NCBI GenBank assembly: GCA_026125895.1
Contig: JAHCKG010000021.1
Location: 17,789-81,788 of the forward strand
Source: Pseudolabrys sp.
GTDB lineage: Bacteria > Pseudomonadota > Alphaproteobacteria > Rhizobiales > Xanthobacteraceae
Length of the DNA stretch: 64,000 bases
Direction: 5' to 3'
Numbering within the stretch: the stretch's first letter is position 1; each line of letters begins with the position of its first letter. The notes beneath the pieces are model-generated. The model did not search any database. It saw nothing but the letters and a program-made list of their open reading frames with translations, and was not told the origin of the DNA. Positions 1 through 64,000 of this stretch are shown one piece after another. A program made the translations under genes and the position numbers.

Positions 1-2
1 GT

Positions 3-80
3 TTCAAATTCAATCATTCGGAAGGTCCCGGTTCTGCGGCGCACCGCGAAGACGCGCTGCGCCGCGCCCGGGACAAGTAA
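3..80 (+). CDS. Possible C-terminal end of an unidentified protein (5' end outside window)
   Basis: An open frame enters from the left edge and ends in TAA at 78-80, giving about 25 residues rich in charged amino acids and ending REDALRRARDK. The stop is followed within ten bases by a strong hairpin with U-tracts on both sides, as expected for the end of a transcription unit. Too little is visible to name a family, and the frame could be open by chance. Confidence 0.35.
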   Translation, partial: FKFNHSEGPGSAAHREDALRRARDK

Positions 81-125
81 AGAAAAAACGCCGCGGAGAT
101 TGCTCTCCGCGGCGCTTTATTTTTA
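81..125. terminator. Bidirectional intrinsic terminator
   Basis: A perfect 10-bp GC stem (89-98 with 105-114) with a six-base loop is flanked by an A-run at 83-88, which reads as six U on the minus strand, and by a T-rich tract at 116-124 on the plus strand. It sits just downstream of the minus-strand binding-protein gene and after the plus-strand frame ending at 80, so it probably serves both. Confidence 0.85.
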
Positions 126-142
126 TCCGGCGATCGGGCGAC

Positions 143-1426
143 TTACTTCATCGCCTTCTCATACGGATAGACCAGCTTGCCGGTGGCGAGGCTCGGCGGA
201 TCGACCACCGTCTGGTAGCTCATGCCGCGCCAGGTCTCGAGGTTCGCCGCGTCGGTCACGCCGTGATACTGCACCTGCATCATGCGGCTGTCGGCCCATT
301 CGCCCTTGGCGCCGAACTTGATCGGGCCAACCACGGTCTGCACCGTCGTCTTCTTCAGGAAGTCGGCAATCTTGGCGTCGTCGAGGCTCTTGGCGCCCTT
401 GATGCCGGCTTCGAGCACCTGCATCTGCGCGTAGCCCCAGCCGCCGAGATAGTAGCCGAGCGGATCGACGCCGGCGGCGCCGGCCTTGGCCTGATAGTCC
501 TTGAAGAAGGCTTCGGTGCCCTCATACATCTGCTTCTTGTCCGGCACCCAGGTCTCGTAGTTGACGATGCCGTTGAGCTTGCTCTTGAGCCGGTCCTTGA
601 ACGGCGTGGCCTGCAGGCCGACCATGGCGCCGCCCATCATCTTCGGCTTCAGGTCGACTTCGCCCGCGGCCAGGATAAGGCCGATCGAGTCGAGCGGATA
701 CGAGCAGATCATCAGCAGGTCGGGATTTTCCGCCTTGATCGCGCGCACGATCGGGGCGAAGTCGGTCGTCTTCGGCGGCGGCGGATAGGCCTTGTCGTAG
801 ACGATCTTGAGGTTGAGCTTCTTGGCCGTGTTGCGCGCGCCTTCGCAGGCGTTCTGCGAGAACTCGGCGTCGGCGTAGGTCAGGGCGATGGTCTGGGGCT
901 TGGGCGACTGTGCCATCGCCACGTTGAACCAGCCTTGCGTGAACGAGCCCTTGGTGTCCTGGCCCGTCGGAATGATCGAGAAATACTTGTCGTATTTGAA
1001 CTTGTCGTTGATATCGAGGCCGAAGAGACTGATGAACGTCTTCTTCTTGCTCATGACGACCGGCATGGCCGGCGCGATCTGGTTCGAGGCATAGCCGGAG
1101 ACCACGAGATCGACCTTATCGACGTCGATCAGCTTGGTGTAGATGCCCGGCACTTCCGAGGCCTGGCTCTTGTCGTCGTAGTATTTCAGCTCGACCTTCT
1201 TGCCGAGCAGGCCGCCGGCCTTGTTGATGCGCTCCGCCCAGATCTCCTGACCGAGCAGCGCCTGCTTGCCGTTCGGCGCCAGCGGCCCGGTGAGCGACTG
1301 CGAGAAGCCGATCTTGATGGTGTCTTGCGCGCTGGCCGGCGATGTGCCGAAGGCGGCGGCCGCCGCGAGCGTCAGGCTTACCCCCGCGAACAAGGCAAGC
1401 TTCCGCGATTTGAGGCTTTGCAGCAT
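143..1426 (-). CDS. ABC transporter substrate-binding protein, branched-chain amino acid/amide type (Peripla_BP_6)
   Basis: A 427-residue periplasmic protein with a signal peptide (residues 1-33, likely cleavage after ASA before QDTIKIG). The mature start IKIGFSQSLTGPLAPNGKQ is typical of LivJ-type type I periplasmic binding proteins, and the length matches that family. It would capture an amino acid, amide or aromatic acid for an ABC importer, but no permease or ATPase genes lie beside it in the window. It is transcribed away from a cyclase-family hydrolase and an M20 carbamoylase, so a ureido or amide ligand is an inference. The substrate cannot be told from sequence. Confidence 0.9.
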   Translation of the reverse strand: MLQSLKSRKLALFAGVSLTLAAAAAFGTSPASAQDTIKIGFSQSLTGPLAPNGKQALLGQEIWAERINKAGGLLGKKVELKYYDDKSQASEVPGIYTKLIDVDKVDLVVSGYASNQIAPAMPVVMSKKKTFISLFGLDINDKFKYDKYFSIIPTGQDTKGSFTQGWFNVAMAQSPKPQTIALTYADAEFSQNACEGARNTAKKLNLKIVYDKAYPPPPKTTDFAPIVRAIKAENPDLLMICSYPLDSIGLILAAGEVDLKPKMMGGAMVGLQATPFKDRLKSKLNGIVNYETWVPDKKQMYEGTEAFFKDYQAKAGAAGVDPLGYYLGGWGYAQMQVLEAGIKGAKSLDDAKIADFLKKTTVQTVVGPIKFGAKGEWADSRMMQVQYHGVTDAANLETWRGMSYQTVVDPPSLATGKLVYPYEKAMK

Positions 1427-1444
1427 CCATATCCCTCCCGAGTG

Positions 1445-1469
1445 TTATCGTTTTATCCGGTTGCGATAA
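1445..1469. promoter_or_regulatory. Inverted repeat in divergent promoter region (candidate operator)
   Basis: TTATCG at 1445-1450 is mirrored by CGATAA at 1464-1469 with a 13-base spacer, in the gap between the binding-protein gene (start 1426) and the divergent cyclase gene (start 1652). Dyads placed like this often bind a local regulator, but no regulator gene is adjacent, so the role is inferred. Confidence 0.3.
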
Positions 1470-1651
1470 TGCCAGCGACGGACGCGATGGTCCACAGCGT
1501 TCCGCCGGCGGCGGCACAAGTGCCGCATGACCGATGCGGTGGGCAGATGCCCGCGTTTCGATGTTGCAGCGCACGCCCAGAGGCGTGACAGTTGCCGCGG
1601 GGCGCCTCGTCCTCGATGATGGACGCCAGCAAAGTCCGGAGCCGTTTCGAC

Positions 1652-2425
1652 ATGCCGCGTCAGGTCATCGATATCTCAGTGCCGCTCGAAAACGACGTGG
1701 CGGCCGACCCGCCGGGCTACGGGCCGAAGATCGAGTACCTCGACCATCAGGCGACCGCGGCCGACATTCTCAAGTTCTTCCCCGGGCTGAAAAAGGAAGA
1801 CCTGCCGGACGGCGAAGGCTGGGGCTTCGAATGGGTCAAGCTCTCGACCCACTGCACCACGCATCTCGACGCGCCCTATCATTTCGCCTCGACCATGAGC
1901 CACGGCCAACGCGCGCTCACGATCGACGAGGTGCCGCTCGACTGGTGCCTGCAGCCCGGCGTCAAGCTCGACTTCCGGCATTTTCCCGATGGCTACGTGG
2001 CGACTGCGGCCGATGTCGAAGCCGAACTCAAGCGCATCGGCCACACGCTGTCGCCGCTCGAGATCGTGGTGGTGAATACCTCCGCGGGCGTCGCCTACGG
2101 CCAGCCGGACTATGTGATGAAGGGCTGCGGCATGGGCCGCGAGGCGACGATGTACCTTTTGGAGCGCGGCGTTCGCGTCACCGGAACGGACGGCTGGAGC
2201 TGGGACGCGCCGTTCTTCTTCACCATGAAGAAATATGCCGAGACCGGCGACGCTTCACTGATCTGGGAAGGCCATCGCGCCGGACGCGAGATCGGCTATT
2301 GCCACATCGAGAAGCTGCACAATCTCGAGAGCTTGCCGGCGTCGGGCTTCACGGTGAGCTGCTTCCCGGTGAAGGTGCGTGGGGGCTCGGCCGGCTGGAC
2401 CCGCGCGGTCGCGATCATCGACTAG
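1652..2425 (+). CDS. Cyclase family protein (kynurenine formamidase-like metal-dependent hydrolase)
   Basis: About 257 residues from the ATG at 1652; the frame is open from 1592, but [14 protein letters not shown] is the usual family N-terminus. The metal-binding signature of the cyclase/arylformamidase fold is visible at residues 67-78 ([12 protein letters not shown]), with Cys where many members have Gly. Family members hydrolyse N-formylkynurenine, isatin or other amides and lactams. The gene lies 24 bp before an M20 carbamoylase-like gene in the same direction, so the two probably form a catabolic operon for a cyclic amide or ureide. The exact substrate is not determinable. Confidence 0.85.
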
Positions 2426-2449
2426 AGCGCCGCAGCAAGCCGAGAGTCC

Positions 2450-3718
2450 ATGCCGATGAGCAAACCCGCCGCGACCAATCTCCGCATCGATCCCGAGCGC
2501 CTGTGGGACGACCTCATGGACACCGCCAAAATCGGCGGTACCGCGAAAGGCGGCATCTGCCGCCTCACCCTCACCGATCTCGACCGCCAGGTGCGCGACT
2601 GGTTCAAGGCCGCCGCCGAGAGCCTCGGTTGCACCGTCACCGTCGACGACATGGGCGCGATGTTCGCCCGCCGCCCCGGCCAGCGTAACGACATCCCGCC
2701 GATCGCCATGGGCAGCCATCTCGACACCCAGCCGACCGGCGGCAAGTTCGACGGCACGCTCGGCGTCCTCGCCGCGCTCGAGGCGCTGCGCACCTTGCAT
2801 CGCGCCGGCTACGAGACCTTCGCGCCGATCGAGGTGGTGAACTGGACCAACGAGGAAGGCTCGCGCTTCACCCCGGCGATGATCGCGTCCGGCGTGTTCG
2901 GCGGCGCCTTCGACCGCGACTGGGCCGTGGCGCGGCAGGACCGCGCCGGCGTCAGCTTCGGCGAGGCGCTCGACGGCATCGGCTATCGCGGGCCGCAGCG
3001 CTGCGGCGAGCATCCGCTGTCGGCGTTCTTCGAGGTGCATATCGAGCAGGGCCCCAAGCTCGAGGCCGCGAACAAGGACATCGGCGTCGTCACCGGCGTG
3101 CAGGCCATCCGCTGGTACGAGGCGACCTTCATCGGCCAGGACAGTCACGCCGGCACCACGCCGATGCAGCGCCGCCATGACGCGCTGCTGGGCGCTTCCA
3201 AGCTGGTGCAGGCCGTCAACGCCGCCGCGCACCGTCACCCGGGCGCCGTCGGCACCGTCGGTCTGCTTGAGGTCAAGCCGGGTTCGCCCAATGTCATCCC
3301 CGGCGAGGTGTTCCTGACCATCGATCTGCGCGATCCGCGCGAGAGCGTGCTCGACCGGATGGCGGAGGAGATCGCCGCGGAAGCCGAGGCGATCGGCGCC
3401 GCGCACGGCCTGAAGGTCGCCGTGAAGAACATCCTCGCGCAGCCGGCTGTGCATTTCGACCCGCAATGCATCGCCTCGGTGCGCGCCGCCGCCGCGGCCG
3501 CCGGCTTCATGACCGAGGATCTGATGTCGGGCGCCGGCCACGACTCCGTCTATGTCTCCCGCGTCGCGCCGACCACCATGATCTTCGTGCCGTGCAAGGA
3601 CGGCATCAGCCACAACGAGGCGGAATATTCGAGCAAGGAGCAATGCGCCGCCGGCGCACAGGTGCTGCTGCAGGCCGTGCTCGATTACGACCGCAAGCTG
3701 GCGGAGAAATTGGGCTAG
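2450..3718 (+). CDS. Zn-dependent M20 amidohydrolase, hydantoinase/carbamoylase family
   Basis: A 422-residue enzyme resembling N-carbamoyl-L-amino acid hydrolases, allantoate amidohydrolases and beta-ureidopropionases. Di-metal ligands are visible: GSHLDTQPTGGKFDG (His90, Asp101), NEEGSRF (Glu135-Glu136) and the C-terminal SGAGHDS segment. EVHIEQGPKLE is the characteristic family stretch in the middle. Length is normal. It follows the cyclase-family gene closely and likely finishes opening of a cyclic ureide, releasing CO2 and ammonia from the carbamoyl group. The alternative ATG two codons downstream is equally possible. Confidence 0.9.
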   Translation: MPMSKPAATNLRIDPERLWDDLMDTAKIGGTAKGGICRLTLTDLDRQVRDWFKAAAESLGCTVTVDDMGAMFARRPGQRNDIPPIAMGSHLDTQPTGGKFDGTLGVLAALEALRTLHRAGYETFAPIEVVNWTNEEGSRFTPAMIASGVFGGAFDRDWAVARQDRAGVSFGEALDGIGYRGPQRCGEHPLSAFFEVHIEQGPKLEAANKDIGVVTGVQAIRWYEATFIGQDSHAGTTPMQRRHDALLGASKLVQAVNAAAHRHPGAVGTVGLLEVKPGSPNVIPGEVFLTIDLRDPRESVLDRMAEEIAAEAEAIGAAHGLKVAVKNILAQPAVHFDPQCIASVRAAAAAAGFMTEDLMSGAGHDSVYVSRVAPTTMIFVPCKDGISHNEAEYSSKEQCAAGAQVLLQAVLDYDRKLAEKLG

Positions 3719-3721
3719 GCG

Positions 3722-4324
3722 CTACAGCGCTTCCTTGCGGGCGTGCAGCGCCATGGCGATCAGCGCGATGCCGCCAAACACCATGTTGATGCCGACCAGC
3801 AGGCCGAGCGCCCAGACCGCCGTCGACGGCAGGCCCATCAGCAGCATGGCGGCGAGCACTAGATCGACGACGCCGCTCGCCAGCATCCAGCCCCACTGGC
3901 CGGACAATTCGCGGCGGTGGTCGAGCGCGAAGAAGATCGAGGCGATGCCCTCGATCATGAAGAAGGCGATCAGGATCAGCGTCAGCGACAGTGCCCCGGC
4001 GATCGGTTGAGCGAGCAGCCAGGCGCCGGCCAGGATCGCCAGCGCCGCCGACACCAGCGCCCACCAGAAGCCCGGCGCGTTGCGCATCCAGAAAGTCGTG
4101 ATCAGGCCGATGACGCCGCTGGCCAGAAACAGCCAGCCGAACAGGATGGTCACCGCCAACGTCGCCAGCGGCGGGATCAGGATGGCGATGGCGCCGAGCA
4201 GGAGCAGCGCGATGCCCTCGGCGAGGTAAAGCTTCCAGTGTTCGTGGATCGCCTTGACCACCGCCCGTTGCATGGCGGCGACATCGCTGTTTTCGGCCTG
4301 CGGCTGCGGCAGATCGGTCGGCAT
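3722..4324 (-). CDS. HdeD family membrane protein
   Basis: A 200-residue integral membrane protein starting at the ATG at 4324, which has a good ribosome site (AGGGAG eight bases upstream); the open frame extends further up but without such a site. Five to six hydrophobic segments (for example YLAEGIALLLLGAIAILIPP and WALVSAALAILAGAWLL) match the HdeD/DUF308 family, named for an E. coli acid-resistance protein. The biochemical role is not established. Its stop lies 3 bp from the convergent carbamoylase stop. Confidence 0.85.
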   Translation of the reverse strand: MPTDLPQPQAENSDVAAMQRAVVKAIHEHWKLYLAEGIALLLLGAIAILIPPLATLAVTILFGWLFLASGVIGLITTFWMRNAPGFWWALVSAALAILAGAWLLAQPIAGALSLTLILIAFFMIEGIASIFFALDHRRELSGQWGWMLASGVVDLVLAAMLLMGLPSTAVWALGLLVGINMVFGGIALIAMALHARKEAL

Positions 4325-4403
4325 GACAAAACTCCCTGGAAGGGTTCGGGTCCGGCTCCGGGCGGAACTTAGCGCAATACCGGGGCGGGCCGCTATATCG
4401 AGT

Positions 4404-4913
4404 CTACTTCTCCACCCAGTCCCCGCACTTCGCCACATCGCCCTGCCCGCCCCACGGCATGATCGGCACCGACGAGGTCGAGTTCTTCGGCGAACCCTCG
4501 ATGATGCGATCGCTGTAGACCATGTAGACCAGCACGTTGCGCTTGGCGTCGCAGCCGCGAACGATCTGCATCTTCTTGAAGAACAGCGAGCGGCGCTGGC
4601 GGAAGACATCCTCGCCCTGCTCGAACTTGGCCTTGAACTTGATCGGCCCGATCTGCCGGCAGGCCAGCGAAATATCGGAGACCTCCTCGGCGACGCCGAT
4701 CCAGCCCTTGAAGCCGCCGCGCTCCGGCACGGTGAAGTGACAGGCGACGCCCTCGACCTCCGGGTCGTCGAGACCGTAGGTGGCGAGCTTGTCGTTCGGC
4801 GTCAGCCACTTGAACACCGTCGATTTCTTGAAGATCAGGTCCGGCTGATCGGCGGCCTGGGCCACGCCGAACACGAAGAGCGCCGCCAGCGCCGCTATCA
4901 CGAAACGAACCAC
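4404..4913 (-). CDS. creA: CreA family protein
   Basis: About 169 residues with an N-terminal signal peptide ending near AQA-ADQPD. The GTG at 4913 is preferred because GGAGG lies five bases before it; the upstream in-frame GTG at 4925 overlaps that site. The conserved CreA core is recognisable (IGPIKFKAKFEQGEDVF, FFKKMQIVRGCDAKRNVLVY, SVPIMPWGG). CreA is a widespread conserved protein of unknown biochemical function. The gene stands alone, divergent from the chemoreceptor gene. Confidence 0.88.
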   Translation of the reverse strand: MVRFVIAALAALFVFGVAQAADQPDLIFKKSTVFKWLTPNDKLATYGLDDPEVEGVACHFTVPERGGFKGWIGVAEEVSDISLACRQIGPIKFKAKFEQGEDVFRQRRSLFFKKMQIVRGCDAKRNVLVYMVYSDRIIEGSPKNSTSSVPIMPWGGQGDVAKCGDWVEK

Positions 4914-5040
4914 GGAATCCTCCACCGCCAGATACGAGCGACGTTTAGATAGGCGCTGGCGGTACCGTCCGGAAGGATCGGTAACCGGCTCTCTCGCCTA
5001 TTTTTACATTCTGGATTGCAATCCGTGGATGGGTTCTTGC

Positions 5041-5055
5041 TTAACACGACCCTAA
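5041..5055. promoter_or_regulatory. Imperfect CtrA-box-like site upstream of chemoreceptor gene
   Basis: TTAA, seven bases, then CTAA: one mismatch from the alphaproteobacterial CtrA box TTAA-N7-TTAA, 76 bp before the chemoreceptor ATG. Chemotaxis genes are often under CtrA control in this class, but a one-mismatch site is weak evidence. Confidence 0.2.
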
Positions 5056-5130
5056 ATCGAGAACGCTAAAGTGACCGTGTCGGACGGCGCCGTGCCAGAT
5101 CCGCTTCCCATCGCGGCAGAGAGACCAGCC

Positions 5131-6768
5131 ATGCGCCTCAACAAGCCAGTCATCGACACCGAGTTTGCTCTCATTGAAGGCAAGACGATCGTTTCGACGA
5201 CGGACCTGCAAGGCAACATCACCTACGCCAATACGTATTTCATCGAAGCCAGCGGCTATTCGGAGGAGGAACTCCTCGGCGCGCCGCAGAACATCCTGCG
5301 CCATCCGGACATGCCGGCGAGCGCCTTCAAGAATCTGTGGGCCACCATCCAAGCCGGTCTGCCGTGGCGCGGTCTGGTCAAAAACCGCCGCAAGAACGGT
5401 GAATATTATTGGGTGATGGCGAATGTGACCCCCGTAATCGAGAACGGCAAACCTGTCGGCTACATGTCGGTGCGCACCAAACCGACGCGCCAGCAGATCG
5501 ACCTCGCCGCCCGGCTTTACGTTCGGGAGGCCGCCACGGCCGGCAGCGTCAAGCTGTGCCAGGGCCAGCCGGTGATGTCGTCATGGCGGGATCTCTCCTT
5601 CGTCCAGGGCTTCTCGATGGCGACACGTACGCGCGCCATCATGGCGACGCTCCTTGCCGCCATCGCCGCGGCCGGCCTCGCCGGAACCACGTCGGGCCAA
5701 TCCGGATGGGCCGGCGCCGCCGGCGGCGCCGCCTGGATCCTGGCCGCATCGGTCTGGTTCTATCTGGAGCGCAACATCCTCAAACCGATCAACGCCGCGA
5801 TCCATCTCACTCAATGCATGGCGGGAGGCGATCTGACCAGCCGGATCGAAACAAGCCAGACCGATGAGATCGGCCAGTTGCTGCGCGCTCTGGGGCAACT
5901 CAATACCAATCTGCATTCGATCGTGGGCGACATCCGCAACACCTTCAACGACATTCTGGCGGCGACCGGTCAGGTTGCAGGCGGCAATCGCGATCTGTCC
6001 GAGCGCACCGACTCGCAGGCCGCCGCGCTGGAAGAGACCGCCGCCAGCATGGAGGAACTGAGCGCCGCGGTGAAACAGAACGCCGACAACTCGCACAACG
6101 GCGACCGGTTTGCTGCAAACGCCGTGCAAACCGCCGAAAAAGGCAACGCCATCGTCGGCAATGTCGTCTCGACGATCGCCGACATCAGCGATTCATCGAA
6201 CAAGATCGTCGATATCGTCGGCATCATCAACGGCATCGCCTATCAGACCAACCTCCTGGCGCTGAACGCCGCCGTCGAGGCTGCGCGCGCCGGCGAGGCC
6301 GGCCGCGGCTTCGCCGTGGTCGCGACCGAGGTGCGTAGTCTTGCACAACGCTCCGCCGCGGCCGCCACCGATATTCGTCAATTGATCGAAACCTCGGTCG
6401 CCAAGGTCAATCACGGTACGGTGCTCGCCAACGACGCGGGCGCCGCGATGAAGGATATTCTGGCCGCCGTCAGTAAAATGACGGGCCTTATGGCCGATAT
6501 CGCCAGCGCTTCATCCGAACAGAGCACCGGCATCAGCCAGATCGCCGACGCCGTGACGGAAATGGACCAGGTGACGCAGCAGAACGCCGCCCAGGTCGAG
6601 GAAACCTCGGTCGCGACCGATCAGCTCGAACGGCGCAGCAACAAGCTCATGCAGGCTCTCGACGTCTTCAAGCTCAGCCACGCCGGCGCGCCGACGACGG
6701 CCTCCGGCACGCCGGTCTCGACGGCGCCGCGGCCGAAAACCGTCCGCGCCGCGCGCAAGGCGGCCTGA
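5131..6768 (+). CDS. Methyl-accepting chemotaxis protein with N-terminal PAS domain (Aer-like)
   Basis: 545 residues from the ATG at 5131; an upstream GTG at 5071 would add 20 non-conserved residues. Order: an Aer-type PAS domain (about 20-120, with [19 protein letters not shown] and [14 protein letters not shown]), two hydrophobic segments (about 170-215), HAMP (about 215-265, ending [14 protein letters not shown]), and a methyl-accepting signalling domain whose hairpin tip contains [20 protein letters not shown]. There is no periplasmic ligand domain, so it likely senses redox or energy state through PAS-bound FAD as E. coli Aer does. The C-terminus lacks a CheR-docking NWETF-type pentapeptide. 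No other chemotaxis genes lie nearby. Confidence 0.93.
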
Positions 6769-6801
6769 GAAGCGCAACGAGAAGAAACCACGCGGAAGCC
6801 T

Positions 6802-6832
6802 GCCCGCGCGTCCATCGACGCGCGGGCTTTTT
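6802..6832 (+). terminator. Intrinsic terminator of the chemoreceptor gene
   Basis: An 11-bp stem (6802-6812 with 6817-6827) with a four-base loop is followed by a T-run at 6828-6832. It lies 34 bp after the chemoreceptor stop and between convergent genes. Confidence 0.85.
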
Positions 6833-6834
6833 CC

Positions 6835-8880
6835 TTACATGCCGAGCAGCCGCGGCAGGAAGGTCGAGAGGCCTTCCCAGTAGGTGACGAGCACCAGGAA
6901 GCCGAGCATCGTCAGCAGCCAGGGCCAGACCGCGACCGTCAGTTCGGTGATGCCCATCTTGGCGATGCCCGACGCGACATAGAGGTTGAGGCCGACCGGC
7001 GGATGGCACATGCCGACCTCCATGTTCACCGTCATCAGGATGCCGAAATGCACCGGGTCGATGCCGAGCTTCACCGCGACCGGGAACAGGATCGGCGCCA
7101 TGATCAGGATGATCGACGACGGCTCCATCACATTGCCGGCCAGCAGCAGCAGCACGTTGACGATGAGCAGGAAGCCGATCCAGCCGAAGCCCTGCGCGAT
7201 CATCCATTCGGCCAGCGCGTGCGGAATGTTCTCGTAGGTCATCAGGAACGAGAACAGCACCGCATTGGTGATGATGTAGAGGATCATCGCGCTGAGGTTG
7301 GCCGATGACAGCAGCACGCGCGGCACGTCGCGCAGCGTCAGATCCTTGTAGACAAACACCGCGATGATGAACGCATAGACCGCGCTCACCGCGGCCGCTT
7401 CGGTCGGCGTGAACAGGCCGGTATAGATGCCGCCGATGACGATGACGATGAGAGCCAGACCCCAGAACGAGTCGCGGAACGCCTTCAGCCGCTCGCGAAA
7501 CGACGCCTTCGGCATGCGCGGATAATCGTTGCGCCAGGCGCGGTACCAGGTCGTCAACCCGAGCAGGAAGGCGAGCACGAGGCCCGGCACGATGCCGGCG
7601 ATGAACAGCTTGCCGACCGAGGAATTGGTCGACACGGCGAACAGCACCATCGGAATCGACGGCGGAATGAGAATCCCGAGCGAGCCGGAGGTGGTGACGA
7701 CGCCGGCGCCGAAGCGCTTCGGGAAACCTTGCGCCGCCATGGCCGGCAGGATCACCGAGCCGATCGCCACCACGGTGGCCGGCGACGAACCGGAGATCGC
7801 GGCGAACAGCGCACAGGCAACGACCGCGGCGAGCGCGAGGCCGCCGTACCAGTGGCCGACCATCGCCGTAGCGAAGGCGATCATGCGCCGCGCCACGCCG
7901 CCGTGAGTAAGGAAATTGCCGGCGAGGATGAAGAACGGGATCGCCATGATCTCGAAATTCTCGATGCCGGTGAACAGCTTCAGCGCCACCGATTCCGTGC
8001 GCACGTCGGTCAGCGTGAACATGAAGGTGAGCACGGTGAGACCGAGCGCGATCGAGACCGGCATACCGGTCAGCATCAGCGACAAGAGCAGCGCGAACAC
8101 GATGATCACGCGCATGAACTGCGGCAACACGATCACATGCGCGGACTGCGCGAAGCAGATCGCCGCGATCAGGATCGGCAGCAGGATCAGGATGAGGCCG
8201 AGCGGCGAGATGCGCCCCTTCTCCGGCGTCGCGGCGGTCGGCACGGCATCGGCCGGGTGCAGGGCGTCGGCCGCGGCGGCGTCGGCATCGACGCCTTCGA
8301 CGGCGCCGGCGTCATGATGCGGCAGTTCGCCGGTCCAGTAGAACCACCAGGCGACCTGGAGGAAGCGGAAGCACATCAGGCCGGAGCCGAGCGGGATCGC
8401 CAGATAGACGAACCACATCGGCGCTTCGAGATCGTTCGACTGCTGCCCGGTGTGCCACATCTGGATGACGAAGGACAAACCGAAGGCGGCGACGATGGCG
8501 GTGAACAGCGCGCCGCACAAAAGCGCGAAGGTCACGACCCGCTGGCGCGAGTGCGGGGCCAGCATGTTGACCAGCACGTCGACGCCGACATGGATGCCGG
8601 TCCGCACGCCGTAAGCGGCGCCGAACTTGGCCATCCAGATGAACATGTAGATGCAGAGCTCCTGCGCCCAGGACACGTCCTGCGCCGCGAGGAACATGAA
8701 GATCGAGCGGAACGGCGCCGCCAGTCCGGGCATGCCATGGGCGGTGAGCCACTTGGCGAAATCGATCGAGGCGCCGGAGCCGTAGCGGTGGATCACCGCG
8801 AAGAAAATGAGCACGGTCGCCACCGCGATCAGCGTGGCGATGATCCACTCTTCGAGTCTATTGAGAATCCGCGACAGCAC
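6835..8880 (-). CDS. dctQM: TRAP transporter fused permease (DctQ-DctM)
   Basis: About 681 residues starting at the GTG at 8880, preceded by GGGGGGA; the frame opens at a TTG at 8895 that lies upstream of this site. The N-terminal part (about 1-190) is the four-helix DctQ small subunit. A linker rich in Asp and Ala (about 190-220) joins it to a DctM large permease (about 225-681) with ILIPPSIPMVLFA and the C-terminal MCHPPVGLNLYV motif. Such fused QM proteins form the membrane part of secondary TRAP importers for organic acids. It follows its binding protein on the same strand, separated by a hairpin. Confidence 0.93.
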   Translation of the reverse strand: MLSRILNRLEEWIIATLIAVATVLIFFAVIHRYGSGASIDFAKWLTAHGMPGLAAPFRSIFMFLAAQDVSWAQELCIYMFIWMAKFGAAYGVRTGIHVGVDVLVNMLAPHSRQRVVTFALLCGALFTAIVAAFGLSFVIQMWHTGQQSNDLEAPMWFVYLAIPLGSGLMCFRFLQVAWWFYWTGELPHHDAGAVEGVDADAAAADALHPADAVPTAATPEKGRISPLGLILILLPILIAAICFAQSAHVIVLPQFMRVIIVFALLLSLMLTGMPVSIALGLTVLTFMFTLTDVRTESVALKLFTGIENFEIMAIPFFILAGNFLTHGGVARRMIAFATAMVGHWYGGLALAAVVACALFAAISGSSPATVVAIGSVILPAMAAQGFPKRFGAGVVTTSGSLGILIPPSIPMVLFAVSTNSSVGKLFIAGIVPGLVLAFLLGLTTWYRAWRNDYPRMPKASFRERLKAFRDSFWGLALIVIVIGGIYTGLFTPTEAAAVSAVYAFIIAVFVYKDLTLRDVPRVLLSSANLSAMILYIITNAVLFSFLMTYENIPHALAEWMIAQGFGWIGFLLIVNVLLLLAGNVMEPSSIILIMAPILFPVAVKLGIDPVHFGILMTVNMEVGMCHPPVGLNLYVASGIAKMGITELTVAVWPWLLTMLGFLVLVTYWEGLSTFLPRLLGM

Positions 8881-8922
8881 GGCATTTCCCCCCAAAGTCT
8901 TTCACGTCCGTTGAAGCAAATT

Positions 8923-8948
8923 CGGCCGGGAATATCGATTCCCGGCCG
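8923..8948 (-). terminator. Hairpin between TRAP dctP and dctQM (attenuator-like)
   Basis: A perfect 11-bp stem (8923-8933 with 8938-8948) and a four-base loop lie between the binding-protein stop and the permease start. The minus-strand side has only a short U-rich tail (AATTTGCTT), so read-through is likely. It may protect the 3' end of the abundant dctP message or partially terminate. Confidence 0.6.
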
Positions 8949-8973
8949 CTTTGCATTGTTCTGGAACGGACGA

Positions 8974-9978
8974 TCAGTTCATCTTGACGCCGAGTTCCTT
9001 CGACATGATGTCGAGCACTTCCTGGCCGACGCGGCCCTTCGCCCACTTGTAGGTCGGCGCCATCGCTTCGCGCCAGGCCTTCTTCTGGTCGTCGTTGAGG
9101 TAGTGCAGCTCGGCCTTGCCCTTGGCCTTGATCTGCTTGAGGGCGTCGACGTTCTCTTCATGCGCGATCGAGTTGGTGTAGTCGGTCGCCTCGTCCATCG
9201 CCTTCTCGAGTTGCGTGCGGATGTCGGCCGGCAGGCCGCCCCAGAACTTCGAGTTGACGATCACCGCGTATTGCAGATGCGCGTGGTTCGCCACGGTGAT
9301 GTGCTTCTGCACCTCATCGAACTTCTGCGTCAGATAGTTGGACGGCGTGTTCTCGCAGCCATCGACGACGCCGGTCTGCAGCGCCTGATAGACTTCCGAG
9401 AAGGCCATGATCTGCGGGATCGAGCCCATGAGGCGGAAGTACTGATCGGCAATCTTCGAACCGGAGATGCGGAATTTCTTGCCCTGGAAATCGGCCGGCA
9501 TCAGCAGCGGCTCGTTCGACGAGACCATGTGGAAGCCGTTGTCCCAATAGGCGAGGCCCTTGATGCCCTTCGCCTCGAGCTTCGAGAACAGATACTTGCC
9601 GACCGCGCCCTTCATGGTCTTGGCGTATTCGGCGTCGTCCTTGAACAGCCAGGGCAGATCGAGCGCTTCGAATTCCTTGGCGCCGAGCGGCGCGAACTTG
9701 GCGGTCGAGGGCGCCAGCATCTGCACCGAGCCGAGCTGCAACGCTTCGATCTCTTCCTTGTCCTTGTACAACTGGGAGTTCGGATAGACTTCGACCTTGA
9801 CCTTGCCGTTGGTGTACTTCTCGGCAAGTTCCTTGAACTTCAGTGCGCCTTTGCCCTTCGGCGTATCGTTGGCGACGACGTGGCTGAATTTGATGACGAT
9901 GGGCGACTGGGCGGCAGCCACATTCGCAGTCAAGGCCAGTGCGGCAACCGCACCGATCAACGCGACAAACTTTTTCAT
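8974..9978 (-). CDS. dctP: TRAP transporter substrate-binding protein DctP
   Basis: 334 residues from the ATG at 9978 (MKKFVALIGAVAALALT), which starts a clean signal peptide ending AAA-QSPIVIKF; the longer open frame adds a non-signal stretch. The DctP/DctB family core is clear, including GKKFRISGSKIADQYFRLMG (conserved Arg that binds the ligand carboxylate) and EVYQALQTGVVDGCENTP. It delivers a carboxylate-containing solute to the downstream fused QM permease. The ligand is not predictable. Confidence 0.93.
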   Translation of the reverse strand: MKKFVALIGAVAALALTANVAAAQSPIVIKFSHVVANDTPKGKGALKFKELAEKYTNGKVKVEVYPNSQLYKDKEEIEALQLGSVQMLAPSTAKFAPLGAKEFEALDLPWLFKDDAEYAKTMKGAVGKYLFSKLEAKGIKGLAYWDNGFHMVSSNEPLLMPADFQGKKFRISGSKIADQYFRLMGSIPQIMAFSEVYQALQTGVVDGCENTPSNYLTQKFDEVQKHITVANHAHLQYAVIVNSKFWGGLPADIRTQLEKAMDEATDYTNSIAHEENVDALKQIKAKGKAELHYLNDDQKKAWREAMAPTYKWAKGRVGQEVLDIMSKELGVKMN

Positions 9979-10122
9979 GAGCAATCCCAAGCGTTTCCTG
10001 AAGGGCTCTTTTGACCCGCCTGGAATGGCGGGCGCTTTCGGCCCATAGGTGTGAGGGCCGGGACATTTTGACACGCGTCACCCGGCCATCTTGATTTGTA
10101 TAACGGTTTCGTCCTCGCGAAA

Positions 10123-10139
10123 AGCCCAGATTTCGGGCT
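10123..10139 (-). terminator. Short hairpin after msrP (weak terminator)
   Basis: On the minus strand AGCCC and GGGCT form a 5-bp stem immediately after the msrP stop codon, followed by TTTTCG. The stem is short, so termination may be inefficient. Confidence 0.35.
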
Positions 10140-11125
10140 CAGGCCCAGAGGCGCTCGCCTTCGAGGCCTTTGTAGAGGCCGGCGACGAATTCGCCGTAGC
10201 CGTTGAACAGCAAAGTCGGGCGCCGTTCACCGGTTCCAATCACCTCTTCGGTCGCCTGGCTCCAGCGCGGATGCGGGACCTCGGGATTGACGTTGGCCCA
10301 GAACCCGTACTCGGACGCCTGCAACTTTTCCCACATGCCCTTCGGCCGTTCCTCGACGAAGGAGAAGCGCACGATCGACTTGATCGACTTGAAGCCGTAC
10401 TTCCATGGCACCGCCAGCCGCAACGGCGCGCCGTGCTGCTTGGCCATCGGATGGCCGTAGGCGCCGGTGGCGATGAAGGTGAGATCGTTGGTCGCCTCCG
10501 CCATCGTCAGACCTTCGACATAGGGCCACGGATACCAGGGCTGGCGCTGGCCGGGCGCGACCTTCGGATTGAGGAAGGTTTCCATTCTGACGTACTTCGC
10601 CGAGCCCTGCGGATTGGCGAAGGACACCAGCTTGGCCAGCGGAAAGCCGGTCCAGGCGATCGCCATGCCCCAGGCCTCGACGCAGCGATGGCGATAGGCG
10701 CGCTCCTCGAGCCCCATCTTCTTGATGAGATCGTCGGCGTCGATCTCCATCGGCTTCTCGACGAGGCCATCGATCTTCACCGTCCAAGGCCGGATCGGCA
10801 GCTTCTGCGCCTGCTCGGCGACATCCTTGGTCGAGTTGAACTCATAGAAATTGTTGTAGTTGGCGTTCACCTTCTCCGCGGTGATCGGACGATCGAGCGT
10901 GTATTTGTCGTTGTGCTTGGCCGGATACAAACCCGCATTGGGGTCGGGAAGATTGGCGGCGTCATCGACTCGCTGCGCCTGCGCCAGACCGGAGGCCAGC
11001 ACCGGAGCGAGCGCCAGCGCCCCGGCGCCGCCGATGAGCAGCTTGCGGCGGCTGAACACCAGGTGTTCGGGCGTGATCTGGCTCTGCGGAATTTCCCAAC
11101 CGCGGCGGCGGATGATGTTCGTCAT
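10139..11125 (-). CDS. msrP: Protein-methionine-sulfoxide reductase catalytic subunit MsrP (YedY)
   Basis: A 328-residue molybdopterin enzyme with a twin-arginine signal (SRRKLLIGG, about residues 26-34) followed by a hydrophobic stretch and AQA cleavage site. The Mo-coordinating Cys lies in HRCVEAWGMAIAWTGFPL, and GAPLRLAVPWKYGFKSIKSI matches the sulfite-oxidase fold. MsrP reduces oxidised methionine in periplasmic proteins with electrons from the haem membrane protein MsrQ. No msrQ gene adjoins it here, which is unusual. Start ATG has GAGAGGG upstream. Confidence 0.93.
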   Translation of the reverse strand: MTNIIRRRGWEIPQSQITPEHLVFSRRKLLIGGAGALALAPVLASGLAQAQRVDDAANLPDPNAGLYPAKHNDKYTLDRPITAEKVNANYNNFYEFNSTKDVAEQAQKLPIRPWTVKIDGLVEKPMEIDADDLIKKMGLEERAYRHRCVEAWGMAIAWTGFPLAKLVSFANPQGSAKYVRMETFLNPKVAPGQRQPWYPWPYVEGLTMAEATNDLTFIATGAYGHPMAKQHGAPLRLAVPWKYGFKSIKSIVRFSFVEERPKGMWEKLQASEYGFWANVNPEVPHPRWSQATEEVIGTGERRPTLLFNGYGEFVAGLYKGLEGERLWA

Positions 11126-11236
11126 ATGACCCTCTCTCGGCCTCGTCCCTTATTATACGAGGTAAGGCGCCGGGGGGATCAAACGCAAATCACGGATGCT
11201 TGTCCCCCCCCCGCGAAACGGAGAAGGGGAAGAAGG

Positions 11237-13312
11237 TCACTCGGCCGCCCGTTTGGCCGCCACCACCTGATCGGCCTGGCGGCCGGTCAGCTCGGCCATG
11301 TGGTCGAACTTGAAGCTGAACGAGCCGACGCCCGCGGTCGCCGACCGCACCTCGACGATGAGGTCGCCGATCTCGGCTTCGGCCATCTGCGCCCGCACCG
11401 TGTCCCAGCCGTCCCAGCCCTCGCGCGTGTCGAAGCCGAGGATGTGGCCGCGCCGCCCGGACAGGATGGCGTTGATGCGCGCCGTCGCATCATTGGGACA
11501 AACGATCTCGACCAGATGGATCGGCTCGAGCAGCACCGGCTGGCACTGCGGCAAGCCCTCGACGATGGCGATGCGGCCGGCGGTGCGGAACGCCATGTCG
11601 GAGGAGTCGACGGTGTGATACGAGCCGTCGGTCAGCGACACTTCGATATCGACCACCGGGAAGCCGAGCGGCCCATGGGTGAGCGCGTCCTTGACGCCCT
11701 CCTCGACCGCCGGGATGTAATTGCGCGGCACGACGCCGCCGGTGATCATGTCGTTGAACTTGAAGCCGCCCTCGCGCGGCAGCGGCTTGATCTCCAGCAC
11801 GACGTCGCCGAACTGGCCGTGACCGCCGGATTGCTTCTTGTGCCGGCCGCGGATGGTGATCGATTTGCGGATGGTCTCGCGATAGCCGACTTTCGGCCGA
11901 TGCATCAGCACCGGCACGCCATAGCGGTCGGCCAATCGTTCGGTGGCGACGCGCAAGTGCATCTCGCCCTGCCCCCACAACACCACTTCGTGGTTCTCGG
12001 TATTGTGGATCACCGTCAGCGACGGGTCTTCTTCCGTCAGCTTGGTGAAAGCGACGCCGAGCTTGACGTCGTCCTTGCGCTCCTTGGCCTGCACCGCCAT
12101 GGCCAGGATCGGCGCAAACGGCTTCACCGAGACCAACGCCTCGATCGCATGCTTGCCGGCCGACAAGGTATCGCCGGTCTTGGCGCCGTCGAGTTTGCCG
12201 AACGCCACGGTCTCGCCGGCTTTCGCCGCGCCGCGCTTGCTGAACGTCGCTCCCATCAGCGTGAAGACGCCGGAGACGCGGCCGGCGTCGCGTCGCGGCG
12301 CCAGGAAGTTGGCGCCGTCGGCGACCTCGCCATTGAGCAGGCGCGCCACCGACATCTTGCCGCCATGCGCGGTGTGGAAGGTCTTGAGCACGATGGCGAC
12401 AGGATCGCCGTTCGGCTTCAGCCCGAGCCGCGCCGCCGTCTCCTTCACGCCGGGCGCTTCGTGACGCAGCGCCTTGAGAAGCCGCAGCACGCCGTTCGAG
12501 CGCGTCGCGGCGCCGAGCAGCACCGGACAAACCTCGCGCTCGCGCAGTTCCTTCGCCAGATCGTCGAATACGCGGTCGCGCGGCGGCTCCATATCGCCGA
12601 GCAGTTGCTCGAGCAATTCGTCGTCGTGATCGGCGAGCGTCTCCAGCATGGTGAAGCGCGCTTCCTTCTCGCGGTCCTTGTTCTCGCCGGCAAGCTCGAT
12701 CACTTCCGACGCGGCGTATTCGCGATAGACATGCGCGCGCTCGAGCGCCAGATCGACGAAGCCGGACACGATGTCGCCGTTCCAGATCGGGATCTGCCGC
12801 AGCAGCAGCGGAATGCGCGAGGCCGGCTGCAAGAGCTTGATGGTCTCGCGGACGCGCTTGTCGGCCTTGTCGATCTTGTTGAGAAAAAGGAAATGCGGAA
12901 TGTTCTGGTCTTCCAGCTCGCGCAGGATGAGCTGAAGCTGCGGCACCTTCTTCTCGTCAGCCTCGCAGACGACGACGGCGGCATCGACCGCCGGCAGCAC
13001 GCAGCGCATGTCGTGGATGAATTCGATCGAACCGGGACAGTCCACGAAGGTGTAGCTGTCGCCCATGAATTCGGTGGTGGCGAACGTCGCCTCGACGCTC
13101 ATCTTGTGCTGGCGCGCTTCCTTCGAGGCGTCGCCGACGGTCGAACCCGCATCGACCGATCCCTGCCGCGCGATGGCGCCGGTGCGCGCCAGGATCGCGT
13201 CAAGCAGCGTGGTCTTGCCGCTCTGAAACGGGCCCACCAGCGCGATGGTGCGGGGGCCCCTGGAACTTATCAGCGGGGAACTCGTGCCTTTCTGTTGCGT
13301 AGCCTGTTGCAT
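11237..13312 (-). CDS. Elongation factor G-like translational GTPase (EF-G2 type)
   Basis: 690 residues from the ATG at 13312, which has a strong AGGGAGG site; a ten-residue longer frame lacks one. The five-domain EF-G architecture is recognisable, with a G domain carrying GPFQSGKTTL (P-loop), DCPGS (G3), NKID (G4), then domains II-V. The switch II motif is DCPGS rather than DTPGH, so the His that activates water for GTP hydrolysis in EF-G is replaced by Ser, and the P-loop is also divergent. It is therefore a paralogue, not the housekeeping fusA, and stands outside any str operon. Function is unknown. Confidence 0.88.
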   Translation of the reverse strand: MQQATQQKGTSSPLISSRGPRTIALVGPFQSGKTTLLDAILARTGAIARQGSVDAGSTVGDASKEARQHKMSVEATFATTEFMGDSYTFVDCPGSIEFIHDMRCVLPAVDAAVVVCEADEKKVPQLQLILRELEDQNIPHFLFLNKIDKADKRVRETIKLLQPASRIPLLLRQIPIWNGDIVSGFVDLALERAHVYREYAASEVIELAGENKDREKEARFTMLETLADHDDELLEQLLGDMEPPRDRVFDDLAKELREREVCPVLLGAATRSNGVLRLLKALRHEAPGVKETAARLGLKPNGDPVAIVLKTFHTAHGGKMSVARLLNGEVADGANFLAPRRDAGRVSGVFTLMGATFSKRGAAKAGETVAFGKLDGAKTGDTLSAGKHAIEALVSVKPFAPILAMAVQAKERKDDVKLGVAFTKLTEEDPSLTVIHNTENHEVVLWGQGEMHLRVATERLADRYGVPVLMHRPKVGYRETIRKSITIRGRHKKQSGGHGQFGDVVLEIKPLPREGGFKFNDMITGGVVPRNYIPAVEEGVKDALTHGPLGFPVVDIEVSLTDGSYHTVDSSDMAFRTAGRIAIVEGLPQCQPVLLEPIHLVEIVCPNDATARINAILSGRRGHILGFDTREGWDGWDTVRAQMAEAEIGDLIVEVRSATAGVGSFSFKFDHMAELTGRQADQVVAAKRAAE

Positions 13313-13478
13313 GGCAACCTCCCTGGCCGGGAGCTGGACCAATGTTACCCGGCCCGTGCGCTGATCGTTTCAGGCCCAGGCGGCACTGGCAAGTCACGAT
13401 TGTCCGTTTGCATTGCAAAATCGTTGCAACAGGTTTTCGCTAAATTCAGCGCGCAGGATGCCCATGCGGTTACCGCAA

Positions 13479-14036
13479 TCAGCCGCGGCGGCCTATCAAT
13501 ACGCCGATGAGCGCGGCGGCCGCGATCACGCCGAACACCGTCTGGCGCGAGCCATTGCGCATGATGTCTTCGGCGGCATCGGCGGAACGGCGGCCGAGCA
13601 GTTCGGCCTGCCGCTGCACCTCGGTGCCCAGGTCGGCTGTCGCGCGTTCGCTCCGGCGAAGCGTGTCCTTCGCCTCCGCCTTGATCTGGGCAAGCGTAAC
13701 GCCGGGGCGCGGGGCCGAGCTGCGCGCCCGGATCGCGACCACGACGAACATGAGGATCGCGATCAGCGCGGCGGCGCCGCCGGCAGCGGCGAAACCGGCC
13801 AGCGGCCCGTGACGCATGGCGACCGCATAATATAGCGCGGCAAAGCCGATGATCACGGCAATCACCGCGAAGATCAGCCCCAGCAGGCCGAGCGCCGCCG
13901 TCACTGCGGCGCCGGCAGCCTGAGCCTTGGCCTGACCGATCGCCTCATCCTTATAGGCGCGCGCCAGCAGCATCAGCCGCTCGGGCTGGCCGTGCAGCGC
14001 GATATTGATGAGCGGGCGCAGTGCCTTCAGCATCAA
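13479..14036 (-). CDS. Phage holin family-like small membrane protein
   Basis: 185 residues with two adjacent transmembrane segments (about 45-75 and 80-105), an amphipathic coiled-coil-like region and a third short hydrophobic stretch near the C-terminus (VFGVIAAAALIGVLIG). Rhizobial homologues are annotated as holin superfamily or nutrient-deprivation-induced proteins; there is no prophage around it. Its start overlaps the stop of the DUF883 gene by four bases (ATGA), so the two are translationally coupled and probably act together at the membrane under stress. Confidence 0.75.
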   Translation of the reverse strand: MMLKALRPLINIALHGQPERLMLLARAYKDEAIGQAKAQAAGAAVTAALGLLGLIFAVIAVIIGFAALYYAVAMRHGPLAGFAAAGGAAALIAILMFVVVAIRARSSAPRPGVTLAQIKAEAKDTLRRSERATADLGTEVQRQAELLGRRSADAAEDIMRNGSRQTVFGVIAAAALIGVLIGRRG

Positions 14037-14434
14037 TTACGGCCCCGCGTCATCATGCCGATGATGATGCCCACGAACAGAGTGCCGAAGATGGTGCCGA
14101 GCGGCTTGGTGCGCGCCATGTCCTCGAGTTCGGCGGTCATGCCGCGGACCTGGTTCTGCGCCGTGGCGGCAGCATCGCTCGCCAACTGGCTCGCCTGGCC
14201 GGTCACGGTTTCGCCGACGTTTCTCGCCGTGCGATAGGCTTCCGAACCGGCATTCGAAACGAATTTGGTCAGCGTTTCCTGGATCGCGGCAATGTCGCCC
14301 TTCAGCTTGCTCAGATCGGCGGCCAGATCGTCGCGGGCATTGCCGGCCTCGGCGCCGATCCTGGATGCGCCCTGGCGCGCCTCGTCGCTGACATCGTTCC
14401 GCAGTTTGTTGGCCTGGGTGCCAAGATCGGTCAT
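14033..14434 (-). CDS. DUF883 (YqjD/ElaB-like) membrane-anchored protein
   Basis: 133 residues from the ATG at 14434, with GGAGAG upstream. It consists of a long Ala-, Asp- and Lys-rich amphipathic helix followed by one C-terminal membrane anchor (PLGTIFGTLFVGIIIGMMTR), the layout of YqjD/ElaB proteins, which in E. coli bind ribosomes at the membrane in stationary phase. The downstream holin-like gene overlaps it by four bases. The ribosome role is by family analogy only. Confidence 0.8.
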   Translation of the reverse strand: MTDLGTQANKLRNDVSDEARQGASRIGAEAGNARDDLAADLSKLKGDIAAIQETLTKFVSNAGSEAYRTARNVGETVTGQASQLASDAAATAQNQVRGMTAELEDMARTKPLGTIFGTLFVGIIIGMMTRGRN

Positions 14435-14510
14435 CGCGCTCTCCGTGGGTTCAGTGGCTCCTGCCGCCAACGAGAGCGCAACCGCAAGGTTCCTGCCGTC
14501 ACGGAATTAA

Positions 14511-14543
14511 AAAGGCCGGCACACGTGACGTGTGCCGGCTTTA
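14511..14543 (-). terminator. Intrinsic terminator of aspartate aminotransferase gene
   Basis: A nearly perfect palindrome (14515-14526 with 14528-14539) extended by A-T pairs is followed on the minus strand by TTTTAAT. It lies 35 bp after the aminotransferase stop and 77 bp before the DUF883 start. The plus strand also has a short T-run. Confidence 0.8.
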
Positions 14544-14577
14544 TCATTTGACGCAGCGCGCGCCGCGCGCGCGAAGT

Positions 14578-16272
<1,695 letters not shown>

Positions 16273-16932
16273 ATGGCGAGGAATCAGGCGGGACGTTTCG
16301 AGATGTACACGCTCTACTCGATGCAGAGCTCGGGCAACAGCTACAAGGTTCGCCTGGCGCTGTCGGTGCTGCAGGCGCCCTATACGCTGGTCGAAATCGA
16401 CATTCTCCAGGGCGAGAGCCGCACGCCGGAATTCCTCGAAAAGAATCCGAACGGCCAGGTGCCTCTGCTCGAGGTCGCGCCGAACCGCTATCTCGCCGAA
16501 TCGAATGCCATTCTCTGGTATGTCGCGCGCGGCACCGAGCTCGCGCCCGAAGATCCGATCGAACGCGCCGAAGCGCTGCAATGGATGTTCTTCGAGCAGC
16601 ACAGCCTCGAGCCGAACATCGGCACGGCCTATTTCTGGCTGTCGCTGATCAAGGGCGGCCGCGACCTGCAAAGCCACGCGCTCGAAGACTGGATGGAAAA
16701 CGGCAATCGCGCGCTGCGCGTGATGGAGGCGCACCTGACGAAGCACGACTATTTCGTCGCCGGCCGCTTCACCATCGCCGACATCGCGCTCTATGCCTAT
16801 ACGCACGTCGCGCATCTGTGCGACTTCGATCTGGCGCCGTACGCCGCCGTGCGCCGGTGGCTCGAACGCGTCGAGGCGCAGCCCGACTACGTGGCGATGA
16901 GCTGGCAGCCGGAAACGATCGCCGCCGAGTAG
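16273..16932 (+). CDS. Glutathione S-transferase family protein
   Basis: About 219 residues from the ATG at 16273, with GGCGGGGA upstream. The N-terminal thioredoxin-like domain (about 10-85) has SGNSYKVRLALS, NGQVPLLEV (cis-Pro) and the glutathione-binding ESNAIL motif; the C-terminal all-helical domain has FTIADIALYAY, the N-capping box typical of the family. Members conjugate or reduce electrophiles with glutathione; the substrate is not predictable. Monocistronic and divergent from aatA. Confidence 0.92.
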   Translation: MARNQAGRFEMYTLYSMQSSGNSYKVRLALSVLQAPYTLVEIDILQGESRTPEFLEKNPNGQVPLLEVAPNRYLAESNAILWYVARGTELAPEDPIERAEALQWMFFEQHSLEPNIGTAYFWLSLIKGGRDLQSHALEDWMENGNRALRVMEAHLTKHDYFVAGRFTIADIALYAYTHVAHLCDFDLAPYAAVRRWLERVEAQPDYVAMSWQPETIAAE

Positions 16933-17080
16933 ATCGGCGGCGGTGACGCCGGCATATTCAAGCTGACAATCCGGGAATGTTTGGCGCGCTGGTCCTTGAA
17001 CCGCGCGCCGAAAAAGCATCGGCCGCCCGAAAGCCTGAGGGGGAAGTGGCTTCCGGGCAGCAGATGGTTGACGCTATCGC

Positions 17081-17323
17081 TTACTGCGAGAGCGCGGCAG
17101 CAGTGGCGCGATCGAACTCACGCTGTTCGGCCGCGGTGAAGCGGGTCTGCGTCTCCACCGGGGCGTAGGCATAAGCCTGGGCGCCACGCACCGTCTGCTG
17201 GACGACAGGCGCGCTGACGTCCTGGTGCAGGACTTCCGACGCATCGCTGGCGAAGGCCGAAGTGGCGAAGCCGGTCGCAAGCAACGCGGCGGCGAAAGCG
17301 ATCTTGGTGTTCATCTTGGTCAT
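17081..17323 (-). CDS. Small secreted protein of unknown function
   Basis: 80 residues from the ATG at 17323, chosen because AGGAG lies eight bases upstream. Residues 1-23 form a signal peptide ending SAFA-SDASEV. The mature part is about 57 residues, ends in ...FTAAEQREFDRATAAALSQ, and has no Cys. It resembles short DUF4148-like periplasmic proteins of Proteobacteria, but the match is not firm. It faces a long gene-poor region. Confidence 0.7.
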   Translation of the reverse strand: MTKMNTKIAFAAALLATGFATSAFASDASEVLHQDVSAPVVQQTVRGAQAYAYAPVETQTRFTAAEQREFDRATAAALSQ

Positions 17324-17902
17324 TGCATTAACTCCTCTTGGCAAGACGAGTGTCATCTAGATGTCGCATCGCGTTCGGCAAGAGGCGCTCGATGAACGTC
17401 GCACGCGATGACGATCACGCTCGCGTGCGAGCGACGTGAATGAGCGAAAGATGATTCGTATCGTGCGCATCGGGACGGCGAAACAAAACGCCCTATCCAT
17501 CGCGCTTTTTGACGACGGCCTGTTCTCTTCGATGCGCCACGACGATCAACGCGCGCATCGTTGCGACGCTGCAAAGCGCATTCGCGCCGATGATAAGAAT
17601 GTCAGCCATGCAATGATCGACAGGATCATTGCTGTTACCGACGCAGATCGATGTGCGTGTTAACGTCGCCGATACATCACGCAACGTCATGACAGCGATC
17701 GCATCTTCAAATCGATGGCGCGATGCTTTCGTCTAAAGTCGAATGCCGTGCGCATCGTCGTCGGCGAGCGACTGGCTTGCCCCGGCCGCGAACTCGGCAC
17801 GCGGCACGACCGACCCGCGCCTTTGCGCCTGCGCTCCGCTAAGGTCCTAAGGCCTGCGCGTTGGCGCTTGGCCCACCGCCGGTCCGGGACGGAGCGCCGG
17901 TA
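17324..17902. other. Gene-poor region with unusual word composition
   Basis: No convincing gene in about 580 bp. The part from about 17360 to 17760 is dominated by short recurring words such as GCGATG, CGCATCG, GATCG and CATCG on both strands, and has lower GC than the surroundings. Short frames exist (for example 17436-17663) but have no ribosome site and unlikely residue content. It may hold long-range regulatory sequence or an RNA; none could be defined. Confidence 0.4.
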
Positions 17903-17917
17903 TTAACCCGGCGTTAA
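17903..17917. promoter_or_regulatory. Perfect CtrA box (TTAA-N7-TTAA)
   Basis: TTAA at 17903-17906, a seven-base spacer, TTAA at 17914-17917, continuing as TTAACCAT, which is the preferred CtrA half-site. It lies 125 bp before a small membrane-protein gene. No clear -10 follows at the usual distance, so it could repress or act at a distance. Confidence 0.5.
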
Positions 17918-18041
17918 CCATATCCGCCACGAAAGCGCCCCGGTTCCCGACCGGCTTCGCCACATTCGGGCCGAACCGAAGCCGGGTTCCAACGTTAGCC
18001 AGTGGATGCAGTGATTCTGACTCCGCTCCGGTGGTTTCGTG

Positions 18042-18341
18042 ATGCGCAACCTTGAACATTCTGCAGGTTTCCGCGGCCCGGCCAGCCTCCACGGCACCGG
18101 CGTCGAGTCGCGCCGTGTTGTCCTCGCCGAACTGACGGCCATCGCCGGCCTGTCGATTGCGACGTTGGTAGCGGTGACGGCGGTATCTGTCGGCATGGCC
18201 CGCGCCGCCGTTGGCGATGGCGTCATTGGCAATGATGGCGGCGTGTTCGCCATCGCCCTGGTGCTCGGCCTCGCCTTCATCGCCATCGGCGGCTTCGCCG
18301 TGCTGATGCCCGGCGGCGGGCGCCGCCATCCGCGGCACTAA
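18042..18341 (+). CDS. Small membrane protein of unknown function
   Basis: About 99 residues with two predicted membrane helices (about 30-54, LTAIAGLSIATLVAVTAVSV; about 70-90, FAIALVLGLAFIAIGGFAVL) separated by a short Gly/Asp loop. No family recognised. A minus-strand frame over the same interval is low-complexity and unconvincing. A perfect CtrA box lies upstream. The start is uncertain because the ribosome site is weak. Confidence 0.6.
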   Translation: MRNLEHSAGFRGPASLHGTGVESRRVVLAELTAIAGLSIATLVAVTAVSVGMARAAVGDGVIGNDGGVFAIALVLGLAFIAIGGFAVLMPGGGRRHPRH

Positions 18342-18405
18342 TCCGCAGCCCTCTTTGGCGGCCTGACGCGTTAGGGTGCAACACCCCCGCTGTGAGGTCG
18401 CCCCC

Positions 18406-19542
18406 ATGTCCGTCACGTTGCGTCACCTCTGTATCGCCGCCGTTGTCTTCCTCGCGCCACCGGGCGCCGGCGCGCAGACTTTTTCGTCGTCCGCCGGTCC
18501 GCTGAAGGTCGAGACCGTGGCGCGCGGCCTCTCCCACCCCTGGGCCCTCGCTTTCCTGCCCGACGGGGGCATGCTCGTGACCGAGCGTCCGGGGCGTATT
18601 CGTATCGTTGCAAAAAACGGCGACGTGTCGAAGCCGGTCGAAAACGTGCCGCGCGTCTTCGCCCGCGGTCAGGGCGGCATGCTCGACATCATCCTCGATC
18701 GCGACTTCGCGAAAAATCGCGTCATCTATTTCTCCTACGCCGAGCCGGTTGATGGCGGCGGACGCACCGCGCTCGCCCGTGCCCTTCTCGGCAGCGGCGA
18801 AGCCCCTGCCCTGCGTGACGTCAAGGTCATCTTCCGTCAGGCGGGCCCGCTGTCGCGCAGCAATCACTTCGGCGGCCGCATCGTGCAGGCGCGCGATGGC
18901 AACCTGTTCGTCACCACCGGCGAGCATTTCACCGACCGCGACCTCGCACAGACGCTCGACAATGATCTCGGCAAGGTCATCCGCATCACGCCGGACGGCG
19001 AGGCGCCGAAGGACAATCCGTTCGTCGGCCGCGATGGCGCGCGCGCGATCGTGTGGTCCTATGGCCATCGCAACCCGCAAGGCCTCACCATCAACCCGGC
19101 CGACGGCGCGCTGTGGGAGCAGGAGCACGGCGCCCGCGGCGGCGACGAGATCAACATCATCCGCGCGGGCAAGAATTACGGCTGGCCGCTGGTGAGCTAC
19201 GGCGTCAACTATGACGGCAGCGCGGTCGGCACCGGCAAGCAGCAGGCGGACGGCATCGAAGATCCGGTGTGGCACTGGACGCCGTCGATCGCGCCGTCCG
19301 GCCTCGCCTTCTACACCGGCGACCTGTTTCCGCAGTGGAAAGGCAGCCTGTTCAGCGGCGCCCTGCGCGGGCAATTGCTGTCACGCCTCGACATCAAGGA
19401 CGGCAAGCCGGCGAAGGAAGAGCGGCTGTTGCAGGATCTTGGCGAGCGCATCCGCGACGTGCGCCAGGGGCCCGACGGCGCGCTCTATCTGCTCACCGAC
19501 AGCGAGGCCGGGCGGATCCTGCGGGTGAGCCCGGGGAAGTAG
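18406..19542 (+). CDS. PQQ-dependent sugar dehydrogenase (Gdh-B/YliI-type beta-propeller)
   Basis: 378 residues from the ATG at 18406 (GAGG upstream) with a signal peptide ending AGAQT. The six-bladed propeller of soluble aldose sugar dehydrogenases is recognisable from GLSHPWALAFLPDGGMLVTERPG... near the start, RSNHFGGRIV, SYGHRNPQGLTI and WEQEHGARGGDE. Family members oxidise aldoses in the periplasm with PQQ; no PQQ synthesis genes are in the window. Followed by a palindromic repeat rather than a further gene. Confidence 0.88.
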   Translation: MSVTLRHLCIAAVVFLAPPGAGAQTFSSSAGPLKVETVARGLSHPWALAFLPDGGMLVTERPGRIRIVAKNGDVSKPVENVPRVFARGQGGMLDIILDRDFAKNRVIYFSYAEPVDGGGRTALARALLGSGEAPALRDVKVIFRQAGPLSRSNHFGGRIVQARDGNLFVTTGEHFTDRDLAQTLDNDLGKVIRITPDGEAPKDNPFVGRDGARAIVWSYGHRNPQGLTINPADGALWEQEHGARGGDEINIIRAGKNYGWPLVSYGVNYDGSAVGTGKQQADGIEDPVWHWTPSIAPSGLAFYTGDLFPQWKGSLFSGALRGQLLSRLDIKDGKPAKEERLLQDLGERIRDVRQGPDGALYLLTDSEAGRILRVSPGK

Positions 19543-19580
19543 TTCTGTGAATCCGGGCACCGCCCGGAATAAGGCGCGCT

Positions 19581-19688
19581 CCCTCTCCCCTGCGGGGAGA
19601 GGGCCGGGGTGAGGGGGCCAGTGAGCCGAAAGCTTGTAACCCCTCACCCGCCCGCCTGCGGCGGGCGACCTCTCCCTATGGGCGAGGT
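19581..19688. repeat. Bipartite palindromic intergenic repeat (REPIN-like, family A)
   Basis: Two GC-rich hairpins in opposite orientation: 19581-19603 plus GGGGTGAGGGG on the left, and CCCCTCACCC with a second hairpin to 19688 on the right, so the whole unit is also an inverted repeat. The same architecture recurs inside uvrB (35613-35714). It separates the sugar dehydrogenase stop from the convergent DUF486 stop and may act as a transcript end. Confidence 0.75.
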
Positions 19689-19717
19689 AAAGAGAGCAAG
19701 CCTTGGATCGTGAGCCT

Positions 19718-20068
19718 TCAAAACTTGTGAAACACGAAAAACGCGCCGAGCGCGATGAAGGCGAAGCCGATGCCCTGGCTCCAGGTGAAGGCTTCCTTCA
19801 GATACAGAGTCGAGAAAGCGGCGAAGATCACCAGCGTAATGACTTCCTGGATGGTCTTGAGCTGCGCCGGATTGTAGACGCCGCTGCCGATGCGATTGGC
19901 CGGCACCGCGAGACAGTATTCGATCAGCGCCAGCCCCCAGCTGATGGCGATGACCTGCAGGATCGGCACTTCCTTGAAGCGCAGGTGCCAGTACCAGGCC
20001 GTGGTCATGAAAATGTTGGAGCCGATCAGCAGGCCGATCGGCATGAGGTAGGATGAAAGGGACGGCAT
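19718..20068 (-). CDS. DUF486 family (DMT superfamily) membrane protein
   Basis: 116 residues from the ATG at 20068 (MPSLSSYLMPIGLL). Four hydrophobic helices and the family stretches FMTTAWYWHLRFKEVPI, SWGLALIEYCLAVPANRIG and QEVITLVIFAAFSTLYLKE identify DUF486, a small relative of drug/metabolite transporters. Function unknown. A much longer open frame upstream is a shadow of the divergent gene. Confidence 0.88.
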   Translation of the reverse strand: MPSLSSYLMPIGLLIGSNIFMTTAWYWHLRFKEVPILQVIAISWGLALIEYCLAVPANRIGSGVYNPAQLKTIQEVITLVIFAAFSTLYLKEAFTWSQGIGFAFIALGAFFVFHKF

Positions 20069-20272
20069 GAATGTCTCTGGTTGCGAGGGGTCGCCGGCGC
20101 AGGGCTTGGCACGAAGAAGCAGGAAAGCGCAACGCCCGGACGGTGCTCCCGGTTGCCTTCCGGGGGAATAAATATGGCGTATTGAGCCGGCTCGCCGCGG
20201 CCCGTCCTTTCGGACGCGCCAAGGTTCGGCGGCCGTGTTAGGCTCGTCCAGCCGTCCAATGCAGGAAACGTC

Positions 20273-21028
20273 ATGCGCCGTCACCGCCTCCTGCTTGCCG
20301 CCGCCGGCCTCGTCCTGAGCGCCGCGCCGGCCACCGTTCAGGCGCAGCAGCAACCGCCGGTCGCCGCGGTCAAGCCTTACAAGCCGGTCATGGTGTCGCC
20401 GCCCGCCGAGATGAAGGATGCCGACCTCGATGCCCTGCGCGACAAGATCGGCGAGGCGGTCAAGAAACGCGACCGCGCCGCGCTGGCGCCGCTCACCGTG
20501 GCACAGGGGTTCTTCTGGGACCGCGATAAGTCCGACGCCGGCAAGGGCAAGCCCGGCCTCGATGTGCTCGCCGCCGCGCTCGGCCTCACCAGCAAGGACG
20601 CCGTCGGCTGGGACATCCTCGGCGCCTTCGCCGACGATCCGAGTGCCGCGCCGTCGCAAAGCCGCAAGAATGCGGCCTGCGCGCCGGCCGATCCGCGCTA
20701 CGATGCCAAGGCTTTCGAGTCGCTGCTCAAGGAGACCCAGACCGACGTGTCGGAATGGGGCTACCCGATGTCCGCCGGCATCGAGGTGCACGCGACGGCG
20801 CAGGCGAGCGCGCCTGTTGTTGGCAAACTCGGGCTCACTTTCATACGCGTGATGCCCAAAGAAAGCGCTGGCAATCCCGCCTATGTCCGCGTGCTGATGC
20901 CAAACGGCAAGGCCGGCTTTGTCACCGTCGATTCGCTGGCACCCTTCGGCAACGACCAGCTCTGCTACGTCAAGCAAAACGGCGTCTGGAAGATCGGCGG
21001 CTATATCGGCGCCGGTGAGCCGCAGTAA
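20273..21028 (+). CDS. Secreted protein with C-terminal SH3-like region
   Basis: 251 residues with a signal peptide (cleavage near VQAQQQ). The central part (about 45-130) is helical and contains VAQGFFWDRDKS; the C-terminal part (about 165-250) looks like a bacterial SH3 domain (GIEVHATAQASAPVVGKLG, YVRVLMPNGKAGFVTVDSLAP), a fold that often binds cell wall. Ends ...KIGGYIGAGEPQ. Its stop overlaps the next ATG by one base (TAATG), so the two are coupled. No specific family name assigned. Confidence 0.8.
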   Translation: MRRHRLLLAAAGLVLSAAPATVQAQQQPPVAAVKPYKPVMVSPPAEMKDADLDALRDKIGEAVKKRDRAALAPLTVAQGFFWDRDKSDAGKGKPGLDVLAAALGLTSKDAVGWDILGAFADDPSAAPSQSRKNAACAPADPRYDAKAFESLLKETQTDVSEWGYPMSAGIEVHATAQASAPVVGKLGLTFIRVMPKESAGNPAYVRVLMPNGKAGFVTVDSLAPFGNDQLCYVKQNGVWKIGGYIGAGEPQ

Positions 21029-21246
21029 TGGCGGGCTCCTCACCGCGCGCCCTCGTCTGCGCCGAATGCGGCGCCGCCTTCGCGTGCACCGGCAACGCCG
21101 AATGCTGGTGCGCGGCCGAGTCCTATCGCTTGCCGATGCCCGATGCCGCGAGCGGCGGCGATTGCCTGTGCCCGGCCTGCCTGCGGGCCAAGGCGGAGCA
21201 GTCCGCCCGGCCGACCGAAAAGGATCGTCATCGCACTGTCACATGA
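21028..21246 (+). CDS. Cysteine-rich CWC domain protein
   Basis: 72 residues with paired cysteines (CAECG, CTGNAECWCA, CLCPACL), matching the small cysteine-rich CWC family that probably binds zinc. Role unknown. Starts within the stop codon of the preceding SH3-like gene. Confidence 0.82.
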   Translation: MAGSSPRALVCAECGAAFACTGNAECWCAAESYRLPMPDAASGGDCLCPACLRAKAEQSARPTEKDRHRTVT

Positions 21247-21264
21247 CGCGCGTGAGGATGACTC

Positions 21265-22281
21265 ATGTCGTCCGCGCGCACGCATGCCATCGATCTCGCC
21301 ACCGGCCACCCCGCGACCGGCATCGTCTGGGCCTTTCATTTCGCCGCCGATGGCACGGCCACCCGTATCGACAACGACAAGGTCGATGACGCGCTGCGTG
21401 AGCCGGCCGGCGGCTGGGTCTGGGTCCATCTGGCGCTGGCCGACACCCGCTGCCGCGGCTGGATCGCGCAATACGCACCGATTTCGGAGATGGCGCGCGA
21501 AGTGCTGGCAGGGCCGGAGAAGCATCTGCGGCTCGACGTTCTCGGCAACGAAGTGGTCGGCGTGGTGCCCGATCTGCAGCAGGGCTTTGTCGAGGCCGGC
21601 GATGAGTTGGTGCGCCTGCGCTTCGTCATGACCGAACGCATGATGATCACGGCGCGGCAGCAGCCGGTGCATTCGGTCGAGCATACCCGCCGCGCCATCG
21701 ACAGCGGCAAGCGCTTCCCAACCGTGGTCTCGTTCCTCGACGCCATCATCGACCACTTCGCCGACGCCATCGCGCAGATGGGCGAACGCCTCGGCGGCGA
21801 ACTCGATGTCATCGAGGAAAACGTCATGCAGGACGAGCCGGCCGACGAACAGCGCCGCGTCGGCAAGGTGCGCCTGCAGGCGGCGCGGGTACACCGGCAA
21901 CTGGCTCAGCTCAAGGCGATGTTCGCCCGCCTCGAACCACGGCTTGCCGCTCACAACAAGGCTGCCGCGGAATCGATCGGTGCGCTGGCGCACAAGCTCG
22001 AAGCCATCGATCACGAGATCGGCTCGATCTACGAGCGCGCGCGCCTGCTGCTCGACGAGGCGGCGGCCAAGGTCAGCGCCATCACCAACAAACGGCTTTT
22101 TACGTTGTCGATTCTGACCGCGTGCCTGCTGCCTCCGACTTTAGTTACAGGCTTCTTCGGCATGAATACCAAGGACATGCCGTTTCAATCCACCGACGGC
22201 GGCACCTGGCTGGCGCTGCTCGTCGCCGTTGCTGCGGGCGCGATAAGTTATTGGGCGTTGCGCAGAATTCGCGCTCTGTAA
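21265..22281 (+). CDS. zntB: CorA-family metal transporter, ZntB-like
   Basis: 338 residues: a soluble N-terminal domain (about 1-270) with long helices, and two C-terminal membrane helices, the first ending in the CorA signature GMN (TGFFGMNTKDMPF). ZntB proteins move zinc in a proton-linked manner, while CorA moves magnesium; the N-terminal region (GWVWVHLALAD) fits the ZntB branch better. A ribosome site is not obvious, but the start is the first ATG after the preceding gene. Confidence 0.87.
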   Translation: MSSARTHAIDLATGHPATGIVWAFHFAADGTATRIDNDKVDDALREPAGGWVWVHLALADTRCRGWIAQYAPISEMAREVLAGPEKHLRLDVLGNEVVGVVPDLQQGFVEAGDELVRLRFVMTERMMITARQQPVHSVEHTRRAIDSGKRFPTVVSFLDAIIDHFADAIAQMGERLGGELDVIEENVMQDEPADEQRRVGKVRLQAARVHRQLAQLKAMFARLEPRLAAHNKAAAESIGALAHKLEAIDHEIGSIYERARLLLDEAAAKVSAITNKRLFTLSILTACLLPPTLVTGFFGMNTKDMPFQSTDGGTWLALLVAVAAGAISYWALRRIRAL

Positions 22282-22328
22282 GTGCGCAAACGCCGGCCCG
22301 GCCAAGCGTTATCCGTCTTTTGGCCTGT

Positions 22329-22400
22329 TTGACAAATTGACGCAGTCACCCTTAGGCTGCGGCAATAATAAGTCGTCATACATCATACAGGGAGGAGAAT
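22329..22400 (+). promoter_or_regulatory. Promoter region and strong ribosome site of second TRAP operon
   Basis: A consensus -35 TTGACA lies at 22329-22334, with a poor -10 match at about 22352. The tandem CATACATCATAC and then GGGAGGAG precede the ATG at 22401. The GGGAGG site is perfectly complementary to the CCUCCC motif of the predicted small RNA at 47002-47096. Confidence 0.4.
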
Positions 22401-23375
22401 ATGAACAGGCTAGCCGTCCTGGCCACGGCAGCGGTCTTCGCGACGACCGCCGCTCATGCCCAGCAGATCGTCACGAAGTATTCCGGTATTCAGCCCAACG
22501 ATCACCCCGCGAGCTACACCGAAGAGTATTTCGCCGAGGAAGTCGGCCTTCTCACGAAGGGCGCGATCAAGATCGAAGTTTATCACAATACCCAGCTCGG
22601 CGACGCCGTCGCCAACGTGCAGAGCATCCGCAACGGCACCATCGGCTTCACCACCGTGTCGGCCTCGAACCTCAACCAGGTCGTGCCGGCGATGGACATG
22701 TATTCGCTGCCGTTCCTGTTCAAGAATGCCAACCACTTCTGGTGGTTCCTGGCCCAGCCGGAAGCCGCCGAACTGGCGAAGCCGCTGGAAGCCAAGGGCA
22801 TCAAGGTGCTCGGCTACATCGATAGCGGCGCGCGCAACTTCTTCACCGACAAGGAAGTGAAGACTCCGGACGATCTCAAGGGCGCCAAGATCCGCGTCAT
22901 GGCCTCGCCCGTCATGGTCAACACCATGAAGGCGCTGGGCGCAACCGGCGTGCCGGTGGCGTGGTCGGAGCTCTACACCGCTCTGCAGACCGGCGTCGTC
23001 GATGGCGCCGAGAACAATCACCCGTCCGTCGTCGCCAAGAAGTTCTACGAGGTGTCGAAGTACTACACCCTCGACGAGCACATGCGCATCCCCGACGTCA
23101 TGATCATGTCGATGAAGCTGTGGAACCAGCTCAAGCCGGATCAGCAGAAGGCCGTCGCCGAAGCCGGCGCCCGCGCCCAGGCCTATATGCGCGGCGCCTG
23201 GCACGTTTCGGAAGTGAAAGACCTTGCCGAGCTCAAGGGCAAGTTCAAGGGCATCAACACCGTCGACAAGGCGCCTTTCGTCAAGGCGGTCGGCCCGATG
23301 GTGCAGGAAGAAGCCAAGCGCCTTGGCGTCGAAAAGACCGTAGCCTTCGTCCTCGACAGCCAGAAAAACTTCTGA
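22401..23375 (+). CDS. dctP: TRAP transporter substrate-binding protein DctP (second system)
   Basis: 324 residues with a signal peptide ending AHAQQIVTKYS. DctP family features include GAKIRVMASPVMVNTMKALG (ligand-binding Arg) and ELYTALQTGVVDGAENNH. It heads a dctP-dctQ-dctM operon and would supply a carboxylated solute. It is clearly diverged from the DctP of the first TRAP system, so the two probably carry different ligands. Confidence 0.94.
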   Translation: MNRLAVLATAAVFATTAAHAQQIVTKYSGIQPNDHPASYTEEYFAEEVGLLTKGAIKIEVYHNTQLGDAVANVQSIRNGTIGFTTVSASNLNQVVPAMDMYSLPFLFKNANHFWWFLAQPEAAELAKPLEAKGIKVLGYIDSGARNFFTDKEVKTPDDLKGAKIRVMASPVMVNTMKALGATGVPVAWSELYTALQTGVVDGAENNHPSVVAKKFYEVSKYYTLDEHMRIPDVMIMSMKLWNQLKPDQQKAVAEAGARAQAYMRGAWHVSEVKDLAELKGKFKGINTVDKAPFVKAVGPMVQEEAKRLGVEKTVAFVLDSQKNF

Positions 23376-23399
23376 CCGTCGCACAGCGGCCATCACCTC

Positions 23400-23425
23400 A
23401 AGGGCGGCGGACAACCGCCGCCCTT
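23400..23425 (+). terminator. Hairpin between TRAP dctP and dctQ (attenuator-like)
   Basis: A perfect 11-bp GC stem (23400-23410 with 23415-23425) with loop ACAA is followed by CTTGTT, 25 bp after the dctP stop and 17 bp before dctQ. It resembles the hairpin in the first TRAP locus and may reduce expression of the permease relative to the binding protein. Confidence 0.65.
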
Positions 23426-23442
23426 CTTGTTCGGGGGAATCC

Positions 23443-23985
23443 GTGGATACGTTCTATCACCTGTTCGATCGCCTCATCGCGCTCGTCGCCGCCCTGGTGC
23501 GTCTGGTTTGCATCGTGCTGGCGACCGCACTCTTCGTCATCGTCATCGCGGCCATCGTCTTCCGCTACGGCTTCGGCCAGGCGGTGTCGTGGACCGAAGA
23601 GGTGCCACGCTATCTCCTGATCTGGATCTCGTTCCTCGCCGCCGCGAGTTGCGTGCTGCGCCGCGAGCATGTCGGCTTCGACGTGCTGTTCAACGCGCTG
23701 CCGAAGGGCGCGCGCAAGGTGCTCGGCGCCGTTCTCAGCCTGCTTATCTTCGGTTTCGGCTGGGTGACGTTCCGCTACGGCATCACCTTCGTGCAGGACT
23801 TCGGCTCCGACCTGATGGAGACGATCCCCTACACCAACTACTGGTATTACCCGGCGATGCCGATCTCCGGCTTCCTGATCATGTTGTTCTCGGTCAAGGT
23901 GATGATCGACGAACTGCGCAGCGGCGGCGGCGGCGCGCTCGCCGGTTCCTCGGTCGAGACCGTGGGCATGGAGCAACAGCCATGA
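23443..23985 (+). CDS. dctQ: TRAP transporter small permease DctQ
   Basis: 180 residues from the GTG at 23443 with GGGGGAA upstream. Four membrane helices and the DctQ hallmark stretch SWTEEVPRYLLIWISFLAAA are present. Overlaps dctM by four bases (ATGA). Works with DctM in ion-driven uptake of the DctP ligand. Confidence 0.92.
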   Translation: MDTFYHLFDRLIALVAALVRLVCIVLATALFVIVIAAIVFRYGFGQAVSWTEEVPRYLLIWISFLAAASCVLRREHVGFDVLFNALPKGARKVLGAVLSLLIFGFGWVTFRYGITFVQDFGSDLMETIPYTNYWYYPAMPISGFLIMLFSVKVMIDELRSGGGGALAGSSVETVGMEQQP

Positions 23986-25271
23986 CCCTCGTCATCCTCG
24001 GTCTCGCCTTCCTGGTCCTCGTCGTCGTCGGCCTGCCGATCTCGTTCGCGGTCGGCGTCGCCTCGGTCGTCGCCACTTTCCTGCTGTCCGGCGTGGACAA
24101 CGCCACGATCGTGCAGCGCATGCTCACCGCCATCAACACCTTCCCGCTGCTGGCCGTGATCTTCTTCGTCTTCGCCGGCGTGCTGATGGCCAAGGGCGGC
24201 ATCGCCCGCCGCCTAGTGCTGATGGCCGAAGTGCTGGTCGGCTGGCTGCCGGGCTCGCTGGCGCAGATCGTCTGCGTCGCCTCGATGTTCTTCGGCGGCG
24301 TCACCGGTTCGGCGGTCGCCGAGGTGTCGTCCATCGGCGCCATGATGATCCCGGCGATGGAGAAAGACGGCTATTCCCGCCGCTTCGCCACCGCCATCGT
24401 GCTGATGGCCGCGACCATGGGCCCGATCATCCCGCCTTCGATCGGCATGATCGTGTTCGCCCACGTCGCCGGCAACGTGTCGATCGCCGCCCTGTTCATG
24501 GCCGGCGTCATTCCCGGCATCCTGATCGGCGCCTCGCTGATGGTGGCGTCGTTCGTGCACGGCAAGCTGTATCACCAGAAGCAGCTGCCGGTGATCCCGA
24601 CCCGCGAGAAGATCAAGCGCGTCATCGACGGCGCGGCCGGCGTCTTCACCATGGTGATCATCCTCGGCGGCATCATCTCCGGCGTCTTCACCGCCACCGA
24701 AGCCGGCGCCGCCGCCTCGGTCTACGCGCTGATCCTCACAGTGTTCGTCTACAAGGAAATCAAGATCTCCGAGTTGCCCGAGATCATGTGGGAATGCTGC
24801 CTCACCAACGCGGTGGTCATGCTGCTGATCGCCACCTGCTCGGTGTTCTCGTGGATTCTCACCTACGAGAACCTGCCGACGCTGCTGGCCGACAACTTCT
24901 TCAACCTGCTCCAGTCGAAATGGGCGTTCCTGCTGGTGCTCAACGTGTTCTTGTTGGTGGTCGGCATGTTCATCGACATGACGCCGGCGCTGATCATGCT
25001 GGTGCCCATGCTGATGCCGCTGGCAGCCAAATTCGGTATCGACCTCGTCCATCTCGGCCTGATCATGGTCATCAACCTGTCCTTCGGCCTGACCACGCCG
25101 CCGGTCGGCACGGCATTGTTCGTCGCGCTGAAAGTCGGCAAGATATCGATGGACAAGCTGCTGCCGCCGTTGCTGCCGCTCTTGGCCTGCATGCTGGTGG
25201 TGCTGTTCTTCGTCACCTACGTGCCGGAATCCTACGCCTGGCTGCCGCGCGGCTTCGGCCTCATGAAATAG
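23982..25271 (+). CDS. dctM: TRAP transporter large permease DctM
   Basis: 429 residues from the ATG at 23982, which overlaps the dctQ stop. About twelve membrane helices; family motifs include PFFGGVTGSAVAEVSSIG-like scaffold (MFFGGVTGSAVAEVSSIGAM), IIPPSIGMIVFA and LTTPPVGTALFV. This is the ion-coupled channel subunit of the TRAP importer. A longer frame starting upstream is an artefact of overlap with dctQ. Confidence 0.94.
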   Translation: MTLVILGLAFLVLVVVGLPISFAVGVASVVATFLLSGVDNATIVQRMLTAINTFPLLAVIFFVFAGVLMAKGGIARRLVLMAEVLVGWLPGSLAQIVCVASMFFGGVTGSAVAEVSSIGAMMIPAMEKDGYSRRFATAIVLMAATMGPIIPPSIGMIVFAHVAGNVSIAALFMAGVIPGILIGASLMVASFVHGKLYHQKQLPVIPTREKIKRVIDGAAGVFTMVIILGGIISGVFTATEAGAAASVYALILTVFVYKEIKISELPEIMWECCLTNAVVMLLIATCSVFSWILTYENLPTLLADNFFNLLQSKWAFLLVLNVFLLVVGMFIDMTPALIMLVPMLMPLAAKFGIDLVHLGLIMVINLSFGLTTPPVGTALFVALKVGKISMDKLLPPLLPLLACMLVVLFFVTYVPESYAWLPRGFGLMK

Positions 25272-25307
25272 GCGCATGATCATGCGCAAAGAAAGTAAGG
25301 ATCAATA

Positions 25308-25610
25308 ATGTCAGTCACTGAAATCGCTCAGATCGAGGTCAAGCCCGGCATGGAAGCCGAGTTCGAGGCCGGCGTCGCCAAGGCCGCGCCGCTGTTCAAG
25401 CGGGCCAAGGGCTGCGGCGCGATGCGGCTCGAGCGCTCGGCCGAGAAGCCGCAGCGCTACCGGCTGTTCGTCAAATGGGCGACCTTGGAGAACCACACTG
25501 TCGATTTCCGCGGCTCGCCCGACTTCCAGGAATGGCGCAAGCTGGTCGGCCACTGCTTCGCTTCGCCGCCGGAGGTGGAGCACACCCAGGAAGTCGTGAA
25601 GGGGTTTTAA
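25308..25610 (+). CDS. Antibiotic biosynthesis monooxygenase (ABM) family protein
   Basis: 100 residues, the usual size of the dimeric alpha+beta barrel ABM domain, with EIAQIEVKPGMEAEFEAGV at the start and the ending HTQEVVKGF. Members act on quinones, haem or polyketides; the function here is unknown. It follows dctM by 36 bp with AGTAAGG upstream, so it may be the last gene of the TRAP operon and help metabolise the imported compound. Confidence 0.85.
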   Translation: MSVTEIAQIEVKPGMEAEFEAGVAKAAPLFKRAKGCGAMRLERSAEKPQRYRLFVKWATLENHTVDFRGSPDFQEWRKLVGHCFASPPEVEHTQEVVKGF

Positions 25611-25618
25611 GCCCGCGT

Positions 25619-25650
25619 TTCGCCGCGGCGCGGGGAGACGCCGCGGCGAA
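25619..25650. terminator. Strong hairpin between convergent genes
   Basis: A 12-bp GC-rich stem (25619-25630 with 25639-25650) with an eight-base loop lies between the ABM stop and the DUF4394 stop. There is no T-run on either side, so it is either a transcript 3'-end stabiliser or a weak terminator. Confidence 0.5.
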
Positions 25651-25661
25651 GTTGCGCCGGG

Positions 25662-26438
25662 TTACATCGCCGGCATGATGGCGATGTCGCGCACGGTGCC
25701 GCTGGCGCCGGAGATTTTCGCCGCCTCGGTCGCCTTGCCGCTGTCGAGATCGACGCTGTAGAGCGTATCCTTCACCATCAGCCAGGCGTCGTTCTTGGCG
25801 CCGTCCGACCAGATGTCGAAGGCGACGGTGTCGGCCTTGACGCCGAGCTTGCCGACCGCGTTGAGCACGCCGTCATTCGGCGGCGCCTGCTTGATCAGGC
25901 CGCCGATGGTGGCGTCGATGTTGTAAAGCGTCGTCGTCTTGGTGCCCTTCACCGAGTTGGTGTAGGCGCCGGCGACGATATTCGGCTTCTCGCCCTTGTG
26001 CATGTCGCTGTCGGCATATTTGTGGTTGCCGTCCTTGGTAACCTTGCCGTCGTCGACATTGGCGCGCAGGTTGGTGCCGTCGGCGCCCATGATGCGCAAA
26101 CGATCGGCGACCGGGTTGAAGTCCACGGTCGCGACCGTGCCCTTGGCGAGCATGGTGTCGAGCGTCGATTTCTTGGTCGCTTTGCCGTCGGGAGCAATCG
26201 TGACCACGGTTCCATCGTCGACCACGCCGTACAGCATGCCGTCGGCCGGGCGGACGTCGATGCCGATGAGCGCGCCGGACAGGCCCGAGACCTTCATCGT
26301 CTTCGTCACTTTCTTCTGCGCCGTATCGACGATGGCGAGCGTGTCGTTGCCGATCAGCGCCGCGACCTGAGCGGCCTGCGCGGCCCCGCAGAATGCCGTC
26401 ACGGCGACGCCGGCGAGCAAAATCGAGCGGAAATTCAT
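25662..26438 (-). CDS. DUF4394 domain secreted protein
   Basis: 258 residues from the ATG at 26438 (GGGAG upstream), with a signal peptide ending AQA-AQVAAL. The DUF4394 repeat pattern is clear: IGIDVRPADGMLYGVVDDG, VDFNPVADRLRIMGADGTNLRANVDDG and AYTNSVKGTKTTTLYNID, suggesting a beta-propeller exported to the periplasm or beyond. Function unknown. It is divergent from an ECF sigma/anti-sigma pair, and the shared promoter region contains palindromes with GGAAT cores, so it is a probable target of that sigma factor. Confidence 0.9.
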   Translation of the reverse strand: MNFRSILLAGVAVTAFCGAAQAAQVAALIGNDTLAIVDTAQKKVTKTMKVSGLSGALIGIDVRPADGMLYGVVDDGTVVTIAPDGKATKKSTLDTMLAKGTVATVDFNPVADRLRIMGADGTNLRANVDDGKVTKDGNHKYADSDMHKGEKPNIVAGAYTNSVKGTKTTTLYNIDATIGGLIKQAPPNDGVLNAVGKLGVKADTVAFDIWSDGAKNDAWLMVKDTLYSVDLDSGKATEAAKISGASGTVRDIAIMPAM

Positions 26439-26507
26439 GGTGTAACTCCCTGTTGGCACCCGCCCGTCATGGGCGGCTACAGGAAGGACTCGGCGCCCGG
26501 CCGGTTT

Positions 26508-26557
26508 GGATGCAGCCTGCGGCAAAATGGCCGGAATATTCCGCCGCTGCTGCATCC
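26508..26557. promoter_or_regulatory. Nested inverted repeats between DUF4394 and ECF sigma gene
   Basis: GGATGCAGC (26508-26516) is mirrored by GCTGCATCC (26549-26557), and a perfect 12-bp palindrome CGGAATATTCCG lies between them at 26532-26543. The palindrome presents GGAAT, a common ECF -35 core, on both strands. Position and symmetry suggest a shared divergent control region. Confidence 0.5.
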
Positions 26558-26586
26558 AGCCGCGGCAGCCGCGGGGTATAGAGTCC

Positions 26587-27198
26587 ATGACGCCTTCCCT
26601 CGCAACCCGGGCTGACGGTCCCTTTATCGTGATGAAAACTGCGGCAGCCCCGGACATGCCGGACGACAACGTTGCCGGCGAACGGCAACTGGCCGCAGCG
26701 CTGGCGCGCTGCGCGGCCGGCGACAAGGCCGCGCTGCGGGTCATCTACGATGCCGAGGCCGCGCGTATGACCGGCGTCGCCTTTCGCATCCTGCGGCGGC
26801 GCGATCTCGCCGAGGAAGCGACGCAGGACGCATTCGTCCGCATCTGGCGCAACGCTCGGAGCTTCGATGCCTCGCGCGGCGCGGCGCGCGGCTGGATCTA
26901 CGCCGTGCTGCGCAACCGCGCCCTCAGCATCCTGCGCGACGAAGGCCGCTTCGACAGCGCCGACGATGCGGGCCTCGCGGCGGCGGCCGAGGAGCCGGTG
27001 GTCGAACGGCTGCCGGAGAACAGCGCGCTGCGGCGCTGCCTCGAGGCGCTCGACGTCAAATATCGCAGCGCCATCGTCTATTCTTATGTGCACGGCCTCA
27101 GCCACGGCGAACTCGCCGGCAAGCTGAACGTCCCGCTCGGCACGGCCAAAAGCTGGACGCGGCGTGGCATGCTGTCCCTGCAGGAGTGCATGGGATGA
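26587..27198 (+). CDS. ECF-type RNA polymerase sigma factor
   Basis: 203 residues from the ATG at 26587; an ATG at 26632 is also possible. Sigma region 2 is at about 35-105 (AEEATQDAFVRIWRNARSFD) and region 4 at about 140-200 (LSHGELAGKLNVPLGTAKSWTRRG). The stop overlaps the start of the anti-sigma gene by four bases (ATGA), the usual layout of SigK/RskA-like pairs. Probably autoregulated and controlling the divergent DUF4394 gene. Confidence 0.9.
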   Translation: MTPSLATRADGPFIVMKTAAAPDMPDDNVAGERQLAAALARCAAGDKAALRVIYDAEAARMTGVAFRILRRRDLAEEATQDAFVRIWRNARSFDASRGAARGWIYAVLRNRALSILRDEGRFDSADDAGLAAAAEEPVVERLPENSALRRCLEALDVKYRSAIVYSYVHGLSHGELAGKLNVPLGTAKSWTRRGMLSLQECMG

Positions 27199-27893
27199 CC
27201 TCGCACAACGACGACTCACGTGCTCTCGCTGCCGACTTCGTCCTCGGCGTGCTCGACGCGGCCGATCGGGCCAAGGCCGAGGCACTGATGGCGAGCGACG
27301 CGAGCTTTGCCGCGGAGATCGAACGCTGGCGCGAGCGTCTTGCCGACCTCGACGCCAGCGCGACGCCGCTGCCGCCGGATCAGGCGGTCTGGTCGCGGAT
27401 CGAGTCGGCGATCGCCGCCCCGCCACCGGCTTCGCGCCCGGCCCGGCCGGCGCTCTGGCACAGCCTGCGCGCCTGGCGCGCCATCGGCCTCATCGCCTCG
27501 GCGGCTTCGCTGCTGTTCGCCGTCGCGTTCGGCGTGGCCTTGCGCGAAGCGCAGCGAACGCCGGCGCTTATCGCCGTGCTGGTCGACGGCAACCGTACTG
27601 GCGCAGTCGTCCAGGTGTTCAATGACGGCCGCGCGGTGCTGCTGCCGCTCACCGATATCGCCGTGCCGGCGGACCGGGCGTTGCAGGTGTGGACCTTGCC
27701 GAGCCGCGAGCGCGGGCCGGTCTCGGTCGGCCTGATGGACCAGGCGCGCACCTTGCCGCTGACGCTGAAGGACCTGCCGGCGCCGCGCAGCGATCAGTTG
27801 TTCGAGATCACGCTGGAGCCGAAGGGCGGCTCGCCGACCGGACGGCCGACAGGCCCCATCCTTTTCAAGGGGCTGGCATCGCGGGCGCTGTGA
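27195..27893 (+). CDS. Anti-sigma factor, RskA type
   Basis: 232 residues from the ATG at 27195. Order: an N-terminal cytoplasmic sigma-binding helix bundle (DFVLGVLDAADRAKAEALM), a single membrane helix at about 95-118, and a periplasmic RskA C-terminal domain ending ...ITLEPKGGSPTGRPTGPILFKG, a typical signature. It would hold the ECF factor at the membrane until a periplasmic signal triggers release. No HxxxCxxC zinc motif is seen. Confidence 0.9.
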   Translation: MTSHNDDSRALAADFVLGVLDAADRAKAEALMASDASFAAEIERWRERLADLDASATPLPPDQAVWSRIESAIAAPPPASRPARPALWHSLRAWRAIGLIASAASLLFAVAFGVALREAQRTPALIAVLVDGNRTGAVVQVFNDGRAVLLPLTDIAVPADRALQVWTLPSRERGPVSVGLMDQARTLPLTLKDLPAPRSDQLFEITLEPKGGSPTGRPTGPILFKGLASRAL

Positions 27894-27921
27894 CCCACAG
27901 CGTCCGTTCCATGCGGAAAAT

Positions 27922-28170
27922 TTACGCCGCCTTGCCGCAGCCCTGCGGCTTGAACACGCGCTCCTGCTGCGGCGGGAATTTGCCGAGCTTGCCGGCCGGG
28001 CGCACCGGGCGGCGCTCGAGATTGCCGCCGCAGTTCGGGCAGACGCCGGAAAGCCGAGTCTCGACGCAATCGCGGCAGAACGTGCACTCGAAGGTGCAGA
28101 TCATGGCGTCCGCCGCCTCCGGCGGCAGATCCTTGTCGCAGCATTCGCAGTTCGGGCGCAAAGAGAGCAT
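27922..28170 (-). CDS. DUF1272 zinc-ribbon-like protein
   Basis: 82 residues from the ATG at 28170, with GGGAGG eight bases upstream. Cysteine pairs in RPNCECCDKDLPP, CTFECTFCRDC and CPNCGGNLERRP define DUF1272, a small zinc-binding protein of unknown role. Confidence 0.9.
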   Translation of the reverse strand: MLSLRPNCECCDKDLPPEAADAMICTFECTFCRDCVETRLSGVCPNCGGNLERRPVRPAGKLGKFPPQQERVFKPQGCGKAA

Positions 28171-28221
28171 CGGCAATCCTCCCGTTATCTTTTTGTCCGG
28201 CGCAGCCGCAACGCCGCGCCG

Positions 28222-29208
28222 TCACTTCAGCGGCGTTACCGTGATGATCTTCTTCTCGGTCTTGCTCATGACCTGGCCCATCAACCGGGCAGACGTGAAC
28301 GAACGATCGTCGATGTTGCGTGTCATGCCGCCTTCGACGCTGATGACCGATTCCGATTCAATCTCGAAGGCGATATCCTTCATCTGCTTGAGCACTTCCG
28401 GCGTCAGCACCTTGCTGTCGGCCGCCGCCGCCAGCTTCTCGGACAACGCCAGCGTCACGGCCTTCATGCTGGCCGGATCGAACTTGCGCTTGCGGATGTA
28501 GCGCGCCGTGCCGGCGGCACCGTCGAAGGATTCCAGCCGCGTCTCCAGCGTCGAATTGATGGCGCCGCCGAGCGGGGTTGAAATCGGCTCGTCCGCGCGC
28601 TTGATCGCGCCGGGCGCGATACCGGTGCCCTGCCCGGCCGCCAGGGTCGCGAGATCCTCCATATAGACCGGCGCCGCCTGCGGTCCTTCGACATTGAGCA
28701 GACCGCTCATCATCTGCCGGATGAAATCGGCAAGCTTGGGGTTCTTGTCGAAGGCCTGCGCCATGTTGGCGATGACGGCCCGCATGCTCGTCTTGACCTC
28801 GTCGAGATTGTCGACCGCCACCGGCTTGCCGGCGGCATCGACGCGGCCGCGGATGACAATGTCCTTCATCGATGAGAACGCCATCTCGACGATCTGCCGC
28901 CCCGGTGCATTGCCGGTCATCTTGATGTCGCGCGTCACATAACTGACGCGGTAGCCGCCGGGCAGTTTTTCCTCGACGGTGAATTCGGTGCGGCTGACGA
29001 TCTGCGCCACCACGCGCTCGCCGCCGGGGCGGTTCTCCTCGCTGTCGGTTTTCGACAGCACCGACCAGGCGCTGCCGACCGGCGGATTGTAGGCCGGCTC
29101 CGTCCAGGTCTTGGCCGGGGTCTGCGCCAAAGCCGGCGCGGCCAGAGCTGCAAATGCAAAAAACACCATTGCGGCCAGCGCCGGCCGCATCGTTCCCGAA
29201 CCGCTCAT
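28222..29208 (-). CDS. Secreted protein of unknown function
   Basis: 328 residues from the ATG at 29208 (GAGGGG upstream), with a signal peptide ending ALAQTPAKT. The mature protein shows a beta-rich pattern with alternating charged strands (KTDSEENRPGGERVVAQIVS, EFTVEEKLPGGYRVSYVTRD) and Met-rich helices. It resembles DUF6263-like lipid- or stress-related periplasmic proteins only loosely, so no family is assigned. Confidence 0.75.
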   Translation of the reverse strand: MSGSGTMRPALAAMVFFAFAALAAPALAQTPAKTWTEPAYNPPVGSAWSVLSKTDSEENRPGGERVVAQIVSRTEFTVEEKLPGGYRVSYVTRDIKMTGNAPGRQIVEMAFSSMKDIVIRGRVDAAGKPVAVDNLDEVKTSMRAVIANMAQAFDKNPKLADFIRQMMSGLLNVEGPQAAPVYMEDLATLAAGQGTGIAPGAIKRADEPISTPLGGAINSTLETRLESFDGAAGTARYIRKRKFDPASMKAVTLALSEKLAAAADSKVLTPEVLKQMKDIAFEIESESVISVEGGMTRNIDDRSFTSARLMGQVMSKTEKKIITVTPLK

Positions 29209-29323
29209 GACGCCCCTCGCAATATTCAATCTGAAATAAAAAGATGCCAACCCGCAGGCGGCCTCGCGACGGCAGCCCGATGTTTATACCACATCGATGG
29301 CCGGTGCGGCGAGCCGCCCGGTC

Positions 29324-30127
29324 TCAGGGTTCCGTCAGCGCCCGCATGGCCGCCGCTGTCGCATCGTCAGCCGGAAAGAACGACTCGATCGCCAGTTCGG
29401 ACAAAGTCACATCGACCGGCGTGCCAAGCACGGTGGTGGTGGAGAAGAACGACAGCAGGCCGTTCGGCGTCTGCAGTTGCAGCGGCACGACAAAGCCGCC
29501 GTAGCGGTCGGGCGCCGGCTTGGTACGGCTGACGCCCGCTGGATAGGCCTTGAGTTCCTCGAGCAGCGCGGCGAGCCGTTCGTCGCCGGTGACGCCGATC
29601 TGGTGACGCAGCCGCTCGAAGATATGCGTACGCCATTCGGGCAGATTGGCGATGCGCGGCGCCAGCCCCGCCGGATGCAGGCTGAGCCGCAACACGTTCA
29701 CCGGCGCCTCGATCAGATGCGCGGCGACGCCTTGCAGCAACGGCGCCAGCGCGCGATTGGCGCTGACCATGGTCCAGTGCCGGTCGATCGCCAGCGCCGG
29801 ATAAGGTTCGTGGCCCTTGAGGATCAGCTCGATGGCCTCGCGCGCATGCTTCACCGCCGGATCGTTGAGCGGCCGCTGCGGAAACACCGGGGCAAAGCCC
29901 GCTGCCAGCAGCAGCGTGTTGCGCTCGCGCAGCGGCACGTCGAGGCGGTCGCACAGATTGAGCACCATGTCGCGAGACGGCTGCGCCTTGCCGGTTTCAA
30001 GAAAGCTCAGATGCCGCGCTGAGATTTCGGCCTCGAGCGCGAGGTCGAGCTGTGTCATACGGCGACGCTGCCGCCATTCGCGGATATGGGTGCCGACGTC
30101 GCGGGGCTGGGTGTCGATATTTGTCAT
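29324..30127 (-). CDS. XRE-family transcriptional regulator with MmyB-like ligand-binding domain
   Basis: 267 residues: an N-terminal helix-turn-helix (about 12-70, MTQLDLALEAEISARHLSFL ETGKAQPSR region) followed by an MmyB-type PAS-like domain (about 100-260). Such regulators in Actinobacteria and Proteobacteria sense small fatty or aromatic ligands. It is divergent from a SnoaL-like gene, which is its probable target. Confidence 0.92.
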   Translation of the reverse strand: MTNIDTQPRDVGTHIREWRQRRRMTQLDLALEAEISARHLSFLETGKAQPSRDMVLNLCDRLDVPLRERNTLLLAAGFAPVFPQRPLNDPAVKHAREAIELILKGHEPYPALAIDRHWTMVSANRALAPLLQGVAAHLIEAPVNVLRLSLHPAGLAPRIANLPEWRTHIFERLRHQIGVTGDERLAALLEELKAYPAGVSRTKPAPDRYGGFVVPLQLQTPNGLLSFFSTTTVLGTPVDVTLSELAIESFFPADDATAAAMRALTEP

Positions 30128-30254
30128 GGCGAAATCCTAGCGGGCGGGTTGCGGCGGTTCCATGACCTCCGAGGTAATCGACCCGCGGCCTCCGCTCCCG
30201 CACAAAAGCCGCACACCCGGCGCGCCGCCGGGCCGCAACCAAGGAGACGACACC

Positions 30255-30641
30255 ATGAACGCCCCCGACACCGCCGCCGTCACCGACCTGGTCGATCGCT
30301 ACATCGCGCTGTGGAACGAAACCGACGCCTCCCGGCGCCAGGCCCTGATCGCGCTGACCTTCGCGTCGGACGCGCGCTATCTTGACCCGGTGCTGGCCGG
30401 CGACGGCCACGACGGCATCGACGCCATGGTCGGCGCCGTGCACGCCAAGTATCCCGGCTACAAGTTTTCCCGCACCAGCGAGGTGAACGCCCACCACGAC
30501 CGCGCGCTGTTCAACTGGCAGCTCGGGCCGGACGACGGTCCGGTCTTCGTCAAGGGCATCGACGTCGCCGTGGTCACCGCGGACGGCCGGCTGAAGCAGA
30601 TCGACGGCTTCTTCACCGAACTCAACGCGCCGCAGCAGTAA
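30255..30641 (+). CDS. SnoaL/NTF2-like domain protein
   Basis: 128 residues from the ATG at 30255, with AAGGAG nine bases upstream. The cone-shaped NTF2-like fold is suggested by DLVDRYIALWNETDASRRQALI at the start and FASDARYLDPVLAGDG. Members are ketosteroid isomerases, hydratases or small-molecule binders. Function unknown; the divergent MmyB-like regulator suggests it is induced by a small organic compound. Confidence 0.87.
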   Translation: MNAPDTAAVTDLVDRYIALWNETDASRRQALIALTFASDARYLDPVLAGDGHDGIDAMVGAVHAKYPGYKFSRTSEVNAHHDRALFNWQLGPDDGPVFVKGIDVAVVTADGRLKQIDGFFTELNAPQQ

Positions 30642-30658
30642 AATAGGCGACGCCGCAC

Positions 30659-30689
30659 CGCCCGGCCCTCGCGGCCGGGCGGCGCATTT
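30659..30689 (+). terminator. Intrinsic terminator of SnoaL-like gene
   Basis: A 9-bp stem of G and C (30659-30667 with 30673-30681) with a five-base loop, followed by GCGCATTTT, 17 bp after the stop. Confidence 0.75.
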
Positions 30690-30818
30690 TCCGGTGCATC
30701 GCGCCGGCCGGCCGCCTTGGTGCGGACACGAAGCGCTACTATCTCCTCAGGATTCCCATAGTCAGCGGGCCCGCGTGCCGTTCCGGCGCGGCGGCCCTTT
30801 GCGCATTGAGCACGGCCG

Positions 30819-32666
<1,848 letters not shown>

Positions 32667-32751
32667 GGGGCGCCTCGCCCCAGCAGCGCGCAATCCCGCA
32701 CGCCGGCCACAAAACAGGCTATCATCGCCGCCGCCAAGGGGGGCCTTCGCG

Positions 32752-32958
32752 ATGATGACCGCTGTTTTCGCCACCATGTTTCTGGCGCTGCTGGCCTTGT
32801 GGCTCGGCCGCGGCGCCATCGCCGCCGGCATTCTTGTCGTCAGCCTGGCGCTGTCGGTCTGGTTGTTCCTGTTTGAAATCTACAATCCGGACTACGGCTT
32901 CCGCATGCCATGGCTACAGACCGAACGCACGGCGCCCGTCGCCACGCCGGAGGCCTGA
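32752..32958 (+). CDS. Small membrane protein next to dsbB (DUF5993-like)
   Basis: 68 residues from the ATG at 32752 (AAGGGGGG upstream), with two hydrophobic segments (about 2-18 and 22-42) and the tail EIYNPDYGFRMPWLQTE. It resembles the small DUF5993 proteins encoded immediately before DsbB-like genes; the next start is 3 bp after its stop. Probably a partner of the oxidoreductase, though this is context inference. Confidence 0.7.
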   Translation: MMTAVFATMFLALLALWLGRGAIAAGILVVSLALSVWLFLFEIYNPDYGFRMPWLQTERTAPVATPEA

Positions 32959-32961
32959 GCC

Positions 32962-33546
32962 ATGGACAGCGCCTCCTCGGCCCGCACGCTCGGCCTGTTC
33001 GGCCACCTCTACCTGGTGGCGATGCTGACGACGATCGCCGGCATCCTGACCGCCGCCATGGTCATGCAATACGCCTTCGGCGAACTGCCCTGCCCGCTGT
33101 GCCTGCTGCAGCGCGTCGCGCTGTTCGGCGTCGCCTTCGCCGTCATCCTCGGCCTGCGCCACGGCGACAGCGCGCGCACCACCGGGCTCGGGCTGCTCAT
33201 CTCGATCTTCCTGCTGGTCATCGCCGTGCGACAGACCTTGCTCGACATCTACCCGCGGCCCGGCCACGAATATATCGGCAGCGCTGTGCTCGGCCTGCAC
33301 ATGCCGGTGTGGTCGGTGCTGATCGCGCTGGCGCTGATCGCCGGCTACGCGCTCAAGCTCACCGTGTTCGGCGACAGCGAGCACCGGCCGGATCTGGCCG
33401 CCTATCCGGCGCTGAAGCGCGTCGCGACGGCGGCATCCGTGTACGTCGTCGTGCTGTGCGCCATCAATCTCGGCTCGGTGGTCGTGCAGTGCGGCCTCGA
33501 GCAGTGCCACACCGACCGTTACTTGTTGCTGGAGAGGATGCGCTAG
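32962..33546 (+). CDS. dsbB: Disulfide bond formation protein B-like quinone oxidoreductase
   Basis: 194 residues with five hydrophobic segments. The quinone-linked cysteine pair CPLC is present (Cys44, Cys47). The second pair of classical DsbB, in the loop between helices 3 and 4, is missing; instead CGLEQC (about 177-182) follows an additional fifth helix near the C-terminus. It likely oxidises a DsbA-like partner in the periplasm. Tightly coupled to the preceding small membrane-protein gene. Confidence 0.85.
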   Translation: MDSASSARTLGLFGHLYLVAMLTTIAGILTAAMVMQYAFGELPCPLCLLQRVALFGVAFAVILGLRHGDSARTTGLGLLISIFLLVIAVRQTLLDIYPRPGHEYIGSAVLGLHMPVWSVLIALALIAGYALKLTVFGDSEHRPDLAAYPALKRVATAASVYVVVLCAINLGSVVVQCGLEQCHTDRYLLLERMR

Positions 33547-33555
33547 GCGCGCGCC

Positions 33556-35052
33556 TTACCCCGCCTGCTGCCGGCGACGTTCGTATTCGGCCTGCGCGTA
33601 ATGCTCGCGCTTGGCTTCCAGCATGGCGAGGTCGGCGCGCTTGACCACATTCTCCAGCCGCTCGCCCTGTTCGCTGGTGGCGATGCCCATCGACAGCGAC
33701 AGCGGCAGGTCGGTGTAGAACTCGTTGTTGATGACGATGAGGTCGTTGATCACCTTCATCATCGCCTTGCCCTCGGCGATCTCGACGCCCGGCAAAATGA
33801 CGGCGAATTCGTCGCCGCCGATGCGCGAGGCGCGCGCCGGCAGTTCGACGATGGAATTGAGCACCTCGCCGGCGCGGCGCAGCAGCTGGTCGCCGGCGGC
33901 GTGGCCGAGTTCGTCATTGGCGGCCTTCAGCCCGTTGAGGTCGGCCATGATGATGGTGACCGGCCACGGCCCCTTGCGCTCGAGGCGGTTGAGTTCATCG
34001 GCGAAGAACGAGCGGTTGCACAATTTGGTCAGCGCGTCGTGGCTGCCGAGATATTCGAGATAGGCCTCGGCCTTCTTGCGCGCCGTGATGTCCGTGAGCG
34101 CGATCTGCACCAGAGACCAGTCGTTCTCGCGGCCGGGGAACACCGAGAACTGCAGCAGCAGGTTCAGCTTGGTGCCGTCGAGCGTGTAGTTGATCACCTC
34201 GCGCTGCTGGAACAGCTTGCCGTTCCACAGGTCGATGAGCTGCTCGCGGAAGTGCGGCCCCATCTCGTCGCGCATGATCGCCGGCAGATTGCGCAACAGC
34301 GCCTTCTTGTCGGGCGCGCCGAACAGGCTGAGCGTATGCTGGTTGACGTCGACGATGCGGATTTCGCTGATGCAGCGCTGCACGAACTCCTCGTGCACGT
34401 CGGTAAAGACGCGCAGGTCGGTGATGCCCTGCATCCGCACTTCGTCGATCAGGCGCTTGACGCCGGAGAAATCCTCGACCCACAGCGACACCGGCGAATG
34501 CGCGAACAGCCCGCGCGCGTATTTCTCGCTGCCGGCGAGCTGGCGGCGGGCGTCCTCGCGGTCGGTGACGTCCTCGGTCGACAGCAGCACGCGCGACCAG
34601 TCGGCCTCAAAGCCGGGCAGGATCGTCGCCTTGAGCTGGATGTCGAGCCGCTCGCCGTCGAGCGTATAGTTGACGGCGTTGCTGGCGAAAGAGCGCTCGC
34701 CGTTCCAGAGCTGGATCAGCTCTTCGATATGCGTCGTCAGCATGTCGTCGCGGAACACGCGGTCGAGATTGGCGGTGAGGTGCTCGACGTCGGTTGCGCC
34801 GAACAGGTCGAGGGTCTTGCGGTTGACGCGCAGCAGGCGGATGCGGCCGGCGCATTCCTTGACCCGCTCCGGATGGCCGGCGAGATGCTCGCGCAGCGAG
34901 GTGACGCCGGCGGCGCGCCAGCCGTCGAGCAGCGCCTTGACGCCGGAATAGTCCTCCAGCCACAGCGGCACCGGCGCGAGCTCGAAAATGCCGGCATCGG
35001 CGGCGATCACGGCGGCGGTGGAGGCGAGGCTGGAACCGGACATGTCAGTCAT
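33556..35052 (-). CDS. Diguanylate cyclase with tandem duplicated PAS-like sensor domains
   Basis: 498 residues from the ATG at 35052; an ATG at 35043 is also possible. Two homologous sensor modules lie at about 20-165 and 180-320, each with PVxLWxEDxSGVK, VNxxTLxLFGA and INYTLDG/VNYTLDG motifs, showing an internal duplication. The C-terminal GGDEF domain (about 335-490) has an intact RIGGDEFAV catalytic loop and should make cyclic-di-GMP. No RxxD inhibitory site is seen five residues upstream. There are no membrane segments, so it is cytosolic. Confidence 0.92.
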   Translation of the reverse strand: MTDMSGSSLASTAAVIAADAGIFELAPVPLWLEDYSGVKALLDGWRAAGVTSLREHLAGHPERVKECAGRIRLLRVNRKTLDLFGATDVEHLTANLDRVFRDDMLTTHIEELIQLWNGERSFASNAVNYTLDGERLDIQLKATILPGFEADWSRVLLSTEDVTDREDARRQLAGSEKYARGLFAHSPVSLWVEDFSGVKRLIDEVRMQGITDLRVFTDVHEEFVQRCISEIRIVDVNQHTLSLFGAPDKKALLRNLPAIMRDEMGPHFREQLIDLWNGKLFQQREVINYTLDGTKLNLLLQFSVFPGRENDWSLVQIALTDITARKKAEAYLEYLGSHDALTKLCNRSFFADELNRLERKGPWPVTIIMADLNGLKAANDELGHAAGDQLLRRAGEVLNSIVELPARASRIGGDEFAVILPGVEIAEGKAMMKVINDLIVINNEFYTDLPLSLSMGIATSEQGERLENVVKRADLAMLEAKREHYAQAEYERRRQQAG

Positions 35053-35261
35053 GAGTGATGGCGCGGACAATAAATGATTCTCGACCCGCTGGTATCGGGT
35101 GCCGTCTTTCCTGCCACACCGATCATGAGCAAATCCCTTACGCGCCACGTGATATCCGCCACGGCGAGGCGGTGCGCTGCTGACGGAAACTGTCAGTGGG
35201 TTCCGGCAGAGGCCGGCCTTGCTCCCTTTCTTCGGCCCCGGACTCGCCCCATATTCCGACC

Positions 35262-38258
<2,997 letters not shown>

Positions 38259-38267
38259 GCGCCCGAT

Positions 38268-38430
38268 CGGCCTCATCCTGAGGAGCGCACGAAGTGCGCG
38301 TCTCGAAGGATCGAGGCCGCAGCGTAAGCGCACGCCATCGCCCGCTCATCCCCGCGAAAGCGGGGATCCAGCTAACTCACCAACATTCATCCTGGATTCC
38401 CGCTTGCGCGGGAACGAGCGGAGTGAATAG
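38268..38430. repeat. Two intergenic palindromic repeats (families C and D)
   Basis: Family C (about 38271-38325) has the form CATCCTGAGGAGCGC...GTCTCGAAGGAT. Family D (38342-38426) has CCCCGCGAAAGCGGGG and CCCGCTTGCGCGGG hairpins around a spacer and ends GAGCGGAGTGA; another D copy is at 50602-50670. They lie between the uvrB stop and a convergent gene. Confidence 0.75.
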
Positions 38431-38449
38431 CGACCCGGCAGGGCTCGCC

Positions 38450-38854
38450 TCAGATCGACTCGCCCTCGCCTTCCATCACCGCATATTGCGTCATAGCGGT
38501 GACCTGCTGCCAGACATTGCCGTCGAAGCCGGCGAGGATATTGACGCGCACCACCTGAACGAGCTTGTTGGCCACGGGCTTGAGCTCCAGCGTCCGCTCC
38601 GGAGTAAAGGCGATCGCCGCCAGGCCGCAAGCCTGCGGATCGTGCGCTTCCGCGTTCACCGCATCCATCGCCGCCTGGCCGCCGCGGCCCTGCGCGCGCA
38701 GTTCGACGAAGCGCGCCGCCTGCGCCGGACTGTTGCAGATCATGCCGACGCCGATCCTGGTGCCGCTGTCGACGGGCTGGGCCTGGGCAGTGCCGCCGGC
38801 CGCCACGACAGCGGCGACCGTGAGACCGCAAAACATTGCCGTTGAAACGCGCAT
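38450..38854 (-). CDS. Secreted protein of unknown function
   Basis: 134 residues from the ATG at 38854 with a signal peptide ending AQAQPVDSG. Two cysteines (MICNSPAQ and PQACGLAA) may form a disulfide. The rest, including VVRVNILAGFDGNVWQQV, suggests a small beta-rich domain. Family not recognised. Ribosome site weak. Confidence 0.7.
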   Translation of the reverse strand: MRVSTAMFCGLTVAAVVAAGGTAQAQPVDSGTRIGVGMICNSPAQAARFVELRAQGRGGQAAMDAVNAEAHDPQACGLAAIAFTPERTLELKPVANKLVQVVRVNILAGFDGNVWQQVTAMTQYAVMEGEGESI

Positions 38855-39036
38855 GGGATTGTTCCGTCCGCTGATGTTCTGCTTGAAAACGCCGAGCCGC
38901 GGCCCCGGTTCAAGGCCGCACACGCGATTGTGAGGCCGCGGGCGCGGGCGATGTCCAGGCGGAAGGCCCGCGTCTTTGGTTCCCTTCACGCAGCGCGCTT
39001 ATTGCGACATGATCGCTGTCGTCAGGAGGCCCTTCC

Positions 39037-39489
39037 GTGCCGGTTTTCACGATCGCCTATCACAGCCGCAATCTCATCGAAGAGCAGACGCTGAACAGCG
39101 CGACCGAGATCCAGCGGTTGCTGGCGCAATCGCGGGCGCGCAATGCGCGGCTCGGCATCACCGGCGCGCTGCTGTTCAACGAAGGCCGCTTCGTGCAGGT
39201 CCTCGAGGGCGACGAGGCGCCGGTGATGGAGGTGCTTGCGGACATCAGGCGCGACGCGCGCCACACCGATGTCGAGGTGCTGCCGCCGCGCATCGCGCCG
39301 GCGCGCAGCTTCTCCGAATGGTCGATGGCTTTCGTCGGCGCCTCGCCGCAGGCGAGAGGCTACTACCGCGATTTTTCGCTGCGCGAGCGGCTGGAATGGA
39401 CCGCAACCACCACCGATCTGCTCGCGGCACTCATCCTCGATCTGATCATGATCGACGGCGGAGTCGTGGCGCGGCCCGCCCGGCGCTAG
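39037..39489 (+). CDS. BLUF-domain blue-light sensor
   Basis: 150 residues from the GTG at 39037 with AGGAGG upstream. The BLUF photocycle residues are all found: Tyr8 (AYHSRN), Asn36 (ARNARLGITG), Gln54 (FVQVLEG), Trp95 and Met97 (EWSMAF), at the spacing known from AppA. It binds FAD and responds to blue light. It is a stand-alone short BLUF protein with a short C-terminal helix, so it likely signals through a partner protein encoded elsewhere. Confidence 0.92.
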   Translation: MPVFTIAYHSRNLIEEQTLNSATEIQRLLAQSRARNARLGITGALLFNEGRFVQVLEGDEAPVMEVLADIRRDARHTDVEVLPPRIAPARSFSEWSMAFVGASPQARGYYRDFSLRERLEWTATTTDLLAALILDLIMIDGGVVARPARR

Positions 39490-40177
39490 CGCGTTCTCCT
39501 CCGTTGGGGCGGAGCGCGATCGGTCCACCCCGACGTCCTTTCCGTTGTCCGCGCCAACGGGTCCGCGCAAAGCGCGGCCCGATCACAGGCTCCGGCGGGG
39601 GCCCACGTTCCTCGTCATCCCGCACTCTCTCGTCGTCCCCGCGAAGGCGGGGACCCATAGCCACCGTCCTCACGATGCGGCGCGGTCGGTGGTTATGGGT
39701 CCCGGGCCTCGCTGCGCTCGCCCGGGACGACAGTGCAAAATAATATTCCTAGGACTATTGACTTCGCCGCGGGGCTAGGCTTATCTTCCAGCCATCCCGC
39801 CCCATCGAGTTGCAACACCGTGCACAGACCTGCGGGGTCGTACGGACCCCGGCGTTCCGCGCGCCCTCGTTATCGGGGGAGCGTAGCCCGGATGGAGCGA
39901 AGCGAAATCCGGGGACTTCAGGAATGCGGCCTGCCCGGGGCCGATCAAAAAATGCGGCGATGAATCACGTCCAAGCCTCAACCCGTCATCCTGAGGTGCG
40001 AGCGCGCATGAGCGCGTTTACGCGTCGTCTTCGACGCGCTATGGCGCGAGCCTCGAAGGACGACGGGCAATGAATCACCAGCGAATTGCGGGCCGTTCAT
40101 CCTTCGAGGGCCTTGCTGCGCAAGGCCACCTCAGGATGACGGGTCGAATAACTCTTCGGGAAAGAGCAAAGAAGAAT
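39490..40177. repeat. Gene-free repeat cluster (four palindromic families)
   Basis: About 690 bp without a gene. It holds a CGTCCCCGCGAAGGCGGGGA / CCCGGGACGACAG unit (about 39630-39735), GTAGCCCGGATGGAGCGAAG...AATCCGGGG (about 39888-39925), and a long inverted pair CGTCATCCTGAGG...CCTCAGGATGACGGG (about 39983-40143) with its own internal hairpins. Short frames here are read from the repeats and are not genes. Confidence 0.75.
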
Positions 40178-40202
40178 GGGCCCGGCGCCGAGCGCCGAGC
40201 CC
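40178..40202 (-). terminator. Intrinsic terminator of peroxiredoxin gene
   Basis: On the minus strand a GC-rich stem of about 11 pairs (40178-40188 with 40192-40202, one weak pair) with a three-base loop is followed by ATTCTTCTTTG, 50 bp after the stop. Confidence 0.6.
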
Positions 40203-40251
40203 TTTCTTCGACACCTCACCCCTCCCCGTCAGGAAAAGGCGCAAACCGATG

Positions 40252-40737
40252 TCAGATCTGCTTCAGCAGCGCGTCGCCGCTGGTCAGTTCGCACTTGCCG
40301 GGGCCTTCCTCGATGTTGAGGGCCTTGACCGTGCCGTCCTCGACGAACATCGAATAGCGCTTGGAGCGCAGGCCGAGCACCGGCATGGCGCCGTCGAATT
40401 CCATGCCCACCGCCTTGGTGAATTCGGCGCTGCCATCAGCGAGGAAGTCGATCTTGCCGTCGCCGCCGCTCTTCTCCGCCCAGGCCTTCATGACGAAGGG
40501 ATCGTTGACCGCCACGACGGCGACGCTGTCGACGCCCTTGGCTTTGAAATTGGCGAGGTTGTTGAGGAAGCTCGGCATGTGCAGGTTCGAGCAGGTCGGC
40601 GTGAAGGCGCCGGGCACGGCGAACAGCGCCACCTTCTTGCCCTTGAACACGTCGTCGGTGGTCTTCGGCTTCGGGCCTTCGCCGGTCATGACGCGGAACG
40701 TTGCCGATGGAAGCTTGTCGCCGACCTTGATAGCCAT
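40252..40737 (-). CDS. Peroxiredoxin, Prx5 type
   Basis: 161 residues. The peroxidatic Cys49 lies in PGAFTPTCS, the Prx5/AhpE-like active site, and Cys149 in GKCELTSGD may resolve it. It reduces hydrogen peroxide and organic peroxides, probably with glutaredoxin or thioredoxin. Clean start ATG with GAGAGG upstream; single gene with its own terminator. Confidence 0.93.
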   Translation of the reverse strand: MAIKVGDKLPSATFRVMTGEGPKPKTTDDVFKGKKVALFAVPGAFTPTCSNLHMPSFLNNLANFKAKGVDSVAVVAVNDPFVMKAWAEKSGGDGKIDFLADGSAEFTKAVGMEFDGAMPVLGLRSKRYSMFVEDGTVKALNIEEGPGKCELTSGDALLKQI

Positions 40738-40797
40738 GGGTTTCCTCTCGCTTGGCGGATTGTGTTACCGGGCGGCAACCTAGGCCGCCCGGGCCCG

Positions 40798-41634
40798 TTA
40801 GTCGAGATGGGTTGTCACTTCCATGGCGCGGCCGCCTTCGACGATCGTGAAGGTCAGGTCGTACGAGCCCGTCGGGCTCGCCCCCGGCGGCAGGCCGTCG
40901 AAGTCGAAACTGAAGTGACGATGGCCGGCCGGTGCGCCGGGCGCCGGCTTCGGGACCGGCAAGGCCCATTCGGGGGTCGGCCCTTCGACGAAGATCTGCA
41001 CCGGCCCGTTGTCGCGGGCCGTCAGATCGACGGCGACCATCGGCTTGGCGGCATCATTGACGCGCCGGGCGGTCAGGCCGATCTCGGCAGCGGTGGTCTT
41101 CTTCGGCACGCGGGCCTCGGCTTCGGTCAGCGCGGCGTCGGCGGTGGAAGGCCCCGTCCCAAGTGGCAGCTCGGCCTTGCCCTCGGCCGGCACGCACATT
41201 TTCTCGCACACCGCGTAGTCGATCTTGAGCCGGGCATTGACGGGCTTGGCCGGATCCTTCGGTACGATGATGACCGGGAAGATCACGCCGTCCTTGTAGC
41301 CGATCGAACTGCCGGTCTCGTCGGTGAAAAGATGCGGCGCCGGAAAGCTCACCGTCGCCGACTTCACATTGTCCGAGCCGGAAAAATCGAAGCGCGGCGG
41401 CACGCCGGAATCGCCGGGATAGCGCCAGTAGGTATGCCAGCCCGGCTGCAGCTTGATCTCGATGCCGGCGCGCAGCGGGGCACCGCTCTTGTTGGTGCCG
41501 CCGATCAACCGCACGGCGGACTTGGAATCCTGGCTCCACGCCGACGCGTTCTCGGCGCGTGCTGGCGCAAACTGGAGACCGACGAAGAGCATCGCCGCGA
41601 AGCCGAGCGCGGCATGACAACGATCAAGTTTCAT
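40798..41634 (-). CDS. DsbD N-terminal domain-containing periplasmic protein
   Basis: 278 residues from the ATG at 41634, with a signal peptide ending ARAENASAW. The thiol:disulfide interchange DsbD alpha-like fold is supported by PGWHTYWRYPGDSGVPPRF and the redox pair CEKMC. There is no membrane or thioredoxin part, so it is a stand-alone alpha domain, probably a thiol relay or metal chaperone. Followed by peroxiredoxin on the same strand, 60 bp away, which suggests related redox roles. Confidence 0.85.
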   Translation of the reverse strand: MKLDRCHAALGFAAMLFVGLQFAPARAENASAWSQDSKSAVRLIGGTNKSGAPLRAGIEIKLQPGWHTYWRYPGDSGVPPRFDFSGSDNVKSATVSFPAPHLFTDETGSSIGYKDGVIFPVIIVPKDPAKPVNARLKIDYAVCEKMCVPAEGKAELPLGTGPSTADAALTEAEARVPKKTTAAEIGLTARRVNDAAKPMVAVDLTARDNGPVQIFVEGPTPEWALPVPKPAPGAPAGHRHFSFDFDGLPPGASPTGSYDLTFTIVEGGRAMEVTTHLD

Positions 41635-41828
41635 GTCGCTAGCCTGTATGGGAGAAGCCCGCACTGCGCCATTGAATTCATTGTGAGCACACCTGAACAC
41701 GTTCTAGGCAAATCCGCGGCCGCGGCGGCGTTTTTGCCACATTTTGCCGCCATACTTGCGCGTCATACGGTCGCTCTTCGTGCTGCCGTTTCGTTGGCAA
41801 AAGACGGCCGATCGGATAGCATTAAACA

Positions 41829-42482
41829 ATGAACGTTTCGCGCACCGGCAAAGCTCCTCGCAAAGCCTCCCGCCGCTCCACGGCCTCGGCGGCGCCGTCG
41901 GCGCGCGGCTACCTCGACGGCCAGATGCTGATCGCGATGCCGGCGATGAGCGACGAGCGCTTCGCCCGCGCGGTCATCTATGTGTGTGCGCATTCGAGCG
42001 AAGGCGCGATGGGCATCGTCGTCAATCAGCCTGCCGCCAACATCAAGTTTCCCGATCTGCTGGTGCAGCTCGAAGTCATTCCCGCCGCCGAGCGCATCCA
42101 GTTGCCGGTGGAAGCCGGCGAGGTGAAGGTGCTCAAGGGCGGGCCGGTCGAAACCGGCCGCGGCTTCGTGTTGCACTCGGCGGATTTCTTCATCGAGAAT
42201 TCGACGCTGCCGATCGACGAGGAGATCTGCCTCACCGCGACGCTCGACATCCTCAAGGCCATCGCCCATGGCGAAGGCCCGGAGAGCGCGATCCTCGCGC
42301 TCGGTTATGCCGGCTGGGCGCCAGGCCAGCTCGAGCAGGAGATTCAGCAGAACGGCTGGCTGCATTGCCCGGCCGATCCCGAGCTGATCTTCGGCAAGGA
42401 CACCGGCACCAAATACGACAAGGCGCTGCGCAAGATCGGCATCGATCTCAGCCATCTGTCGAACGAAGCCGGACACGCCTGA
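41829..42482 (+). CDS. YqgE/AlgH family protein
   Basis: 217 residues; the YqgE/AlgH (UPF0301) core is clear from [35 protein letters not shown] and [14 protein letters not shown]. About 25 basic residues precede it. Widespread in Proteobacteria; proposed regulator or protein of unknown biochemical role. Convergent with the EAL gene, 9 bp between stops. Confidence 0.9.
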
Positions 42483-42491
42483 CTTCGACCG

Positions 42492-45434
42492 TTATTCCGA
42501 AGCGATCTTGAGCGTGCGCGCTCGAGCCGGTTTTTCGATCAGCAGATCGAGCGCTTCCTGCGACGTCATCGGCTCGCCGAAGGCAAAGCCCTGCGCGTAT
42601 TCGCAGCCCATCTGGTAGAGTTCGACCGCATCGCTGTCGGTCTCGGCGCCCTCCGCGACAACTTCCATGCCGAGGTCGTGAGCCAGCGCGATGATCGAGC
42701 GCAGGATCACCGGCCGCGTGCCGCGGGAGGTGGTGCGCACGAAGGACTGGTCGATCTTGATCGTGTCAAACGGGAAGCGCTGCAGATAGGCCAGCGACGA
42801 ATGCCCGGTGCCGAAATCGTCGAGCGACAGCCCGGCGCCGAGTTCCTTGATGCGGCTGAGCATCTGCGCGGCATGTTCGGGGTTCTCCATCACCAGGCTT
42901 TCGGTGATCTCGAGCTTGAGCGTGCCGCGCGTCAGCGGCGTGCGCGACAGCACGCCCCGCAGGTCCTGGATCAGGTCGTGGCGCAGCAATTGCCGCGATG
43001 ACACGTTGACGCTGGCGAACACGGGCTCATGACCCTTCGGCAGTTCGGCCTGCCAGTGCGACAGTTGCTTGGCGGTGTGGTCGAGCACGAACAGGCCAAG
43101 ATCGACGATGAGGCCGATTTCCTCGGCGATGGAGATGAACTCCGCCGGCGACAGACGGCCCATCTTCGGATGATCCCAGCGCGCCAGCGCCTCGAAGCCG
43201 GCAATGGCGCGATCCTCGAGCCGGACGATCGGCTGGAACAGCACCTTGATTTCCTGGCGCTCGATGGCGCGGCGCAGTTCGGATTCCATCGTCAGGCGGT
43301 CGGTCTTGCGCGCACGCATTGCCGGCTTGAAGATTTCGATGCGGTCGCCGCCGATGCGCTTGGCGTAGTACATCGCCAGTTCGGCATCCTTGAGCAGTTC
43401 CTCGGTGCGATGCGGCGCGCCTTCGGCGAGCGCCAGGCCGATCGACGCCGTGAGGAAAATTTCGCGGTCGTTGAACACAATCGGCGCCCGCAGCGCACGG
43501 CGCAGCGTTTCGGCAAAGGCGACGATGCGCGCCGGCTCCTTCTCCGAGAGCAGGATGACGGAGAACTGATCGCCGGACAGCCGGGCCAGCGTGTCCTGCG
43601 GCTTGAGCAGACGGCCGAGGCGGCGCGCGATGGTCAGCAGGATGGAATCGCCGACGGCGATGCCGACCGAGTCGTTGACCTGCTTGAAGCGATCGAGATC
43701 GATCACCATCACCGAAGGACGGATATTGCTGTCCGAGCGGGCGAAGGCGAAGGCTGCTTCCATGCGATCGATGAACAATTCGCGGTTCGGCAGGCCGGTC
43801 AGGTTGTCATGCACGGCGTCGAACAGCAGGCGCTCTTCGGCATTCTTGAAATCGGTGACGTCGGTCAAGGTGCCGACGACGCGCACGACTTCGCCGTCGG
43901 ACCCGACCACGGGTCGCGCCTTCAGCGTGAACCACACGTAGTGCCCGTCGTTGGAGCGCAGCCGGAAATCCTGGGTCAGGCGGCCGCGGCGCTGCTCCAG
44001 CACGCTGTCCAGTGAGGCGCGGAAGCGGTCGCGGTCGAGCGAGTGCAGAATGTCGAGCCAATTCGCCGCCGGACCTTCGAGCGAGCCGCGCTTCAGGCCG
44101 AGCGCCTGCTCCGTCTCCGGGCTGGTGAAGATCTTGTCGGCGGAGACATCCCAGTCCCAGATCATGTCGCCGGCCCCAGTCAGCGCCAGCGCGCGACGCT
44201 CGACGTCGGAGACGATGCCGTGGGTGATGCCACCCGCAAAAGCGTGCTGCATCACGGTGAAACCGATCAGCATGACGATCAGCACCAGGCCGCCGAGCAG
44301 CGCCGGGCCGATGATATCGTTCTGCACCATGCCGGTCACGGCAAGCCCGGCCGAGAAGGTCCACACCACAAGCAGGATCCAGGTCGGGATCAGCAGCACC
44401 GCGCGGTCGAAACCGTGGGTCGAGAGATAGATGACCAGTGCCAGGCCGAACACGGCGATGAGCGCCAGCGAAATGCGGGCGATGCCGGAGGCGATCGCCG
44501 GGTCGAACACTGCGACCGCGACCAGCGCGCCGAGCGCCGCCAGCCAGGCGATGGTGATGTGCGCGTAGCGCACGTGCCAACGCGAAAGATTGAGATAGGC
44601 GAACAGGAATACGAGCAGCGTTGCCGACAGGATCGCCTCACCCGAGGCGCGCCAGACGCGCTCGGCGCCGGCGGACATGTCGAACACCTTGCCCCAGAAT
44701 CCGAAATCGATGCCGATGTAGATCAGCACCGCCCAGCCGAGCGCCGCCGCGGCCGGAAACATCACCGAGCCCTTCACCACGAACAGAATGGTGAGGAACA
44801 GGGCCAGCAGACCGGCGATGCCGATGACGATGCCCTGATAGAGCGTGAAGGAGTTGACCTTGTCCTTGTAGGCGTCGGGCTCCCACAGGTAGATCTGCGG
44901 CAACTTGTTGGTGCGCAGTTCGGCGACGAAAGTGATGACGGTGCCGGGATCGAGCGTGACGCGGAAGATGTCGGCCGCCGTGCTCTCCTGCCGCACCGGG
45001 CGGTCGCCGGACGACGGTGTGATGCCGACGACGCGCGACAGGCCAAGGTCGGGCCAGATCAGCCCGGAGCCGACCATGCGGTAATGCGGCACGACGATAA
45101 GGCGGTCGATCTGCTCGTCGGAATTATTGGTGAGCGCGAACACCGCCCAGTTGTTGTTGGCCTCGCGGGCGCGGACCTCGATGCGGCGGACGATGCCGTC
45201 GGGACCCGGAGCGGTGGACACCTGGATACGGTCGCTCTCGGTGCGCTGGCGCTGGGTGGCGGCGGTAAGGTCGATCGCCGGGGTATCGAGGCGGACGTTG
45301 ACGGCCTCCACGGCATGCGCAGTGACGCTCGCCACGAGCGTGGCGGCGAGCACGAGCGCTGAGAGCAATCCGTGCACGGTACGCTTCAAAACCGAGACCC
45401 GTCCCTTCCGGCTGGCCAATCCGCCAGCCCGCAC
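42492..45434 (-). CDS. Membrane-bound GGDEF-EAL protein (probable c-di-GMP phosphodiesterase)
   Basis: Up to 980 residues from a GTG at 45434; a TTG at 45389 would give MKRTVHGLLSALVLAATL, a better signal-peptide start. Order: periplasmic beta domain (about 45-185), seven membrane helices (about 190-410), PAS (about 420-550), GGDEF (about 560-720) with degenerate ARLSGDQFSV, and EAL (about 735-975) with intact EALARW, EITES and DDFGTGHSSLAYL. The GGDEF domain is probably inactive or GTP-sensing, so the protein likely degrades c-di-GMP in response to a periplasmic signal (7TMR-DISM-like). Confidence 0.92.
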   Translation of the reverse strand: MRAGGLASRKGRVSVLKRTVHGLLSALVLAATLVASVTAHAVEAVNVRLDTPAIDLTAATQRQRTESDRIQVSTAPGPDGIVRRIEVRAREANNNWAVFALTNNSDEQIDRLIVVPHYRMVGSGLIWPDLGLSRVVGITPSSGDRPVRQESTAADIFRVTLDPGTVITFVAELRTNKLPQIYLWEPDAYKDKVNSFTLYQGIVIGIAGLLALFLTILFVVKGSVMFPAAAALGWAVLIYIGIDFGFWGKVFDMSAGAERVWRASGEAILSATLLVFLFAYLNLSRWHVRYAHITIAWLAALGALVAVAVFDPAIASGIARISLALIAVFGLALVIYLSTHGFDRAVLLIPTWILLVVWTFSAGLAVTGMVQNDIIGPALLGGLVLIVMLIGFTVMQHAFAGGITHGIVSDVERRALALTGAGDMIWDWDVSADKIFTSPETEQALGLKRGSLEGPAANWLDILHSLDRDRFRASLDSVLEQRRGRLTQDFRLRSNDGHYVWFTLKARPVVGSDGEVVRVVGTLTDVTDFKNAEERLLFDAVHDNLTGLPNRELFIDRMEAAFAFARSDSNIRPSVMVIDLDRFKQVNDSVGIAVGDSILLTIARRLGRLLKPQDTLARLSGDQFSVILLSEKEPARIVAFAETLRRALRAPIVFNDREIFLTASIGLALAEGAPHRTEELLKDAELAMYYAKRIGGDRIEIFKPAMRARKTDRLTMESELRRAIERQEIKVLFQPIVRLEDRAIAGFEALARWDHPKMGRLSPAEFISIAEEIGLIVDLGLFVLDHTAKQLSHWQAELPKGHEPVFASVNVSSRQLLRHDLIQDLRGVLSRTPLTRGTLKLEITESLVMENPEHAAQMLSRIKELGAGLSLDDFGTGHSSLAYLQRFPFDTIKIDQSFVRTTSRGTRPVILRSIIALAHDLGMEVVAEGAETDSDAVELYQMGCEYAQGFAFGEPMTSQEALDLLIEKPARARTLKIASE

Positions 45435-45586
45435 CCCACTATGATGAGTAGCGGGCTGCCGGGGTCGCGGGCAAGCATTTAGCGATTAACCATGATTGTG
45501 GCGGTGAATAGGCTTAACGCCAAAGCGACGGGAATTACGCAACTTAGACGAAGGTCGCTGCCGATTCAGGCGAATTTCCGCATGGA

Positions 45587-46582
45587 TCATGTTTCCAGCA
45601 CGATCTTGCCGATGTGCGAGCTCGATTCCATCAAGGCGTGCGCCGCGGCGGCCTCACGCAGTGGGAAGGTCTTGTAGATGATGGGCTTGATCGTGCCGGC
45701 CGCCAACAACGGCAGGACGCGGGTCTCGATGGCGTCGCGGATCGCGGCCTTGTCGGCGACGGCGCGGGCGCGCAGCGTCGAGCCGGTGTGATGCAACCGC
45801 TTGAGCATGAGACGGCGGAAATCGACGGTCGCCTTGGGCGAGCCCTGGAACGCGATCTGCACGATGCGGCCCTCGACCGCGGCGGCCTCGTAATTCCGCT
45901 CGATGTAGGCGCCGCCGACCATATCGAGGATGAGTTCAACACCCCTCTTCTCGGTGAAAGCCTTCGCCTCGGCGACGAAGTCCTGGGTCTTGTAGTTGAT
46001 GGCGAGATCGGCGCCGAGCTTGCGGCATGCCTCGCATTTGTCATCGGAACCGGCGGTGACGATGACGCGGGCGCCGAAATGCTTGGCGAGCTGGATCGCC
46101 GTGGTGCCGATGCCGGACGAACCGCCATGCACCAGCAGGGTCTCGCCCTCCTTCAGCGCGCCGCGCTCGAAAACATTGTGCCACACCGTGAAGAATGTTT
46201 CCGGCACGGCCGCGGCTTCGACCATCGGCAGGCCGCTGACCGGCAGGATATGGGTGACATGGGCGATGCAGTATTCGGCATAGCCGCCGCCGGACACCAG
46301 CGCCATGACGCGGTCGCCGATCGCCCAACGCTTCACCGCCGAGCCGATCGCGGCGATTTCGCCGGCCAATTCGAGCCCAGGAATATCCGAGGCGCCGGGC
46401 GGCGGCGGATAGACGCCCTGACGCTGCGCCACGTCGGGCCGGTTGACGCCGGCCGCCGCCACCTTGATCAGCACCTCGTCCGCCGCCGGCTGCGGCACAT
46501 CGCGCTGTTCCGGCACTAGGACCTCCGGTCCGCCGGGCGATTTGATGCCGATGACGGTCATGCGGGACGGAATCGTGGACAT
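45587..46582 (-). CDS. NAD(P)H:quinone oxidoreductase, zeta-crystallin type
   Basis: 331 residues from the ATG at 46582 (AAAGGA upstream); an ATG at 46561 is possible. Medium-chain reductase features: AAAGVNRPDVAQRQG, catalytic-domain GLELAGEIAAIG, and the NADPH-binding HGGSSGIGTTAIQLAKHFGA. No structural or catalytic zinc cysteines, so it belongs to the quinone reductase branch that reduces quinones or enones. Divergent from the DUF1192 gene. Confidence 0.92.
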   Translation of the reverse strand: MSTIPSRMTVIGIKSPGGPEVLVPEQRDVPQPAADEVLIKVAAAGVNRPDVAQRQGVYPPPPGASDIPGLELAGEIAAIGSAVKRWAIGDRVMALVSGGGYAEYCIAHVTHILPVSGLPMVEAAAVPETFFTVWHNVFERGALKEGETLLVHGGSSGIGTTAIQLAKHFGARVIVTAGSDDKCEACRKLGADLAINYKTQDFVAEAKAFTEKRGVELILDMVGGAYIERNYEAAAVEGRIVQIAFQGSPKATVDFRRLMLKRLHHTGSTLRARAVADKAAIRDAIETRVLPLLAAGTIKPIIYKTFPLREAAAAHALMESSSHIGKIVLET

Positions 46583-46689
46583 TGAAGATCCTTTCAGCGG
46601 CTGGACGATCGCATTCTGTTTAGGCAGGCGACGGCGGTGTGACAACCCGGCCCGCAGACGCTAGTTTCCGTCCGTTCAGGAGACGGACA

Positions 46690-46884
46690 ATGCCCCTATT
46701 CGACGATGACGACCGGCCGAAGAAGAAGGTCAGCCACGAGATCGGCCAGGACCTGAGCCTTCTGTCCGTCGACGAACTGACGGCGCGGATCGCCCTGCTC
46801 CAGGATGAAATCAAGCGTCTCGAGGTCGACATGGTCCGCAAGCGCGACAAGCGCGCCGCCGCCGACCAGTTTTTCAAGCGCTGA
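46690..46884 (+). CDS. DUF1192 family protein
   Basis: 64 residues from the ATG at 46690 with CAGGAGACGG upstream. The acidic-basic start MPLFDDDDRPKKK, the SVDELTARIALLQDEIKRLE helix and the C-terminal basic helix define DUF1192, a small coiled-coil protein restricted to Alphaproteobacteria. Function unknown. The next plus-strand coding gene is rcdA. Confidence 0.9.
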   Translation: MPLFDDDDRPKKKVSHEIGQDLSLLSVDELTARIALLQDEIKRLEVDMVRKRDKRAAADQFFKR

Positions 46885-46909
46885 ATTTATAAACAACAGT
46901 ATTTATAAA
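46885..46909. repeat. AT-rich 16-bp-spaced direct repeat after DUF1192
   Basis: ATTTATAAA occurs at 46885-46893 and again at 46901-46909, in a strongly GC-rich genome. It overlaps the end of DUF1192 and could be a protein-binding site or a -10 element. A weak hairpin (46922-46937) follows and may end the DUF1192 transcript. Confidence 0.4.
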
Positions 46910-46962
46910 GAGATAGACGGAAACCGGCCACAGCCGGTGTTTATTGCGTTTTGACGGGCTTT

Positions 46963-46977
46963 TTTAACGTCACATTA
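46963..46977 (+). promoter_or_regulatory. Perfect CtrA box (TTAA-N7-TTAA)
   Basis: TTAA at 46963-46966, spacer CGTCACA, TTAA at 46974-46977. A -10-like TATTAC lies at 46990-46995, 12 bp downstream, the spacing seen at CtrA-activated promoters where the second half-site takes the place of the -35. Transcription would begin near 47002. Confidence 0.7.
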
Positions 46978-47001
46978 AGCTTTCCCGACTATTACTCAAT
47001 T

Positions 47002-47096
47002 CAGTCCATCTTCATGGACTTGAGTGGCTCCTGTCCACTCTGTTTGACGCCTCCCTGTTATCTTACTGAGCCGCCAGAACTGGCGGCTCTTTTTTT
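47002..47096 (+). ncRNA. Predicted CtrA-dependent small RNA with anti-Shine-Dalgarno motifs
   Basis: About 95 nt between a CtrA-box promoter and an intrinsic terminator, with no open frame. Three hairpins can be drawn: 47003-47009 with 47014-47020 (7 bp, loop CTTC); 47022-47027 with 47035-47040 (6 bp, loop CTCCTGT); and the terminator. CUCCU sits in the second loop and CCUCCC (47050-47055) is single-stranded, both complementary to ribosome sites. Trans-acting RNAs of Alphaproteobacteria use such motifs to block translation. Existence and ends are predictions from sequence. Confidence 0.6.
47068..47096 (+). terminator. Strong intrinsic terminator of the predicted small RNA
   Basis: A 10-bp perfect stem (47068-47077 with 47080-47089) is followed by seven consecutive T. 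It lies 184 bp after the DUF1192 stop and 287 bp before the rcdA start, too far from DUF1192 to be its natural end and so pointing to a separate short transcript. Confidence 0.9.
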
Positions 47097-47122
47097 GGTT
47101 AACGCGTCACAATTTTGGTTAA
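47093..47122. promoter_or_regulatory. Direct repeat TTTTGGTTAA, 20 bp apart, upstream of rcdA
   Basis: TTTTGGTTAA occurs at 47093-47102 and 47113-47122, spaced two helical turns. Each holds a TTAA CtrA half-site core, but spacing (16 bases) is not that of a full box. A regulator binding on one DNA face ahead of rcdA is plausible. Confidence 0.35.
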
Positions 47123-47382
47123 TGAGCCGGAATGCCCGTGTTTCCGCGCCGTTTTGGTGCAAGGGGCCGATCTGAGCTGTGGTTTAACCAGCGGCGGCAA
47201 CTATGTCGCAAGCTTTGTGACGCCAGCATATGGACAGGACGGCCCCGTACGCGCATGCTTACTCAATCGTGAACGCGCCGTTTGAACCGATAATAGCGGC
47301 AACGGCAAAGCGCGGGCGACGTGAATTGCGCGCGCAACACGAATGTCAGGGTTCGCGTTTAGCGTTGAGTGAGGCGTAGCGT

Positions 47383-47907
47383 ATGTCTGAACACAGTATG
47401 GTTAATCCGCCGGAACCGGTGCTCTTCGGCGAACGTCTCGCCAATTCGCAGGCGTTCTCGCTCCTGTTCCGCGACGGCATGGCGCTCGTCGAAGAAACCG
47501 CGACCTATCTCGACGGTCCGGGCCGCGCCGAATCCAAGGATCTCAGCCGCGCCGCGGCGCTGGCCTACGCCACCGAGAGCATGCGGCTCACGACGCGCCT
47601 CATGCAGATCGCGTCCTGGCTGCTGCTGCACCGCGCGGTGAAGGAAGGCGAAATGTCGCTCGCCCAGGCCAACAAGGAAAAGACCAAGGTGAAGTTGTCC
47701 GCCATGGACAATCACGATCCGCACAATCTGGCGATCCTGCCGACCCGGCTGCGCGAGCTCATCGATCGCGCGCAGAGGCTGAAGATTCAGGTGCGCCGGC
47801 TCGACACCACAATTCACACACTGCCGGCCGATCAGGCTCCGTCGATCAACCCGGTTGAGCATCAGCTCGGCCTGTTGAAGGCGGCGTTCAATCAGGACGG
47901 CTTCTGA
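47383..47907 (+). CDS. rcdA: RcdA-family protein (DUF1465), regulator of CtrA degradation
   Basis: 174 residues. DUF1465 features are clear: LFGERLANSQAFSLLFRDGM, ALAYATESMRLTTRLMQIASWLL and ILPTRLRELIDRAQRL, a three-helix bundle with a disordered C-terminus. In Caulobacter, RcdA helps deliver CtrA to ClpXP with CpdR and PopA. Start ATG at 47383 has GAGG upstream; Met at 47398 is an alternative. Its upstream region holds a CtrA box, a predicted small RNA and paired half-sites. Confidence 0.9.
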   Translation: MSEHSMVNPPEPVLFGERLANSQAFSLLFRDGMALVEETATYLDGPGRAESKDLSRAAALAYATESMRLTTRLMQIASWLLLHRAVKEGEMSLAQANKEKTKVKLSAMDNHDPHNLAILPTRLRELIDRAQRLKIQVRRLDTTIHTLPADQAPSINPVEHQLGLLKAAFNQDGF

Positions 47908-47932
47908 GCGCGGTCGAATCGCACCGAGGCAA

Positions 47933-47965
47933 TAAAAAACCCCGGGCCGAGCCCGGGGTTTTTCA
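47933..47965. terminator. Bidirectional intrinsic terminator between rcdA and rpmE
   Basis: A 10-bp stem (47938-47947 with 47951-47960) has T-rich flanks on the plus strand (TTTTT to 47963) and an A-run before it, which reads as U on the minus strand. It serves both convergent genes. Confidence 0.9.
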
Positions 47966-47985
47966 TTTGGCGCTGCGAGCGCGCC

Positions 47986-48219
47986 TTACTTCTTGTCTTC
48001 CTTGAGGAAGCCCGAGAACTTCTTCTGGAAGCGCGACACGCGGCCGCCGCGATCCATGATCTGCTGCGTGCCACCAGTCCAGGCCGGGTGCGACTTGGGG
48101 TCGATGTCGAGATTCATCGTGTCCCCTTCCTTGCCCCAGGTCGAGCGGGTGGTGAATTCGCTGCCATCAGTCATGACGATCTTGATGGTGTGGTAGTCGG
48201 GATGGATTTCGGCCTTCAT
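47986..48219 (-). CDS. rpmE: 50S ribosomal protein L31
   Basis: 77 residues from the ATG at 48219 ([19 protein letters not shown]). This is the zinc-free form: the CxxC residues of zinc L31 are absent, as is usual in Rhizobiales. HPAWTGG and GRVSRF are conserved. Upstream frame extensions are not coding. Divergent from an ABC exporter gene. Confidence 0.96.
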
Positions 48220-48487
48220 CGTCAGGGTTCCGTCAAACTGGGTCGGGGCCGGTCGGCGTCCCGAAAAATCGGTCAAATTGGTCTGGATTTGCCGGGCTCT
48301 ATACATGACCTGCCCTGCTGCGGCAAGCGGCCGGAATTGACCCAAGACAAGACCTCGGGGCATGGTCCGCGGTATTCGGGGGCATTCGGCGCCAGGGCGA
48401 GGCGTTTTAGCGCGGGGTTTGGAAAGGCGGGAAACCGGTTTTCCTGCAGGAACTTGCGCCAGAAAGAATGAAAAGGCGTCACGTCTC

Positions 48488-50296
<1,809 letters not shown>

Positions 50297-50301
50297 GCGG
50301 C

Positions 50302-50520
50302 CTACGCCGCCTTGGCCTTCACCTTGGCCTTCAGCTTAACCTTCACCCGCACCTTGGCGGCCGGCGTGCGCACCTTGATGCGGGTCAGGTCGTCGCTGCG
50401 GTAAGGCACGACGTCATAGGCCCGGCAATGCGGACAATCGACGTCCAGCACCGCGGCCGCCTCGGCAAGCCAGTGGCCTTCGCAGACCGTGCAGACATAG
50501 TGATTGCGGAACCAGGGCAT
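50302..50520 (-). CDS. Small zinc-ribbon protein with Lys/Val repeat tail
   Basis: 72 residues from the ATG at 50520. Two CxxC-type knuckles (CTVCEGHW and CPHC) form a zinc ribbon in the first 35 residues; the last 20 residues are alternating Lys, Val, Ala and Leu (KVRVKVKLKAKVKAKAA), which would bind nucleic acid or form a strand. No family name recognised. Convergent with the ABC exporter gene, 5 bp apart. Confidence 0.72.
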   Translation of the reverse strand: MPWFRNHYVCTVCEGHWLAEAAAVLDVDCPHCRAYDVVPYRSDDLTRIKVRTPAAKVRVKVKLKAKVKAKAA

Positions 50521-50601
50521 CGGAACTCTCAATCTCGAAACGAATCAGTTGAGGAAATGAGAGCACAAAAGTGGCGATGAACTAGGGCAACGGCCACAAT
50601 C

Positions 50602-50670
50602 CCCGCTCGTCCCCGCGAAAGCGGGGACCCAGAACTGGATTCCCGCTTACGCGGGAATGAGCGGAGTAAG
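50602..50670. repeat. Palindromic repeat (family D) downstream of rnhA
   Basis: CCCCGCGAAAGCGGGG and CCCGCTTACGCGGG hairpins with the GAGCGGAGTAAGG end, the same form as the copy at 38342-38426. It lies 22 bp after the rnhA stop and may form the 3' end of that operon. Confidence 0.75.
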
Positions 50671-50691
50671 GAACAACCGCCGCGCCGCGCC

Positions 50692-51162
50692 CTACGCCTT
50701 GCTCATCGCGCCCTTGGCGCCGGCGCGGGCGGCGACGATGCCTTCGCGCGCCAGTTCGTCGGCGCGCTCGTTCATCGGATGGCCGGCATGGCCCTTGACC
50801 CAGTGCCACTGCACATGATGCGGCTTGAGCGCCGCGTCCAGGCGCTGCCACAGATCGACATTCTTCACCGGCTTCTTATCGGCGGTCTTCCAGCCGTTCT
50901 TCTTCCAGCCGTGGATCCACGACATGATGCCGTTGCGCAGATACTGGCTGTCGGTGTGCAGATCGACGGCGCACGGCCGCTTCAACGCTTCGAGCGCGGC
51001 GATCGCCGCCATCAGCTCCATGCGGTTGTTGGTGGTGTGCTCCTCGCCGCCGAAGATTTCCTTGCGCGTCTCGCCCAAAGTGAGGATCGCGCCCCAGCCG
51101 CCCGGCCCAGGATTTCCCGAGCAGGCGCCGTCGGTGTAGATGGTGACGCGCTGGTCCGACAT
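50692..51162 (-). CDS. rnhA: Ribonuclease HI
   Basis: 156 residues from the ATG at 51162, sharing one base with the thrB stop (TGATG). All four active-site acids are recognisable: [15 protein letters not shown] (Asp10), NNRMELMAA (Glu), HTDSQYL (Asp) and NERADELA (Asp). It degrades RNA in RNA:DNA hybrids such as R-loops and replication primers. Last gene of the ispH-thrB-rnhA operon common in Rhizobiales. Confidence 0.96.
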
Positions 51163-52127
51163 CACGCATCCAATCCGTAATCGCTCGCGCTGCGCACCGT
51201 CTGATGAAAGCGCAGCTTGCGGAAATATTCGAGCGGATCCTTCGGCTTCACCAGCGCACCTTCCGGCACCGACAGCCAGTCCACCAGCCGCGTCAGCAGG
51301 AAGCGCATCGCCGCGCCGCGCGCCAGGATCGGCAGCGCATCGTGCTCGGCTTGCGAGAGGGGCCGCACCGCCTGATAGGCTTTGAGCAACGCCCGGCCTT
51401 TGGTGACGTTGTAGGACGCGTCCGGTTCGAAGCACCAGCAGTTCAGGCAAATGGCGACGTCGTAAGCCAGCGTATCGGTGCAGGCGAAATAGAAGTCGAT
51501 CAGCCCCGACAGCTTGTCGCCGAGGAAGAAGACGTTGTCGGGAAACAGGTCGGCGTGGATGACGCCCTGCGGCAGGTCGCGCGGCCAGGACGTCTCCAGA
51601 ACGGCGAGCTCCTTGACGATTTCGTCGCACAGGCCCGGATGCACGTCGTCGCCGCGCGGACCGGCATGCTCGAACAGCGGCCGCCAGTTCGCCACCGACA
51701 GCGCGTTGACACGCTTCATGCCGAAATCGCTGCCGGCAATGTGCAGCTTCGCCAGCGCCTCGCCGACCGCGGCGCAATTCTTCGCGCTCGGCCGCCGCAT
51801 CCACATGCCTTCGAGAAAGGTGACGATCGCCGCCGGCCGTCCGGCGAGCACGCCGAGCGCCACGCCCTGACGGTTCTTCACCGGCTGCGGACAATTCAGC
51901 CCGCGCGCGGCGAGATGCTCCATCAGCGCCAGGAAGAACGGCAAATCGGCTTCCGCCACGCGCTTCTCGTAGAGCGTGAGGATGAAATTGCCCTTGCTCG
52001 TGTGCACGAGAAAGTTCGAATTCTCGACGCCTTCGGCGATGCCCTTGTAGGAGAGCAAGTCGCCGATGTCGTAGGTGGCGAGAAACCGCGCGAGATCGTC
52101 GGTCGAGACGTCGGTATAGACGGCCAT
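51162..52127 (-). CDS. thrB: Homoserine kinase, type II (aminoglycoside phosphotransferase-like)
   Basis: 321 residues of the ThrB2 family: [13 protein letters not shown] (catalytic loop) and [21 protein letters not shown] (metal-binding Asp) match the choline kinase-like fold used by alphaproteobacteria in place of GHMP ThrB. It phosphorylates homoserine for threonine synthesis. Upstream ispH ends 9 bp before its start. Confidence 0.94.
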
Positions 52128-52135
52128 GGCCCGCG

Positions 52136-53137
52136 TTACTCCGCCGCCTGGTTCTCGCGCAGCGCGCGCGGCAGCGGGAAGAACACGCCCTCTTCCGCGG
52201 CGGACACGGTCTCGACGCTGACGTCGAAGCGCGCGGCAAAGGCGTCGATGATTTCCTCGACCAGGATTTCCGGCGCCGACGCGCCGGCGGTGATGCCGAG
52301 GCTGGCAATATTGCCGAACTCGTTCCAGTCGATATCGGCGGCGCGCTGCACCAGCGCGGCGTGGCGACAGCCGGCGCGTTCGGCGACTTCGCGCAGGCGC
52401 TGCGAGTTCGACGAATTAGGCGCGCCGACGACGATCAGCGCATCGACGATCGGGGCAACGCGTTGCACCGCCTCCTGCCGGTTGGTGGTGGCGTAGCAGA
52501 TGTCTTCCTTGTGCGGGCCGACGATGGCCGGGAAACGCTGCTTCAGCCGCTCGACGATCGCCGCGGTATCCTGCACCGACAAGGTGGTTTGCGTAACATA
52601 GGCGAGCTGGCTGGCGTCGCGGGCCGCGAAGCGGTCGGCGTCGTCGAGGGTCTCGATCAGGCTGACGGCGCCGGGGGGGAGCTGGCCCATGGTGCCGATC
52701 ACCTCCGGGTGGCCGGCATGGCCGATCAGCACGATCTCGCGGCCGCGGCGGTGGTGGATCTCGGCCTCGCGGTGCACCTTGGTGACCAGGGGACAGGTGG
52801 CGTCGAGCGCGAACAGGTTGCGGGAGGCTGCCTCTTCCGGCACCGCCTTGGCCACGCCATGGGCGGAGAAGATGACCGGCGCCTTGGTGCCTTCCGGCAC
52901 CTCGGCCAGCTCCTCGACGAAAATCGCGCCCTTGGCGCGCAGGCTCTCGACCACGTAGCGGTTATGGACGATCTCGTGCCGGACATAGACCGGCGGGCCG
53001 TAGATCTTGAGCGCCTGCTCGACCGAATCGATGGCCCGAACCACGCCGGCGCAGAAACCGCGTGGCGAGCACAGCAGCACCTTGAGCGCCGGCTTCCCGG
53101 CACCTGCCCCTCGGTCATGAATCGGCGCGGCGGCCAT
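52136..53137 (-). CDS. ispH: 4-hydroxy-3-methylbut-2-enyl diphosphate reductase
   Basis: 333 residues from the ATG at 53137 (GAGGG upstream). The three Fe-S cysteines are in [14 protein letters not shown] (Cys29), DATCPLV and CYATTNRQ, and [14 protein letters not shown] holds the substrate-binding Ser-x-Asn. It makes IPP and DMAPP in the final step of the MEP pathway. First gene of the ispH-thrB-rnhA operon; the frame upstream of 53137 is not conserved. Confidence 0.96.
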
Positions 53138-53335
53138 CGGACCCTCGAAAATCCCGGCATTTCCGGCCGGTTTACCCACCCCGACATGGGGTTGCAGGGG
53201 CTTTCCTGTCAAGCCGGAACGGTTGCGCGCCTCGGCCTATGACCCTATATTCCCGGCACTTTCCGATCATCGCCGATGATCTTTGTTCCGGGCCGCGAGG
53301 ACGTCGCGGCCGGAGCGCTAGAGGAGATTTGCCTT

Positions 53336-54052
53336 ATGGCCAGCGCAGCCCCCCTGATGCCGAAAGCCACGGCCGTGTGGCTTCTGGACAATACCGCGCT
53401 GTCGTTCGACCAGATCGCGGAATTCTGCAAGCTGCACCCGCTCGAGGTCAAAGCCATCGCCGACGGCGATTCCGCGCAGGGCATCAAGGGCCTCGACCCG
53501 GTCGCCACCGGCCAGTTGACCCGCGAGCAGATCGCCGCCGCGGAAGCCGATCCGGCCGCCTCGCTGAAGCTGGTCGATCCCAAGGTGCCGCTGACCGGCA
53601 CCTCGAGCGGCGGCAAGAAGGGTCCGCGCTACACGCCGGTGTCGCGCCGCCAGGACCGCCCGAACGCCATCCTGTGGCTGGTGCGCAACCACCCCGAGCT
53701 CAAGGACGCGCAGATCATGCGTCTGGTCGGCACCACCAAGACGACCATCGCCGCGATCCGCGACCGCACGCACTGGAACGCCGCCAACCTCGCGCCGATG
53801 GATCCGGTGACGCTGGGCCTCACTTCGCAGATCGAGCTCGACATGGAAGTCGCCCGCGCCAACAAGGAAAAGCCGCAGGCCGCCGCTTCCGGCGTGACCC
53901 TGCTGCCGGCCGCCGAGACGACGCGCAAGGAAGCCGAGGTCGCCACCGCCGCCGAAGAAAGCGGCAAGTCCGGCAGCGATATCGACGTCAACGCCGTGTT
54001 CGCCAAGCTCAAGCAGCTCGGCGGCAAGGGCCAGGACGACGACGAGGAATAA
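53336..54052 (+). CDS. trcR: DUF1013 cell-cycle transcriptional regulator TrcR
   Basis: 238 residues from the ATG at 53336 with GAGGAG nine bases upstream. DUF1013 is recognised by LMPKATAVWLLDNTALSFDQIAEFC, an RPNAILWLVRNHPELKDAQI helix-turn-helix-like region and KTTIAAIRDRTHWN. In Caulobacter TrcR binds with RNA polymerase and promotes transcription of essential cell-cycle genes including ctrA. With rcdA and the CtrA boxes it makes this window rich in CtrA-circuit elements. Confidence 0.92.
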   Translation: MASAAPLMPKATAVWLLDNTALSFDQIAEFCKLHPLEVKAIADGDSAQGIKGLDPVATGQLTREQIAAAEADPAASLKLVDPKVPLTGTSSGGKKGPRYTPVSRRQDRPNAILWLVRNHPELKDAQIMRLVGTTKTTIAAIRDRTHWNAANLAPMDPVTLGLTSQIELDMEVARANKEKPQAAASGVTLLPAAETTRKEAEVATAAEESGKSGSDIDVNAVFAKLKQLGGKGQDDDEE

Positions 54053-54083
54053 GCCGCCGGCCTTCGCGGTCTGGAATACGAAA

Positions 54084-54120
54084 CGGCCGGGACATGACAT
54101 GTCCCGGCCGCTTTTGTTTT
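54084..54120 (+). terminator. Intrinsic terminator of trcR
   Basis: A 12-bp stem (54084-54095 with 54099-54110) is followed by CTTTTGTTTT, 31 bp after the trcR stop. Confidence 0.88.
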
Positions 54121-54137
54121 GCGTGGATCGTCGCCGA

Positions 54138-54575
54138 TCAGCCCGATTGCGAATGCTGCCCGCCGGGCGTCGAGATGGCGCCGAGCGCATTGCCGATGCC
54201 GTCTCCGCCGCCTTGTTCAAAGGCGACATCGCCGAGCGAAATGATGCCGACCAGCTTCTTCTCGCGGTCGAGCACCGGCAGCCGGCGCAATTGCAGGTCG
54301 CCCATGTTGTCGGTGACCTCATCGATCTCCTGATCCTCGAAGCAGTACATCAGCTCCGACGTCATCACGTCGCGGACCTTGGTTTCGGGACCCATGCCCT
54401 GCGCCACGGCGCGGACCGCGATGTCGCGGTCGGTGATCATGCCGACCAGCCGGCCCTGCTCGCCGACCGGCAGCACGCCCGCATCGAGGCTCACCATCAG
54501 GCGCGCCGCCTGCTGGATCGTTTCGCCAGCATTGGCGACGCGGACGTCGCGCGTCATCAGATCGCTGACCTGCAT
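54138..54575 (-). CDS. CBS-domain pair protein
   Basis: 145 residues from the ATG at 54575 with GGAGGGAGG upstream. Two CBS motifs (VSDLMTRDVRVANAGETIQQAARLM and DVMTSELMYCFEDQEIDEV regions) fill the protein and end in GIISLGDVAFE, as in YrbC/Hrp1-type proteins that bind AMP or NAD. The tail is a short GGG/Ser-rich segment. Regulatory role, target unknown. Confidence 0.9.
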   Translation of the reverse strand: MQVSDLMTRDVRVANAGETIQQAARLMVSLDAGVLPVGEQGRLVGMITDRDIAVRAVAQGMGPETKVRDVMTSELMYCFEDQEIDEVTDNMGDLQLRRLPVLDREKKLVGIISLGDVAFEQGGGDGIGNALGAISTPGGQHSQSG

Positions 54576-54621
54576 GTCGACCTCCCTCCTCTCTGCGATG
54601 CCCGTGGGACGCATCGCGGAC

Positions 54622-54960
54622 CTACTGGTGCAGCGCGCTGGCGAGCTGCTGCTTCGACATCTTGGAGCGGCCCGGAATATCGGCTTTCTTGGCCCGCTCG
54701 TAGAGCTCGTCATAGGTCGGCCCCTTCCGCGAGCCCGCTTCCTTGGCCGGCTTGTGCTCGGTCTCCTTCATCTGCCGCTGGTTCTCGGCAGCACTCTCGT
54801 GTTTCGAGGCGCCGGCCTCCTCGAGCGCGATGGCGATTGCCTGCTGGCGATTGGTGACGCGGCCGCCCGCGCCGTCCTTACCGCTGTAGAGTTCGCCATG
54901 CTCGAACTCGTGCATGACGCGGCCCATGATCTTGCGTTGTTCCGCTGTCGTATCGGCCAT
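54622..54960 (-). CDS. DUF6496-like protein with Rho_N/SAP-type C-terminus
   Basis: 112 residues. The N-terminal half (MGRVMHEFEHGELYSGKDGAGGRVTNRQQAIAIAL, shown only in part) is the DUF6496-type stress-region pattern; the C-terminal half (YDELYERAKKADIPGRSKM...QLASAL) resembles a Rho_N/SAP nucleic-acid-binding helix pair. Strong GGGAGG site before the ATG at 54960. Likely a general-stress DNA-associated protein, inferred. Confidence 0.75.
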   Translation of the reverse strand: MADTTAEQRKIMGRVMHEFEHGELYSGKDGAGGRVTNRQQAIAIALEEAGASKHESAAENQRQMKETEHKPAKEAGSRKGPTYDELYERAKKADIPGRSKMSKQQLASALHQ

Positions 54961-55061
54961 GATCGTGCCTCCCTGCTGGTGGCTTCACTGACGTGAACGT
55001 CAGGGCCACGCCGCCGTTCCCGCCTCATATGCGGCGGTTTCGCGCAACGGGAACACGATGC

Positions 55062-55089
55062 AAAAACGGCCGGATTTTCACCCGGCCGT
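55062..55089 (-). terminator. Intrinsic terminator of desaturase gene
   Basis: An 8-bp stem (55066-55073 with 55082-55089) with loop ATTTTCAC is followed on the minus strand by five T. It sits 34 bp after the stop. Confidence 0.85.
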
Positions 55090-55122
55090 CGCAGTCTCTG
55101 GAGTTTCCGATCGTGAAGAAAA

Positions 55123-56124
55123 TCAGGCCGCGAGCTTGGTCTGATCCTGCGCCGCCTTGTGCACCTTGGAGGCGTGGAACACGTCGGTAACGAGGCCGAG
55201 CTTTTCGAGGCCGAGAATGATCAGGCCGTTGAGATCGAACTCGTACCAGGCGTGCGACAGATAGGCATCGCGCGGGAAGCGGTGATGGTTGTTGTGCAGG
55301 CCCTCGCCGAAGGTGAGCGCCGTCATGATCAGGTTGTTGGTCGACTCGTCCTTGGCGTCGTCGAAGCGGCGATAGCCAACCTTGTGGCAAACCGAGTTCA
55401 CCGTCGCCGTCGCCATCACCGACAGATAGGTGCGCAGGAAGCCGGCGAACAGGATACAGCCGACCATCGCGTGCCAGCCGCCGAAGGCATAGCCCCACAG
55501 CGCCGGGAAGCCGACCATCGACAGGAAGTACCAGAACCAGCGCGTGCGGGTAAAGAACATCACCATCTTGTCGTCGAGCATGTCCTTGGCGAACACGTCG
55601 TTGTCGGTCAGCGTGTCGTCGAACAGCCAGCCATTGTTGGCGTACATCCAGGCGCGCAGCTTGTTGGTGAACGGGCGGCCGTGGCTGTCGATGTGCGGCG
55701 AGTGACAATCGCCGACGTCGTCGGTGTAGAGATGGTGGCGGCGGTGATTGCCGACCCACTTGAGCAGCGAGCCCTGGCAGGTGAGCTGGCCCATGGCGCA
55801 GAGCACGAACTTGGTGATCGGCCCGCACTTGAACGAGCGGTGCACCAGCATGCGATGCACGGTGATGCCGAGGCCGAGCGTCGTCACGGTGTAGCCGAGC
55901 ACGAACATCGACCACTCGACCCAAGTGAGGCCTTGCGTGATCGCCCAGTACACGCCGGCGATCGAGCCGCCCATGAAGATGAAGAACAGCAGCATGCTCT
56001 CGCGCTGCTTGGCGCGCACCTTCGGCCCGCCGACGATGATGCCGCGCGGCAGCGGTGGAAGCGGCTGATTGTGCAGGTTTTCGTTGATAAGCGCGGCGTG
56101 GTCGTCGTACGACGCGACGGACAT
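55123..56124 (-). CDS. Acyl-CoA/acyl-lipid fatty-acid desaturase
   Basis: 333 residues with four hydrophobic segments and the three histidine boxes of membrane di-iron desaturases: HRMLVH, HRRHH and HNNHH. The layout is that of delta-9 type acyl-CoA/lipid desaturases, which insert a cis double bond using O2 and an electron donor. Single gene with a CtrA box 30 bp upstream and a terminator after, suggesting cell-cycle or cold-related control. Confidence 0.93.
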   Translation of the reverse strand: MSVASYDDHAALINENLHNQPLPPLPRGIIVGGPKVRAKQRESMLLFFIFMGGSIAGVYWAITQGLTWVEWSMFVLGYTVTTLGLGITVHRMLVHRSFKCGPITKFVLCAMGQLTCQGSLLKWVGNHRRHHLYTDDVGDCHSPHIDSHGRPFTNKLRAWMYANNGWLFDDTLTDNDVFAKDMLDDKMVMFFTRTRWFWYFLSMVGFPALWGYAFGGWHAMVGCILFAGFLRTYLSVMATATVNSVCHKVGYRRFDDAKDESTNNLIMTALTFGEGLHNNHHRFPRDAYLSHAWYEFDLNGLIILGLEKLGLVTDVFHASKVHKAAQDQTKLAA

Positions 56125-56153
56125 GACCGTTAACTCCAGGTTACGCTACATAC

Positions 56154-56168
56154 TTAACAAGTCGTTAA
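56154..56168 (-). promoter_or_regulatory. Perfect CtrA box (TTAA-N7-TTAA) before desaturase
   Basis: TTAA at 56154-56157, spacer CAAGTCG, TTAA at 56165-56168, 30 bp upstream of the desaturase ATG. A TTAAC half-site follows at 56130-56134. The close position would overlap or abut the promoter. Confidence 0.6.
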
Positions 56169-56432
56169 TGTAGCCGAATTACCGGCGAACGACAATGCGC
56201 CTACAACGCAGGCGCGTCCTGCGCCGACGCCGGCGCAAAGTTCCATCGCAGCGAAATTCGTTGATTTGACAGGGCTTGGCGCATTTCACGTCACGCGCCG
56301 CGGATTAACCATGCGCGCAGATGACGGCACGGGAGCGCGGGAGGCGTGCGGCAAGGCGTGCGGCATGGCCCCGGCTGTCGAAGGCCCCGCGGCGGGATTT
56401 GTGGTACCAAGGCGTCGGGGGCCTGAAGAACC
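56169..56432. other. Intergenic region before hicA (264 bp)
   Basis: No gene was found. TTGACA lies at 56266-56271 but lacks a good -10 at normal spacing. A TTAACCAT half-site is at 56305-56312. GC-rich stretches include CGCAAGGCGTGCGGC. The HicA ribosome site before 56433 is poor. Confidence 0.35.
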
Positions 56433-56627
56433 ATGAAGGTTCGCGACGCTGTTCGCCTGATTGAGCAAGATGGCTGGTATCAGGTCGCGACGCGCGGCAG
56501 CCACCGGCAGTTCAGGCATCCGGCAAAGCCCGGTCGCGTCACCGTGGCCGGCAAGCCGTCCGACGACCTTGCGCCGGGGACTTGGAACAGTATCTTGAAG
56601 CAAGCGGGCCTCAAGGAGCAGCGCTGA
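56433..56627 (+). CDS. hicA: HicA toxin (mRNA interferase)
   Basis: 64 residues with the HicA double-stranded-RNA-binding fold: GWYQVATRGSHRQFRHP (catalytic His24) and RVTVAGKPSDDLAPGT, ending in the SILKQAGL helix. It cleaves mRNA to slow growth when free of antitoxin. The stop overlaps the hicB ATG by one base. Confidence 0.92.
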   Translation: MKVRDAVRLIEQDGWYQVATRGSHRQFRHPAKPGRVTVAGKPSDDLAPGTWNSILKQAGLKEQR

Positions 56628-56833
56628 TGCGGTACGCCATCGTCATCGAGAAAACCGACAGGAATTATTCGGCGTATGTGCCGGACCTGCCCGGCTGCAT
56701 CGCGACCGGCAGCACAGTTGCCGAAGCGGAATCCGAGATCCGCGCGGCCATTCGCTTTCATATCGATGGATTGAAGGAAGATGGGCTCCCGGTCCCGGAA
56801 GCGACAAGCATCGCGGACTATGTTGAAGCGTAG
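56627..56833 (+). CDS. hicB: HicB antitoxin (short form)
   Basis: 68 residues from the ATG at 56627. Typical HicB N-terminal domain (YAIVIEKTDRNYSAYVPDLPGC, shown in part; AAIRFHIDGLKEDGLPVP). The DNA-binding C-terminal ribbon-helix-helix of longer HicB proteins is missing, as in the short antitoxin subgroup. Neutralises HicA by direct binding. Confidence 0.92.
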   Translation: MRYAIVIEKTDRNYSAYVPDLPGCIATGSTVAEAESEIRAAIRFHIDGLKEDGLPVPEATSIADYVEA

Positions 56834-56975
56834 ACGATGTCACATTCGGAAAACGCCAACGGACCTCCATCAAGGAAAGGCGAAATCAGCTGCGCCAAAT
56901 GGAAGAAAAGTCGTCTGGAGAGCCGAGCGCAAGGGATCGCAACGACAGGCAAGACAAGAAGCCACCGACCTGACG

Positions 56976-57001
56976 AAAGCCCGGCCATCGCGCCGGGCTT
57001 T
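56976..57001. terminator. Hairpin terminator downstream of hicAB
   Basis: A 9-bp stem AAAGCCCGG/CCGGGCTTT (56976-56984 with 56993-57001) has A-T ends on both sides, so it reads as a short U-tail in either direction. Confidence 0.55.
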
Positions 57002-57031
57002 CGATTTCGGGAGGTGGGTTGTGTCGCGCAC

Positions 57032-57060
57032 CGTCATGGCCGGCTTGTCCCCGGCCGTCC
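57032..57060. repeat. Solo divergent copy of the GIY-YIG-flanking palindrome
   Basis: CGTCATGGCCGGCTTGTCC then CCGGCCGTCC: a variant of the 32-bp repeats at 57583 and 57930, with two or three differences. Confidence 0.65.
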
Positions 57061-57139
57061 GAGAATTAACTATCGACGGCTAAATCGGGGGTTGTAGGCC
57101 GCGAGAGCGTGTAAGATGATGCCTTGCTGGGGGAATTAC

Positions 57140-57550
57140 ATGAAATCAATTTGTCTTGCGCTGGCGAGCAGCTTGCTTCTGACGGCGTGCGCCAAAGAGG
57201 CCAATCAGGTCGGAGCAACTTACGTCTCTCCGGTGTTGTACGAAGCCTACACCTGTCCGCAACTGGCCGAGGAAGCTCAGCGCGTGTCGGCACGAGCGGC
57301 GCAGTCATCCGGCGTCCAAGACCAGAAAGCGACCAATGACAAGGTCGCCATGGGCGTCGGTCTTGTCATCTTCTGGCCGGCGCTTCTATTCACCAAAGGT
57401 AATGACGAAAACACCGCAGAGCTTGCGCGGTTAAAGGGTCAAATGGATGCGATCGAACAAGCTTCGATCAAGAAGCGATGCGGCATCACTTTCCAGCACG
57501 CGCCGCCGCCCCCTCCGCCGCCCGAACCCGCTCCAACGGTGATGAACTAG
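57140..57550 (+). CDS. Predicted lipoprotein of unknown function
   Basis: 136 residues from the ATG at 57140 with GGGGGAAT upstream. The lipobox LTAC ends the signal peptide (Cys19). A second region (about 73-92) is hydrophobic, then a charged helix, and the C-terminus is Pro-rich (APPPPPPPEPAP). No family recognised. It stands between two palindrome copies in the accessory patch. Confidence 0.75.
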   Translation: MKSICLALASSLLLTACAKEANQVGATYVSPVLYEAYTCPQLAEEAQRVSARAAQSSGVQDQKATNDKVAMGVGLVIFWPALLFTKGNDENTAELARLKGQMDAIEQASIKKRCGITFQHAPPPPPPPEPAPTVMN

Positions 57551-57582
57551 CTGTTGAGATCTACCTACACGACACTCTGCTC

Positions 57583-57614
57583 CGTCATGGCCGGGCTTGT
57601 CCCGGCCATCCACG
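57583..57614 (+). repeat. 32-bp palindromic inverted repeat, left arm, flanking GIY-YIG gene
   Basis: Core ATGGCCGGG-CTTGT-CCCGGCCAT with CGTC and CCACG ends. Exact reverse complement of 57930-57961, so the pair forms a perfect 32-bp terminal inverted repeat around the nuclease gene. Each arm is itself a 9-bp-stem hairpin. Confidence 0.9.
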
Positions 57615-57626
57615 CCTTTCCGGTTT

Positions 57627-57911
57627 TCAGATCAGCGTATCGTAAAGGTCATCCCATTCCGGATTCATGCCGTGGATGAGGCGCACCTTCCAAGCGCGCG
57701 GCCAATGCTTGATCGTCTTCTCGCGTTGTATGGCGTTTCGGATGTCGTCGAAGGGCTCGTAATACACGAGACGCTTCAGGCCGTAGCGTTTGGTGAAACC
57801 TTTGACTGCACCTTCTTTGTGCTCGTAGGCGCGTTTGGGTAGGTCGCTCGTCACGCCGGCATAGAGAATGCCGTGCGGCTTGTTCGTGACGAAATAGACC
57901 CAGCCCGTCAT
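57627..57911 (-). CDS. GIY-YIG nuclease family protein (small UPF0213-type)
   Basis: 94 residues. GIY-YIG motif residues are seen: Tyr6 (WVYFVTN), LYAG (17-19), Arg27 and His31 (TSDLPKRAYEHK), catalytic Glu64 (REKTIKHW) and NPEWDDLYD. Stand-alone small members occur in multiple copies in Bradyrhizobium-like genomes; DNA-cleaving activity is likely but targets are unknown. The gene lies exactly between perfect inverted copies of a palindromic repeat, 13 bp from one and 18 bp from the other, which suggests the repeat and nuclease move together. Confidence 0.92.
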   Translation of the reverse strand: MTGWVYFVTNKPHGILYAGVTSDLPKRAYEHKEGAVKGFTKRYGLKRLVYYEPFDDIRNAIQREKTIKHWPRAWKVRLIHGMNPEWDDLYDTLI

Positions 57912-57929
57912 TCACTCAGTTAAGCAAGA

Positions 57930-57961
57930 CGTGGATGGCCGGGACAAGCCCGGCCATGACG
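57930..57961 (-). repeat. 32-bp palindromic inverted repeat, right arm, flanking GIY-YIG gene
   Basis: Exact reverse complement of 57583-57614. The 379-bp unit 57583-57961 contains only the nuclease gene and these two arms. Confidence 0.9.
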
Positions 57962-58001
57962 CATGAGTAATAAGCAAGCGCGATAGCCTAATCTCGTGCC
58001 A

Positions 58002-59918
58002 TCAACTCCCCACCCCGTGCCCCTTGAGCGCATCGCCGATCTCGCCGAGCACGGCGGGGTCGTCGATGGTCGCCGGCATGGTCCACTGATCGCCGTCGGC
58101 GATCTTCTTCATGGTGCCGCGCAGGATCTTGCCGGAGCGCGTCTTCGGCAGCCGCTGCACGGTGATGACGAGCTTGAACGCCGCCACCGGGCCGATGCGG
58201 TCGCGCACGAGCTGCACGATCTCCTTCTCGATCGTCGCGTGGTCGCGGTTCACCCCGGCCTTGAGCACGATGAAGCCGCACGGCACTTCGCCCTTGAGGT
58301 TGTCGCGCACGCCGAGCACGGCGCATTCGGCGACGTCCTTGTGCGAAGCCAGCACCTCCTCCATGCCGCCGGTCGAAAGCCGGTGGCCGGCGACGTTGAT
58401 GATGTCGTCGGTGCGGCCCATGACGAAGATATAGCCGTCATCGTCCTTGTAGCCGGCGTCCGCGGTCTTGTAGTAGCCGGGGAATTCGGTGGTGTAGGCT
58501 TCCCTGAAGCGCTCGTCGTTCTGCCACAACGTCGGGAACGCGCCGGGCGGCATCGGCAGCTTGATGACGATGGAGCCGATCTTGTTCGCCGCCACGGGAT
58601 GGCAGGCCTCATCGACGACATCGACCTGATAGCCCGGCATCGGCACCGTGGCCGAGCCGTGCTTGACCGGCAACAGGCCGAGGCCGAGCGGATTGCCGGC
58701 GATGCACCAGCCGGTTTCGGTCTGCCACCAGTGATCGATCACCGGCACGCCGAGCACCTGCTCGGCCCATTCCAGCGTCGGCGGATCGGCGCGCTCGCCG
58801 GCCAAAAACAGCGCGCGGAATTTTGACAGGTCGTGCTGCGCGAGCAGCTTGGCGTCCGGGTCTTCCTTGCGGATGGCGCGGAACGCGGTCGGCGCCGTGA
58901 ACAGCGAGACGACGCCGTGATCTGAGGCGACGCGCCAGAACGCGCCGGCATCCGGCGTGCCCACCGGCTTGCCCTCGTACATCACCGACGTCGCGCCATG
59001 CAGGAGCGGCGCATAGACGATGTAGGAATGCCCGACCACCCAGCCGATGTCGGAGGCGCACCACCACACCTCGCCGGGATCGATGTTGTAGAGATTCTTC
59101 ATCGACCATTTGAGCGCAACCATGTGGCCGCCATTGTCGCGCACGACCCCCTTGGGAATGCCGGTGGTGCCGGAGGTGTAGAGGATGTACAGCGGATCGG
59201 TCGCCTTCACCGGCACGCAGTCGCTGGTCTTGGCGTAGTTGACGGCGTTCTCCCAGGTCTTGCGCCAGTCGTGGTCGCGGCCGTCCGTCAGCCGCGCCTC
59301 GCATTGCGGGCGCTGCAGGATCATGCAGTTCTCGGGCTTGTGCGCGGCGAGCTTGATCGCCTCATCCAACAAAGGTTTGTAGGCGATGACGCGCTGGCCC
59401 TCGATGCCGCAGCTCGCCGACAGGATGAGCTTGGGCTTGCAGTCGTCGATGCGGGTGGCGAGTTCCTTGGGCGCGAAGCCGCCGAACACCACCGAATGCA
59501 CGGCGCCGATGCGCGCGCAGGCCAGCATCGCGAACACCGCCTCCGGCACCATCGGCATGTAGATGATGACGGTGTCGCCCTTGCGTATGCCGAAATCGGC
59601 GAGGATGGCGCCCAGGATCTGCACCTCGGACAGCATGCGGCCGTAGGTGTAGGTGATCTTCTGGCCGGTGACCGGCGAATCATAGATCAGCGCCGCCTGC
59701 TGGCCGCGGCCGGCCTCGACCTGGCGGTCGAGCGCGTTGTAGCAGGTGTTGCAGACGCCATCGGGGAACCAGCGGCCGTAGACGCCGGCGGACTTGTCGA
59801 AGATGGTCTTCGGCTTCTCGATCCAGTCGATCGCCTCGGCCGCCTCGCGCCAGAAGCCTTCCGGATCGGTGCGCCATTGCGCATAGGCCTGGTGATAGCG
59901 GCTGCTGGTGGCGTCCAT
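58002..59918 (-). CDS. prpE: Propionyl-CoA synthetase
   Basis: 638 residues from the ATG at 59918. Acyl-adenylate motifs: YTSGTTGIPKGVV (P-loop), WWQTETGW, MGRTDDIINVAGHRLSTG and the acetylatable Lys in PKTRSGKILRGTM. Length and the N-terminal YHQAYAQWRTDPEGFWREAA stretch match PrpE, which activates propionate for the methylcitrate or methylmalonyl route; acetate may also be used. Single gene; no prp cluster next to it. Confidence 0.93.
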   Translation of the reverse strand: MDATSSRYHQAYAQWRTDPEGFWREAAEAIDWIEKPKTIFDKSAGVYGRWFPDGVCNTCYNALDRQVEAGRGQQAALIYDSPVTGQKITYTYGRMLSEVQILGAILADFGIRKGDTVIIYMPMVPEAVFAMLACARIGAVHSVVFGGFAPKELATRIDDCKPKLILSASCGIEGQRVIAYKPLLDEAIKLAAHKPENCMILQRPQCEARLTDGRDHDWRKTWENAVNYAKTSDCVPVKATDPLYILYTSGTTGIPKGVVRDNGGHMVALKWSMKNLYNIDPGEVWWCASDIGWVVGHSYIVYAPLLHGATSVMYEGKPVGTPDAGAFWRVASDHGVVSLFTAPTAFRAIRKEDPDAKLLAQHDLSKFRALFLAGERADPPTLEWAEQVLGVPVIDHWWQTETGWCIAGNPLGLGLLPVKHGSATVPMPGYQVDVVDEACHPVAANKIGSIVIKLPMPPGAFPTLWQNDERFREAYTTEFPGYYKTADAGYKDDDGYIFVMGRTDDIINVAGHRLSTGGMEEVLASHKDVAECAVLGVRDNLKGEVPCGFIVLKAGVNRDHATIEKEIVQLVRDRIGPVAAFKLVITVQRLPKTRSGKILRGTMKKIADGDQWTMPATIDDPAVLGEIGDALKGHGVGS

Positions 59919-60020
59919 CGGCGTTTTCCCTCTCTTTGCCGTGTATTGTGTCCCGCCGGGTATGCCGAAACAAGGCTGGCGGGCCTCCGGGGGATTGCGT
60001 AGGAAATGCACAATCCAACG

Positions 60021-60125
60021 GTCATTCCGGGGCGCGGCTGAAGGCCGCGAGCCCGGAATCCATATCCCCGGTGCTGCGGCGTATGGATTCCGGGCCCGCG
60101 AGCTACGCTCGCGTCCCGGAATGAC
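60021..60125. repeat. Bipartite inverted palindromic repeat (family G) before tauE
   Basis: Two 44-bp arms (60021-60064 and 60082-60125) are inverted copies of each other, each with its own internal hairpin (GCCCGGAATCC and TCCCGGAATGAC ends). The ATG at 60121, first in the tauE frame, lies inside the right arm. Confidence 0.8.
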
Positions 60126-60144
60126 CGCGGCTGAAAGCGACGCA

Positions 60145-60912
60145 GTGACCATCATCACCGACCCCCTGTTCTACGCGCTCGCGATACCGGCGGTGATCGC
60201 GCTCGGGCTGTCGAAGGGCGGCTTCGCCGGGGTCGGGCAGATGGCGACGCCGATGCTGGCGCTGGTGATGCCGCCGCTCGAGGCCGCGGCGATCATGCTG
60301 CCGATCATGATCATCCAGGACGCCAACGCCGTCTGGGTCTATCGCAAGGACTGGAACGGCCGCGTCGTCACCATCTTCGTGACCGGCTCGCTCGCCGGCA
60401 TCGGCATCGCCTGGTGGCTCGCCTCGTACATTTCCGACGCGGCGGTGCGCATCCTGATCGGCGGCTTTACCATCGCCTTCGTCGCCTATTCCGTCATCGG
60501 CTTCTTCCGTGTGCCGCGCGAGCCGGGCCGGCCCGGCATTCCATCCGGCCTGTTCTGGGGCGCATTGTCCGGCTTCACCTCGACCATCTGCCAGGCCGGC
60601 AGCCCGCCCTACCAGATGTACGCGCTGCGGCTGCGTCTGCCGAAGATGACCTTCGTCGGCACCACGGCGCTGGTGTTCGCGCTGATCAACTGGCTCAAGG
60701 TGGTGCCCTACTTCGCGCTCGGCAACTTCACCACCAAGAGCCTCGGCACCTCGCTGGTGCTGCTGCCGCTGGCGCTCGCCGCCAACTGGTTCGGCTTCTG
60801 GCTGGTCAAGGTGACGCCGCAAGAGCGGTTCTACAAGATCATGCTCGGCATCATGCTGCTCCTGTCAATCGAGCTGACGCGCGAGGGCGTGGTGGAGTTG
60901 TGGGTGCGCTAG
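60145..60912 (+). CDS. TauE/SafE family sulfite/anion exporter
   Basis: 255 residues from the GTG at 60145, which starts directly at TIITDPLFYALAIPAV; the ATG at 60121 in a repeat is the alternative. Seven or eight membrane helices and the duplicated TauE motif LSKGGFAGVGQMATPM / GLSGFTSTICQAGSPPYQ (first in N-terminal half, second in the middle) identify the family. Members export sulfite, sulfoacetate or taurine products. Substrate not predictable. Confidence 0.88.
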   Translation: MTIITDPLFYALAIPAVIALGLSKGGFAGVGQMATPMLALVMPPLEAAAIMLPIMIIQDANAVWVYRKDWNGRVVTIFVTGSLAGIGIAWWLASYISDAAVRILIGGFTIAFVAYSVIGFFRVPREPGRPGIPSGLFWGALSGFTSTICQAGSPPYQMYALRLRLPKMTFVGTTALVFALINWLKVVPYFALGNFTTKSLGTSLVLLPLALAANWFGFWLVKVTPQERFYKIMLGIMLLLSIELTREGVVELWVR

Positions 60913-60967
60913 TCATTGATTGCGGCGCGGCGGCCTCGTAACCTCCCCGCATTGAGGGGAAACGACC

Positions 60968-62608
60968 ATGGCCAGCGCGCCCAACAAGACGCCTTACGAT
61001 ACCAATCTCGATCGCAATCCGGCGAATTTCCAGCCGCTGACGCCGCTCGGCTTCCTCGAGCGTGCGGCGAGCGTGTATCCGGACCGCACCGCCATCATCC
61101 ACGGCGCCCTGCGGCGCAGCTACGCCGAGTTCTACGCGCGGTCGCGGCGCCTGGCTTCGGCACTGGAGAAGCGCGGCATCAAGCGCGGCGACACGGTGTC
61201 GGCAATGCTGGCAAATACGCCGGCGATGCTGGAGGCCCATTACGGCGTGCCGATGTGTCAGGGCGTGCTCAACACACTGAACACGCGGCTGGACGCCGCC
61301 ATCATCGCCTTCTCGCTCGACCACGCCGAGACCAAGGTGCTGATCACCGACCGCGAATACTCCAAGGTGGTCAAGGAGGCCTTGGCGCTCGCCAAGGTCA
61401 AGCCGCTGATCATCGACTACGACGATCCGGAATATTCAGGCAGCGGCGAGCGGCTCGGCGACATCGAGTACGAGGCGTTCATCGCGCAGGGCGATGCCGA
61501 TTACGCCTGGCACATGCCGGACGACGAATGGGACGCCATCACGCTCAACTACACCTCGGGCACCACCGGCGATCCGAAGGGTGTCGTCTATCACCATCGC
61601 GGCGCGCACCTGCTCGCGGTCGGCAACGTCGTCACCTGCGCCATGAGCAAGCACCCGGTCTATCTGTGGACGTTGCCGATGTTCCACTGCAACGGCTGGT
61701 GCTTCCCGTGGTCGATCTCGGTCGCCGCCGGCACCCATGTCTGCCTGCGCTATGTGCGCGCGGCGGCGATGTATGACGCGATCGCCGACTACAAGGTGAC
61801 GCATCTGTGCGGCGCGCCGATCGTGATGTCGGTGCTGCTCAACGCCAGCGCCGCCGAGAAGAAGCCGCTGCCGCATGTCGTCGAATTCTTCACCGCCGCG
61901 GCGCCGCCGCCGGAGGCCGTGCTCGCGGCGATGAAGGACGCCGGCTTCAACGTCACGCATCTCTACGGCCTGACCGAATGCTACGGTCCCGCGGTGGTCA
62001 ATGACTGGCACGACGAGTGGAACGCGCTGCCGGGCGACGAACAGGCGGCGAAGAAGGCGCGGCAGGGCGTGCGCTATGGCGCGCTGGAGGCGCTCGACGT
62101 CATGGACCCGGAAACCATGCAGCCGGTCGAGCGCGACGGCGCCGCGATGGGCGAAGTGATGATGCGCGGCAATGTGGTGATGAAGGGCTATCTCAAGAAC
62201 AAGAAGTCGACCGACGCGGCGTTTGCCGGCGGCTGGTTCCACACCGGCGATCTCGGCGTCATGCACCCGGACGGCTACATCCAGCTCAAGGACCGCAGCA
62301 AGGACATCATCATCTCCGGCGGCGAGAACATCTCCTCGATCGAGGTGGAGGACGCGCTGTACAAGCACCCGGCGGTGATGGCGGTCGCGGTGGTCGCCAA
62401 GCAGGACGACAAGTGGGGCGAGACGCCCTGCGCCTTCGTCGAACTCAAGGCCGGCGCGGAAGCCAGCGCCGAGGATCTCACCCAATGGTGCAAGAAGCAC
62501 CTCGCCGGTTACAAGGTGCCGCGCCACATCGTGTTCGCCGAAATCCCGAAGACGAGCACGGGGAAGATCCAGAAATTCAAGCTGCGGGAGATGACGAAGG
62601 CGGTGTGA
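60968..62608 (+). CDS. Acyl-CoA synthetase (AMP-forming, fatty/aryl acid type)
   Basis: 546 residues with LNYTSGTTGDPKGVVYHHRG (ATP loop), YGLTECYGPAVV, FHTGDLGVMHPDGYIQLKDRSKD (in part) and the C-terminal TSTGKIQKFKLRE Lys. It resembles medium-chain and methylmercaptopropionyl-CoA (DmdB-like) ligases of Alphaproteobacteria. Activates a carboxylic acid to its CoA thioester; the acid is not known. ATG follows tauE by 55 bp, with GAGGGGA upstream. Confidence 0.92.
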   Translation: MASAPNKTPYDTNLDRNPANFQPLTPLGFLERAASVYPDRTAIIHGALRRSYAEFYARSRRLASALEKRGIKRGDTVSAMLANTPAMLEAHYGVPMCQGVLNTLNTRLDAAIIAFSLDHAETKVLITDREYSKVVKEALALAKVKPLIIDYDDPEYSGSGERLGDIEYEAFIAQGDADYAWHMPDDEWDAITLNYTSGTTGDPKGVVYHHRGAHLLAVGNVVTCAMSKHPVYLWTLPMFHCNGWCFPWSISVAAGTHVCLRYVRAAAMYDAIADYKVTHLCGAPIVMSVLLNASAAEKKPLPHVVEFFTAAAPPPEAVLAAMKDAGFNVTHLYGLTECYGPAVVNDWHDEWNALPGDEQAAKKARQGVRYGALEALDVMDPETMQPVERDGAAMGEVMMRGNVVMKGYLKNKKSTDAAFAGGWFHTGDLGVMHPDGYIQLKDRSKDIIISGGENISSIEVEDALYKHPAVMAVAVVAKQDDKWGETPCAFVELKAGAEASAEDLTQWCKKHLAGYKVPRHIVFAEIPKTSTGKIQKFKLREMTKAV

Positions 62609-62635
62609 GAGACACCGCCTTCTCCGGGGCCACGC

Positions 62636-63133
62636 TTAGCAGCAGGAAGAGCAGCAGGTGTGACTGCAGGGCGTGTTGCAGACGCACCAGGAGCAGCAAT
62701 TATTGTCCTTGATCGCTTTGACCAAGACGTCGTCGCGTGACGTGACGGTCAGGAGCAGGCCATTTGAAAGCTGCGTAACGGCCTGCTGTACCTTGCCGGC
62801 GGTAATCGCAGCGCGAAGCCCGGGGCAGCTGCCGCCCGAAGCACGCAACTGTTTCTCGTCTCCATAGAAGCCCCGTACTGCGTCTTCCATGGCGGCAACA
62901 TTGGCTTTGGTTGCATTCGACGTGGTTATCACCACGGCAACCCCGTCGGGTATGTTGACCGAGTCGACTGACGCGCCGATCTTCGACAATTCACTCCGCA
63001 GATCCGGGATCGCGTCGCGATTGGCGCACTGACTGTCCGCCGGCTGTTGGGGCGTCTGCTGAGCAACGACCGGAGTCAGGATCGCGCCCGAGGCGAGTAT
63101 CAGCGCTGCAAGACAAACACGCATCCTTGTCAT
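62636..63133 (-). CDS. Secreted protein with extreme Cys-rich C-terminal tail
   Basis: 165 residues from the ATG at 63133 (GGAGG upstream). Signal peptide ends VVAQQTPQQP. A soluble region (about 35-140) has two cysteines and resembles short adhesion-type folds. The last 20 residues, starting NNCC, hold nine cysteines (pairs CC, CxxC-like, CC, CC), a pattern like metal-binding or heavily disulfide-bonded tails. No family recognised. Confidence 0.75.
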   Translation of the reverse strand: MTRMRVCLAALILASGAILTPVVAQQTPQQPADSQCANRDAIPDLRSELSKIGASVDSVNIPDGVAVVITTSNATKANVAAMEDAVRGFYGDEKQLRASGGSCPGLRAAITAGKVQQAVTQLSNGLLLTVTSRDDVLVKAIKDNNCCSWCVCNTPCSHTCCSSCC

Positions 63134-63268
63134 CTGCCGCCTCCTGTGATGGCACAAAGGTTGCGAAGAAAACAAATACAATCCGTTGTGGCGCTGACCT
63201 TTGATTTAGATCAGAAAGCGATATCGCTGCTTAGACCGCGCCGCGCCGCCTCCCCGCACACCGCCGAA

Positions 63269-63739
63269 CTAGTTGATCGGCCCGGAGACGCTGAGCACGC
63301 CGCTCTTGACGTGCCACCATTCGGTACCGTTGCCGATCTCGAGATTCCTCAGCGTGCTGCCGTCGTCGCCGCGCAGCTCGCACTTGAAGCTCTTGGCATT
63401 GGCGACATCCGCCGGATTCTTGAGAAACAGACCGGCGCCCACCTTGCCGACAAAGCCGCCCGCGGCGTCGAGCTTGACGAGCCCGGGATAGGCCGGGAGG
63501 ATCGTATAACTGTCGACGGGCAGATAAGCGCCATTCGCATCGTAGACGAGGCAATCGACCTCGATACGTTTGAGGTCGGAATTGGCAAAGCCCTGTACGT
63601 TGACGTCGATCGGCCCGAAGCCGATGTCGACGGCGTGCGCCGGCCCGATAGCGGCTGCAAGGCCGAGGGCCGCCACCAGGGCGACGCGGACAAGACGAAC
63701 GGGCGGAATAACTTTCTTGAACGGCGATGGGGTCGGCAT
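63269..63739 (-). CDS. Secreted protein of unknown function
   Basis: 156 residues from the ATG at 63739 (CGAGG upstream); a longer TTG-started frame to 63766 is possible. Signal peptide with two hydrophobic stretches ends AHA-VDIGFG. The mature part has two cysteines (VDCLVYD and FKCELRG) and ends in GTEWWHVKSGVLSVSGPIN, a beta-sandwich-like pattern. Probable operon with the repeat-containing gene upstream of it. Confidence 0.72.
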   Translation of the reverse strand: MPTPSPFKKVIPPVRLVRVALVAALGLAAAIGPAHAVDIGFGPIDVNVQGFANSDLKRIEVDCLVYDANGAYLPVDSYTILPAYPGLVKLDAAGGFVGKVGAGLFLKNPADVANAKSFKCELRGDDGSTLRNLEIGNGTEWWHVKSGVLSVSGPIN

Positions 63740-63762
63740 GATCGGCCTCGCTGACGACAGGT

Positions 63763-64000
63763 TCACGGCTTCGGCATTTTGTAGAATCCGATGGCGCTCA
63801 GGGGCTGGCCGATCGGCACGGTCTTCGTGACCGACAAAACGTCTTTCGCCACCTTGGCGTAGCCTTGCGCCGACATCGGCGCGACGGCGATCTGCTTGGT
63901 GACGTTGGTGTAGTCCTTCGGCGGCTTGTAGAAGCCAGTCGCCGACATCGGCGGCACCGCAACGATGCGGGTCGCGCTCGCCTCGACGGTCATGCTCAGC
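63763..64000 (-). CDS. Repeat-containing protein, 5' end probably outside window
   Basis: An open frame to the right edge; an ATG at 63993 is the last visible start but only seven bases precede it. The visible 76 residues are three imperfect repeats of about 25 residues, each containing PMSAxGY/F or PLSAIGF and a Lys-Pro rich stretch. Its stop lies 24 bp before the next start. No family recognised; the number of repeats upstream is unknown. Confidence 0.6.
   Translation of the reverse strand, partial: LSMTVEASATRIVAVPPMSATGFYKPPKDYTNVTKQIAVAPMSAQGYAKVAKDVLSVTKTVPIGQPLSAIGFYKMPKP

Follow-up and report, generated by a model that had tools for sequence, protein, structure and literature searches.

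The stretch between the DUF1192 gene and rcdA in the window (by which we mean the whole 64,000-nucleotide stretch of DNA that was analysed) is a gene of the known small RNA BjrC1505, and its sequence makes it quite probable that this gene has its own CtrA-activated promoter and encodes an anti-Shine-Dalgarno-like repressor of mRNAs. A CtrA-box-driven small RNA beside rcdA had been proposed in a preliminary description of this DNA. The proposal withstood a check for a lack of conservation, which would have spoken against it: it is strongly supported by a box, spacing, hairpins and terminator that are conserved over many families, and BjrC1505 is here probably a CtrA-activated small RNA. The RNA is nevertheless not the new find that it had been taken for, as its family is already catalogued in Rfam.

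According to the mechanism that we propose, CtrA~P would occupy the -35 region by binding TTAA-N7-TTAA, and RNA polymerase would start at about position 47002. The strong terminator would halt it ahead of rcdA, and the product would be a trans-acting RNA about 95 nt long. In this RNA, UUUGACGCCUCCCUGUUA would be kept open by two short hairpins and the terminator, and this anti-Shine-Dalgarno-like stretch would most likely block ribosome sites in a set of mRNAs. When CtrA is active, the genes concerned would then be lowered post-transcriptionally by the RNA.

Locus, RNA family and fold

All the elements of the locus, including the hairpins and the seed discussed below, lie on the plus strand. 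As the preliminary description had it, the following are read directly in the sequence: a CtrA-type box TTAA-N7-TTAA (TTAACGTCACATTAA, 46964-46978), at about -38 to -24 of the predicted start; a -10-like element, TATTAC (46990-46995), 11 nt 3' of the box; a predicted RNA of about 95 nt (47002-47096), whose 5' end is placed from the promoter; and an intrinsic terminator (47068-47096), composed of a stem of 9 pairs, 7 of which are GC (47068-47089), and then a T run. The upstream neighbour (46690-46884, plus strand) encodes a DUF1192 protein (PF06698). The downstream one (47383-47907, plus strand) encodes a DUF1465 protein (PF07323) of the RcdA family, and the RNA thus lies, as described, just before rcdA; both neighbours are assigned by family match. 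The stretch had also been said to contain no reading frame. A mechanical, TTG-started ORF of 74 aa (46951-47175) does cross it, but coding is disfavoured by the covariation of the hairpins and by length changes between species.

The locus matches Rfam RF02356 (BjrC1505) with 106.3 bits against a cut-off of 50, over model positions 1-140 of 140, and is a full-length member of this family. The match spans 46957-47096, and the first 45 or so of the 140 model positions cover the box and the -10 element, the Rfam model therefore spanning the promoter. At E 0.001, RF02356 is found in 37 of 40 relatives (36 above the cut-off), in 245 of 297 genomes of the order (212 above the cut-off) and in 30 of 289 genomes of the class (14 above the cut-off), and in none of the 14 control genomes in each of three scans. 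Caulobacter vibrioides, a control genome with PF07323, is presumably among these 14 controls without a match. A scan of named genomes with the seed yielded at least 118 loci; among the matches listed, the titles include Bradyrhizobium, Rhodopseudomonas, Nitrobacter, Mesorhizobium, Phyllobacterium, Methylobacterium and Bosea, and further Devosia, Roseibium, Stappia, Hyphomicrobium, Sneathiella and Kiloniella.

Two models of the transcript only were built, and R1, whose RNAalifold structure was poorer, was set aside in favour of R2. R2 gives 99.9 bits at 46996-47101, the window's own copy being among its building sequences. Across the class, it matches 86 of 385 genomes at E 0.001, many of them weakly, and 31 class genomes below 1e-6, about half of which had supplied R2 sequences. 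One member of the genus (G002) has two near-identical copies of the small RNA at contig ends (G002:C41:22417-22540 and G002:C121:9622-9762), perhaps an assembly duplicate.

The predicted transcript (47002-47097, 96 nt) folds at -36.7 kcal/mol (z -5.7), as good a value being reached by none of 200 shuffles. The 45 nt located 5' of the RNA, box included, fold no better than shuffles (z -0.2). The three hairpins that had been described are backed by covariation in an alignment of 72 diverse sequences, hand-picked from 139 loci and with the promoter left out. From this alignment, RNAalifold drew the terminator only; hairpins 1 and 2 were named by hand and then tested. Over the three named hairpins, 94.0% of cells are paired, with two-sided changes in 15 of the 20 pairs. 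These covariation values are matched by none of 500 shuffles, and versions of the hairpins slid by 1 to 3 columns reach at most 50.6% pairing. Taken separately, hairpin 1 (47003-47020) has 90.0% of cells paired and two-sided changes in 5 of 6 pairs, hairpin 2 (47022-47040), with CUCCU in its loop, has 94.3% and two-sided changes in 4 of 6 pairs, and the terminator has 96.7% of cells paired.

The seed and its possible targets

Downstream of hairpin 2 lies the seed, GUUUGACGCCUCCCUGUUA (47042-47060), whose core GAYGCCUCCCUGUU (47046-47059) is nearly invariant across the 72 aligned sequences. This core resembles an anti-Shine-Dalgarno seed, i.e., the anti-Shine-Dalgarno end of 16S rRNA, and owing to this resemblance the blocking of ribosome sites appears as the likely mechanism. 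The CCUCCC it contains (47050-47055) had been described as unpaired: it does stand in a loop, but in the minimum-energy fold this loop belongs to a weak helix of 5 pairs. At four loci that appear to be of Rhizobiaceae type (L289, L290, L291 and L294), the box, the -10 element and the terminator are kept and the seed is changed before TCTCCCTGTTTTACC. Three of them (L290, L291 and L294), which we take as Rhizobium, have perfect boxes, TATTACT and the terminator together with the altered seed. In such Rhizobiaceae-type members with a changed seed, targets may differ.

The preliminary description had suggested that the RNA would add a layer of control to the CtrA circuit and that it could block GGGAGG ribosome sites present in the window. 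Neither an action on CtrA itself nor these sites as targets found support here. When the seed is paired with 5' regions at 27 of 30 loci for each gene, 3 loci of each being skipped at contig ends, the median duplex is -15.4 for ctrA (with at least one ctrA start misplaced) and -17.1 for gcrA, versus -16.3 and -17.3, respectively, for mononucleotide shuffles. Both genes were therefore rejected as targets, seed pairing being no stronger than in the shuffles. As for GGGAGG, it occurs 24 times in the window versus a mean of 35.9 expected by chance, and sites that are rarer than chance are no evidence of targets.

Pairing with rcdA is modestly above shuffle in the window's family only (median z -1.07, n=27), compared to -0.18 (n=94) in other families and -0.12 to 0.61 for other neighbour genes, with start codons picked by a rule favouring Shine-Dalgarno sites. 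This signal is weak and confined to the window's own family, and rcdA was not retained as a target. In 23 genomes of the genus, the exact 11-mer complement of the seed, CAGGGAGGCGT, has 46 matches versus 11 for the reversed pattern; they consist of 23 small RNA genes and 23 other sites. When 14 of the 23 sites outside the small RNA were inspected, two proved to be the same region of near-identical genomes and the rest to be mutually dissimilar. In G007 (L332, minus strand, site 1500), an exact 11-nt seed complement stands at the ribosome site of hpf (PF02482), which encodes a ribosome hibernation factor. Over 30 loci, most genus members show only an ordinary AAGGAGG-type Shine-Dalgarno, and hpf was rejected as a conserved target because the 11-nt complement is not kept as such in the genus.

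The seed could alternatively be a protein-binding or ribosome-directed element, the RNA acting by titration and not by mRNA pairing. This would fit both with the fact that a conserved target was not found, though GAYGCCUCCCUGUU is nearly invariant, and with the many possible partners of an anti-Shine-Dalgarno-like stretch. The target search was however small (few genes, and one 11-mer in one genus), and we regard titration as a somewhat unlikely, though serious, alternative to the repression of mRNAs by pairing.

The CtrA-type box and the gene it serves

A box scoring at least 7/8 is present in 127 of the 135 loci with enough upstream sequence (62 with 8/8 and 65 with 7/8, over 50 nt tested), compared to 0.74% of 810 control windows further upstream and about 7.8% of dinucleotide shuffles. 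As the Rfam model itself includes the box, the count was repeated, free of this circularity, on loci selected by the seed only. From this sample of at least 118 loci, 9 chance matches outside Alphaproteobacteria by title (best box score 6) and 3 more loci with short upstream sequence were dropped, and 106 loci were scored, two of which are titled only Proteobacteria or Pseudomonadota. Among the matches listed, a box of at least 7/8 is present in 101 of these 106 loci versus 4 of 610 control windows; the five listed loci under 7 (four with 6 and one with 4) include a Methylobacterium.

Over the 101 listed loci, the promoter consensus is TTAAC-N6-TTAAGCTTTC-N5-TATnAC, and the -10 element, at +26 to +31 from the box start, has frequencies of T 0.70, A 0.80, T 0.76, n, A 0.75 and C 0.47. 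The box, its spacing, the hairpins and the terminator are kept across many families. The box is a conserved CtrA-type element at the -35 region of the predicted promoter of the small RNA, the start site itself being a prediction. This position is compatible with CtrA acting as an activator.

Assuming that the small RNA is real, TTAA-N7-TTAA could still be bound by another regulator, or belong to an unusual core promoter, and the first half site is indeed TTTA (7/8) in Bradyrhizobium and several other genera. This is made unlikely by the constancy of the spacing of 7 and of both half sites while most of the intervening bases vary, by the presence of CtrA, at E 1e-60, in 33 of 40 relatives, and by the identity of the motif with the CtrA motif given in passages of published work on Caulobacter (PMC4287350) and Methylosinus (PMC12403871).

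The gene to which this CtrA-type box belongs had also to be considered. Of 137 loci, 119 are followed by an RcdA gene on the same strand at a distance of at most 700 nt (105/109 in the order and 14/28 in the rest of the class), and 92 are preceded by a DUF1192 gene. Among the matches listed for named genomes, 80 loci were examined, and RcdA follows in 62 of the 68 that allowed a judgement. This proximity would suit a box acting as the promoter of rcdA, with the RNA being merely a terminated 5' leader (attenuator) of the rcdA mRNA. Such an arrangement would also agree with the CtrA motifs that passages of published work report upstream of rcdA in S. meliloti (PMC3616915), in agrobacteria, with several start sites and binding sites farther upstream than in Caulobacter (PMC10469942), and in Caulobacter (PMC4287350), where the rcdA box is present without an RF02356 match.

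The box nevertheless tracks the RNA and not rcdA. The RNA with an 8/8 box is found 41 kb away from rcdA in one genome (G360), and in another genome without any PF07323 match (G320). A box of at least 7/8 is present in 15 of the 18 loci without a nearby RcdA match, some of which may still have an rcdA that escaped detection, either through divergence or, in L044, because the contig ends. Tandem copies of the small RNA, about 200 nt apart, occur in two genomes of one genus (L275 and L276; G693 and G527). In G693, each copy has an 8/8 box; in the piece of G527 examined, one copy has an 8/8 box and the other is truncated where the contig stops, and a third match to the small RNA is located on another contig of this genome.

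The gap between the terminator and rcdA (median 197 nt) contains a box of at least 7/8 in 20 of 119 loci, at scattered positions, and one of these 20 is the box of a second tandem copy. Among 30 rcdA loci of the class, 5 have the seed upstream and 25 do not; a box of at least 7/8 lies within 700 nt in 7 of these 25 and is lacking in 18. Since the box follows the RNA where rcdA is distant or absent and where copies stand in tandem, it is best read as part of the small RNA gene, and, with the terminator and the seed strongly conserved as well, it is quite unlikely that the RNA is a mere leader of rcdA. With the box assigned to BjrC1505, we infer that some of the published CtrA boxes of rcdA may drive BjrC1505 instead. 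An rcdA-linked box can however exist without the RNA, as in Caulobacter, and the lack of an RF02356 match there speaks against its rcdA box driving this RNA.

Viral relatives and known small RNAs

The seed is present in 15 IMG/VR contigs. As a short seed word can arise by chance in a large collection, 251 viral loci from four pattern scans were scored with R2. At E 0.01, 15 of the 251 match, six of them above 40 bits: L451:1064-1169 (87.1 bits), L601:2674-2786 (57.4 bits), L458:3142-3246 (53.7 bits), L459:2356-2468 (53.5 bits), L446:5994-6100 (52.2 bits) and L449:11494-11613 (42.2 bits). Loci with little besides the seed score about 18 bits. The weakest of the 15 matches, e.g., L578, are doubtful, and L447, L453 and L456 are mutually related. 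All 15 lack a box of at least 7/8, 6 being the highest score.

A terminase large subunit is encoded about 30 nt from the RNA relative in L446, a phage RNA-binding protein about 170 nt off in L447 and a primosomal protein about 400 nt off in L451. Tail or virion proteins are encoded within a few kb in L458, L459, L452 and L453. L452 also has an integrase gene on the same piece, and in L456 the gene of a DNA ejection protein lies 5.6 kb off. For L601, and for L449, of which three ORFs were tested and gave no PHROGs match, the viral label is that of IMG/VR. Public phage records contain only distant relatives, all under 60% identity, of the three phage proteins tried, and blastn with the RNA against phage and plasmid collections, an insensitive test, gave no match.

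BjrC1505 is said to be expressed in Bradyrhizobium japonicum, at a lower level in nodules, and to have a homologue in Rhodopseudomonas palustris. We take Madhugiri et al. 2012, RNA Biology, to be the source of the family; this paper might mention the promoter. In the literature searched, which includes some papers in part, BjrC1505 is named only in a table, RF02356 nowhere, and no link of BjrC1505 with CtrA is made. Neither rcdA, DUF1192, DUF1465 nor CtrA occurs in Reinkensmeier et al. 2011 (PMC3927594). In a passage of another report (PMC4842269), BjrC68 and BjrC174, siblings of this RNA, are referred to as small RNAs that had been analysed before.

CtrA control of non-coding RNAs is already known, e.g., for Caulobacter CcnA (CCNA_R0094) and others, as passages of published work indicate, and a CtrA-controlled small RNA is therefore a known kind of thing. 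CcnA, which is encoded at the replication origin, is however an RNA of 182 nt, whereas the RNA studied here, with its gene beside rcdA, has about 95 nt. CcnA also opposes CCCC to GGGG in the ctrA and gcrA leaders, whereas 47002-47096 contains no CCCC and its pairing with both is at the level of shuffles. EcpR1 (SmelC291) is, like BjrC1505, a conserved small RNA of Hyphomicrobiales, and a cell-cycle role is ascribed to it in passages of published work; its locus is divK-pleD / rpmG (PMC4414408, PMC12403871), whereas the neighbours are here DUF1192 and DUF1465, and this different locus rules it out as the same RNA. The mmgR / suhB family (RF00519) shares with the RNA studied here a CCUCCCU before a GC-rich terminator; membership in it was rejected (22.7 bits versus a cut-off of 41).

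As far as searched, two elements are new: the CtrA-type box is conserved between families and also outside the order, and viral contigs contain relatives without a box. CtrA regulons are mostly read as lists of protein genes. We tentatively put forward, as a possibility somewhat short of probable, that BjrC1505 is a core CtrA-regulon RNA across much of the Alphaproteobacteria, produced at any time that CtrA is active, that phages infecting these bacteria have captured its box-less body and that some rcdA boxes of other species drive BjrC1505. If this deeply conserved RNA is made under direct CtrA control, the cell-cycle master regulator would have a post-transcriptional output common to these bacteria, and rcdA promoter annotations would need to be re-examined in several species. 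If phages did capture the RNA body, i.e., the hairpins, the seed and the terminator, the same translational programme could be run at a time chosen by the phage, and the viral relatives would provide an independent handle on the function of the RNA.

The window contains three perfect TTAA-N7-TTAA boxes, whereas 100 dinucleotide shuffles contain 0.01 on average. In addition to that of BjrC1505, one (56154-56168) precedes by 30 nt an ORF on the minus strand (55123-56124) whose product looks like a fatty-acid desaturase, and another (17903-17917) is located upstream of a 100-aa ORF (18039-18341) whose product looks membrane-bound.
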